From: Acidobacteriota bacterium
GTDB lineage: Bacteria; Acidobacteriota; Terriglobia; Terriglobales; Acidobacteriaceae
Assembly: GCA_021806005.1 (NCBI GenBank)
Contig: JAJZDM010000020.1
Location: 1 to 41,540 of the forward strand
DNA length: 41,540 bases
Direction of reading: 5' to 3'
This document shows, in pieces, positions 1-41,540 of this stretch. The translations under genes and the position numbers were made by a program. Each line of letters opens with the position of its first letter. Position 1 is the stretch's first letter. Under the pieces are notes generated by a model that worked only from the letters and a program-made list of their open reading frames with translations, made no database searches and was not told the origin of the DNA.

Positions 1-2787
1 CTTGTTCACCGCGTAGTTGTTCTCCACAGACTCCGCTGTCGAGCACCCGAATCCATTGGCCAGCGTCATATTCGCCGTCGTTGTCGTCGTGGTGGTTACG
101 CAGCCGGTCGCGGTCGGCGTTGGATTCCCGACGCTCGCCACCGGAACATCGTTGGTCTGGGTAGCGGCAAACGGCGGCTGCGAAGACAACGACTTGGCGA
201 TGGTGGCAAACTGCCCGGTGTTGTAGTTGATCCCATATCCGCCGCGCACTACCCAGCTTTGCAGCAGCCTGCCCACCAGCTTCCCGATCGCCGAGTTCCC
301 GTTGGCCAGGTTGGAGGCGCCCTTGGGCCTCCACGCAAAACCCAGACGCGGAGCATACATCATGTAGTCCGGGTTGATAAGTCCTGCCGGATACGTGCCC
401 TCATAGCTCCCCGTGCCGCCCGGCTGCACCGGATCTACCGCGGTAAATGCCGCATTGTGATCCAGATTCACCAGCCGGTTGTTCTTCTCCGTATAAGGCG
501 CAAAGTACTCGTAGCGCACCCCATAGTTCAACGTCCAGTTGGGCGCCACGCGAAAGTCGTCGGTGGCAAACCAGTCCAGCACATTCTCACGCAGGTAGAT
601 CTTGTACAGCGCCGCCTCCAGCGCTGTGCTCTGCGGAAGTCCCAGCAGAAAATCGGCAAATCCGGAGCCGGTCGTCGCCGCGCTCCCCTTCGCCTGGTCC
701 GCCGGGCTCTCCGTCGCGTACCCTGAAAACGTGAACTGCCCCAGCGGATCACTGCCGCCAAGCGAGTTCGCCTGCACCTTGCGCACATCGAAGCCCATGC
801 GCAGGTTGTGCTTCTGATGACGGTAGGCCGCAAAGTAGGAAAAGCTCAGGGTCTGGTTGGTCAGCAGGCTCGGCGTGGTGTTGGAGAGCGTCGCAAAGTT
901 TGAGATGCTCAGCGCCGGCAGCCCATAATAAAACTTCGTCGCCGTCAGCCCGCCTCCCGTATTCGGAACCGTCAACCCTACCGTCGCGGACGGATCATTG
1001 GAGGTGTTCGTAAAGTAGTTCTGCGTCTGCGTGTTCAACCGGTTCCAGGTCACGGTGGCGTGGTTGGTAAACCGCCCGTATCCCAGCGTGTATCCGGCGC
1101 TCAGCAGGTTGCCGTCGGTAGCCATGGTTCCACCCAGGGGCAGAAAGATGTTGCGCTCGTCGCTGGCCGAGTGCGAGTAATGATAGGCGATGTTGATGTT
1201 CTGCCGCAGCGATGCCGGCAGGTTCGAGTCCCTGCGCCCAAAGAATGCAAAGGGAGAGCCTCCACTGCCCCCCACCGTGCGCACATAGCGGGTATTGATC
1301 GCAATCTGGTTGTTACCCGCGTTGGAGATCGTCTCGTAGTTATATCCCTCCGCATTGGTGGGAATGTTCGGCGCCGGATAATACTGCAGCAGCGCCAGCG
1401 CCTGCGCAGACATGGGCGTGGTCGCGTAGACCAGGTTGTTGTTCGTCACCGCCAGACCCGTCTTCGGATCATAGATCTCCACCGGCAGCGTCACACCGTT
1501 GACCACCTGCGTCGACTGCGAAAAGTTCCCCTCCCGCTCCAGGGCCGTAGGCACCCGCGACGGCCCGCCCAGAAACGCATTCAGATTCTTCTGTCCTGTC
1601 ACATTCAGAAACAGGAACTGGCGCGTGTCCGGCTTGATCAGGCCCGGAATATACGGCGAACCGGCCAGCGTCACTCCATAGTTGTTGGTGTACGACGAGG
1701 GCTTGGTCTGCGGCTGAAGATCGGGAGACCACTGCGCTGAGTTCAGCGCCGCATTGCTCGTCTGGTAGAAGATGCTCCCATGCGGCTGCGCCGGGTTGAA
1801 GTTTCGGAACCCTCCCCGGCCAAACCCGCCAAAGCCTCCTGGCCCACCGCCAAAACCTCCGGGCCCACCCCTGAACCCTGGTCCACCCATCATCCCACCC
1901 AGCGCCCCCGCAACCGCAGTGGCAGGGCTTCCTCCCGGCGGCAGCATGCCACTGGCCTGGGCCCGCGCAATCGCCTCCTGGATGCGCTGGTGAATCTCCT
2001 CCTCACTCAGGTTCGCCAACCCATTCGTCTGGCCCGCCTCTCCATTCACGGTCACCGAATCCTCTGCCCCATCCCCCATCCCCATCATCGTCGGCAAAGA
2101 CGCACCCGCATTCCCCACGCCCGTGGTCGCATCCAGCCCGCCCTGGCTCATGCTCAGGCTGAGCCCCTGCATCCCCAACCCCTGCACTCCAAAGCCGGAG
2201 CCCTGCCCCGCGCTCTGCTCCGCCCGCTTCGCCGCGGCCTCCGCCCGGCTCTCCAGTTGCAGCCCGAAGTCCGTTGCCGCCGGCACAATCTGGATCCCCT
2301 GCCTGGCCGCCTCTTCCTCCACCCCCGTCAGCACCATCTCCCGCGTTTCCGTGGCGAACCCCATCAGCTCAGCCCGCACCACGTATCGTCCGTTGCGCGG
2401 AATGGCCATCGCATACTTGCCATCAATGTCGGTCGTCGTGGTGTACCTCCGCCCGGTAAGCGTATTGGTCGCCGTAATCGCCACACCGGGTAGAGGAACG
2501 CCTCCTCCTTTGCCCAGCGTCCCCGCGATCACCCGGCCCTGGATGGTCCCACCCTGATTCGTTCCCTGAGGCAAAGAGCCCCCGGCTGCCGGCAGGGCAC
2601 TGCCCGGGTGAGCCGCGCCTCCTTGTCCCAGCCCCTGCACCGCAACCTGTGGCGCGGCCGAACCCAGGGCTACCGAACCCTGAGCGAGCAGCGTGCTGCC
2701 GCACAGCGCCAGACCCACAAGGCTCATCGCGATCCCTGTCCCTGCGCTCCCCGTCCCTGCGAACATGGACATCCTGATCTTCCGCAC
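1..2787 (-). CDS. TonB-dependent receptor with carboxypeptidase-regulatory domain (Oar-like), C-terminus cut by window edge
   Basis: The minus frame is open from about 2787 to base 1 with no stop, so the gene continues beyond the window. A GTG at 2787 behind a purine-rich GGAGGGAGAGG gives a signal peptide starting MRKIRMSMF with a hydrophobic core ending near LLAQG; the ATG codons at 2772 and 2766 are alternatives. Next comes a carboxypeptidase-regulatory (CarboxypepD_reg) beta-sandwich with GRVIAGTL, PLPGVAITATN and DGKYAMAIPRNGRY, then an Ala/Glu-rich stretch, a Gly-Pro-Phe-rich stretch (about 1800-1915), and a barrel region with family motifs such as FLFLNVTG, VPTALEREGNFS, PVEIYDPKTG, LNYGVRYEYFAPY and WVVRGGYGINYN. 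Such proteins are outer-membrane beta-barrels thought to import large substrates; the substrate cannot be read from sequence. No canonical plug domain is evident. It probably shares a transcript with the DUF5666-like gene upstream. Confidence 0.88.
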   Translation of the reverse strand, partial: MRKIRMSMFAGTGSAGTGIAMSLVGLALCGSTLLAQGSVALGSAAPQVAVQGLGQGGAAHPGSALPAAGGSLPQGTNQGGTIQGRVIAGTLGKGGGVPLPGVAITATNTLTGRRYTTTTDIDGKYAMAIPRNGRYVVRAELMGFATETREMVLTGVEEEAARQGIQIVPAATDFGLQLESRAEAAAKRAEQSAGQGSGFGVQGLGMQGLSLSMSQGGLDATTGVGNAGASLPTMMGMGDGAEDSVTVNGEAGQTNGLANLSEEEIHQRIQEAIARAQASGMLPPGGSPATAVAGALGGMMGGPGFRGGPGGFGGGPGGFGGFGRGGFRNFNPAQPHGSIFYQTSNAALNSAQWSPDLQPQTKPSSYTNNYGVTLAGSPYIPGLIKPDTRQFLFLNVTGQKNLNAFLGGPSRVPTALEREGNFSQSTQVVNGVTLPVEIYDPKTGLAVTNNNLVYATTPMSAQALALLQYYPAPNIPTNAEGYNYETISNAGNNQIAINTRYVRTVGGSGGSPFAFFGRRDSNLPASLRQNINIAYHYSHSASDERNIFLPLGGTMATDGNLLSAGYTLGYGRFTNHATVTWNRLNTQTQNYFTNTSNDPSATVGLTVPNTGGGLTATKFYYGLPALSISNFATLSNTTPSLLTNQTLSFSYFAAYRHQKHNLRMGFDVRKVQANSLGGSDPLGQFTFSGYATESPADQAKGSAATTGSGFADFLLGLPQSTALEAALYKIYLRENVLDWFATDDFRVAPNWTLNYGVRYEYFAPYTEKNNRLVNLDHNAAFTAVDPVQPGGTGSYEGTYPAGLINPDYMMYAPRLGFAWRPKGASNLANGNSAIGKLVGRLLQSWVVRGGYGINYNTGQFATIAKSLSSQPPFAATQTNDVPVASVGNPTPTATGCVTTTTTTTANMTLANGFGCSTAESVENNYAVNK

Positions 2788-2950
2788 GTCCACCTACACC
2801 TCTCCCTCCGCTCCAGGACTCATCAGATCCAGGCGCAGTTCTCCTCAAGGAGCATCTCTTCAATGTCTGAAATCTCTGAGGCTTGAACCTCTCTCCGCCT
2901 CTCTGTTCCCGGGCCTCTCCAGGCAGATCTGCGCAACCGCCATCGGACTG

Positions 2951-3718
2951 CTATTGCGGACCCGGACCACCACTTCCACTCATGGCCGCGCCCCCTCCTC
3001 TGCGCTGCCCCCGCTCCATCACCACCAACTCCGTTGGCACAAAGACTCCATTCTTCACTGAGCCGGTTCCCCGCACCATCTCGCCCACCTTGATATCGGC
3101 CAGCGTGATGCTCTCTCCTCCCGCATCGGGAGCCGCGGTACCCGCTCCACCCGCACCCGGCGCGCCGCCAGACATGCCACCCATCATTCGTCCACCCCTG
3201 CGGAAGGAGGTCGTCTCATCGAATCCAATCGTCTGCGTCACATGGTCGGTCCGCTCCACCGTCATACGGGCGTTATCCATATCAATCGCCGTCACCCGTC
3301 CCATAATGTACGTCTTGCCCAGGTTCTCCTTCATCGCCTGTATCTGGGCTGCATCCACAGCAAACACCATTGCCGCATGAAGGGTGTTGTTCGCAGCATC
3401 CAGCATCCCCGCCGCCATCACCCCATCCCCTACCTTCAGGTCTCCAACCTTCACCATCTGGCCGCGCCCCTTCATCACGCGCGTATTCTCGGTGGTCACC
3501 ACTTGAATCGTGGCTCCCTCATCGGTCTTCACCGTCAGCGTATCGCCGGAGATCGCCGTTACTTCTCCTCTTTCGCGCTGCATCCCGGCAAAGGGCCCGT
3601 GCCCGCCGGACATTGCCTGCCCATCGCCCTGCGCCCGGACGCAAGGCGCCGCTGCCGCCAGGCCTATCGCCGCCATTACCAGTAAGAGAATTCTCGTCAT
3701 CCTCACAGCACAGCGCAT
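2951..3718 (-). CDS. secreted DUF5666-like protein
   Basis: The protein is about 255 aa. The open frame extends upstream to 3814, but ATG 3718 has an AAGGAG Shine-Dalgarno six bases ahead and opens a signal peptide (MRCAVRMTRILLLVMAA, cleavage near VRAQG). The mature part holds two beta-rich repeats of the kind seen in DUF5666: GEVTAISGDTLTVKTDEG with VVTTENTRVMKG and VKVGDLKVGDGV, then GRVTAIDMDNARMTVERTD with IGFDETTSFRRG and LADIKVGEMVRGTG. A Gly/Met/Ala-rich linker and a Gly-rich C-terminus flank the second repeat. No catalytic residues are recognisable and the function of the family is unknown; a periplasmic or surface role is inferred from the signal peptide. The TonB receptor begins 163 bases downstream on the same strand, so joint expression is likely. 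Confidence 0.75.
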   Translation of the reverse strand: MRCAVRMTRILLLVMAAIGLAAAAPCVRAQGDGQAMSGGHGPFAGMQRERGEVTAISGDTLTVKTDEGATIQVVTTENTRVMKGRGQMVKVGDLKVGDGVMAAGMLDAANNTLHAAMVFAVDAAQIQAMKENLGKTYIMGRVTAIDMDNARMTVERTDHVTQTIGFDETTSFRRGGRMMGGMSGGAPGAGGAGTAAPDAGGESITLADIKVGEMVRGTGSVKNGVFVPTELVVMERGQRRGGGAAMSGSGGPGPQ

Positions 3719-4167
3719 CACCAACTCCTTCACCCACCAACTGCTGTTTCTATTCTTCAAAGACGGTATCGCCGTGCAGAAGACGCATACTGCGCCAAAA
3801 ATTCTTATTTTCACCCGTTCGGCTCCGGTAGACTACGCTCCATACGAACCACCCTCTGCGCGTGCCCGTAGCCTCTGCTGTTCGTCCGCTTCTGCTCTCT
3901 CTGTCCCAATCGGGGTGAGATCCTGCCTCTTCACCTTTTTGTCCCGTGCGTCGCAAACCGCAACACCTGCTTTTGTCGTATCGTTGTACACGTTGGCCAC
4001 CTCTCTCCGCCGCGCTCCTGGGTCTCTGCCAGTGCAACAATCCAACGTTTGCCGAGCATCTCAACCTCTTGCGGAGCGCTCCGGCCCGCGCCGGATTGAG
4101 AGTGCGATCAGCCATCGAAGACCTGCCATCGAATCAGAACCGGAGCCAACCCTTGCGGACTCAGCCC
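3719..4167. other. divergent intergenic region, no gene assigned
   Basis: This 449-base stretch separates the minus-strand DUF5666/TonB-receptor pair from egtB on the plus strand, so it must contain both promoters. Short open frames exist on both strands, including an in-frame upstream extension of egtB, but they lack ribosome-binding sites and use codons rare in the neighbouring genes. An AT-richer patch lies near 3795-3815. I could not pick a convincing -35/-10 pair. Confidence 0.5.
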
Positions 4168-5577
4168 ATGCATCCCACCGCCCAGAACTCCCGCATCGCT
4201 ACGCTGCTCGACCACTTCCGCTCCGTACGCGAGGCTACCCTTCGCTTCACCGCCCCGCTCTCCCCGGAAGACATGATGGTGCAGTCCTGCCCTGAGGCCT
4301 CGCCCATCAAGTGGCACCTGGCCCACACCACCTGGTTCTTCGAAACGTTCATCCTCTGCGAGTTCGTCGCCGGCTACCAGCCCTTCGATCCGCAGTTCCT
4401 CTGGCTCTTCAACTCCTACTACCGCTCGCTGGGCGAGATGCCGGAGAAGAAGCTGCGCGCCTCCTTCTCCCGGCCATCCCTCGACCAGATCCTCGCCTAC
4501 CGCCGTCACGTCGATGCCGCCATCGAGTGCCTGCTCTACTGCGTCCCGGAGGACGAATCGCAGCGCCGCATCGTCCTCGGCATCGAGCACGAGCAGCAGC
4601 ACCTGGAGCTGGCCGCCACAGACATCAAGCACGCCCTCTTCACCAATCCCCTCCATCCCGCCTATGCTGCGGCGCGCTCAGGCTCCGCAACCCCCGCCGC
4701 TGACATCGCCGACAGCGCCCTCAGCGATGCCATTGCCCCTCCGCTCCTCTGGCTCAGCTTCACCCCGGGATCACCCCTCCGCCCCGGGATCGTCGAAATT
4801 GGCGCCAATCTTGACCCCAACGAACCTCAGACTTTCGTCTTCGACAACGAGACCCCGCGGCACTGTGTCTATCTGGCTCCCTTCCAGCTCGCCTCCCGCG
4901 AGGTCACCTGTGCCGAGTATCTCGCCTTCATCGAAGACGACGGTTACGCTCGCCCCGAACTCTGGCTCTCGGAGGGCTGGGACGCCGTTCGCGCCAACTC
5001 CTGGCAGGCTCCGCTCTACTGGATGCGCGACCCCTCCACTCCCTCTGGATGGAGTATCTTCACCCTGGCTGGCTTCCTCCCCTTGGGACAGATCTCTGAG
5101 ACTCCCGTCTGTCACCTCAGCTACTTCGAGGCCGACGCCTTCGCCCGCTGGTCCGGCTATCGTCTCCCCACCGAATTCGAGTGGGAGTACGTCGCCTCTA
5201 CGGCACAGAACAACCTCCACCGCCCAGGCAACGCCTTGCCGCATAATGAGCCCAGCCCGCACCGGAACACCCGCAACTTCATCGAATCCGGGCATCTCCA
5301 TCCTCAGCCCGCCTCCGCCAACCTCACCGATCCCCAGCAACTCTTCGGTGACGTCTGGGAGTGGACGCAATCTCCTTACACCGGCTACCCCGGCTACAAA
5401 CCTCTTCCTGGCGCCCTCGGCGAGTACAACGGCAAGTTCATGAGCTCGCAGATGGTCCTCCGGGGCGGCTCCTGCGTCACCCCAGAGACACACATCCGCG
5501 CCACCTACCGCAACTTCTTCTCTCCCTCCACCCGATGGCAGTTCAGCGGCCTGCGCCTGGCCCGCGACGCCTCCTGA
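4168..5577 (+). CDS. egtB: ergothioneine biosynthesis sulfoxide synthase EgtB
   Basis: EgtB is a non-heme iron enzyme that uses oxygen to join trimethylhistidine (hercynine) to a thiol donor (gamma-glutamylcysteine or cysteine), forming the sulfoxide precursor of ergothioneine. The 469-aa product has an N-terminal DinB-like helical domain with the iron ligands expected for the family: His50 in KWHLAHTTWFFE, and His141 and His145 in GIEHEQQHLEL. A C-terminal FGE-sulfatase (C-type-lectin-like) domain follows, with YLAPFQLASREVTCAEYLAFIED, YRLPTEFEWEYVA, FGDVWEWTQSPY and VLRGGSCVTP. The frame is open back to 3946, but ATG 4168 gives the normal N-terminus; its ribosome site is weak, so the start is uncertain. 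egtD follows on the same strand after 252 bases. No egtC is present, so the thiol donor cannot be inferred. Confidence 0.93.
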   Translation: MHPTAQNSRIATLLDHFRSVREATLRFTAPLSPEDMMVQSCPEASPIKWHLAHTTWFFETFILCEFVAGYQPFDPQFLWLFNSYYRSLGEMPEKKLRASFSRPSLDQILAYRRHVDAAIECLLYCVPEDESQRRIVLGIEHEQQHLELAATDIKHALFTNPLHPAYAAARSGSATPAADIADSALSDAIAPPLLWLSFTPGSPLRPGIVEIGANLDPNEPQTFVFDNETPRHCVYLAPFQLASREVTCAEYLAFIEDDGYARPELWLSEGWDAVRANSWQAPLYWMRDPSTPSGWSIFTLAGFLPLGQISETPVCHLSYFEADAFARWSGYRLPTEFEWEYVASTAQNNLHRPGNALPHNEPSPHRNTRNFIESGHLHPQPASANLTDPQQLFGDVWEWTQSPYTGYPGYKPLPGALGEYNGKFMSSQMVLRGGSCVTPETHIRATYRNFFSPSTRWQFSGLRLARDAS

Positions 5578-5829
5578 GCCAGAACCAGGGATCCCCACCC
5601 CAACAACAGCCCGCAGAACAGCCTTCGTCTTCGAGAACAATCCTTCCCCGACCACAGCCGGGTTCAGCGATTCCGGCTCGACCGGTCCTTCCCTCACACT
5701 TCCTGTTGTTATCCTGTCCCAGCAGGCGGCAGCCTCCGCTGCCGGCCGTCGCGGTCGTTCCGCTCAGAGTCTCCCACCCCGCCAGCCGGCGGCAGACCCT
5801 GCCTCACTCTCCCACGCTGCGAGGCCCCT

Positions 5830-6966
5830 TTGACCACTTCGACTTCGCTCTCTCTCAGCGAATCCGCCCCGGAAGATCTCCAAGACGCCTCGCCTGGTGC
5901 CGTCCCGGAGACTACACCAGGCACCGTGCAGGACCATGCCCTCCGCGGTCTCGCCGCCACGCCCCGCACCCTCCCTCCCTGGCTCTTCTATGACCAGCGC
6001 GGCTCAGAGCTCTTCGAGCAGATCACCGAACTCCCGGAGTATTACCTCACTCGCACGGAACGCTCCCTCCTGGCCACCCACACCGGCGACATTCTGCACG
6101 AGTTTCTCTTCCCAGGAGCACCCGGAGACGTCCATCTCCCCGCACCCGATCCCTTCACCATCGCCGAACTCGGCGCCGGCTCCTCGGCCAAGACAGGCAT
6201 CCTGCTCCAGGCCGCCATCAACCTGCAACCCCGGCTGCTCTATCAACCCATCGACGTCAGCCCCACGGCCCTGGCCAGCGCCGCCGTGGCTCTCACCGCC
6301 TCCATCCCCGGCCTCACCGTGCATCCCCAGACCGCCAACTACGTCAGCGGAACCTACACGCTGCAGACCCTCCTGCCCTCGCCTGCCCCCAAACCCTGTT
6401 CCCCCGGCGGCGATCCACTCCACACGCCCCGCCGGCTGCGCACGCTGGTCCTCTGGATCGGCTCCAGCATCGGCAACTTCCCTCCCTGCGAGGCGGAGAG
6501 GATCCTCACCCGCCTTCGCTCCCGCCTTCAACCGCAGGACGCTCTTCTGCTCGGCGCCGACCTGGCCCCCAGCCGCCGCAAGCCGGTCTCCACCATCCTC
6601 TCCGCCTACAACGACGCCGCCGGCGTCACCGCATCCTTCAACCGCAACATCCTCACTCGTCTCAACCGGGAACTGGACGCCGATTTCGTTCCGGAGAGCT
6701 TCGCCCACCGCGCCCGCTGGAACGCTGTCGAGAGCCGCATCGAGATGCATCTGGAGAGCAGCGTTCACCAGACCGTTCATATCCCCGTCCAGGGCCAGGT
6801 CCACCGCATCTCCTTCGCCGCCGGTGAGACCATCCACACCGAGAACAGCTACAAGTTCCGCGACGGCGGCCTGGACCATCTGCTCACCCGCGCCGGCTTC
6901 TCACCGGCGCGCAGCTTCCACGACCTCGACCGCACCTTCAGCCTCACCCTGGCCCACGTCCGGTAG
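5830..6966 (+). CDS. egtD: L-histidine N(alpha)-methyltransferase EgtD
   Basis: EgtD trimethylates the alpha-amino group of histidine with S-adenosylmethionine to make hercynine, the substrate of EgtB. The 378-aa protein shows family motifs in order: LPPWLFYDQRGSELFEQITELPEYY, the SAM-binding ELGAGSSAKTGILL, the following IDVSPTAL strand, and LWIGSSIGNF. The C-terminal half has ENSYKF and the RSFHDLDRTFSLTLA strand. The start appears to be TTG at 5830, with GAGG five bases upstream; the first roughly 35 residues are Ser/Pro/Glu-rich and not conserved. The 252 bases between egtB and egtD hold no gene I can support, so a separate promoter for egtD is possible. It converges with moaC, whose stop lies 26 bases away. 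Confidence 0.92.
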   Translation: MTTSTSLSLSESAPEDLQDASPGAVPETTPGTVQDHALRGLAATPRTLPPWLFYDQRGSELFEQITELPEYYLTRTERSLLATHTGDILHEFLFPGAPGDVHLPAPDPFTIAELGAGSSAKTGILLQAAINLQPRLLYQPIDVSPTALASAAVALTASIPGLTVHPQTANYVSGTYTLQTLLPSPAPKPCSPGGDPLHTPRRLRTLVLWIGSSIGNFPPCEAERILTRLRSRLQPQDALLLGADLAPSRRKPVSTILSAYNDAAGVTASFNRNILTRLNRELDADFVPESFAHRARWNAVESRIEMHLESSVHQTVHIPVQGQVHRISFAAGETIHTENSYKFRDGGLDHLLTRAGFSPARSFHDLDRTFSLTLAHVR

Positions 6967-7014
6967 GTGCCGCAAGCAGGCCCCTGCAGCGTCAAGACCG
7001 ACGGTAGGTGCCGC
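6961..7014. repeat. 13-bp direct repeat pair at the egtD/moaC convergent ends
   Basis: CGGTAGGTGCCGC occurs at 6961-6973, overlapping the egtD stop codon, and again at 7002-7014 inside the last moaC codons. A small GC palindrome (GCAGG-CC-CCTGC) sits between the copies. No run of T follows, so a standard intrinsic terminator is not supported. Confidence 0.7.
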
Positions 7015-7459
7015 TCTTACCACCTGTCTTGGAGATCAGCGCCACCTCTCGAATCCGGATGCCCTTGTCCAGCGCCTTGGTCATGTCATAGACGGTCAGC
7101 GCCGCCACTGCGGCCGCCGTCATCGCTTCCATCTCCACCCCGGTACCGGCGACCGTAGCCGCGGTCGCCCGAATCTCCACCCCTCCGGCAACCACGCTGG
7201 CCTCCACGTCCACAAAGCTCAGCGCCAGAGGATGGCACATCGGAATCAGCTCACTGGTCCGCTTCGCTGCCTGGATCCCGGCAAAGCGAGCCACCTGCAA
7301 CGGATCTCCCTTGGGATTCTGCGGCAGCGCGGCCAGCACCGCCGCATTCAGCTCCACAAACGCCCCAGCCACGGCCTCCCGGCGTGTCGGGACCTTCGAG
7401 CCCACATCCACCATGCGCGCCTGCCCGTCCTCATCAAAGTGCGACAATCTCTCCCTCAT
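6992..7459 (-). CDS. moaC: cyclic pyranopterin monophosphate synthase MoaC
   Basis: MoaC, acting after the radical-SAM enzyme MoaA, converts 3',8-cyclo-7,8-dihydro-GTP to cyclic pyranopterin monophosphate, an early step of molybdenum-cofactor synthesis. The protein, about 155 aa and normal for the family, carries the diagnostic segments MVDVGSK, AAKRTSELIPMCHPL, GTGVEMEAMTA, VYDMTKALDKG and KTGGKSGTY. ATG 7459 has AGGA eight bases upstream and is preferred; ATG 7468, one base after the moeA stop, is an alternative. The near-contiguous arrangement with moeA indicates one transcript. MoaA and the molybdopterin-synthase subunits are not in the window. Confidence 0.95.
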   Translation of the reverse strand: MRERLSHFDEDGQARMVDVGSKVPTRREAVAGAFVELNAAVLAALPQNPKGDPLQVARFAGIQAAKRTSELIPMCHPLALSFVDVEASVVAGGVEIRATAATVAGTGVEMEAMTAAAVAALTVYDMTKALDKGIRIREVALISKTGGKSGTYRRS

Positions 7460-7469
7460 AGCGGCCATC

Positions 7470-8732
7470 CTAACGTAGCAGCACGCGCACCGTCTCGCCC
7501 ACAGCGAACGCCTCTACCCCGGCGGGCAGCACCACGTACCCGTCGGCGCGCGCGTTGGCCACCACGTCCCCCGAACCCTGCCAGCCCACCACCCTCGCCG
7601 TAACACCCTCCCAGGTCCCCTCCACCCGGACCGGAAGAAAGCGCGTCAGCCGCGAGCCGCCCGGGACCGCAACCGCCAGCCGGGCCTCCACAAACCGCGG
7701 CCCCACCGCCGTTCGCCCACCCAGGGCGTGCACCATGGCAGACGCAAACAGGCGGAAGCAGATCTGTGCGGACACCGGATTCCCCGGCAACCCAAAGAAG
7801 TACGTCCACCCCCCCGGGTTCAATCCGTTGCTCTTCGGCAGACGTCCAAACACGACGGGCTTTCCCGGCTGAATCAGAGCGCCGGTAAAGAAGAACTCCG
7901 CTCCAAACTCTCCCAGCACCTGCTCCACCAGGTCATACTTCCCCATCGAAACCCCACCAGTGAACAGCAGCAGATCGGCCTCCCTGCCCTCCACAACCCT
8001 CGCCTCCAGCTCTTCCACGCAGTCTCGCGCTATCGCCAGCGGTTCGGCCACCCCTCCGGAGGCATCCACCAGCGCCGCCAGCGCATAGCTGTTGGAGTTG
8101 CGGATCTGCGCGTCCTCCATGGGTTCATTCAACTCCACCAGTTCGTCGCCCGTGGTGGCGATAGCCACCCTCGGCCGGGCAAAGACCTCGAGCTGCGATC
8201 TTCCGCAACTGGCCGCCACCCCAATCTCGGCCGCCTCCAGCAGACAGCCCTCCGGCAGCACCACCGCACCGGCTCTGGTCTCCGCCGCGCGCGGCACCAC
8301 GTTCTCCCCGACCCGCATCTCCCGGGTCACGCGCAGCCATCCATCCTCCAGGGTTGTATGCTCTACCATCACCACCGCATCGGCCCCATCCGGCACCGCC
8401 GCACCGGTCATGATCTCGATGGCCTCCCCCTCCCCCATGGGAGCACCGCTCCACCTCTCCCCGGCCCGCAGCGACCCCACCACCCGCAGACCTGCTGTTG
8501 CAGCCCCGCCCACGTCCGCTGCCCGCACCGCATAGCCATCCCTGGTCGCGCGGTCAAACGGCGGCTGCTCCCGGTCAGCCGCCACCGCCCGGGCCAGCAC
8601 CCTTCCTGCCGCGTTCCGCAACCCAACCGTCTCCACCTGCTGCGCGTTCCGGGCTGTCTGCGCGTGCCTCTGCACCACAGCCAACGCCTCTTCGAAGCGC
8701 AGGATCCTGTCGCTCGTCGGGAGCCTCTGCAA
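7470..8732 (-). CDS. moeA: molybdopterin molybdenumtransferase MoeA
   Basis: MoeA inserts molybdate into adenylylated molybdopterin, the last step to active Moco. Conserved segments appear in order: RILRFEEALAVV, PPFDRATRDGYAVRAAD, EIMTGAAVPDGADAVVMVE, RVAIATTGDELVE, RNSNSYALAALV, LFTGGVSMGKYDLV, IQPGKPVVFGRLP and FFGLPGNPVSAQI, with the C-terminal beta domain after them. The start is ambiguous. TTG 8732 follows GGAGGAGG and gives a normal 420-aa protein. TTG 8801, behind AAGGA at a six-base spacing, would add 23 unconserved residues and place the inverted repeat at 8759-8788 inside the coding region. I prefer 8732. moaC follows immediately. Confidence 0.93.
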   Translation of the reverse strand: MQRLPTSDRILRFEEALAVVQRHAQTARNAQQVETVGLRNAAGRVLARAVAADREQPPFDRATRDGYAVRAADVGGAATAGLRVVGSLRAGERWSGAPMGEGEAIEIMTGAAVPDGADAVVMVEHTTLEDGWLRVTREMRVGENVVPRAAETRAGAVVLPEGCLLEAAEIGVAASCGRSQLEVFARPRVAIATTGDELVELNEPMEDAQIRNSNSYALAALVDASGGVAEPLAIARDCVEELEARVVEGREADLLLFTGGVSMGKYDLVEQVLGEFGAEFFFTGALIQPGKPVVFGRLPKSNGLNPGGWTYFFGLPGNPVSAQICFRLFASAMVHALGGRTAVGPRFVEARLAVAVPGGSRLTRFLPVRVEGTWEGVTARVVGWQGSGDVVANARADGYVVLPAGVEAFAVGETVRVLLR

Positions 8733-8758
8733 AGCATCCTCCTCCCCAAAGACAGCGG

Positions 8759-8788
8759 TGCCCCGGTCATAAACTGCTGACCGGGGCA
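8759..8788 (-). promoter_or_regulatory. perfect 11-bp inverted repeat in the moeA leader
   Basis: TGCCCCGGTCA (8759-8769) and TGACCGGGGCA (8778-8788) are perfect reverse complements around an 8-base spacer. The structure lies 26 bases upstream of the preferred moeA start and in the same transcript if that start is right. It could be an mRNA hairpin near the ribosome-binding site or a dimeric-protein operator. It is not followed by T residues, so it is not an ordinary terminator. Confidence 0.6.
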
Positions 8789-8925
8789 ACCTCCAAGTCA
8801 AGATCTGTCCTTGGATAAATCCATCTTGCCGAGCGTCGTCTCCCGCAGCACAAGCACCTTGCCTTCCTCAGGGAAGACGCCGATCCATGCTCCAGACTGC
8901 ATAAAACTCCGCCCGGCAGTCTCCT

Positions 8926-10122
8926 CTACTTCTTGTGCGCCCGGTAAGATGTGCTGATCGACTGACCGAGGCTCTGCAGAACCGCCTGCACCTGCGGCAC
9001 CTTGGGATCGTCGGGCGCCAGTTGAAGGAACTTCTGGTACGCATCGATGCAGCCCGGAGGCGGGGTCATCTTGTTCGTCTTGGGATCCACCGTCACCTTG
9101 GTCACCAACGCCTGACCCTTGATGAAGTACGCCAGCGCTCCATTCGGATCAGCGGCGATCGCCTTGTTCGCAGCATCCAGAGCTCCGTCCATCTGTCCAG
9201 CGTTGTAGAGGATGGCTGCCTCATTCTTGTAGTACATGCCGGCGTTGGTGGGATCAGCCTTGGCCGCGCTGTCGAAGGCGGCCGTCGCGTCGCTGGTCTT
9301 GCCCATCGCCGTCAGGGCGTTGCCAAGCTGGTTGTAATCCGCACCCAATCCGGTCGGGTTGGGCTTGGTCGCCGCAGTGTCCAGAGTGATCGCCTTCTTG
9401 TAAGCGTCCACCGCGCCACTGAACTCCTGTCCCACGGCTGCATCCTCGCTCGGCGACTTTCCGGCAGTCTTGTCCGCCAGGCTCAGGTGCCGCCCCTGCG
9501 CCATCATCGTGTCACCATAGGTCAGCCACAGCAACCCTACATCCGGCTTCGCCGCCACGGCCTGTTTCATCTCGTCCACATCCTGGCTCACATCGCCCTG
9601 GGTGGGAGCGGCTGCCTTCAGGTCGGTGCGCACCGATGCCAGCGTCTTGTTCAGCTTGGCAATCACTTTATTGGCCTGCGTCACCTCGGCGTTCTTCTTC
9701 TTGTACTCTTCCAGTTGCTTGCGCTGGTCCGGGGTCATCGCCTTCAGGTACTCAGGACGCGACATGTCGTCATTCAGCGTCACATCCTTCTGCGAAGCCG
9801 TCACCGTCAACTGCAACTGGTCAGCCACCACCTTGTCCCGCACCACATAGACAAAGTACTGGCCGGGGGCTATACCCGTCGCCGAATAGTCGCCGTTCGC
9901 ATCGATCTGGGCCGTGTTGCTGAACTTGGCCTGCTTGTACGGAACGGTCATATCCGTGGTGAACTGCACCTCGCCCGGGGTAAAATCCTCCCCGGCCGGG
10001 TTCGATACGTGGCCATGCACCGTTGCCCCTGCTTGAGCAAACATCGGAACCGCCGCAAAGACTGCCACACCCAATACGCCAGCCAGACTGGCCATTAATG
10101 CACTCTGCTTCGCTCTCATCAT
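8926..10122 (-). CDS. secreted tetratricopeptide-repeat protein with carboxypeptidase-regulatory-like N-domain
   Basis: The product is about 398 aa. ATG 10122 has AAGGA eight bases ahead (ATG 10119 is also possible) and opens a signal peptide MMRAKQSALMASLAGVLGV ending near MFAQAG; the longer open frame upstream overlaps queC and is not used. Residues about 35-115 form a beta domain (ATVHGHVSNPAG, DANGDYSATGIAPGQYFVYVV). A Lys/Glu-rich coiled-coil-like helix follows around DQRKQLEEYKKK. The C-terminal half holds TPR units, for example LGADYNQLGNALTAMGKTSDATAAFDSA, TNAGMYYKNEAAILYNAG and GALAYFIKGQALV. Such proteins mediate protein contacts in the periplasm or at the envelope; the partner is unknown. 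It lies 43 bases downstream of queC on the same strand. Confidence 0.85.
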   Translation of the reverse strand: MMRAKQSALMASLAGVLGVAVFAAVPMFAQAGATVHGHVSNPAGEDFTPGEVQFTTDMTVPYKQAKFSNTAQIDANGDYSATGIAPGQYFVYVVRDKVVADQLQLTVTASQKDVTLNDDMSRPEYLKAMTPDQRKQLEEYKKKNAEVTQANKVIAKLNKTLASVRTDLKAAAPTQGDVSQDVDEMKQAVAAKPDVGLLWLTYGDTMMAQGRHLSLADKTAGKSPSEDAAVGQEFSGAVDAYKKAITLDTAATKPNPTGLGADYNQLGNALTAMGKTSDATAAFDSAAKADPTNAGMYYKNEAAILYNAGQMDGALDAANKAIAADPNGALAYFIKGQALVTKVTVDPKTNKMTPPPGCIDAYQKFLQLAPDDPKVPQVQAVLQSLGQSISTSYRAHKK

Positions 10123-10165
10123 CCTCTTCGTCCTTCTTTCACGGTCAGCCCGAAGCCTGCATCCG

Positions 10166-10906
10166 CTACGGGGCAGTTCTCTCACCTTCTGCGATGCGTC
10201 TTGTTGCCACACCTGTTGCGTAGGGGATCGGGTCGTTGACACCAGCGGCTGCGAAGGCCCGTAAGCGCAGGTCGCAGCTCTCGCAAACCCCACACGCCTC
10301 CGTCTCACTTGCGTAGCATGACCAACTTACATGCAACGGAGCGCCCAATTCAACTCCCAGCCTCACAATCTCGTGCTTTCTCAATTCAATCAGCGGCGTC
10401 ACCACGCGGATCCTGCCCTCTTTGGTGCCTCTGAGAATCAGCTCATTGAAAGCCTCATAGTAGGCCGGACGGCAGTCCGGATAGCCGGAGCTGTCCTGCT
10501 CCACTGCTCCGATAAACACGCTCTCTGCGCCCAGAACCTCGGCCCAGCTCACGGCCGCGCTCAAAAAGTGGGCGTTGCGAAACGGAACATACGTTACTGG
10601 AATCTCACCCGCCCTGCGCGCGCTTGAGCCCTCCCCTGCCTCTTCCGAGGCCTCCGGCACGTTGATGCGAATATCGGTCAGAGCGGATCCGCCGATCCTC
10701 CGGAACAGGTCCGTCTCCAGCTCCATCAGATCCTGCAGCCCCACCGCCTGCGCTACCTCGCGGGCGGCTCGTAACTCTCTGGCCTGGGTGCGCTGCCCAT
10801 AACTGAAGTGCACACCAAAGCAGTCATGGTCGCGCGCAGCCAGCGCCGCGCACACCGTGGAGTCCATGCCACCGGATAGACAGACGACGGCCCGCGGTCG
10901 GCTCAC
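10166..10906 (-). CDS. queC: 7-cyano-7-deazaguanine synthase QueC
   Basis: QueC uses two ATP and ammonia to turn 7-carboxy-7-deazaguanine into preQ0, the precursor of queuosine and related deazapurines. The 246-aa protein starts MSRPRAVVCLSGGMDST, with the PP-loop SGGMDS at residues 11-16, followed by FGVHFSYGQRT, TYVPFRNAHFL, EQDSSGYPDCRPAYY and the four-cysteine zinc site C197, C205, C208 and C211. GTG 10906 overlaps the upstream DUF2007 gene stop as GTGA, suggesting translational coupling. queD and queE are about 13 kb away on the other strand; no queF is in the window. Confidence 0.95.
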   Translation of the reverse strand: MSRPRAVVCLSGGMDSTVCAALAARDHDCFGVHFSYGQRTQARELRAAREVAQAVGLQDLMELETDLFRRIGGSALTDIRINVPEASEEAGEGSSARRAGEIPVTYVPFRNAHFLSAAVSWAEVLGAESVFIGAVEQDSSGYPDCRPAYYEAFNELILRGTKEGRIRVVTPLIELRKHEIVRLGVELGAPLHVSWSCYASETEACGVCESCDLRLRAFAAAGVNDPIPYATGVATRRIAEGERTAP

Positions 10907-11226
10907 TTTTTCTTCTCCTCCGCAGATCCCTCGCCGCTCTCGGCCTGCTCGGCCGCGATCTCTGCCGCCGTCACGGCCTCCATCGACTCCGGCGCATCGT
11001 CCATGGACTCCAGCAGCTTGCGCGCCTCCGCCTCGTCGCTTGCATACACCTGAAGCTGTGAGACAAACGCAACCGGAATCAGACTGTTGGCCGTCTCGCC
11101 CTGGAGAAACACCGGGATACCCGCCGCCTCCAGCTCGGTCCTTGCCAGGCTGGCCTCCATCGGTTCCGGGTATGTAGCGATCGTTACCAGCTCATCCTGC
11201 TCCTTGCCGATCTCTTCGCCGTTCAT
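10903..11226 (-). CDS. small DUF2007-type protein (putative signal-transducing domain)
   Basis: ATG 11226, preceded by GGAGGGGAGACC, opens a protein of about 107 aa. Residues 12-70 match the DUF2007 pattern: LVTIATYPEPMEASLARTELEAAGIPVFLQGE, then a hydrophobic segment and the strand LQVYASDEAEARKLLES. The family has a ferredoxin-like alpha/beta fold with no established activity. The last 35 residues are Ala/Glu-rich and end in three lysines, likely disordered. The stop overlaps the queC start by four bases, so the two are probably translated together, but no functional link to deazapurine synthesis is known to me. Confidence 0.75.
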   Translation of the reverse strand: MNGEEIGKEQDELVTIATYPEPMEASLARTELEAAGIPVFLQGETANSLIPVAFVSQLQVYASDEAEARKLLESMDDAPESMEAVTAAEIAAEQAESGEGSAEEKKK

Positions 11227-11361
11227 GGTCTCCCCTCCGCTTCCCCGAACTCTTCTGCCTCTGGCCCTCTCTCCACCGGAAAGAGTCACCGGACCACCCC
11301 AGCGTACTCTCTTCTGCTCCATTCTCCGCGCACGCTTCCTTCAAATCAAACGCGAACACGC

Positions 11362-12234
11362 CTACTTCGCATCCACCGAGAGCAGATGGAAGGTAATGGT
11401 GCCCCAGAATAGCCTTGCCTGCATCTGTACCGGCAGATGCCGGGCATCATCGGTATACCAGATCCAGATGCTGCCCCGATTCTTCACCACGCCCTCATCG
11501 GCCGTCGGCTGCACCTTGATCGTCTCAAAGGTTCCGGCCGGGGTCTTGATCTCCTCGCGGTTCTCCACCTTCATCCCCACCGTCACTGTCCGCATCGCGT
11601 CCGCCAGGGGAAAGTAGAACGTCTGCCCCGGTGTCAGGGTCTGGGACTGCACATAAAACATCGCCGAGAGCGAGTCGGTGACACACGCCGGGATGTTGGT
11701 CGTCAGCACCCTCTCCGTACCCTTCACCAGGTTCCGCTCATCCAGCGTCTGCTTGCCGTGCGCATAATCAAAGCTCAGGTCGCTGGCGATCTTGCGCCGG
11801 CCCTCCTGGGTCTGCTTGTCAAAGCCCGTGGAGCATCCAGTCTTTACGTTGAAGCCGGACTGGAAGCCGTCCACCACAGGAAACAGCAGATTCACCGCTC
11901 CAATCGTGTCCGCGGTCGCTGAGATCTTCATCAGATCCCCCACCTGGTCCAGATGGAAGACGGCCGTACCGGTGGTAAACACGCGCCAGTCGACGCTGTA
12001 GGTCAGGGTCTCGTGCTGCGGATAAAAATAGGTGATCGCTGGCGGCTGCAGCACCGGAATCGGACGCTGCGCCACCGCTGCCTCCGGCCGGGTGAAAAAC
12101 TGCGCCTCCACCTGCCGCGGCAACACCCAGCCGATCAGCAGCACGCCCACCAGGGCCGCCGCCACAAGAACCGCCGTTGCCAGCTCCGTCGCCGGGCGAT
12201 TCCCCGCTGGCCACGCAGCCTTCACCAGGGCCAT
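11362..12234 (-). CDS. DUF3108 domain protein, membrane-anchored or exported
   Basis: ATG 12234, nine bases after GGAGG, gives about 290 aa. A single hydrophobic helix (TELATAVLVAAALVGVLLIGWVL) at residues 15-40 acts as an anchor or signal, followed by a Pro-rich linker. The rest is a beta-rich DUF3108 domain: ETLTYSVDWRVFTTGTAVFHL, ISATADTIGAVNLLFPVVDGFQS, KTLDERN-type strands (seen as GKQTLDERNLV), FYVQSQTLTPGQTFYFPLADA, IKTPAGTFETIKVQP and IWIWYTDDARHLPVQMQARLFWGTITFHL. The family's role is unknown; it resembles envelope lipid-interacting beta-sheet proteins in general shape only. It lies 110 bases downstream of the ICMT-like gene in the long minus-strand run. Confidence 0.8.
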   Translation of the reverse strand: MALVKAAWPAGNRPATELATAVLVAAALVGVLLIGWVLPRQVEAQFFTRPEAAVAQRPIPVLQPPAITYFYPQHETLTYSVDWRVFTTGTAVFHLDQVGDLMKISATADTIGAVNLLFPVVDGFQSGFNVKTGCSTGFDKQTQEGRRKIASDLSFDYAHGKQTLDERNLVKGTERVLTTNIPACVTDSLSAMFYVQSQTLTPGQTFYFPLADAMRTVTVGMKVENREEIKTPAGTFETIKVQPTADEGVVKNRGSIWIWYTDDARHLPVQMQARLFWGTITFHLLSVDAK

Positions 12235-12344
12235 CGTCCCACCCCTCCCCGCCAACGAGTCTTTCCAGACCCGCAAAGGGGCCATCCAAACGGCCGTCAA
12301 ATCAGCATCTCCCCCGGGGTTTTGACAACGGCGGCTGCGGCGCA

Positions 12345-12935
12345 TCAACGCAGGAACAGCATGCGCAGTGCCAATGCCGCATAGATCGCGGCCGCGCCCA
12401 TAAGTGCATTGTACTCGCGATGATGCCGATAACGCTCCGGCGAGAACCTGCCCAGCCCCGGCTGCGCCCCGGCAAACTGCGCCCGGGTCAGCCTCGGCAG
12501 CAGCCGCGGAACACGCCGCGCATACTCGTCAAAGGAGGCAAATACGCTGCGCAGATAAGCTTCCTCGGAGAGGATCACCGGCACATAGATGGCCAGGAAC
12601 ATCACCACCAGCAACAGCCCCAGCCACCACCGTCCCGCCGCCACGGCAAAACCCGCGGCGATGCCCATTGACCCCAGATAGAGCGGGTTGCGCGTATAGG
12701 CATACGGCCCGGTTCGCGTCAGCTCCGCATTCTTCTTCACATACCCGGCCGCATACGCACGCAGCCACAGGCCCGGAACCACCAGCAGCAGGCTCCACGC
12801 CAGCGTCTCCCGGCTGGGCCGGGCAAAGACCAGAAACACCGCCGCTACGGCAAAGCCCAGCGGCACACGCAGCCTGCGCGCGATCCTCTGCCACCCCGTT
12901 CGAACCTGTGCCCTGGCCTCACCGGCTGATCCCAT
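12345..12935 (-). CDS. isoprenylcysteine carboxyl methyltransferase-family membrane protein
   Basis: The 196-aa integral membrane protein has about four hydrophobic segments and the conserved C-terminal block of ICMT/PEMT-type SAM-dependent methyltransferases: RTGPYAYTRNPLYLGSM, and after further helices SEEAYLRSVFASFDEYARRVPRLLP. Bacteria lack prenylated CaaX proteins, so the natural substrate is unknown; lipids or small molecules are candidates by analogy. The ATG at 12935 has only a close GAAGGG, so the start is less certain. The gene begins 46 bases after waaC and probably belongs to the same transcript as the LPS-core genes. Confidence 0.82.
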   Translation of the reverse strand: MGSAGEARAQVRTGWQRIARRLRVPLGFAVAAVFLVFARPSRETLAWSLLLVVPGLWLRAYAAGYVKKNAELTRTGPYAYTRNPLYLGSMGIAAGFAVAAGRWWLGLLLVVMFLAIYVPVILSEEAYLRSVFASFDEYARRVPRLLPRLTRAQFAGAQPGLGRFSPERYRHHREYNALMGAAAIYAALALRMLFLR

Positions 12936-12981
12936 CCCTTCATTCTAAAGGTCCGCGGAACCCACAGCCAGACTCCCCGCC

Positions 12982-14013
12982 TCATCCCCCAGCCAACACT
13001 CCCTGCGCCGCGTCCTGTACTGCGCTCACCGGCAGCTTCGCCAGCCCCGGATCCAGGCGATCAACGTGCCTGTAACTCGTCACCGAGTCCCTGTCCCGCA
13101 GCACCACCTTTCTCCCCGGCCCCCACGGACCGTTCCTCTCCGGATCCGTCGGCCCAAACAACGCCACCAGCGGCGTACCCAGGGCCGCCGCCAGATGGGT
13201 CGGTCCGGAGTCGCCACCGATCAGCAGCGCCGTCCGGCGCAGCAGAGCAATCAGTCCGGCCACGTCGCAGACCACCACCCTTGCGGCGCCCCCGCTCGCC
13301 GCAACCACCTCGGCCGCCAGCGGGTCGTTCCGTTGCGCGGCGTTCACCACCACATCCAGCCCCATCGCCTGCAGCCTTCTGGCCAACTCGCCGTAGCGCT
13401 CGGCCGGCCACAGCTTGGCTCTCCATCCACCACCCACGGCCAGCACGCAGACTCCCCGCTGCGCCCTGGACTGCGCGCGTTCCACCTCGGCAGCCCAGTC
13501 CTCCGCCCGCCGATCATGCGGCAGCGCGAAAGCCTCACCCTCCAGCGCCACGCCGCAGGCCTCACCCAGCAGCGCCGCACCCTGATCGACCACGTGGCGC
13601 CCCCGGCGCTCGACGCGGCGCTTGTAAAACCAGGCCGCCGGGCTCTCGCGCGGATCGCTGTAGCCGGAGAACTCTCTCGCTCCGGCCATCCATCCGATCA
13701 CCGCAGAGCGCAGGGTTCCCTGCATATCCACCACCAGGTCATAGTGCGCCCGACCAACCTCCCGGCGCAGGGTCAGAATCGACCGCAGCGTAGCCACCGA
13801 CAAGGGACGCCCGGACCACAACTTCGTCTCCGCCAGGCAGACTCTGTGGACCACCGGCGCCTCGTCCTGGGCACTCACCAGCAGCGGAGCCCAGCGGGGA
13901 TCCACCGCCCAGTCGATCACCCAGTCCGGTCTGTTCCTGCGCAGCGCGGCCACTGCCGGAAGGGCGTGCGCCACGTCCCCCATCGCGCCTACGCGGACCA
14001 CCAGGACCCTCAT
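12982..14013 (-). CDS. waaC: glycosyltransferase family 9, LPS heptosyltransferase I-like (WaaC)
   Basis: Family-9 heptosyltransferases add ADP-heptose to Kdo or heptose on the inner leaflet of the inner membrane. The 343-aa protein shows MRVLVVRVGAMGDVAHALPAV at the N-terminus, VVDMQGTLRSAVIGWM, the nucleotide-sugar-binding AVGGGWRAKLWPAERYGEL and the hallmark LIGGDSGPTHLAAALGTPLVALFGPTDPERNGPWG. The position next to waaA and lpxK favours WaaC over other family-9 enzymes, though sugar specificity is inferred. ATG 14013 overlaps the lpxK stop as ATGA; a TTG at 14022 is in frame but less likely. Confidence 0.88.
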   Translation of the reverse strand: MRVLVVRVGAMGDVAHALPAVAALRRNRPDWVIDWAVDPRWAPLLVSAQDEAPVVHRVCLAETKLWSGRPLSVATLRSILTLRREVGRAHYDLVVDMQGTLRSAVIGWMAGAREFSGYSDPRESPAAWFYKRRVERRGRHVVDQGAALLGEACGVALEGEAFALPHDRRAEDWAAEVERAQSRAQRGVCVLAVGGGWRAKLWPAERYGELARRLQAMGLDVVVNAAQRNDPLAAEVVAASGGAARVVVCDVAGLIALLRRTALLIGGDSGPTHLAAALGTPLVALFGPTDPERNGPWGPGRKVVLRDRDSVTSYRHVDRLDPGLAKLPVSAVQDAAQGVLAGG

Positions 14014-15176
14014 CGCCGCCAATCCTCTCCGCCGCTCTCGCCCGAGATCAACTCCAGGTGCGCCGAGGGAGTCAGCTTCGCCTCCAACGACCGCAACACC
14101 GCCCTCCCATCAGCGAACTCCGCCTCCAGCGCCACCACCATCAACGGACCCAACGCCTCCAACGCCGCGCGCATCGCCTCCGTCAACTTCACCGCATCCT
14201 TCTCGGTAGTCACAAAACCCGATCCGTCCAGGCCCCTCGCCACCTCCATCACACGCCGGATGTCCGCCTCGGTGTACCGATGGTGATCGGGAAACGCAAC
14301 CGTCTCCACCACCCCGCAGCCCGCCTCCTGCAGCATCCCGGCAAAACCCTCAGGCCGCGCAATCGCGCAAAAGGCCACCGGCCGCAACCCCGCTCCAAAG
14401 ACCTTCAGGGGAGACCCAAAGCGTAGGCTTCGGTGCACCGTCCACATCTGGCCGTGTTCCCGCAACATCTCCCAGGCACGGCTGCCGACAGAACGCCGGC
14501 CGCCCCCAAACCCTAGCTGCTGGCCTCCTAGCTGCTGGCCTCCTCCCACCCCGGCCCCCACTCCGTCCTGATCCCCTTCTTCCACCTCCGCGTCAAACTC
14601 GTCCTGACGCACCACCACCACGTCTGCCCGCTCCAGCGCGCTGAGATCCTCGCGCAGATTCCCGGCCGGCAACAGTGCATCCTCCAGATCCTCCCGGGTC
14701 AGCAACACAACGTCCACGTCCCGCGCCAGGCGGCGATGCTGAAAGCCGTCATCGAGTAGATGCACGCCCCTCCGGACCTCTCCCGCCTCCGCCTCGGCTC
14801 GCCTCCCGGCAGCGTAGCGGTCCGCTCCCACCCACACCGGCACACCGGTCTGGGTGGCGATCAACACCGGCTCATCTCCAAACCGTCGCGCCGCATCCCT
14901 GGCCCCCGTCCATACCCGTTCCACACCATCTCCGCTGCGGCCGTACCCCCGGGAGAGAACATCCACCGTCCAGCCGGCCTCGCGCAGCATCCTGGCCAGC
15001 GCCATCACCACGGGCGTCTTGCCCGCTCCGCCTGCGGAGAGACTGCCCACGCTGATCACCGGCCACTCCAGCCGCCGGGTGCGCGGCCAACCGACGCTCC
15101 GCAGCCAATCCTTGTACCGCAGCACACCGCGATAGATCGGCGTCAGCGGCCTGGCCCAGCTCCGCCGCGCCGTCAC
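14010..15176 (-). CDS. lpxK: tetraacyldisaccharide 4'-kinase LpxK
   Basis: LpxK phosphorylates the 4' position of the lipid A disaccharide at the inner membrane. The 388-aa protein carries the N-terminal RPLTPIYRGVLRYKDWLR, the P-loop SAGGAGKTPVVMALARML, VDVLSRGYGR, FGDEPVLIA, HLLDDGFQHRRLARDVDVVLL and VTTEKDAVKL. It is about 40 residues longer than typical because of an acidic then Gln/Gly-rich insertion (about 14480-14600) containing a doubled GGQQL unit. GTG 15176 overlaps the waaA stop as GTGA, and the lpxK stop overlaps waaC, so the three genes look translationally coupled. Confidence 0.93.
   Translation of the reverse strand: MTARRSWARPLTPIYRGVLRYKDWLRSVGWPRTRRLEWPVISVGSLSAGGAGKTPVVMALARMLREAGWTVDVLSRGYGRSGDGVERVWTGARDAARRFGDEPVLIATQTGVPVWVGADRYAAGRRAEAEAGEVRRGVHLLDDGFQHRRLARDVDVVLLTREDLEDALLPAGNLREDLSALERADVVVVRQDEFDAEVEEGDQDGVGAGVGGGQQLGGQQLGFGGGRRSVGSRAWEMLREHGQMWTVHRSLRFGSPLKVFGAGLRPVAFCAIARPEGFAGMLQEAGCGVVETVAFPDHHRYTEADIRRVMEVARGLDGSGFVTTEKDAVKLTEAMRAALEALGPLMVVALEAEFADGRAVLRSLEAKLTPSAHLELISGESGGEDWRR
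14514..14543. repeat. in-frame 15-bp tandem duplication in lpxK
   Basis: TAGCTGCTGGCCTCC is present twice head to tail (14514-14528 and 14529-14543). On the coding strand this gives two adjacent five-residue units around GGQQL within the Gly-rich insertion of LpxK. Unit length is a multiple of three, so changes in copy number would keep the frame. Confidence 0.9.
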
Positions 15177-16573
15177 CTCTTACCTCCCTTCATCACCTGC
15201 AGAATCGCCTCCACGGAGCGCGAGGTCGCCCCCTGCTGCTGCTCAAACACCCTCCGCCCGCGCGCGCCCATCGCCACAGCCTCCTCACGGTTTGCCAGCA
15301 ACTCCGCCACAGCCGCTCCAAGCTGCTCCCGATCCTGGACGATTCGGATTCCGCCCGCCTCCTGCATCTTCACCACCACCTCGCGAAAGTTCTCAAATGA
15401 GCCTCCCATCACCACCGGAACCCCGAACTGCGCAGGCTCCAGGGGATTATGTCCGCCCTTGCGAATCAGACTCCCGCCCACATAAGCCACATCCGCCACC
15501 GCATACACCCCCGCCAGGTCGCCGATCGTGTCCAGCAGGAAGACCTCCACCCCCGCGTCCGGATCCTTTGCACTCTCGCTCGCCCCCACCGGCTCCGCAC
15601 GGCAATCCTTCTCCCGCGGCGCTCCTCCCGGGTTGTCGCTCTGCCCTCGCCCGGCACTCGCCTTGGCGTAGCGATACGGCTGCAGCATCGCCTCCACCGC
15701 CGCAAATCGCTCAGGATGGCGCGGCGCAAGCACCAGCAGAGCACCGCTCTGCTCCCTTACCTCCTGCGCCCAGGCCCCCAGCACCAACTCCTCCTCCGCC
15801 GCGGAGCCCCCCACCGTGCTGCCTGCGACCACGATGGGCCTTCCCGCTGCGATGCTGCGTACCCGTTCCGCCATTCCGTTCTGCCGGGGTGCAACGATGT
15901 CGTATTTCGTATTGCCCGTAACCTGAATCGAACCGGCCCCCACCATCGCCAGCCGCAGCGCATCCTCTTCGCTCTGCGCCAGCCACAGCCTCGGCTTGCG
16001 CAATACCCTCCCCCATATCGGCCGCAGGTACATGCGTCTGGCGCGATGAAAGGATCGATCGCTCATCCGTGCATTGGCTACCACTACTGGAACAGCGCGC
16101 CGCGCGCACTCGTGCAGCAGCCGCGGCCACAGCTCATTCTCCATCAAAATCAGCGCCGCAGGCTGCAGCGCCTCCAGGTACCGCCTCACCGCAAAGCCAA
16201 AGTCCAGCGGCATGTAAAAGACCCGATCCGCTCCAAACCGCTGCCGTGCCAGCGCCTGCCCGGTCCGGGTCGTCGTCGAGATCACCACCCGAAATCCACC
16301 GGGTGCGGACAGCGCCGAGGCGGACAGCGCCACCTCCAACTCCTTCACCAGCCTAGACCCCGCCAGCACCTCGCCCACACTCACCGCATGAACCCACACC
16401 ACGCGCCTGCCGTTAATCGCCTCCACCACCCGCGCGGGAACTCCCCCCAGACGCTCCCGCAACCCCTCGCGGTAGCGGTTCGTCGTCAGCATGCGCAGCA
16501 GCCACCAGGGCGAGCTCAGTACCAGCGCCAGCGCCAGTATCATGCTGTAAGCGAGCATCACCATGGCTTGCAT
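15173..16573 (-). CDS. waaA: 3-deoxy-D-manno-octulosonic acid transferase WaaA/KdtA
   Basis: WaaA transfers Kdo from CMP-Kdo to lipid IVA at the inner membrane. The product, about 466 aa, starts with a membrane-anchor helix (MLAYSMILALALVLSS), then YREGLRERLGG, VVWVHAVSVGEVLAGSRLV, VVISTTTRTGQALARQRFG, ALILMENELWPRLL, VVANARMSDRSF, QVTGNTKYDI, LLVLAPRHPERF and the C-terminal nucleotide-sugar site YVGGSLIRKGGHNPLEPAQFGVPVVMG. A charged insertion of about 38 residues (around 15555-15665) separates two strands of the C-terminal domain. Starts at 16573, 16564 and 16558 are all possible; none has a strong ribosome site. The open frame continues upstream to 17452 only as an antisense shadow of trmFO and the GNAT gene. 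Confidence 0.93.
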   Translation of the reverse strand: MQAMVMLAYSMILALALVLSSPWWLLRMLTTNRYREGLRERLGGVPARVVEAINGRRVVWVHAVSVGEVLAGSRLVKELEVALSASALSAPGGFRVVISTTTRTGQALARQRFGADRVFYMPLDFGFAVRRYLEALQPAALILMENELWPRLLHECARRAVPVVVANARMSDRSFHRARRMYLRPIWGRVLRKPRLWLAQSEEDALRLAMVGAGSIQVTGNTKYDIVAPRQNGMAERVRSIAAGRPIVVAGSTVGGSAAEEELVLGAWAQEVREQSGALLVLAPRHPERFAAVEAMLQPYRYAKASAGRGQSDNPGGAPREKDCRAEPVGASESAKDPDAGVEVFLLDTIGDLAGVYAVADVAYVGGSLIRKGGHNPLEPAQFGVPVVMGGSFENFREVVVKMQEAGGIRIVQDREQLGAAVAELLANREEAVAMGARGRRVFEQQQGATSRSVEAILQVMKGGKR

Positions 16574-16789
16574 CTCGTCGTCTTTTGCTTTGGTTGCACT
16601 TTGTTGAGAATAATTGAACCAGGAAGTTGCGGAACCCGAAGCCGGAGTGCAGCCGGAACAGCCTGGCCATAGCATCGCACCCGCCAGGCTGCGGCATCGC
16701 ACCAGACCAGCTCCGGCATCCAACCCGGTATGCATGAGACATGCAGCGGGGAAGCAGAGAATCCACTCCCCGGAAAGATCATCCCGGCC

Positions 16790-17314
16790 ATGAACCAGTC
16801 CGCCCTGAACATACGTCCTGCCACACCCGAAGATATTCCCGTCATCCTCCGCTTCATTCGCGAACTCGCGGCGTACGAGCGCGAGCCGGACGCCGTGCTG
16901 GCCACCGAAGCCGACCTGCTGCGCGATGGCTGGGGCGAACCCGCCCGCTTCACCGCTCTCATCGCCGACTATGGCAGCGTCCCCGCAGGCTTTGCTCTCT
17001 ACTTCACCACTTACTCCACCTGGCGTGGTCACCACGGCATCCGCCTCGAAGACATCTACGTCACGCCCTCCCTGCGCAACCGCGGCATCGGACGGGCGCT
17101 GCTTGCCCGCATCGCCGCCATCTGCGTCGAACAGGGCTGTCCCCGCCTGGAGTGGGATGTGCTGGAGTGGAATGAACCGGCCATCGCCGTCTACCTTCGC
17201 CTCGGCGCCCGGATGCAGACGGACTGGCGCATCATGCGCCTCTCCGGCGACGCGCTGACCTCTCTCGCGGCCCGGGACCTCGCTCCGCATCCACCCATCG
17301 ATGCATCCTCCTGA
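16790..17314 (+). CDS. GNAT N-acetyltransferase, diamine/thialysine acetyltransferase-like
   Basis: The product, about 174 aa, starts MNQSALNIRPATPEDIP. It resembles the spermidine/spermine-thialysine acetyltransferase subgroup: RFIRELAAYEREPDAV, GFALYFTTYSTWRGHHGIRLEDIYV, the acetyl-CoA pyrophosphate-binding loop RNRGIGRALL, and RLEWDVLEWNEPAIAVYLRLGA. It would transfer an acetyl group from acetyl-CoA to a primary amine; the exact acceptor is not readable. ATG 16790 is chosen over an in-frame ATG at 16730 because the conserved domain begins immediately after it, although its ribosome site is weak. It is divergent from waaA and overlaps or abuts trmFO downstream. Confidence 0.85.
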   Translation: MNQSALNIRPATPEDIPVILRFIRELAAYEREPDAVLATEADLLRDGWGEPARFTALIADYGSVPAGFALYFTTYSTWRGHHGIRLEDIYVTPSLRNRGIGRALLARIAAICVEQGCPRLEWDVLEWNEPAIAVYLRLGARMQTDWRIMRLSGDALTSLAARDLAPHPPIDASS

Positions 17315-17333
17315 TCCTCGCCCCGCACCCTTT

Positions 17334-18716
17334 ATGAATATGAAAAAGATCCATATCATCGGCGCTGGACTCGCCGGTCCGGAGGCCGCGCTGCAGGCAG
17401 CCTCCCTCGGCTGCCAGGTCGTGCTCTCCGAGATGCGCCCTCTGCGCTCCACCGAAGCCCATCAGACCGCCGACTTCGCCGAACTTGTCTGCTCCAACTC
17501 CCTCAAGAGCGAGAGCGAGAACACCGCACCCTGGCTGCTCAAGAAGGAGATGCGCCGCGCCGGCTCCTTTCTCCTCCAGGCCGCTGACTCCAGCGCCGTC
17601 CCCGCCGGACACGCGCTGGCCGTCGATCGTATCGAGTTCTCCCGGCGGGTCGCCGATCTCATCGCCGCCCAACCCCGCATCGAGGTGCGCCGCGAAGAGG
17701 TCACCAGCCTCACCAGCAACGATGACCTCATCACCGTCCTCGCCAGTGGCCCGCTCACCAGCTCCCCGCTGGCTCAAGAGCTCGAGCGCCTCACCGGAGC
17801 CGGCCAACTCGCCTTCTACGACAGCATCTCCCCCATCGTCGACGCCAGCACCATCGACATGGACAAGGTCTACTTCGCCGCACGCTGGGATAAAGGCAGC
17901 GCCGACTACCTCAACTGTCCCTTTACCAAAGAGGAGTACGACGCCTTCCTGGACGCGCTCACCAGCGCGGAGACCGTTCAGGCCCATAGCTGGGACACGC
18001 CTCCATCGGATCCCTCCGCTGCCCCCTCACCAGCTCCCCTCGCCTACTTTGAAGGCTGCCTGCCCATCGAAGAGACCGCGCGCCGCGGACGCGATACGCT
18101 TCGCTTTGGGCCGATGAAGCCCGCCGGCCTCACCAACCCCAGGACCGGAAGATGGCCCTACGCCGCCGTGCAACTGCGCAAGGAAAACCTCCGTGCCGAC
18201 AGCTACAACCTGGTCGGATTCCAGAACCACCTGCGCTTTGGCGAACAGGCCAGGGTCCTGCGCATGATCCCCGGTCTGGAGCACGCCAGCTTTCTGCGCT
18301 ACGGGCAGATCCACCGCAACACCTACATCCACGCACCCTCGCTGCTGCGCCAGACGCTGCAACTGCGCTCTCACCCCGGCATCCTCATCGCCGGACAACT
18401 CTCCGGTGTGGAAGGTTACACGGAGTCGATCGCCAGCGGCCTGCTGGCCGGCCGCTATGCGGCCGCGCTGGCCCGCGGCATCCAGCCGGAGCCGGCCCCA
18501 CGGCTCACCGCCAACGGATCGCTCACCTACTACATCACCCACGCCGACGCCAAAAGATTCCAGCCGGCCAACATCACCTTCGACCTGCTCCCCCCGCTCG
18601 AAGACGACCTTCGCCGCAAAGTCCGCGACAAGAAGGAGCGGCACAGGATCCAGTGCGAGCGCGCCCTCGCCGCCTGGGACCAGTGGCTCACAAACGCCGC
18701 CCAGCCCACACCCTGA
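17334..18716 (+). CDS. trmFO: methylenetetrahydrofolate--tRNA (uracil-54-C5)-methyltransferase TrmFO
   Basis: TrmFO makes 5-methyluridine at position 54 of tRNA, using 5,10-methylenetetrahydrofolate and FAD. The 460-aa protein has the dinucleotide-binding KKIHIIGAGLAGPEAALQAA, FAELVCSNSLKSES, IDMDKVYFAARWDKG, LNCPFTKEEYDAFLDAL, YFEGCLPIEETARRG, TLRFGPMKPAGLTNP and the FAD site LIAGQLSGVEGYTESIASGLLAG. ATG 17334 is preferred because the nucleotide-binding fold begins at once; ATG 17340 and ATG 17301 (which would overlap the acetyltransferase by 14 bases) are alternatives. No clear ribosome site precedes any of them. Its stop lies 12 bases from the der stop on the opposite strand. Confidence 0.95.
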   Translation: MNMKKIHIIGAGLAGPEAALQAASLGCQVVLSEMRPLRSTEAHQTADFAELVCSNSLKSESENTAPWLLKKEMRRAGSFLLQAADSSAVPAGHALAVDRIEFSRRVADLIAAQPRIEVRREEVTSLTSNDDLITVLASGPLTSSPLAQELERLTGAGQLAFYDSISPIVDASTIDMDKVYFAARWDKGSADYLNCPFTKEEYDAFLDALTSAETVQAHSWDTPPSDPSAAPSPAPLAYFEGCLPIEETARRGRDTLRFGPMKPAGLTNPRTGRWPYAAVQLRKENLRADSYNLVGFQNHLRFGEQARVLRMIPGLEHASFLRYGQIHRNTYIHAPSLLRQTLQLRSHPGILIAGQLSGVEGYTESIASGLLAGRYAAALARGIQPEPAPRLTANGSLTYYITHADAKRFQPANITFDLLPPLEDDLRRKVRDKKERHRIQCERALAAWDQWLTNAAQPTP

Positions 18717-18728
18717 CGGCGGCCCGGG

Positions 18729-20651
18729 TTATTCCGCCTGCCGCTTGTTCCTCGGCTTCAGCTTGAACCAGATGGGGCTGCCGATGAACTTGAAGGCGCC
18801 GCGAATCTCGTTGGCCAGAAAGCGTTCATAGCTGAAGTGCAGCTTCACGCCACGGTCCGTGAACAGCACAAACGTAGGTGGCGCCACCGCGGCCTGGGTC
18901 ATGTAGTAGATCTTCACCCGCTTCTTCATCGGTACGCTGGCGCGCTGGAAGTCGATCTTGTCCAGGAAGCGATTCATCGCCCCCGTCGAGACGCGCTTGC
19001 GGCGCTCCCGGGCAACCAGCTCCACCTTCTTGAAGACCTCTTCAATCCCCTTGGACTCCGCGGCAGAGACAAACAGCACCGGAGCGTACTCCAGAAACTT
19101 CAACGCATCCCGCACCTGCTGCTCGAAGATCTTCTTGTCAGCCGGCCGCTTGTCCTTCGAGCCGCCCTCGCCCGCCGGTCCGCGCCTGCTCACCAGGTCC
19201 CACTTGTTCACCACCACAATCACGCTTCTTCCGCTCTCATGGGCGTACCCGCCGATGTTGGCGTCGGCAGCGGTCACGCCTTCGCTGGCATCAATCATCA
19301 GCAGCGCCACATCGGCGGACTCCAGGTGCTTGCGGCTCATGATCACCGACAGCTTCTCCGCCATCAGCTTGGTCTTGCCCTTGCGCCGGATGCCGGCCGT
19401 ATCGATGAAGCGGAAGCTGTGCCCATCCCGCTCGACCACCTCATCCACGGCGTCACGCGTCGTGCCCGCAATCGGAGACACGATCGCCCGCTCGCTCCCG
19501 GTCAGGGCGTTCAACAACGTGCTCTTGCCCACATTGGGTCGGCCGATAATGGCGATCTTGGTCTCGCGCGCGATGTGCTCACCGTGCGAACGCAGCTTAC
19601 GGGCAGGCCCCGTACCGGGCTCCGAGCCGGGCTCATGACCATGCTGCGCCGGCGCGACCTCGACCGGGCCCGCCTGAGGTCCGGGAAGCGGATCTCCCCC
19701 GCCGTCCATGTCCTCTTCCGCCTCCTCTTCCTCTCCCTCAAAGCGCTCCTCCGGCTCCTCGGCCACAAACTCCGGGGGCAGCGCGGCCCACACCTCATCC
19801 AGTAGATCGCCAATCCCCGAGCCATGCTCAGCGGAGATCGGGCAGACGTTGCGAAATCCCAGGCTGCGGAAGTTCTCCGCCGCGGCAAACATCTCCGCCC
19901 TGTCCATCTTGTTCACAGCCAGAAACACCGGTTTGCCGCCCAGCAGGAGCAGGCGCGCAAGATCCACATCCGGTGCGGCAAGCTCGGTGCGCCCATCGAT
20001 CACCATGATGATCGCGTCGGCCTCCGCCAGACCTGTTCTCGCCTGACGAAAGATCTCCGCGGGAATCAGCTCCTTGTCGTCCGGCACCACACCCCCAGTG
20101 TCCACCAGCCGCACCGTGCGGCCGGCCCACTCCACCTCGCCGTAGATGCGGTCCCGCGTAATCCCCGGTTCATCGCCTACAATCGAGCGCCGCGTCCCGG
20201 TCAGCCGGTTGAACAGCGTCGACTTGCCCACATTGGGCCTTCCGCAGATCGCCACCAGCGGCATCCGCGCCGGTTCGCGATGGCGCCCCTCGGCGGCAAC
20301 CGTCAACCGCTCCGCCAGAGACTCCGCCTCCCGCCACTGCCGCGCTTCATGCTCTTCGAGCCTCTCGTCCGGCTTGCGCTCCGCACCCCCACGCTCGTTT
20401 GCTCCCCGCCCCGCAACTCCCTCGGGCCCGCGCACCACCACCTTGCGCTCACGCTCCGGGCTCCGGGTCGGCGTCCTGGCGGTCTTCTGCGCAACAGCCT
20501 TCTTGGCGGCTATCTGTTTGCGCTTCTTGGGTGAAGCCGCGCCGGTGGCTGCCGTACCCCTGCTCCCCGGCGTCTTGCCCTGACGCGGCCGCGTGCTCGC
20601 CTGCCGGTGCTTCTTGCCCATCCGCTTCTTCTCTTCGCGTCTCGGTGCCAT
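18729..20651 (-). CDS. der: ribosome-assembly GTPase Der (EngA) with N-terminal extension
   Basis: Der is an essential GTPase with two tandem G domains that assists 50S subunit assembly. Both are present: MPLVAICGRPNVGKSTLFNRL, GITRDRIYGEVEW, VDTGGV and VNKMD in the first; IAIIGRPNVGKSTLLNALTG, GTTRDAVDEVVE, DTAGIRRKGK and VVNKWD in the second, followed by the KH-like domain (MNRFLDKIDFQRAS to FVLFTDRGVKLHFSYERFL). The start at ATG 20651 has GGAAGGGAAG upstream and gives about 640 aa, much longer than the usual 440-490. The excess comes from a basic Lys/Arg/Ala/Pro-rich extension of about 128 residues and an acidic linker of about 65 residues between the G domains. ATG 20621 and the core ATG 20267 are possible starts. 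Confidence 0.93.
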   Translation of the reverse strand: MAPRREEKKRMGKKHRQASTRPRQGKTPGSRGTAATGAASPKKRKQIAAKKAVAQKTARTPTRSPERERKVVVRGPEGVAGRGANERGGAERKPDERLEEHEARQWREAESLAERLTVAAEGRHREPARMPLVAICGRPNVGKSTLFNRLTGTRRSIVGDEPGITRDRIYGEVEWAGRTVRLVDTGGVVPDDKELIPAEIFRQARTGLAEADAIIMVIDGRTELAAPDVDLARLLLLGGKPVFLAVNKMDRAEMFAAAENFRSLGFRNVCPISAEHGSGIGDLLDEVWAALPPEFVAEEPEERFEGEEEEAEEDMDGGGDPLPGPQAGPVEVAPAQHGHEPGSEPGTGPARKLRSHGEHIARETKIAIIGRPNVGKSTLLNALTGSERAIVSPIAGTTRDAVDEVVERDGHSFRFIDTAGIRRKGKTKLMAEKLSVIMSRKHLESADVALLMIDASEGVTAADANIGGYAHESGRSVIVVVNKWDLVSRRGPAGEGGSKDKRPADKKIFEQQVRDALKFLEYAPVLFVSAAESKGIEEVFKKVELVARERRKRVSTGAMNRFLDKIDFQRASVPMKKRVKIYYMTQAAVAPPTFVLFTDRGVKLHFSYERFLANEIRGAFKFIGSPIWFKLKPRNKRQAE

Positions 20652-20958
20652 GCCGCTTCCCTTCCCCCGCGCATCCTCGCCGCCATCTTCAACCAGCGCC
20701 TTCTTCATTATAGGAACGGAACCGGACCCGCCCATCCGCGCCTGATCCTTCCTCCATCCCTGAATCCAGCCAACTACCCCGGGCAAATGCCTCCACGCCT
20801 CGCCCACGCAACGAAGAAATGGCGATGATCATCTACCTGAAACAAGATCAGCGTTCCTGCGCCGTGAGCGACGAGTCCTACATGCAGAGCCTCCTCCGCA
20901 ACTCGCCGCTCACAGAGCCTACCACCGATTACCGCTATTCTGGTTCTGCCGTACCCCG
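20652..20958. other. divergent region between der and the dinG-type helicase
   Basis: This 307-base spacer must hold promoters for both flanking genes. CTATAAT on the minus strand near 20708 resembles a -10 box for der, but I see no matching -35. On the plus strand an open frame from ATG 20819 has codon use like neighbouring genes for its first 45 codons (see the separate entry). No hairpin stands out. Confidence 0.4.
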
Positions 20959-21145
20959 ATGCCCCTTTCGATGCCACTCTCCCCGGACCACGCTGCCGAA
21001 ACCGATCTCAAGCTGCCCTCCCTCCACGACTTCTTCCATCCGGGCGGACTGCTGGCCCGCTCGTCGCTGGCCTTTGAGCATCGGCCCGGCCAGTACGCCA
21101 TGGCCCGGGAGATCGAAAGATGCCTCTCCCGGCACCGCCATCTGA
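20819..21145 (+). CDS. doubtful small ORF upstream of and overlapping the dinG-type helicase
   Basis: The frame starts MAMIIYLKQDQRSCAVSDE and runs 108 codons, overlapping the helicase gene in another frame by 187 bases. The first 45 or so codons use the same preferred codons as real genes nearby and read like a soluble peptide. The rest is clearly an out-of-frame reading of the helicase and is Ser/Pro-rich. ATG 20819 has only GAAGAA ahead. It could be a short real gene that lost its stop, or a coding-like accident. I do not recognise it. Confidence 0.22.
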   Translation: MAMIIYLKQDQRSCAVSDESYMQSLLRNSPLTEPTTDYRYSGSAVPRCPFRCHSPRTTLPKPISSCPPSTTSSIRADCWPARRWPLSIGPASTPWPGRSKDASPGTAI

Positions 21146-23196
21146 TCGTTGAGGCCGGCACCGGAACCGGCAAGACCCTCGCCTACCTGCTCCCCGCCCT
21201 GCGCCGCGCCCGGGAGTACCAGCAGCGCATCATCATCTCCACCGGGACCAAGAACCTGCAGGAACAGCTCTTCTTCAAAGACGTACCCTTCCTGGAGTCT
21301 CTTCTCGGTCCTCTCCGTGTCTGCTACATGAAGGGCCGTGCGAACTACGTCTGCAAGCAGAAGCTCTACGCCCTGCGCGACAACCCTCTGCTCACCGGCC
21401 TGGAAGAGATCTCCCACTTCCACTCCATCCTGCAATGGGAGCGCAGCACCGACACCGGCGATCGCGCCGAGATCGAAGGCCTTCCGGAAGACTCTGCTCT
21501 GTGGCACAAGCTGGACGCGCGCAGCGAGGCCTGCCTCGGCCAGACCTGTCCCAACTGGGAGCCCTGCTTCATCACCTCCATGCGGCGCAAGGCCATCGAG
21601 TCAGAGATCATCATCGTCAACCATCACCTCTTCTTCGCCGATCTCGCCATCAAGCAACAGGCCCCTGGCGCTCCCGACGCCGGCATCCTTCCAGAGGCCG
21701 CCGCCGTCATCTTCGATGAGGCCCACGAACTGGAGGATGTCGCCAGCCAGTACTTCGGGATCGCGCTCAGCAACGCCCGCTTTGAAGAGCTCTCGCGCGA
21801 CACAGAGACCTTCCTGCGCGCCAAAGGCGTCACCACCAGCGCCATCGAGAGCGCCACCCAGAGCATCCGCGAGCGCTCCAAACTCTTCTTCGCCTCCCTT
21901 CCCGCCGGCTCCTCGGAGCTGGGTCGGCTCGAGTTCACCGACCGCCCGGGCTTTCTCGAAGACCGCGGGGACGCCTACCTGGGCGCGCTCAACGCCCTGC
22001 AGCGGCTGGAGGGCGAACTCGAGCGCCTGCGCGATGTCGAGGAAGCCGCCGGCCTGCGCAAACGCGCCGCGGACATTCGCAACCACCTCAAATTTCTCCT
22101 CCAGTCGACAGATGCCAACACCGTCTTCTGGATCGAACGGCGCGCCAGCAGCGGCCTGCGCAACGCTGCCCGCGGTCGACCCGGAAGCGCCTCCACCCTC
22201 CCCCAGGCCTACAGCACGCACCTGCTCGCAACTCCCATCGACGTCTCCACTCTGCTCTCCGAGACCCTCTTCACCCGTTACCCAACGGTGGTCCTCACCT
22301 CCGCAACCCTGGCCGTCGCGGCTCCCGTCTCCGAAACCTCCACCAAGGCCGGCGCGGACTCGGATCGAGCCCCCTCGGGCCGTGAGAGCGAAACGCTCGA
22401 CGACGACCTTGAAACGCCCCGCCGCGAACACCACGAGCCGGATAGCGAACAGCGAAAGCACGGCGACAGACACGGGAAACCCGGCTTCTCGCACCTCAGA
22501 CGACGGCTCGGCGTCCCCTTGCCCCGCGAACTGGTCATCCCCAGCCACTTCGACTACGCCCAGCAGGCGCTGCTCTACCTGCCACCCGGCATGCCCCAGC
22601 CACAGGATCCCCGCTTCCTTCCCCAGGCCACGGAGAGGATCCGCCGCGTCCTGGAGATCACCCAGGGCCGCGCCTTCTGCCTCTTTACCAGCCACGCCCA
22701 GATGCGCAAACTCTATGAGAGCCTGCTCTCCCAGCTTCCCTACCCCCTGCTTCTGCAGGGTTCTTCCGCGCGCCACATCCTTCTCCAGCAGTTTCGCGAG
22801 ACTCCCAACGCGGTCCTTTTCGGAACCAGCTCCTTCTGGCAGGGAATCGATGTCCAGGGAGAACAACTGAGCTGCGTCATCATCGACAAGCTCCCCTTCG
22901 CCGTCCCAACAGACCCGGTGACCCGGGCCCGCAGTGAGGCAATCAACGCCGCTGGCGGCAACGCCTTCCAGGAACTCCACATACCCCAGGCGGTCATCGC
23001 TCTCAAGCAGGGATTCGGTCGCCTGATTCGCTCTCTCGGCGACCGCGGCGTCCTCATGCTCCTCGACCCCCGCATCCGTACCGCCCGCTACGGACCCACC
23101 TTCCTCGACTCGCTGCCCCCCTACGCCCGCACCCAGGAGATCGTCGACGTGGAACGCTTCTTCGCTGCCGCCAACGCACCTCCGCCTCCGGGCTAA
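20959..23196 (+). CDS. dinG: ATP-dependent DNA helicase, DinG/XPD family
   Basis: This superfamily-2 iron-sulfur helicase unwinds DNA 5' to 3' and is associated with repair and removal of replication-blocking structures. The 745-aa protein has RPGQYAMAREIERCL, Walker A GTGTGKT (residues 67-73), the candidate Fe-S cysteines C132, C192, C197 and C203, the DEAH box (253-256), motif III TSATL, and C-terminal motifs FCLFTSHAQMRKLYESL, FGTSSFWQGIDVQGEQL and QGFGRLIRSLGDRGVLMLLDPR. A hydrophilic insertion of about 55 residues (22324-22494), rich in Glu, Asp, Arg and His, follows motif III. ATG 20959 or 20971 starts the protein; no ribosome site is clear. The symbol reflects family resemblance, not proven orthology. 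Confidence 0.9.
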   Translation: MPLSMPLSPDHAAETDLKLPSLHDFFHPGGLLARSSLAFEHRPGQYAMAREIERCLSRHRHLIVEAGTGTGKTLAYLLPALRRAREYQQRIIISTGTKNLQEQLFFKDVPFLESLLGPLRVCYMKGRANYVCKQKLYALRDNPLLTGLEEISHFHSILQWERSTDTGDRAEIEGLPEDSALWHKLDARSEACLGQTCPNWEPCFITSMRRKAIESEIIIVNHHLFFADLAIKQQAPGAPDAGILPEAAAVIFDEAHELEDVASQYFGIALSNARFEELSRDTETFLRAKGVTTSAIESATQSIRERSKLFFASLPAGSSELGRLEFTDRPGFLEDRGDAYLGALNALQRLEGELERLRDVEEAAGLRKRAADIRNHLKFLLQSTDANTVFWIERRASSGLRNAARGRPGSASTLPQAYSTHLLATPIDVSTLLSETLFTRYPTVVLTSATLAVAAPVSETSTKAGADSDRAPSGRESETLDDDLETPRREHHEPDSEQRKHGDRHGKPGFSHLRRRLGVPLPRELVIPSHFDYAQQALLYLPPGMPQPQDPRFLPQATERIRRVLEITQGRAFCLFTSHAQMRKLYESLLSQLPYPLLLQGSSARHILLQQFRETPNAVLFGTSSFWQGIDVQGEQLSCVIIDKLPFAVPTDPVTRARSEAINAAGGNAFQELHIPQAVIALKQGFGRLIRSLGDRGVLMLLDPRIRTARYGPTFLDSLPPYARTQEIVDVERFFAAANAPPPPG

Positions 23197-23286
23197 TCGC
23201 CCCCCGCGTTGCATTCATCTGCCCCAAACCAGCCCCGCACCCATCCCCTCGCGTATCCTTGACCCAGGACCTGAAGGCCCACCCCG

Positions 23287-23541
23287 ATGGGACGCAACCT
23301 CTACATCCTCGCCGCCACGCTCGCCGGGCTCTCGCTGCTCTCCATCGTGCTCTCCTTCACCAACGTGGCCCAGCAGCCAGGCTCGCCAGGAGACGCCGCC
23401 CTGTGGCGAACCGCCAGCATCGCGCTGATCTGCCTGGCGCTGGTCCTCACCCTCCTCGGCATCCTCAGTTCGCTCTTCGAGCAGGCCGAGCGCCGTTACG
23501 AGATGGATCGCCGGCAGAAGCGCCGCCACCGCTCCCAGTAG
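23287..23541 (+). CDS. small two-helix membrane protein
   Basis: The 84-aa product has two hydrophobic helices, YILAATLAGLSLLSIVLSF and ASIALICLALVLTLLGILSSLF, joined by a short polar loop (AQQPGSPGDAALWR), and a highly basic C-terminus (ERRYEMDRRQKRRHRSQ) that should stay in the cytoplasm. GAAGG lies nine bases before the ATG. It sits between the helicase (90 bases upstream) and queD (84 bases downstream) on the same strand. No family is recognised. Confidence 0.7.
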   Translation: MGRNLYILAATLAGLSLLSIVLSFTNVAQQPGSPGDAALWRTASIALICLALVLTLLGILSSLFEQAERRYEMDRRQKRRHRSQ

Positions 23542-23625
23542 ACCCTCCGCCCGGCCAACCGGAGCCTCTGACCCGGTAAAATGGGAGATGGCGCAAACAG
23601 CCCGCCGATTGGAGCCCCAACCACC

Positions 23626-24033
23626 ATGTTTGAAGTCACGGTACAGGCCGGTTTCTCCTCAGGCCACTACCTCCGCAACTACCACGGCAAGTGCGAAAAC
23701 CCGCACGGTCACAACTATCGCGTGCTGGTAACGCTCGTCGGCGAAGAGCTGGATGAAGCCGGCCTCCTACTGGACTTCAAGCTCCTCAAGCAGGTCCTCC
23801 GCCCCACCGTCGAATATCTCGATCACCAGATGATCAACGACCTTGAGCCCTTCACCACTCTCAACCCCTCTGCCGAAAACCTCGCCCGCTACTTTTACGA
23901 GAAGACCGCGGCTCAGATGCTGGAGATGACCTCCGGGCGCGTGCGGGTCAAGGACTGCACGCTCTACGAGACCGACACCAGCTTTGCCCGCTACTACCAG
24001 CCTCAGGACGGCAGCCCTTCCGCGGGGAAGTAG
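23626..24033 (+). CDS. queD: 6-carboxy-5,6,7,8-tetrahydropterin synthase QueD
   Basis: QueD converts dihydroneopterin triphosphate to 6-carboxytetrahydropterin in the deazapurine (queuosine precursor) pathway. The 135-aa protein shows zinc-ligand histidines H14, H27 and H29 in FSSGHYLRNYHGKCENPHGHNY with the catalytic Cys23, then LLLDFKLLKQVLRPTVEYLDHQMIND, NPSAENLARYFYEK and LYETDTSFARYY. ATG 23626 matches the family's N-terminus, with GGAG eleven bases upstream; an in-frame ATG at 23581 would add 15 residues. queE begins one base after the stop, so the two form an operon. Confidence 0.94.
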   Translation: MFEVTVQAGFSSGHYLRNYHGKCENPHGHNYRVLVTLVGEELDEAGLLLDFKLLKQVLRPTVEYLDHQMINDLEPFTTLNPSAENLARYFYEKTAAQMLEMTSGRVRVKDCTLYETDTSFARYYQPQDGSPSAGK

Positions 24034-24034
24034 C

Positions 24035-24718
24035 ATGCGCCTCATCGAAATCTACAAATCCGTACAGGGAGAGAGCTCCTTCGCCGGAGTGCCCTGCATC
24101 TTTGTCCGCCTGGCCGGCTGCAACCTGCGCTGCGCCTGGTGCGACTCCGAGTACACCTTCGGCGCGGGCGAGGCCTTCTCCTCCGCCGAGATCCTGGCTC
24201 GCATCGAAGCCCTCGCCCCCTGCCGCCTGATCGAGTTCACCGGCGGCGAGCCGCTGCTGCAGGCCCGCGAACTGCTGCCGCTCATGGAGCAGCTTCTAAC
24301 CCGCGGCTACCAGCTCATGATCGAGACCAGCGGAGAGCGGCCACTGGCCAACGTCCCTCCCGCCGTCCACAAGATCGTGGACGTCAAGTGTCCTGGAGCC
24401 GGTGCTGCGGCCAACACCTTTCGCCTCGAAAACCTCGCTGCCCTCACCCCCAGCGACGAGGTAAAGTTCGTCCTGACCAGCCGCGCCGACTACGAGTTCG
24501 CCCGCCAGTTCATCCAGACCCACAACCTCGCCGGCCGCTGCGGCCAGATCCTTCTCTCTCCGGCATTCCTCAAGAACCCCAGCCAGGAGCGCTCCACCGC
24601 CAACTGCGCTCTGGATCCCCGCCTGGTGGTCGAGTGGATGCTGGCCGATGGCCTCCCCGCCCGCCTCAGTCTTCAAATCCACAAGTACATCTGGGAGCCC
24701 CTCAAGAAGGGCGTGTAG
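24035..24718 (+). CDS. queE: 7-carboxy-7-deazaguanine synthase QueE
   Basis: QueE is a radical SAM enzyme that rearranges 6-carboxytetrahydropterin into 7-carboxy-7-deazaguanine. The 227-aa protein has IEIYKSVQGESSFAGVPCIFVRLAG, the CX3CX2C cluster motif C29-C33-C36 (CNLRCAWC), EFTGGEPLLQ, MIETSGERPL, HKIVDVKCPG and SLQIHKYIW. ATG 24035 follows GGGGA with a six-base spacing and lies one base after the queD stop. QueC, the next enzyme of the pathway, is encoded at 10166-10906. Confidence 0.95.
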   Translation: MRLIEIYKSVQGESSFAGVPCIFVRLAGCNLRCAWCDSEYTFGAGEAFSSAEILARIEALAPCRLIEFTGGEPLLQARELLPLMEQLLTRGYQLMIETSGERPLANVPPAVHKIVDVKCPGAGAAANTFRLENLAALTPSDEVKFVLTSRADYEFARQFIQTHNLAGRCGQILLSPAFLKNPSQERSTANCALDPRLVVEWMLADGLPARLSLQIHKYIWEPLKKGV

Positions 24719-24827
24719 CAGCTCTCGGTGGCCCCGGGGAAGGCCAACGAGCGGTCCACCCTACGAATGTCGGGGCTACCTTCGCTGACTGCCCGTGCTC
24801 TCCGATCCGGTGCGCCTGGGAGCTTGG

Positions 24828-25247
24828 TCAGGCACCCTGCGGCATGGCCCTGGGATGCAACAGCATCCAGTTGATGCCAAACTTGTCGCGGAGCTGCGCA
24901 AAGCGATGCGCGAAGAAGGTCTCCTGGAGCTTCATGAAGACCTCGCCGCCCTCCGTCAGCGCAGCGTACATTCGTTCGGCCTCCTCGTTGCTCTCCACCG
25001 AGAGCGTCAGGTAGGCGCTACGCATCGGCTCGGCTCCCGGAACGTCCGAGGTATGGAGTTGCGTCTCGCCAATCGAGAGCGTGGCGTGGAGAACGCTGTC
25101 AGCCTTCAAACCTGCCGGGCTGATCTTCGGCTCCGGCATCTGATCGTAAGTCATCAGAAACAAGATCCTTGCTCCCAGGCACTCTTCGTAGAAACGGAAC
25201 GCCTCTCGGCTCGTTCCGGGAAGGTTGATGTAGGCGGTCATCTTCAT
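24828..25247 (-). CDS. VOC-family protein, PhnB-like
   Basis: ATG 25247, ten bases after GGAG, gives about 139 aa. The protein has the paired beta-alpha-beta-beta-beta modules of the vicinal-oxygen-chelate superfamily, of the PhnB/YjdN-like branch: AYINLPGTSREAFRFYEECLGA, LFLMTYDQMPEP, SVLHATLSIGETQLHTSDVP, AYLTLSVESNEEAERMYAALTEGGEVFMKLQETFFAHRFAQLRDKFGINWMLL. This branch often lacks a full set of metal ligands and its reactions are mostly unknown. A hairpin-like GGTGC...GCACC pair straddles its stop codon and may help end transcription from both this gene and queE. Confidence 0.85.
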   Translation of the reverse strand: MKMTAYINLPGTSREAFRFYEECLGARILFLMTYDQMPEPKISPAGLKADSVLHATLSIGETQLHTSDVPGAEPMRSAYLTLSVESNEEAERMYAALTEGGEVFMKLQETFFAHRFAQLRDKFGINWMLLHPRAMPQGA

Positions 25248-25424
25248 CGACTGAACTCTCCCTTCAAAGCAGGAAACCTCGGACCCATCTGCGCTGGACA
25301 CCAAGGATAGATCCACTCTCCTCTAAATGTCCTGCGCGGCCTCGAACGAGGCTTCCGGCGAGCTCAACGCAAAGCCTCACAGGATGCCGGCAAACACCTT
25401 CCAACCGGCACTCCGGCGCCTCGC

Positions 25425-26948
25425 TCAGGAACGCATCGCCTTCAGCAGCCGCTTCACCCCAGCCCAGCGGACCCCCAGGCCCTTGCCATACATCACCTGG
25501 ATCAATCCTCCATACGCATCCTGGTCCATGCCCCGCGGCGGGTCCAGATGGAGCTTCACTCCCCCACGTCGTACCAGCACCGTCTTTACCGCGGTCATCT
25601 CCAGCAGCCCCTCGGCTCCGCGCGTCACTCCGTACCCGCTCTCTCCCCGTCCGCCGAAGGGAACCCGCGGATCCGCTGTAGGCACAATGATGTCGTTGAT
25701 CAGCAACGTTCCAGCGTTCAGCATGCTGCCCAGCATCCGCGCCATCTTTTCGTCTTTGCCATCGCAGAAGATCGAAACCCCCAGGCCATACGCGCACGTT
25801 GCATAGAGCTGCGGCACATGCAGCATCGACTCCGCCTCCAGCAACGAGATCACCGGAGCAAACAGATCACTGGATGCAACCGCCATCTCCGCGGAAGCGC
25901 GGTCCACAACCAACGGCCTCTGCGCCTCGGGCTGAAACGCTCCCTTCACCTCCGCACCCTTGCCCGCCGCCTCCTCCAGAGCCACGCGCAACCGCTCCGC
26001 GGTTCTCGCCTCCAGAGGTACCGCCGGAACCTTCGCCAGCTCCTCCTGCAACAGAGGCCGCAGCGCCGCCATCGTCTTCGGCGTCGCAAACAGCCGCCGT
26101 GGCGACAGGCACACGGCGGCGCCGTTCAGGCGCAGCCCAAAGGCCACCATCCTGGCTACCTCCTGCAGATCCGCCGAGGGCGTCACCACCATGGCATCGG
26201 CGCCAGAGAGCTCCAGCACCGCTGGTGTCGCACTCTCCGCCAGATCCTTCAGCAGAAGATGTCCGGTCCGGGAAGATCCCGTGAAGACCACCTTGTCCGG
26301 GCAGGTGGCCAGAACCCTCTGCGCCGCCTCCACGCTCTCGTCGGTCACCGTCAGCACCCCATCGGGCAGTCCCGCGTCGGCAAGAGCCCGCGCTACCTGC
26401 AGCGCCACCGCTTCGCCGCCCTGCCCCGGCTTCCAGGTAACGCGATTGCCCGCAGCCAGCGCCTGCAGAACCTGTGACCCCGGAATGAACAGCGGGAAGT
26501 TGGAAGGGCCAATCACCAGCACATGTCCCAGCGGAATACGCAGCACCTCCGCCGCCACACCCGCCAGCCACACCGGCCGCCCGCTCCAACCCAGCCTGCG
26601 CGGAGAAAGAATTCGCTCCGCCTTCCGCTCCAGAAACCTGCACCCCGCCAGCAAGGGCACAAGCTCCACCATCAGCGTGTCCGCCTTGCTGCGTGCCAGG
26701 CCCGGCCAGATCGCCTCCGGAAACTCCTGGGCTCGCTCCGCCATCAGCCTCCGCGCCGCGCGCAGAACCCGCACACGATCCTTCACCGGCATCGAGGCCC
26801 AGCGCTGCGAGCCGCTCCCCGCGGAAGGAGCAGGATGCATCGAGCAGGCACACTCGGGATCTAAGCGTGGGACTGGCAAGCATGGCGTCTCCGCCCTCTG
26901 CACCTCCACGCTCACGGTGCCGCTCTCCAGTCGCGCCTCACGATTCAT
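25425..26948 (-). CDS. aldehyde dehydrogenase family protein
   Basis: ATG 26948 follows GGGAG at a six-base spacing and gives about 507 aa. Canonical elements are present: VIGPSNFPLFIPGSQVLQALAAGN with the catalytic-site Asn, TWKPGQ with the cofactor Lys, VFTGSSRTGHLL, the general-base Glu in VLELSGADA, the nucleophile Cys in NGAAVCLSPRRLF, SSDLFAPVISLLE, and the C-terminal FGGRGESGYGVTRGAEGLLEM. It should oxidise an aldehyde with NAD(P)+; the substrate is not evident. The N-terminal 40 residues are divergent. The gene is followed by 177 bases without a gene before the VOC gene. Confidence 0.9.
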   Translation of the reverse strand: MNREARLESGTVSVEVQRAETPCLPVPRLDPECACSMHPAPSAGSGSQRWASMPVKDRVRVLRAARRLMAERAQEFPEAIWPGLARSKADTLMVELVPLLAGCRFLERKAERILSPRRLGWSGRPVWLAGVAAEVLRIPLGHVLVIGPSNFPLFIPGSQVLQALAAGNRVTWKPGQGGEAVALQVARALADAGLPDGVLTVTDESVEAAQRVLATCPDKVVFTGSSRTGHLLLKDLAESATPAVLELSGADAMVVTPSADLQEVARMVAFGLRLNGAAVCLSPRRLFATPKTMAALRPLLQEELAKVPAVPLEARTAERLRVALEEAAGKGAEVKGAFQPEAQRPLVVDRASAEMAVASSDLFAPVISLLEAESMLHVPQLYATCAYGLGVSIFCDGKDEKMARMLGSMLNAGTLLINDIIVPTADPRVPFGGRGESGYGVTRGAEGLLEMTAVKTVLVRRGGVKLHLDPPRGMDQDAYGGLIQVMYGKGLGVRWAGVKRLLKAMRS

Positions 26949-27009
26949 GGCATGCTCCCAAATCCGCAGCCAGGCCATCTCTGCCGAATCCGTCTCTGCA
27001 ACCGATCCG

Positions 27010-27468
27010 TCACAGCATCCCTCGAACAGTGCTCCTCACCCGCTCCGCAACCATACCGCAGACGATGTGGCTGCTGGTTTCGCCGCCGGCTTCGCTACCC
27101 GCCTGCCCCTCCACCGCCTCGACCGCGGGCAGCACCGTCTCACCCGCCAGGATCACCAGGGCAAGTCCAAAGATAGCACCCTGTCTCTGGGTCGCCACGG
27201 GATAAAACTCGGCCAGCGCACCGTAGGCGGCTCCAGCCGCGGCGCCAACCCCCCACGGAATCGCTCTGCTCATCCGCCGTCCCGTCTTCGTCTCCAGCGC
27301 ATGCCCGGTTCCCGTCTCCGCAGCCACATTCTCTGAACTCGTCTCCCCGGACGCGCGCCGAGGATGCAGCATCTCAACGGCAGACTTCGCCGCCGTCGCC
27401 ACCAGACCCGCTACCAATCCCGCCACCAGCCCTTTGGTCAGCGAGCGATCTCTGTCCGTCTCACTCAC
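27010..27468 (-). CDS. membrane protein resembling DUF1440/YagU
   Basis: Two adjacent GTG codons (27471 and 27468) follow a strong AAGGAGG. The second has the better spacing and gives about 152 aa. The protein begins polar (SETDRDRSLTK), then has Gly/Ala-rich hydrophobic segments: GLVAGLVAGLVATAAKSAVEML, PWGVGAAAGAAYGALAEFYPV, GAIFGLALVILAGETVLPAV, and a possible fourth at SSHIVCGMVAERV. This pattern, including an early HPRR and a PWG...YG segment, resembles DUF1440 inner-membrane proteins such as E. coli YagU, which has been linked to acid tolerance. The assignment is tentative. It lies 61 bases after the aldehyde dehydrogenase start and is transcribed toward it. Confidence 0.65.
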   Translation of the reverse strand: MSETDRDRSLTKGLVAGLVAGLVATAAKSAVEMLHPRRASGETSSENVAAETGTGHALETKTGRRMSRAIPWGVGAAAGAAYGALAEFYPVATQRQGAIFGLALVILAGETVLPAVEAVEGQAGSEAGGETSSHIVCGMVAERVRSTVRGML

Positions 27469-27717
27469 CACATCTCCTCCTTCATCCAGCACTGCCGCAC
27501 ATCGTACTCCTGTCGTAGCCCTCAGTCTCTCTTCCTGAGCCGGTCACAGGGGAAAAAACCACTCTCCCTATAGACCATCAAGAACCGGCCCACGGAAGCC
27601 GTCTTCCTAGGAATAGATGGCCGGAACCCGACGCGCGGTATCGCCGCTCCCGGCAGATAATGCCCCGGGGATCTCGAACCTCCGCATTTCAACCTCAGAA
27701 AGATCTCTGGCTGCTTC

Positions 27718-29250
27718 TCAAGCCGCGGCTGCATCCTCTCCATCCTCAAACGGCCGCAACTGGCTCTCGCTGGGCGGGGCCGTCATCAGGCTCACCACCA
27801 GCAGGCTCAGCAGCGAAACGATCAGCGCCGGAAGAATCGCATCCATTGCAGCCATCCCCGCGGGCAGATGCGGAACAATCGCATCCCAACTCACCGTAAT
27901 CACCGTTCCTGCCGCAATGCTCGCCACGGCTCCCGGGCCCGTTGCCCGCCGCCAGAAGAACGCCGCCAGAATCACCGGCGTAAGCGCTGCGGAGTAGATC
28001 GTATAGGCGTACAGCGACTTCTGCAGCACCGAGGTCGTCCCCAGCGACTGGTACAGCGCCCACCCCCCCAGCCCCGCCACCATCAGCCGGCTCACCAGCA
28101 ACACCTGCCGATTGCCCGCGTCCGGCCGCAGATAACGTACAAAAATATCATTGACCAGATTCGTCGCCGGTGAAAACAGGTAGTTATTGGCCGTCGAAAC
28201 CACCTTGGCGAAGACCGCACCCACCAGCAGAGCGCCCAGAATCGCCATAGGCTTCGATCCAGACTCCGCTCCGCTCCATCCGCCAAAGGCATGAATCGCC
28301 GTATACGCCAGAACCTCGCGCGGCCGCGCATGCACCTCACCGGCCTTGTACAGCGCCGACCCAACCACCGCAATCGCCACGATAATCGTCTCCAGGATTA
28401 CCGTTCCTATGATCCAGCCCACTGTCGCCCGCCGTGCGGCACTGGCGCTCTTGGCCGAAAAGAACTTCTGATACATCGACTGATTGCCCAGCATCAGCAG
28501 GCAGGTCGGCAGAAAGATCGCAAACGCAGACTGCACCTCCTGCGGCGCTCCTCCCGCCACCGTCGGCGCCACATAGTAGCTGCGAAACGGGCGCAGATCC
28601 CCGAAGATACGGAAGTGCGACGCCGGCAGCGCCGCCCGCACCGCGCTCCAACCCCCGCCCAGGTGAATCAGAACCGGCAGCGCCGCGATCATCGTAAAGG
28701 TCGCCAGCAGCCCTATCACCACGTCCATGTACGCCACCGAGCCCATCCCGGCGATCGCCGTAAACACCGTCACAAAGCAGGCCAGAATCACCTGCCCGCT
28801 GCGTGCCGTGATCTGCGGAAAGATCAGGTGCAGAATGTCCCCTCCGCCGATGAACTGGTAGCTGGTAATCGCGGTGTAGGTAAACAGAACAGCGATCACG
28901 CCCAGCACCCGCGCCGTCTGGTTGTACCTCGACTCCAGCAGATCCGGAATCGTGAACCGCGCAAATTTCCTCGCCCGCGGCGCGATGAAGTAAATCAGCA
29001 GCAACCCGGCCCATCCCCCGCCGGCCTGCCACAACGCGGCAAAGCCATGCTTGTAGGCATTCTCCGCTCCTCCCAGCAGCGAACCCGAACCGATCCAGCT
29101 TGAAAGCAGCGTAAACACCAGAACAAATGCCGGCAGCGAACGCCCTGCTACCAGGTAGTCCGCCTTGGTCTTCACGCTGCCCAGCCTGGCCAGCGACACA
29201 CCCATCAACGTCAGAACGATAAGGCCAAGAACGATAGCGTATAAGAACAT
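27718..29250 (-). CDS. sodium:solute symporter family (SSS) transporter
   Basis: The product, about 510 aa, has roughly 13 hydrophobic helices and SSS-family features: YLVAGRSLPAFVLVFTLLSSWIGSGSLLGGAENAY near the sodium site, LLLIYFIAPRARKFARFTIPDLLESRYNQ, and the mid-protein AKVVSTANNYLFSPATNLVNDIF. It should use the sodium gradient to import a small solute; which one cannot be told. ATG 29250 begins right at the first helix and is preferred over ATG 29280 and 29304, though none has a clear ribosome site. It is divergent from the M61 peptidase with 120 bases between. The 249 bases between its stop and the DUF1440-like gene contain a T6 tract on the minus strand (near 27551) but no gene. Confidence 0.9.
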   Translation of the reverse strand: MFLYAIVLGLIVLTLMGVSLARLGSVKTKADYLVAGRSLPAFVLVFTLLSSWIGSGSLLGGAENAYKHGFAALWQAGGGWAGLLLIYFIAPRARKFARFTIPDLLESRYNQTARVLGVIAVLFTYTAITSYQFIGGGDILHLIFPQITARSGQVILACFVTVFTAIAGMGSVAYMDVVIGLLATFTMIAALPVLIHLGGGWSAVRAALPASHFRIFGDLRPFRSYYVAPTVAGGAPQEVQSAFAIFLPTCLLMLGNQSMYQKFFSAKSASAARRATVGWIIGTVILETIIVAIAVVGSALYKAGEVHARPREVLAYTAIHAFGGWSGAESGSKPMAILGALLVGAVFAKVVSTANNYLFSPATNLVNDIFVRYLRPDAGNRQVLLVSRLMVAGLGGWALYQSLGTTSVLQKSLYAYTIYSAALTPVILAAFFWRRATGPGAVASIAAGTVITVSWDAIVPHLPAGMAAMDAILPALIVSLLSLLVVSLMTAPPSESQLRPFEDGEDAAAA

Positions 29251-29370
29251 GCGTGCGCCAATTCTATCCGAGACGCGCATTGATTCGACCCGATTCAGGA
29301 TCAACTCCCTCCAGGATGCTGTCTCTCATCCTTCCTTCAGTGTTAACCTCCCTCAAGGAGCAAATGAATC

Positions 29371-31287
29371 ATGTCGATCGTTCGCCGCATCTCCCTGGCC
29401 GTACTGAGCGTCTCCACCCTTGCCGCTGCTGCTCAGTCCACTCCCATCAACCTCGCCGTCGATCTCACCGATGCCCCCCGCAAAATTCTGCACGCTACGG
29501 AGACCATCCCCGTCGCCTCCAACTCCCAGCCCATGCCAATGACCCTTGTCTATCCGGAGTGGATCCCCGGCGAACACGGCCCCACCGGGCCCATCATCAA
29601 CCAGGCCGGCTTCACCATCACTACCCCCAGCGGTCAGAGCATCAAGTGGGAGCGTGACCTGGTGGACATGTACAGCTATCACATCACGGTTCCAGCCGGC
29701 GTCTCGCAACTGGACGTCAAGATGGACTTCCTGGCCACCGGTTCCGGCAACTTCACCGAGGGCGGTTCCACCAGCGCCAACCTCGCACTGCTGAGCTGGA
29801 ATACCCTCCTGGTCTATCCCCTCAACGGAGACATCCAGCACACCAACGTCGATGACATCATGGTCACTCCCTCGATCACCATCCCCACAGGATGGCGCTT
29901 CGGCACCGCGCTGGAGCCTGCCAGTGGCGCTACAGAAGCCTCCTCGCATGTCGTCTTCCAGACGGTATCTCTCTGCCAACTCGTCGACTCGCCGGTCCTC
30001 TCCGGCCGCTACTTCCGCGAGATTGACCTCGCTCCCGACGTTACCCCGCATCACTACCTCGACCTGGCCGGTGACGGTCCAGAGGACATCGCACTCTCCC
30101 AGCAGCACATCGACCAGTTCTCCAAGCTGGTGCGCGAAACCGGACTTCTCTATCACTCACGCCACTACGGCTCCTACCACTTTCTGGTCACGCTCTCCGA
30201 TCAGGTCGCGCACTTCGGCCTCGAACACCATCAGTCCTCCGATGATCGCGTCTCGGAGAAGAGCTTCGTCGATGAGGGCATGTTCACGGAGGCCGGCGAT
30301 CTTTTGCCGCACGAGTTCACCCACTCCTGGAACGGCAAGTACCGCCGCCCCGCCGGTCTTGCCACCGCCAACTACCAGGAACCCATGAAGGGCGACCTCC
30401 TTTGGGTCTACGAGGGACTCACCAACTACCTGGGGGACATCCTCGCGGCCCGCTCCGGCATCTGGAGCCCCGAGGTCTTCCGCGATCGCCTCGCCACCAT
30501 TGCCGCCGACCTCAACGATGCTCGCCCTGGACGCACCTGGCGCGACCTGCAGGACACCGCCACCTCCGCGCAGATCCTCTATGACGCCGGCGGCTCGTAT
30601 GACAACTGGCGCCGCGACGTCGACTACTACAGCGAAGGCGACCTGCTTTGGCTCGAGATCGACGAGACCATCCGCGCCAAAACCAAAGGCAAAAAGAGCC
30701 TGAATAACTTTCTGGCGGCCTTTGAAGGTCTGGGAGGCAACACGCCTCCCACGGTCGTGCCTTACACCTTTGACGACATCGTCAACGGCCTCAATGCCGT
30801 CGTGCCCAGCGACTGGGCGACCTTCCTCCGGACCCGACTGGACTCCAACCAGTTTCACGCACCTGAGATCGCCGGCATCAACACCCTCTCCGGATACCAT
30901 CTCGTCTACACCAGTAAACCCAACTACTGGTCACAACTCAACGAGAGCGACGGGCTTGACGCAACCTACTCGCTCGGCTTCACCGTAAACTCAGCCGGGA
31001 CCATCGGCGACGTCATCATCGGCAGTGTCGGCTACAGCGCGGGCATGGCCCCAGGCTTCCGGATCCTGGCCGTCAACAACCGCGCCTTTACCCCTGGACT
31101 GCTGCGGGCAGCCATCGATGACGCCAAGGGCAACGGCCCGGCCATCAGCCTGATCGTCGAGAACACCGGCTACTTCAAAGTGATCAACATCAACTACCAC
31201 GATGGCGAACGCTACCCGCAACTGGAGCGTGTCGACAATACCCCCGATCGTCTCGACGACATCCTCGCCCCACTCTCCGGTCAGTAG
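29371..31287 (+). CDS. secreted M61-family (glycyl aminopeptidase-like) metallopeptidase
   Basis: AAGGAG ten bases upstream supports ATG 29371. A signal peptide (MSIVRRISLAVLSVSTLAAAAQS) directs export. The M61 catalytic domain shows the zinc motif HEFTHSW with H314 and H318, catalytic Glu315, the third ligand Glu348 in WVYEGLTNYLGD, and the preceding FGLEHHQSS. A PDZ-like C-terminal domain (YSLGFTVNSAGTIGDVI, SAGMAPGFRILAVNNRAF) completes the 638 aa. It should hydrolyse peptides in the periplasm or outside the cell. Its stop is followed by a strong hairpin at 31343-31372. Confidence 0.94.
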   Translation: MSIVRRISLAVLSVSTLAAAAQSTPINLAVDLTDAPRKILHATETIPVASNSQPMPMTLVYPEWIPGEHGPTGPIINQAGFTITTPSGQSIKWERDLVDMYSYHITVPAGVSQLDVKMDFLATGSGNFTEGGSTSANLALLSWNTLLVYPLNGDIQHTNVDDIMVTPSITIPTGWRFGTALEPASGATEASSHVVFQTVSLCQLVDSPVLSGRYFREIDLAPDVTPHHYLDLAGDGPEDIALSQQHIDQFSKLVRETGLLYHSRHYGSYHFLVTLSDQVAHFGLEHHQSSDDRVSEKSFVDEGMFTEAGDLLPHEFTHSWNGKYRRPAGLATANYQEPMKGDLLWVYEGLTNYLGDILAARSGIWSPEVFRDRLATIAADLNDARPGRTWRDLQDTATSAQILYDAGGSYDNWRRDVDYYSEGDLLWLEIDETIRAKTKGKKSLNNFLAAFEGLGGNTPPTVVPYTFDDIVNGLNAVVPSDWATFLRTRLDSNQFHAPEIAGINTLSGYHLVYTSKPNYWSQLNESDGLDATYSLGFTVNSAGTIGDVIIGSVGYSAGMAPGFRILAVNNRAFTPGLLRAAIDDAKGNGPAISLIVENTGYFKVININYHDGERYPQLERVDNTPDRLDDILAPLSGQ

Positions 31288-31342
31288 TCTTTACCCTCCA
31301 CCCCACAGGTTGTAGAACCTCATGGCTGTAGACTCACCAGCG

Positions 31343-31372
31343 AGCGGCGTCTTCCCCTGCGAAGACGCCGCT
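31343..31372. terminator. 12-bp hairpin between convergent genes
   Basis: AGCGGCGTCTTC (31343-31354) and GAAGACGCCGCT (31361-31372) are perfect reverse complements around a 6-base loop. It lies 55 bases after the M61 stop and 74 bases from the stop of the convergent membrane protein, so it could end both transcripts. Neither side has a T tract, so termination would be unusual or Rho-assisted; an extragenic palindromic element is the alternative. Confidence 0.6.
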
Positions 31373-31446
31373 CCACGCTTACCCCACCTGGCACCCATCC
31401 CGCACAAAAACACCCTTGCGCGCGCCCGCCACTCCCGAAGGCTGGC

Positions 31447-32451
31447 CTACGGCTCCGGCCCCGCTCCACCGGCAGAAACCCCTCCAGGCTCACTCTCCCC
31501 CAACGCTGCTCCCATCATCCCCGTCAGGTCAGCCGCCTCCAGCCACATCCGCTGATCCAAGTACACCAGCGTCAGCCCGATCAACACCACCGGAGAGACC
31601 AGCATATGAGCAGTAAATCTCATCAGCAGCAGGAACACCTGCGCCAGCAGGTGTTCCTCGCGCGGGGTCCGGGCAATAAAGAAGATCATCGGGGCATCGA
31701 TCACTCCCCCCACCAGATACAGAACCCCCGCAATCAACAACACCACAAAGATCCGTCCCTTGGTCCCCACCGCCAGAGTCTTGCTCCTGCGCATTGACGC
31801 CCGCACCCCCGTGCCCTCCATCAGCGCCACCGGTATCGCCAGCGAGTTCCGTATATACGCAATCAGACCGTACCCTCCGCCACCCACCAGCGCCACCAAC
31901 AGGCCCAGCCCCACCTGCTTGCCCGACAACTCCATGCCCGGGATCACCGTCAGCAGAACTGCTCCGACCAGCAGCACAAACAACCAGACGGTGCTCCATC
32001 CCTGCCAGAGTCCGATCCCTACGTATCTCAGCCAGCCCCCGCTCGTCGCCTGCAGCGCCGCACCGGCCGTCACCCCCCGGCCCCGGTACTCGCCGCAAAG
32101 GGCGTACACGGAACCCGCCTGGACCACTGCGTACACCGGAAGCACCAGCAGCACCATCACCAGCGAAGCAATCTGCGCTTCAAGTGCCGCCATCCGGAGC
32201 CCATGCTCCACCAGTACCAGGCGGTGTATGAGCAGTTGTAAACAGTTCAGAATCAGATTGAAGATGCCCACCAGCGCAGCCAGCCCCGCAAACAACCAGA
32301 AATCTGCACGGTAGATCGCAAACGTGCGGTCCAGTAGCTCTCCGGTCGAGAGCGGCCGCAGCCGATGCGCCACACCCCCCGCACTCCGGTACTCCTCCGG
32401 CTGCAAAGGCTCAACCGGTCTGGCCGACGGCTCTTCCTCTCGCAGCGTCAT
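31447..32451 (-). CDS. multi-pass membrane protein, function unknown (GDPD-membrane-domain-like)
   Basis: ATG 32451, preceded by GGAGGAGAGCGGGAG, gives about 334 aa. An N-terminal cytoplasmic segment of about 45 residues is rich in Glu, Pro and Arg and leads to LRPLSTGELLDRTFAIYRADFWLFAGLAAL, an amphipathic-then-hydrophobic pattern typical of proteins with the glycerophosphodiester-phosphodiesterase membrane domain or its unnamed relatives. About six hydrophobic helices follow, with NSLAIPVALMEGTGVRASMRRSKTLAVG between helices. A Gly/Pro-rich tail ends the protein. No catalytic domain is present. An 11-bp palindrome at 31631-31658 lies within the coding sequence. Confidence 0.75.
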   Translation of the reverse strand: MTLREEEPSARPVEPLQPEEYRSAGGVAHRLRPLSTGELLDRTFAIYRADFWLFAGLAALVGIFNLILNCLQLLIHRLVLVEHGLRMAALEAQIASLVMVLLVLPVYAVVQAGSVYALCGEYRGRGVTAGAALQATSGGWLRYVGIGLWQGWSTVWLFVLLVGAVLLTVIPGMELSGKQVGLGLLVALVGGGGYGLIAYIRNSLAIPVALMEGTGVRASMRRSKTLAVGTKGRIFVVLLIAGVLYLVGGVIDAPMIFFIARTPREEHLLAQVFLLLMRFTAHMLVSPVVLIGLTLVYLDQRMWLEAADLTGMMGAALGESEPGGVSAGGAGPEP

Positions 32452-33014
32452 CTCCCGCTCTCCTCCCGTACCTGTCCGGCTCCCTGCGGTTGCTGGTCGC
32501 TCTGCGCCAGATCCAACTCCCATCGTAGATCTCTGCGCGCCTTGTCCCGGGCAGGTTCAGTGTGGGGGAAGAATAGCATCTGCGCTCATCGCACAGAATC
32601 CTCCCCCTATCGCATGGCAACCACTCCTCCGCCCTCGCACTTCGCCACCCGCTCCCTTTGGGACGTACCTGATTTGGTTCTTCCCCATCCAGAACTTCCT
32701 CGTGCAATGTGAAAGAGTGTCCTGTTTTACAACATCGCTAGAGAGTACTCGCGAAAGGTTCCTCGTACATTTGAATTACTTAATAGTTCCAACGGTTGGG
32801 ATGGTATTCTTGGCGCGACACCACTCGCTTTATGTGCCAGTTTTCATAAATGGAGACGGGCAAAGCTGCTGAATTGCTGAAAAATTCCTGGCAGGGGATC
32901 CTCCGCCGTCCGGTGCCGGGTTGCCATCGCCCTCATCTCGCCTGGGCAGCCGGCGCTGATCGACCAGGGGAACCAGCTTCTACTGTGAACTACCGGCCCT
33001 TGTTTGGAGGAATG
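32452..33014. other. long divergent intergenic region with AT-rich core
   Basis: This 563-base region separates the membrane protein (minus) from the Ig/NHL surface protein (plus). Bases from about 32700 to 32850 are markedly AT-richer than anything nearby and probably hold the promoters; TTCTTG-18-TATGTG at 32808-32837 is a weak candidate. The distal part forms a folded leader, described separately. In-frame starts further upstream (for example 32850) exist but lie within the apparent leader and lack ribosome sites. Confidence 0.55.
32821..32956 (+). promoter_or_regulatory. candidate structured 5' leader of the Ig/NHL surface-protein gene
   Basis: Three successive stem-loops can be drawn. 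TTTATG/CATAAA (32829-32834 with 32845-32850) is extended by CCA/TGG across a 5-base bulge. GAATT/AATTC (32871-32875 with 32883-32887) may be extended by TGC/GCA. GTGCCGG/CCGGCGC (32913-32919 with 32950-32956) has an inner TGCC/GGCA. The element contains GACGGGCAAAGC (32855-32866) and GCCGGGTTGCC (32915-32925), which resemble the second and last conserved strands of c-di-GMP-I (GEMM) riboswitches. The first GEMM strand is not found, so this class is not claimed. Confidence 0.35.
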
Positions 33015-36000
33015 ATGACTGTCTCGCTCCGCGGCAATCTTCTGAGCAGGCACGAAATCTCGCTCGCGGCAGCTCGCTCCTGGCTTCTGATCCTCTTGCT
33101 CGCCCTCTCGGCCATCTCCGCAGGGGCACAGGGCCTCTCCCCAAGTACCGCCATCAACTTCGGCAGCGTCAATCTTGGCGCCACCAGCACCTACCATCAG
33201 AACTTCACTGGCCCTGAGGGATCCGCCGGCGTCTCCATTCAGAGCGTCACAACGATCACCTACGGATCCCCCGACCAGGATTTCTCTGTCACCTCCACCA
33301 CCTGCACCGGTTCCACCATCACCTACCCGGATACCTGCGCGGTCAATCTCGCCTTCAAACCCAGTCAGATCGGGATCCGTCTGGGCGCGCTGCTCTTCAC
33401 CAATACCTCCGGCGTCATCGTCAACACCATCTACCTCGCCGGCGTCGGTGTCGGGCCGCAGATTGTCTTCTCGCCCGCCATGGCGGTTACCGTCAACAGC
33501 GCCGCTACCCTCAGCCCGGACGCCTTCACCTCCGGTGCCGCGGTTCAGGATGGAGTCGGGGATACCTTCTTCACGGATGTATCGGATAACCGCATCCTGG
33601 AAGAGTCTGCCGCCGGAGCCTTCTCGGTCGTCGCCTCCGGCAACCCGCTCAATCTCTCCGCCACCTCCGGTCTGGTCATCGACGGCGCCGGCAACCTCTA
33701 TGTCTCCTCCGGCGCCTCCGTCTATGAGATTCCCTACGGAACCTCCACCCCCACCGCGCTCACGCTTCCCAATGGCGTCACCCTCACCCAGCCCGCCGGC
33801 CTGGCCATCGACAACTCCGGTGATCTTTACATCGCCGACGCCAAGACCAACACCATCTATCAGGACGTGCTCGAAGGGGACCTGGTGACCGCGCTCAAGC
33901 TCACCGGCCCGGGCGCCAATCTCTCTGGCCCCACCGGCCTGGCCATCGACACGAACAACAACCTCTACGTCGCCGACACTGGCAACAGCCGCGTCGTCGA
34001 GTTCCCCATCACCACCCTCGCCACCACCGTTCTGAACCTGACCTCCCTCACGCTGAAGTCTCCCCTCGGCGTCGCCGTAGATGCCGCGGGCACCATCTAC
34101 ATCGCAGACACCGGCAACAGCCGGATCGTCGAGTCCACCGTCACCGGCGACCAGTTCGTCCTCAGCGCCTTTGCCGCTACCACTGCCAGCACCCAGACCT
34201 CCAGCACCCAGACTCCCTACACCCTGGAAGCCCCCGCTGGCATATTCATCGAGGGCAACGGCGACCTGATCCTCAGCGACACCGATCTCGGCCTCATCAC
34301 CATCCAGCGCTCTACCGCCACGGTCAACTTCCCCACTCCCACCGTCGTCGGCGACCTGGATAGCACCGATGACCCCGAACTTCTCACCGTCCAGGAGACC
34401 GGCAACGCCACCAGTTCTCTCAACGTCAGCCCTGACCCCAGCTTCAGCGGGGCCAACTCGGCGGCCTTCCTGCTTACCGGCAGCGGCAGCACCTGCCCCA
34501 CCGCCAACGGCGGTACCTTCGCCATCGGCCAGGTCTGCAACGTTGCCCTGGACTTCCAGCCCACCGTCGTCGGCCCCAACACCGCCAGCCTGCAGCTCAC
34601 CACCGCCGCTACCAGTGGCGCCTCCGGCACCTCCGGTACGGCATCGCTCTTTGGCATCGGACTCTCCAACGTGGCCTACTTCACTCTGGTTGCCACCCCT
34701 TCGACCATCGATAAGGGCAGCTCCGTCGAACTGGTCCTCACCGCTTATCAATCCAACGGCAGCATCGCTACTGACTTCTCCGGCAGCGTCACCTTCAGCT
34801 CCAGCGCCGGCAGCAACGGCGTCTTCCTGGGCGGGGTCACCTTCACCTTCCCCTCGGCCGACAACGGCGTGCTCACCATCCCCGCCGCATCCGGTCTTGA
34901 ACTCAACGCCTACGGCACCTATACCGCCACCGCTACGCTCTCCTCACCCTACATTCCCAGCGGTGTCGCCACCACAGTCACCAGCAACAACATCTACGTC
35001 GTCGAGCCCTCCACGCTCAACCTCACCAGCAGCGTGAACCCCTCGACCATCAATCAATCCACTACCTTCACCCTCACCATCAGCACCACCGGCACCGTAG
35101 CTCCGGGCGGCACCGTCTACTTCTACAACGGCGGCACCCTGATCGGCAGCTCCACCGTCGCAGATACCTCGGCCACCGTCGGCATCGCCAGCATCAATGA
35201 CAGCTTCCCGGCCTCCGGCTCGTATCCCATCAAGGCCGTCTACGTCAGCACCACCAACACCCAGGGCGGTACCGCCACCCTCACGCAGGTGGTCGGCGCC
35301 ACCACCTCGGTGCTACTCACCAGTTCGGTCAATCCCGTCGCCGTCAATGGCAGTACCACCCTCACCGCCACCGTTTCAGCCGCCTCCGGCACAGCCACGG
35401 GAACCATTACCTTCCAGAGCAACGGCGCAACCATCGGCACCGCCGCACTCAATGGCGGAGTCGCCGCGCTGGTCACCAGCTTTCCGCAGCCCGGCATCTA
35501 TAAGCTCACCGCGGTCTACTCTGGCAACGACCAGTCTTCCACCTCCAACACCGTCCTCGAAACCGTCCTCGGCACCGTCAACATCAGCCTTACCAGCTCG
35601 GTCAATCCCGTCTTCCTGGACAACCCCACCATCCTCACCGCGCTGCTTACCTCCGTCGTCACCGGAGCTGCGCCAACCGGAACCGTCACCTTCTTTGACG
35701 GCTCCACGCTCATCGGCTCGGGCGCGGTGGTCAACAGCGCGGTCAGCATCTCCGTCAGCTTCGTCTACGCCGGCACGCACAACATCACAGCCGTCTATTC
35801 GGGCAGCGCCGCCTACTCCGGGGCTACCTCACCCGCCTACTCCCAAACCGTAGCGGACTTCTCGCTCGCGGTCGCCTCGGGAGGCTCCAGCAGCGGATCC
35901 GTCATCGCCGGCGGCTCGCTCAGCTACCCGCTGGTCGTCACCCCCATCATCACCAGCACCCTGCCCGGCCCCATCACACTCACCTTCACAGGGCTGCCCA

Positions 36001-36398
36001 GTACCGTCACCGGGGCGCTCACACCCACCTCCATCACCTCCGGCTCCGGAACAACCCCGGTAGCCTTCGCGGTGGCAGCCGCCAACCTGCTGGCCTCACG
36101 CCTCCGGCGTTCCGAACCACACCACCCCGCGGCACGCTCTCGCTCTCCGCTCAGCTACATCCCGGCAACACTGGCCTTGGCGGCCCTCCCCCTCGCATGG
36201 TTCCGTCGCCGTAACCGCTTCGTCTCGCTCTTCGCCTCCCTCTGCCTGCTTCTGGCCATCACCACGGGCCTCTCCGGATGCATCTCGTCCGCCTCCAGCG
36301 GCTACTACGGCCAGACCCCGCAGACCTACAACCTCACTGTAACCGCAACCTCCGGCAACCTCTCCCGTTCCACTTACCTCAAGCTCACCGTCCAGTAA
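33015..36398 (+). CDS. large secreted NHL-repeat / Ig-like-repeat surface protein with C-terminal hydrophobic module
   Basis: ATG 33015 lies four bases after GGAGG (ATG 33012 is alternative), giving about 1127 aa. A signal peptide ends near SAGAQG. An abnormal-spindle/choice-of-anchor-D-like beta domain follows (INFGSVNLGATSTYHQNF, CAVNLAFKPSQIGIRLGAL). Five or so NHL propeller units are visible (GLAIDTNNNLYVADTGNSRVVEF, GVAVDAAGTIYIADTGNSRIVE). Then come a second anchor-D-like domain and three bacterial Ig-like repeats of about 95 aa, each starting near LTSSVNP and containing GTVTFFDGSTLIGS or a variant. The final domain is interrupted by two hydrophobic segments with basic clusters and LSGC before the last strands (TYNLTVTATSGNLSRS). 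Such proteins are thought to be adhesive or scaffold surface proteins. A beta-barrel gene follows after 17 bases. Confidence 0.88.
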   Translation: MTVSLRGNLLSRHEISLAAARSWLLILLLALSAISAGAQGLSPSTAINFGSVNLGATSTYHQNFTGPEGSAGVSIQSVTTITYGSPDQDFSVTSTTCTGSTITYPDTCAVNLAFKPSQIGIRLGALLFTNTSGVIVNTIYLAGVGVGPQIVFSPAMAVTVNSAATLSPDAFTSGAAVQDGVGDTFFTDVSDNRILEESAAGAFSVVASGNPLNLSATSGLVIDGAGNLYVSSGASVYEIPYGTSTPTALTLPNGVTLTQPAGLAIDNSGDLYIADAKTNTIYQDVLEGDLVTALKLTGPGANLSGPTGLAIDTNNNLYVADTGNSRVVEFPITTLATTVLNLTSLTLKSPLGVAVDAAGTIYIADTGNSRIVESTVTGDQFVLSAFAATTASTQTSSTQTPYTLEAPAGIFIEGNGDLILSDTDLGLITIQRSTATVNFPTPTVVGDLDSTDDPELLTVQETGNATSSLNVSPDPSFSGANSAAFLLTGSGSTCPTANGGTFAIGQVCNVALDFQPTVVGPNTASLQLTTAATSGASGTSGTASLFGIGLSNVAYFTLVATPSTIDKGSSVELVLTAYQSNGSIATDFSGSVTFSSSAGSNGVFLGGVTFTFPSADNGVLTIPAASGLELNAYGTYTATATLSSPYIPSGVATTVTSNNIYVVEPSTLNLTSSVNPSTINQSTTFTLTISTTGTVAPGGTVYFYNGGTLIGSSTVADTSATVGIASINDSFPASGSYPIKAVYVSTTNTQGGTATLTQVVGATTSVLLTSSVNPVAVNGSTTLTATVSAASGTATGTITFQSNGATIGTAALNGGVAALVTSFPQPGIYKLTAVYSGNDQSSTSNTVLETVLGTVNISLTSSVNPVFLDNPTILTALLTSVVTGAAPTGTVTFFDGSTLIGSGAVVNSAVSISVSFVYAGTHNITAVYSGSAAYSGATSPAYSQTVADFSLAVASGGSSSGSVIAGGSLSYPLVVTPIITSTLPGPITLTFTGLPSTVTGALTPTSITSGSGTTPVAFAVAAANLLASRLRRSEPHHPAARSRSPLSYIPATLALAALPLAWFRRRNRFVSLFASLCLLLAITTGLSGCISSASSGYYGQTPQTYNLTVTATSGNLSRSTYLKLTVQ

Positions 36399-36415
36399 CA
36401 GGAGTGACTCCCGGC

Positions 36416-37114
36416 ATGCGCCATACCGCTACAGCAAAACCAGGGTGGATGCTCCCCGGCCAAACAAGAGCCGGCAGCATCCACCGTGCGCTGGGCACGC
36501 TCTGCCGCTCCTGGCGCCTCACCGTATCAAGACGAGTTGTGCTCGCCTTCCTTGCCTTGCCGCTGGCCTCGGTCCCGTCGCACACCCATGCCCAGACCCC
36601 CATGGATCTGGGTATGACCTACACCCAGCAGCGCTCCAAGTTCGTCGGGTCCTCGCCAACGGATTACTTCTATCTGCGCGGAGCCACCGTGGATCTGGCC
36701 TACTATCCCTTCCACGGCTTCGGACCGGTCGTCTCGCTTAACGGCCTGGCGGTCACCAACCTGCGCGGCCAGATCGATATCCACCAGGCCAGCTTTCTCG
36801 GCGGCGGACGGTACACCTTCAACCTGGGGCACATCTCGCCAACCCTCTGGAGCCGCCGCGGCGGCATCTTTGCGGAGGCCCTGGTCGGCCTTACCGATGC
36901 CACCGACGGTGAGTATCCCTCCGGCAACACCCTGGTGAGCACGGCCTATGGCTATACCTACGCCCTCGGCGGCGGCATCAACTACAACATCTATCACCGC
37001 TTTGAGCTGCGCCTGATGAGCCACTACTTTGTCACCGACCTCCCCAACGGCGGCAGCAAACAGCAGAAAAACATCCAGGTGAGCGCCGGCGTCAACTGGC
37101 ACTTCGGCAACTAG
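36416..37114 (+). CDS. outer-membrane beta-barrel protein (OmpA/OmpW-like)
   Basis: AGGAG lies eleven bases before ATG 36416, 17 bases after the surface-protein stop, so the two are co-transcribed. The 232-aa protein has a long N-region (about 45 residues, unusual for a signal peptide) before the hydrophobic VVLAFLALPLASVPSHTHAQ. The mature part alternates polar and non-polar residues as in small 8-strand barrels: DYFYLRGATVDLAYYPFHGFGPVVSLNG, ASFLGGGRYTFNLG, GIFAEALVGLTDA, YTYALGGGINYNIYHRFELRLMSHYFVTDL, and a C-terminal strand VSAGVNWHFGN. It probably sits in the outer membrane; a role in anchoring or exporting the preceding surface protein is suggested only by position. Confidence 0.85.
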   Translation: MRHTATAKPGWMLPGQTRAGSIHRALGTLCRSWRLTVSRRVVLAFLALPLASVPSHTHAQTPMDLGMTYTQQRSKFVGSSPTDYFYLRGATVDLAYYPFHGFGPVVSLNGLAVTNLRGQIDIHQASFLGGGRYTFNLGHISPTLWSRRGGIFAEALVGLTDATDGEYPSGNTLVSTAYGYTYALGGGINYNIYHRFELRLMSHYFVTDLPNGGSKQQKNIQVSAGVNWHFGN

Positions 37115-37264
37115 CTCTATCGCTGGCGCCAAGCAGATCGCCTGCCAGGCAACTCATCCCTCCTCCGATTCTCTGTCTCGCTCCAAACCTTCACCCTCCA
37201 TGCACCGCTCAAACTCCCGCCCGCAGACTGCCCCGGCCGCGCGGCCCTGCATCCAAGCTGGTTG

Positions 37265-39064
37265 ATGGCATTCGAGAGCGCACAGCCGCCGCCCGGCGGA
37301 GAGCAAACCGAAAAGCAACTTAACCTGCTCATCGAGACAGGCCTTCTCCTCGCCTCGGAACGTTCCCTGGATGCGATCGTGCAGACTGCGCTTGACGCTG
37401 GCCTGCATCTCTGCGGTGCTCGCTTTGGCGCCTTCTTCTATAACCCCGCGGAAGACCGGAACCCGCCCGAGGTCCCAACCCAACCCTACTGCTTCTTCAA
37501 GGTCGCTGGCCCGGACATCGATATCTTTCAGTCTCTCCTGCACCCACGGCCAACCGGGCTCTTCAGCATCAGCTTCCTTGGCCAAAGGATCCTCCGCTCC
37601 AATGACATCACCCAGGATCCCATCTATGGCCGGAACCCTCCCTTCGCGGGCATTCCACCCGGTCTTCCGGTCCGCAGTTGCCTTGGCGTTCCCGTGCGGA
37701 ACCGCTCCGGATATCTCCTCGGCTGCATGCTCTACGGCCATCCCCAGCCCGGCATCTTCACTGTTGCCAGCGAGCACCTGGTAGCCACGATCGCGTCTCA
37801 GGCAGCCATCGCCATCGACAACGTTCTTCTCTCCCAGAGCCTCAGCCATGAGATCTCCCTGGTAGAGTCCGCCCGCGCCCTGCAGCGCCATACGGCCGAC
37901 CGCCTGCGCCAGGCCCTGGACGCCGCCCAGCTCGGTACCTGGACCTGGAACCGCGCCACAGATCATCTCGATCTCGACGAACGTGCCGCCTCCCTGTTGC
38001 ACGCCCAGCCCCACTCACCCATCCCTCGCGCTGCTCTGCGCAGGTATTTCGTCGCCGTCGCCGATCAGGCCTGCACCGCCTCCAGCTTGCAGCATCTGCT
38101 CCAGTCCGGAGGCATGTACCGCGCCGAGCTCTGCATCGACTCACCCGAAGGGATCCAGACCTGGATTGCAGTTCGCGGCATGGCCAGCTTCGCACCTGAC
38201 ACCTCCCGGATCACGGGCATGATCGGCACCGTACAGGACATCACCGCCCACAAAATCCAGGACGCGGCTCTCCGCCAAAGCGAAAAGCTGGCTGCCACCG
38301 GCCGTCTGGCCGCCAGCATCGCGCACGAGATCAACAACCCGCTTGAGGCCGTCACCAACCTGATCTACCTCGCTCGCACCGACGCTGCCGCCCCTCCTTC
38401 CATCCGCCTCCTGCTCGAGGCCGCTGACACCGAGATCGCCCGCGTCTCCCAGATCGCTCAACAGACTCTGGGTTTCTACCGCGATACCACCCACCCCATT
38501 GAGATGGACCTCAACGAACTCCTGCACGGGGTCGTCGACCTCTTCGCCCGCAAGATGGCGTCCCGGAAGATCCTCTGCACCCTTGACCTCGATCCCTGCC
38601 TGCGCATCCATGGCCTCCGCGGCGAGGTCCGCCAAGTCTTCTCCAACCTCATCGTCAACGCCATCGAGGCCTTCCCCTCCACCTCCACGCTCCGACCTGG
38701 CCGCATCCACATCCGCGGCCGTTACCTGCAAGGCCAGGGCAAGATCTCCATCCTCATCTCTGATCAAGGCTCCGGCATCCCCGCGCCCGCCCGCCCGCGC
38801 CTCTTCACGCCGTTCTTCACTACCAAGCGCTCGATCGGCACCGGCCTCGGCCTCTGGGTCACTCGCGGCTTCGTGGAGAAGCACGGAGGCTCCATCCACT
38901 ACCGCACCCGCACCGATACCCCCTCAGGAACCATCTTCCGGATCGTCTTCCCGGTATGGATGCGCCCAGCGGCATCTCCATCCGAGGCCCGTGCCGACAG
39001 TCCCGCTGTGAGCTTCAGCCCTGGCCTGAACCCATTACCAACACCCCCTCCCCTCCTCACCTGA
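37265..39064 (+). CDS. GAF-PAS sensor histidine kinase
   Basis: The 599-aa soluble kinase has a GAF domain (about 15-190; LLIETGLLLASERSLDAIVQTALDAG, CLGVPVRNRSGYLLGCMLYGH), a PAS-like domain (about 210-330; ALDAAQLGTWTWNR, GTVQDITAHK), a HisKA dimerisation helix with phospho-acceptor His354 in SIAHEINNPLEAVTNLIYLAR, and a HATPase_c domain with the N box VFSNLIVNAIEAF, G1 ISDQGSGIP, F box TPFFTTK and G2 GTGLGLWVTRGFVEKHGG. No transmembrane helix is present, so it senses a cytoplasmic signal through GAF or PAS. ATG 37265 (or the adjacent TTG 37262) has a weak ribosome site. The C-terminal 35 residues are Pro/Ser-rich. A single-domain response regulator follows after 243 bases. Confidence 0.93.
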   Translation: MAFESAQPPPGGEQTEKQLNLLIETGLLLASERSLDAIVQTALDAGLHLCGARFGAFFYNPAEDRNPPEVPTQPYCFFKVAGPDIDIFQSLLHPRPTGLFSISFLGQRILRSNDITQDPIYGRNPPFAGIPPGLPVRSCLGVPVRNRSGYLLGCMLYGHPQPGIFTVASEHLVATIASQAAIAIDNVLLSQSLSHEISLVESARALQRHTADRLRQALDAAQLGTWTWNRATDHLDLDERAASLLHAQPHSPIPRAALRRYFVAVADQACTASSLQHLLQSGGMYRAELCIDSPEGIQTWIAVRGMASFAPDTSRITGMIGTVQDITAHKIQDAALRQSEKLAATGRLAASIAHEINNPLEAVTNLIYLARTDAAAPPSIRLLLEAADTEIARVSQIAQQTLGFYRDTTHPIEMDLNELLHGVVDLFARKMASRKILCTLDLDPCLRIHGLRGEVRQVFSNLIVNAIEAFPSTSTLRPGRIHIRGRYLQGQGKISILISDQGSGIPAPARPRLFTPFFTTKRSIGTGLGLWVTRGFVEKHGGSIHYRTRTDTPSGTIFRIVFPVWMRPAASPSEARADSPAVSFSPGLNPLPTPPPLLT

Positions 39065-39257
39065 CCTCCTGCATGACGCAGCGTCCCGCCCAGATACTCG
39101 AGTGTCCTGTTCCCCCCTGGGGGCAGCCGCGCGGGATCAGCCGTCTTCCTGCAGACAAGTCGCGTACCTCGGCGGCGATGGAGCCTCTTCCCCGGTCCCG
39201 GGAAGGGATGCCATCGTTGCTGCGCGCTCGCCCCGGAACACCCATCGGTCCTGAAAA

Positions 39258-39266
39258 TGCTATAAA
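39258..39266 (+). promoter_or_regulatory. extended -10 promoter for the response regulator
   Basis: TGCTATAAA is a TGn plus TATAAA extended -10 element, with no good -35 at the expected distance. Transcription would begin near 39273, leaving a leader of about 35 bases before ATG 39308. This suggests the regulator can be expressed apart from the kinase. Confidence 0.45.
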
Positions 39267-39307
39267 CTCATGCCAACACTCATCGCATCAATGTACAGGG
39301 CCCCCTC

Positions 39308-39757
39308 ATGCAAACCGAGCCTCTCGCTGGTCACCCGAGCTCCGATACGCAGACCACTGCCAGCCGCGCAGAGGGGGATACACCGCGCACCGCAACTCCT
39401 CCAACCCATGTGCTGGTTGTCGATGACGAACCCCTCATCGCCAACACCATCGTTCAGATCCTGAACCGCAGCGGCTTCGTCGCGGAGGCCGCCTACGGCG
39501 GCGGAGAGGCCATTGAAGCCGCTCAGCGCATACGTCCGGAACTGATCCTCTCCGATGTCCTCATGCCCAACATCGATGGGGTCGAGGCTGCTATCGCCAT
39601 CCAGAAGCTCCTCCCCAAGACCCGGATCGTCCTCTTCAGTGGACAGGCCGCCACCGTCGAGATCCTCTCCCGGGTTCGCCAGCGCGGCTACCAGTTCGAA
39701 CTTCTCGCCAAACCCCTCCACCCGATCCAGCTCATCAAACATCTGCGCCAGGAATAG
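39308..39757 (+). CDS. single-domain (receiver-only) response regulator
   Basis: The 149-aa protein has a polar N-terminal tail of about 33 residues and then one receiver domain: acidic pair Asp39-Asp40 in HVLVVDDEPLI, phospho-acceptor Asp83 in LILSDVLMPNIDG, Ser111 in VLFSGQA and Lys135 in ELLAKPLHP. No output domain follows, so it must act by protein contact or in a phosphorelay. AGGG seven bases before ATG 39308 is a modest ribosome site. The GAF-PAS kinase immediately upstream is the obvious partner. Confidence 0.92.
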   Translation: MQTEPLAGHPSSDTQTTASRAEGDTPRTATPPTHVLVVDDEPLIANTIVQILNRSGFVAEAAYGGGEAIEAAQRIRPELILSDVLMPNIDGVEAAIAIQKLLPKTRIVLFSGQAATVEILSRVRQRGYQFELLAKPLHPIQLIKHLRQE

Positions 39758-39780
39758 AGCCTCTTCCTGACCGGGTAGCC

Positions 39781-39808
39781 CAGAGCCCGAACCACAGAGC
39801 CCGAACCA
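39781..39808. repeat. 14-bp tandem repeat
   Basis: CAGAGCCCGAACCA is present twice head to tail (39781-39794 and 39795-39808), just after the response-regulator stop. It is not in a gene I can support. Confidence 0.9.
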
Positions 39809-40062
39809 CCCCTGGCTCCTTCCCCACACCCGCCAGCCCTGCCCTCGGCAGGTCCAGCGACAAGTCCGCCGTATACCCTCCGGGATACCCGGCAGCAGCG
39901 AACGCGATTGCGCGAAATTGCCGCCCCGTCGCCCTAAGGCAGTTTCGGTGCAGGTGTAGAGGACGACTCGACTTCGATGGGCGCTTTCCCCCAATGAAAA
40001 CGCCACTGCAAGCCCGCTTCGGGATACATCCCCTTTTATAGAACCCATCAACACCAAAAATG

Positions 40063-40093
40063 CCATAAGTCATACCAATCAAGTTACTTATGG
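40063..40093. promoter_or_regulatory. inverted repeat upstream of the Pro/Ala-tail membrane protein
   Basis: CCATAAGT (40063-40070) and ACTTATGG (40086-40093) are perfect reverse complements separated by 15 bases, in the AT-rich part of the spacer 94 bases before the next start codon. The half-site spacing of two helical turns (23 bases start to start) fits a dimeric regulator. A loose mRNA hairpin is the alternative. Confidence 0.4.
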
Positions 40094-40186
40094 TGGTTAC
40101 TACTGCGTGGCCTCCAGGTGGGTGCTTTTCAGCCTTTGGTCTATCGGCAAACCATCTCGATACTTTAGGATTGTCCCAAAGACAAC

Positions 40187-41035
40187 ATGGAGAACGACCC
40201 TGCACCAGAGGAAACCCCGCAGCAAGTCAGGCTTCCACAGACCAGCCGCGATCCGCTGATTCGCTACAGCGTCTTCGCTGCCCTTGGCTGCGCCGGTGTG
40301 TGCATTCTCTTCGCAATCATTTACATCTTCGGCTATTCGCTGAGCGCCACGCTCTCCTTTGAGCACCACTTCAACGACTACCTCTCCACCAGCCACACCG
40401 CAAATCTCTCCACTGTTCTGGGCCTCCACATGGCGCAGAACCGGATGTTCCTCCAATCCTGCGGCATCATCGCCGGCATCTTCTTCGCCTGTATCGGCCT
40501 GGCGCTGTTTCTGGTCGGCTTCCACGGCTCCATCGATGCGCAGGGCCGAATCTGCGACGGAGCCGCCGGCATCCGGCAGCTCGCTCCCGGAGCCATCGTC
40601 CTGCTCATCGCGATGATCTTCGTCGGCTTTGCGGCGATGCACCCCATCGATCTGGTGCCCACCCCGGTCGGCAGCGCCCCGACTGCCGCGCCCTCCCATG
40701 CGGATCCACCAGCCTCGCCGTCTGCGGACCCGGCCCCGCTCCCGCTAGCCCGACCCCGGCAGACTCAGGCCCTCGCCACTCCCGCCTCCCCATCCGCATC
40801 TCCTTTGATCTCCTCCCGGCCGCAACCCTCCGTTCGCCAGCAGGCTGTCGACCCGGCGCCGCGCCCGTCATCTCCCAGCGCCGCGAGTCCTGCAGCGCAC
40901 CCAACACCCGCCGCGCCCACTCCGCAGGCGTGGCCCGCTACGGCAACCGCGCAGCATCCCGCCCCTCGTCCGGCCGCGGCCACCGCCGGTCAGGACCCCC
41001 CTTCCATCCCTCCCTTGCATCCCTTTGTACCCTGA
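40187..41035 (+). CDS. membrane protein with long Pro/Ala-rich tail, function unknown
   Basis: The 282-aa product starts with about 25 polar residues (PEETPQQVRLPQTSRDPL), then three hydrophobic helices: SVFAALGCAGVCILFAIIYIFGY, SCGIIAGIFFACIGLALFLVGF and GAIVLLIAMIFVGFAAM. From about residue 155 to the end the sequence is almost entirely Pro, Ala, Ser, Thr and His, and must be disordered. With three helices, the tail would lie on the opposite side of the membrane from the N-terminus. No family is recognised. ATG 40187 lacks a clear ribosome site. Confidence 0.68.
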   Translation: MENDPAPEETPQQVRLPQTSRDPLIRYSVFAALGCAGVCILFAIIYIFGYSLSATLSFEHHFNDYLSTSHTANLSTVLGLHMAQNRMFLQSCGIIAGIFFACIGLALFLVGFHGSIDAQGRICDGAAGIRQLAPGAIVLLIAMIFVGFAAMHPIDLVPTPVGSAPTAAPSHADPPASPSADPAPLPLARPRQTQALATPASPSASPLISSRPQPSVRQQAVDPAPRPSSPSAASPAAHPTPAAPTPQAWPATATAQHPAPRPAAATAGQDPPSIPPLHPFVP

Positions 41036-41173
41036 AGCCTCCTCACCCCTCCGGTCCCCGCTCACTGTCTGCATCCTTTTCATGCTGGAACAGTCCTCTC
41101 GCTGACGCTGAAACTGGCCCTCGCGCCTCCTTTCATTTGCCAACGGAATCGTCTCGCTCGTACCCTTGCAGGC

Positions 41174-41540
41174 ATGAAAACTCCCCCGCACAGGATGGAT
41201 CGCCGCCGCTTCCTCTTCGCCTCCGCCGCCGCCGCGGCGCTCCCCGCCCTTGGCCCCATCAGCCCGGCCTCTGCTCTGGGGGAGACGTCCAACGCAACCT
41301 CGTCACCGGCCAAACCCGCAGCCGCAGTCCTGAAGCTGCATCTCGACCAGCCTGGCCCTCGCATCCCACAGAACTTTATCGGTCTCTCTTATGAAACCAA
41401 CGAGCTTGCGGAGCCAGGCTTCTTCTCGCCGGAGAACACAGGCCTCATCCAGCAGTTCCGCGCCCTCTCGCCCAATGGCGTTCTGCGCATCGGCGGCAAC
41501 ACCTCCGACGTCGGCTACTGGAAGCCGACACCCGGAACAA
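41174..41540 (+). CDS. Tat-exported glycoside hydrolase, GH79-like (N-terminal part)
   Basis: The frame is open to the right edge of the window, so only the first 122 codons are seen. ATG 41174 or 41195 begins a twin-arginine signal with DRRRFLFASAAAAALPAL and a cleavage region near ASALG. The mature start resembles glycoside hydrolases of the beta-glucuronidase/heparanase type (GH79): IPQNFIGLSYETNELAEPGFFSPEN, then LIQQFRALSPNGVLRIGGNTSD. It would act on exported or extracellular polysaccharide. The catalytic residues lie beyond the window, so the family call is provisional. Confidence 0.7.
   Translation, partial: MKTPPHRMDRRRFLFASAAAAALPALGPISPASALGETSNATSSPAKPAAAVLKLHLDQPGPRIPQNFIGLSYETNELAEPGFFSPENTGLIQQFRALSPNGVLRIGGNTSDVGYWKPTPGT

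Follow-up and report, generated by a model that had tools for sequence, protein, structure and literature searches.

Acidobacterial surface proteins with a C-terminal module predicted to split an Ig-like domain by a hairpin that carries an internal lipoprotein-like signal

Why should the last domain of a large surface protein be broken, close to its end, by two hydrophobic segments, the second of which closes with what looks like the lipobox of a lipoprotein? The question is raised by a gene in the 41,540-nucleotide stretch of acidobacterial DNA that was analysed here, and which is called the window in the following. The ORF spans positions 32850-36398 of the plus strand and corresponds to 1182 aa, in which Pfam recognises three Big_3_5 Ig repeats and NHL repeats. 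The true start of the protein is likely the ATG at 33012, behind GGAGGA and after TTTGGAGGA, because the orthologues show little conservation over the 54 aa upstream of it and more over the part that follows, and a signal peptide comes next. The layout of the protein and of its ending is given in Table 1.

Table 1. Layout of the window protein and of its C-terminal module; all positions refer to the window.
Feature	Positions	Strand	Remarks	Basis
Surface protein with NHL and Ig repeats	33012..36398	+	Likely true start 33012; ORF opens at 32850	GGAGGA before ATG; orthologues
N-terminal signal peptide, type I-like	33012..33134	+	Ends AISAGAQG	By eye; orthologues
Terminal Ig-like domain, first part	35856..36086	+	Six predicted strands	AlphaFold model, fold comparison, sequence
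Basic linker ahead of hydrophobic segment 1	36087..36155	+	Variable in sequence and length	Orthologue alignment
NCBIfam NF058595 (invert_tail) match	36117..36395	+	57.9 bits, cut-off 37	Profile search
Hydrophobic segment 1	36156..36203	+	YIPATLALAALPLAWF	Members, model, sequence
RRRNR cluster	36204..36218	+	Inferred cytoplasmic loop and n-region of segment 2	Members, orthologue alignment
Hydrophobic segment 2	36219..36272	+	FVSLFASLCLLLAITTGL, 18 residues; h-region of the internal type II-like signal	Members, model
Lipobox LSGC	36270..36281	+	Cys codon 36279-36281	Alignment of members, sequence
Tether following the Cys	36282..36323	+	ISSASSGYYGQTPQ	Orthologue alignment, sequence
Last two strands	36324..36395	+	Completing the Ig-like domain (predicted)	Flank profile, model, fold comparison

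The RRRNR cluster, the 18-residue segment and LSGC give the ending the n-region, h-region and lipobox Cys of a type II signal, and after the Cys the chain runs on as TYNLTVTATSGNLSRSTYLKLTVQ up to the stop. The module has in common with ordinary lipoproteins, handled by Lgt and LspA, a basic n-region, an h-region and a G/A/S-Cys lipobox that is often followed by a stretch rich in Gly and Ser. Unlike in ordinary lipoproteins, however, the signal is internal, preceded by a first hydrophobic segment and by a whole exported protein whose N-terminus is, by eye, type I-like, and few residues follow the Cys (26-83, with a median of 44, in the members described below).

An earlier note on this DNA suggested that the module could be undescribed, which the searches do not support. 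Judged by its sequence the module is of an already catalogued kind, NCBIfam NF058595 (“lipo-invert putative C-terminal anchoring domain”), which the window protein matches with 51.9 bits and its terminal 180 aa with 56.1 bits against a cut-off of 37. The match covers model positions 17-113 of 113, hairpin included, and ends at residue 1182 of 1182. The anchoring is putative in the model's own title, which gives nothing beyond that; the split Ig domain, the uninterrupted copies of it and the proposal of a two-chain product are readings of the present analysis. Our literature searches found no paper on lipo-invert or NF058595, and nothing on point for an internal type II signal or a split Ig anchor.

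Matches over the NF058595 cut-off occur in 17 of 149 genomes of the phylum, among them all 15 of the window's own family, and in none of 14 control genomes from other phyla. The matches in the two genomes outside the family (G066 and G137) proved on reading not to be modules: L214 is an ordinary N-terminal lipoprotein, and L215 consists of uninterrupted Ig repeats. Three places inside the family (L216, L217 and L218) are likewise uninterrupted repeats at the cut-off. Reaching the cut-off is therefore no proof of a hairpin by itself. The part of the model from segment 2 to the Cys also draws ordinary N-terminal lipoprotein signals, as in L214 and in another one at G094:C1:2102641.

Among the matches listed, we read 111 members, 11 from the window genome, including two that score below the cut-off, and 100 from 14 relatives, and the lipobox Cys is present in every one. 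In alignment A1, which holds 101 members and in which the window sequence stands for L012, no column except that of the Cys is invariant, at a mean column identity of 18%; the members left out (L013, L016, L115, L135, L141, L144, L145, L146, L147 and L153) all have the Cys. It is invariant also across 66 core modules. The Cys column of the MAFFT alignment A4 is not fully invariant, because L176 (ACGG) and L177 (SCGG) are shifted out of register there.

The residue before the Cys is G in 86, A in 14 and S in 11 of the 111 members, compared with 32% G, A and S together in the segment, a count in which the script's choice of Cys favours a small residue. The count is fair for the 53 members whose last 105 aa contain just one Cys, so that nothing was left for the script to choose, and all 53 have G (35), A (10) or S (8) at this position. 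Position -3 is loosely lipobox-like, with L in 47 of 111 and L, A, M, V or I in 91. For a comparison of the lipobox with that of ordinary lipoproteins, 400 kb of a relative contained no more than seven N-terminal lipoprotein-like ORFs, several of them doubtful. The basic cluster was looked for in a stretch of 16 residues that closes with the last charged or His residue ahead of the Cys. This stretch holds at least three R or K in 108 of the 111 members, and in the other three (L016, L075 and L079) a basic cluster is present by eye, an E or H near the Cys having stopped the parser.

The ending of the window protein is thus not a product of chance, since it is kept in the orthologues and in all 111 extracted members. 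What the earlier note had described, two hydrophobic segments around an Arg cluster with a lipobox-like end, holds well beyond the window, and so does its remark that such endings recur in other acidobacterial Ig-repeat proteins. Conservation of the segments, the Arg cluster and the Cys in homologues was a test that the note itself had named, and all of them are conserved.

Since most members had been selected with a profile that contains the Cys, a tail-only profile of the last 32 residues (A5) was searched against three genomes as a check, although its rows were drawn from those same members. Of its 36 matches 22 are chain-terminal and 12 internal, and two weak ones were set aside, L210 (lying in an unrelated Ig-repeat frame, with no hairpin) and L211 (reading through a stop). 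Three of the terminal ones, L198, L204 and L202, are internal by the script's 6-aa rule and were reclassed by hand. The hairpin and the Cys are found in 20 of the 22 chain-terminal matches (L202 and L207 are the exceptions) and a hairpin in none of the 12 internal ones. A topology scan that ignored the Cys altogether and covered the 278 frames of at least 150 aa in 400 kb of a relative found a single case, which is itself a member with the Cys. The scan skipped frames running off a stretch, and this is probably why the known member of L204, in a 7410-aa frame, was missed.

The domain that the hairpin interrupts can be followed in both its forms. A profile joining the two flanks gave 73 full-span matches among 288 domain matches in the DNA examined. 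In 35 of them the insert is lacking (-15 to +9 aa), in 38 it is present (+44 to +93 aa), and none lies between; some places are counted twice in these numbers, owing to overlapping loci, and two of the 35 (L002 and L011) are weak. The matches with an insert lie within 3 aa of the frame end in 37 of 38 cases, as against 1 of 35 for those without. Uninterrupted copies also stand in tandem directly before the split one, e.g. in L036 and L064. The module is inserted into a domain that also occurs whole. In Pfam the uninterrupted copies match assorted Ig-type models, with NPCBM_assoc below its cut-off, and for the split copies that were scanned no model came over its cut-off. Two short frames, L212 (215 aa) and L213 (220 aa), seemingly hold little beyond a signal peptide and one split domain, and the split-domain unit may for that reason be able to stand alone. 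No natural fission of the module into two genes was seen among the short-frame matches read.

AlphaFold models were made of the window domain (mean pLDDT 68.6) and of L177 (57.4), and are of moderate to low confidence, with weak helices and linkers. In both, six strands come first, then two main helices, and at the end another two strands, and the two halves of the split domain align to a contiguous region, residues 404-502, of the Ig-like linker of the Micromonospora viridifaciens sialidase (1eut, 2ber). The window domain gives Z 9.5 and rmsd 2.6 over 95 aligned residues with 2ber residues 405-502, and L177 gives Z 11.0 and rmsd 2.4 over 98 with residues 404-502. The sialidase linker has no insertion there and an identity of about 18%, and a common fold says nothing about a common function; the likeness shows the class of fold and nothing narrower, because many unrelated Ig-like chains lie within about 2.5 Z of the best one. 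Foldseek was weaker (best E 3.8e-4, query TM-score 0.39), and a sequence search of solved structures with A4 gave no match at E up to 1. On these models the strands that flank the insert are predicted to form one Ig-type domain, which agrees with the earlier note's idea of a split beta-domain and with the shared domain that it had asked the models for.

The module is widespread in the family to which the window genome belongs (f1). The window genome itself has nine places over the NF058595 cut-off, and all nine have the hairpin and the Cys. A core profile (A6, E up to 1e-4) matches in all 44 sampled genomes of family f1, from at least 2 to at least 13 times per genome among the 13 candidates scored in each, and the list of genomes with no match, when ordered by kinship, opens with a different family. 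Modules were read in 32 of the 44, that is in the window's own genome and the 14 relatives, in 16 more from 29 additional loci, and in G321; every one of the 29 loci has the hairpin and the Cys and ends at the stop or within 3 aa of it. Outside family f1 the profile matches, mostly weakly, in 91 of 352 genomes, and the one such match that was read, in G216 of family f41, is a true split module (L273). The contigs of the named orthologues are labelled Granulicella or Acidobacteria bacterium. A conserved outer-membrane neighbour was considered as a general partner of the module and rejected, as in the loci examined it was seen next to the orthologues and at a single further locus.

The module is consequently real, conserved and already catalogued, and it is its mechanism that we infer. 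We think that it is a C-terminal anchor of the NF058595 type, in which an Ig domain is split before its last two strands by a hairpin with an internal type II signal, and we would give this reading a probability of roughly 0.6. Basic loops are kept on the cytoplasmic side of the membrane according to the positive-inside rule. The Arg cluster between the two segments suggests such a side, so that the ends of the hairpin would face outward and the Cys would be found where Lgt and LspA act. Segment 1 would halt translocation, the Arg cluster would stay in the cytoplasm, and segment 2 would cross the membrane again and serve as the lipoprotein signal. At the outer face, Lgt would then put diacylglycerol onto the Cys, and a cut by LspA between Gly and Cys would probably follow. 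The lipidated short tail would remain folded as the last two Ig strands, and the large N-terminal part would be held by the lipid anchor on the complementing beta-hairpin. The helical hairpin, if it is not removed, would act as a second anchor. The topology, the lipidation, the cleavage and the retention of the tail are in this scheme all deduced from sequence features.

A gene for LspA was found in each of the 15 genomes searched, which is weak evidence because LspA is found in most bacteria. We are aware of no case in which LspA cuts a signal placed after another membrane segment. The more far-reaching part of the scheme, that a cut by LspA at the internal lipobox yields a two-chain protein, in which a lipidated beta-hairpin complements the incomplete Ig domain and holds a large surface protein non-covalently, is therefore put forward tentatively, and we would rather bet against it than for it.

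It could instead be that the hairpin is an anchor that is never cut. The two helices would then keep the Ig domain at the inner membrane, and the Cys would either receive its lipid without any cut or have some other role. The hairpin alone would anchor the protein, a single chain accounts for the split domain without any two-chain product, and the cleavage is putative and argued from the sequence. An uncut anchor alone, however, leaves unexplained both why the Cys is invariant and why only G, A or S is found before it, and we consider it unlikely. More doubtful by a good deal is a sorting of the MYXO-CTERM kind, where a CPBP or myxosortase-type enzyme would act at the lipidated Cys. In MYXO-CTERM (TIGR03901), as described in PMC11980579, the Cys comes before the helix and an Arg-rich cluster ends the chain, and lipidation is proposed. 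The module is likewise C-terminal and likewise joins an invariant Cys, a membrane helix, an Arg-rich cluster and a proposed lipidation, but its order is another one, namely helix, Arg, helix, Cys, strands. With the Arg cluster ahead of the helix that closes with the Cys, and with strands after it, the Cys is placed as in ordinary lipoproteins.

The earlier note had taken segment 1 and the Arg cluster for a sorting signal of the PEP-CTERM kind, which would be processed by an exosortase, and this we hold to be very improbable. Both do have, close to the C-terminus, a hydrophobic segment with an Arg cluster behind it, and an exosortase is found in 13 of the 15 family genomes searched, including the window genome (the match in G139 is weak). 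None of the 111 members has a PEP near segment 1, however, and unlike a PEP-CTERM tag the segment does not stand at the end of the chain. In two drafts estimated to be 100% complete (G007 and G023) nothing matched an exosortase at E up to 1e-5, although 7 and 5 of the modules read come from them. The missing PEP motif and the lack of co-occurrence, with 2 of the 15 genomes having the module and no exosortase match, speak against the exosortase. That an Ig-repeat gene was fused to a lipoprotein gene by an error of sequencing or assembly, which an internal lipoprotein-like signal does resemble, is refuted by independent assemblies, as the same layout is found in nine orthologues from separate assemblies and in the nine over-threshold copies of the window genome.

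For the anchor with an internal type II signal, the consequences depend on whether the lipobox is used. If it is, the enzymes of the lipoprotein pathway act on signals far from the N-terminus, and the counts of lipoproteins in these bacteria are too low. An Ig domain that is completed by a lipidated pair of strands would, if the proposal is true, be a new way of fastening large proteins to the surface.

The NCBIfam model for a putative C-terminal anchoring domain of the lipo-invert type, NF058595, seems too permissive at its cut-off of 37 bits, since this score is also reached by an ordinary N-terminal lipoprotein (L214) and by uninterrupted Ig repeats (L215-L218). The profile built from the last 32 residues only gave 22 terminal matches in the three genomes searched, and the only exceptions among them are L202 (the same locus as L029) and L207, which carry the last two strands at their C-terminus but lack the hairpin. 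In G007, a genome of the same family, the frames L212 (215 aa) and L213 (220 aa) seem to hold little beyond a single split Ig domain and a signal peptide.

The M61 glycyl aminopeptidase-like gene lies on the same strand as the surface-protein gene.

Two further genes of the window besides the split-domain gene
Gene	Position	Strand	Remarks
M61 glycyl aminopeptidase-like protein	29371-31287	+	weak PDZ match
232-aa protein, directly 3' of the split-domain gene	36416-37111	+	signal peptide, by eye; an outer-membrane beta-barrel model is matched weakly, at 14.3 bits, below its cut-off of 60

The gene of the 232-aa protein also comes next after the split-domain gene in 9 of 11 related loci (L167-L175), and at L058 another protein with such a module is adjoined by a relative of it with 27% identity. 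Because of this adjacency, and of the relative at L058, the split-domain protein and its neighbour may act jointly.
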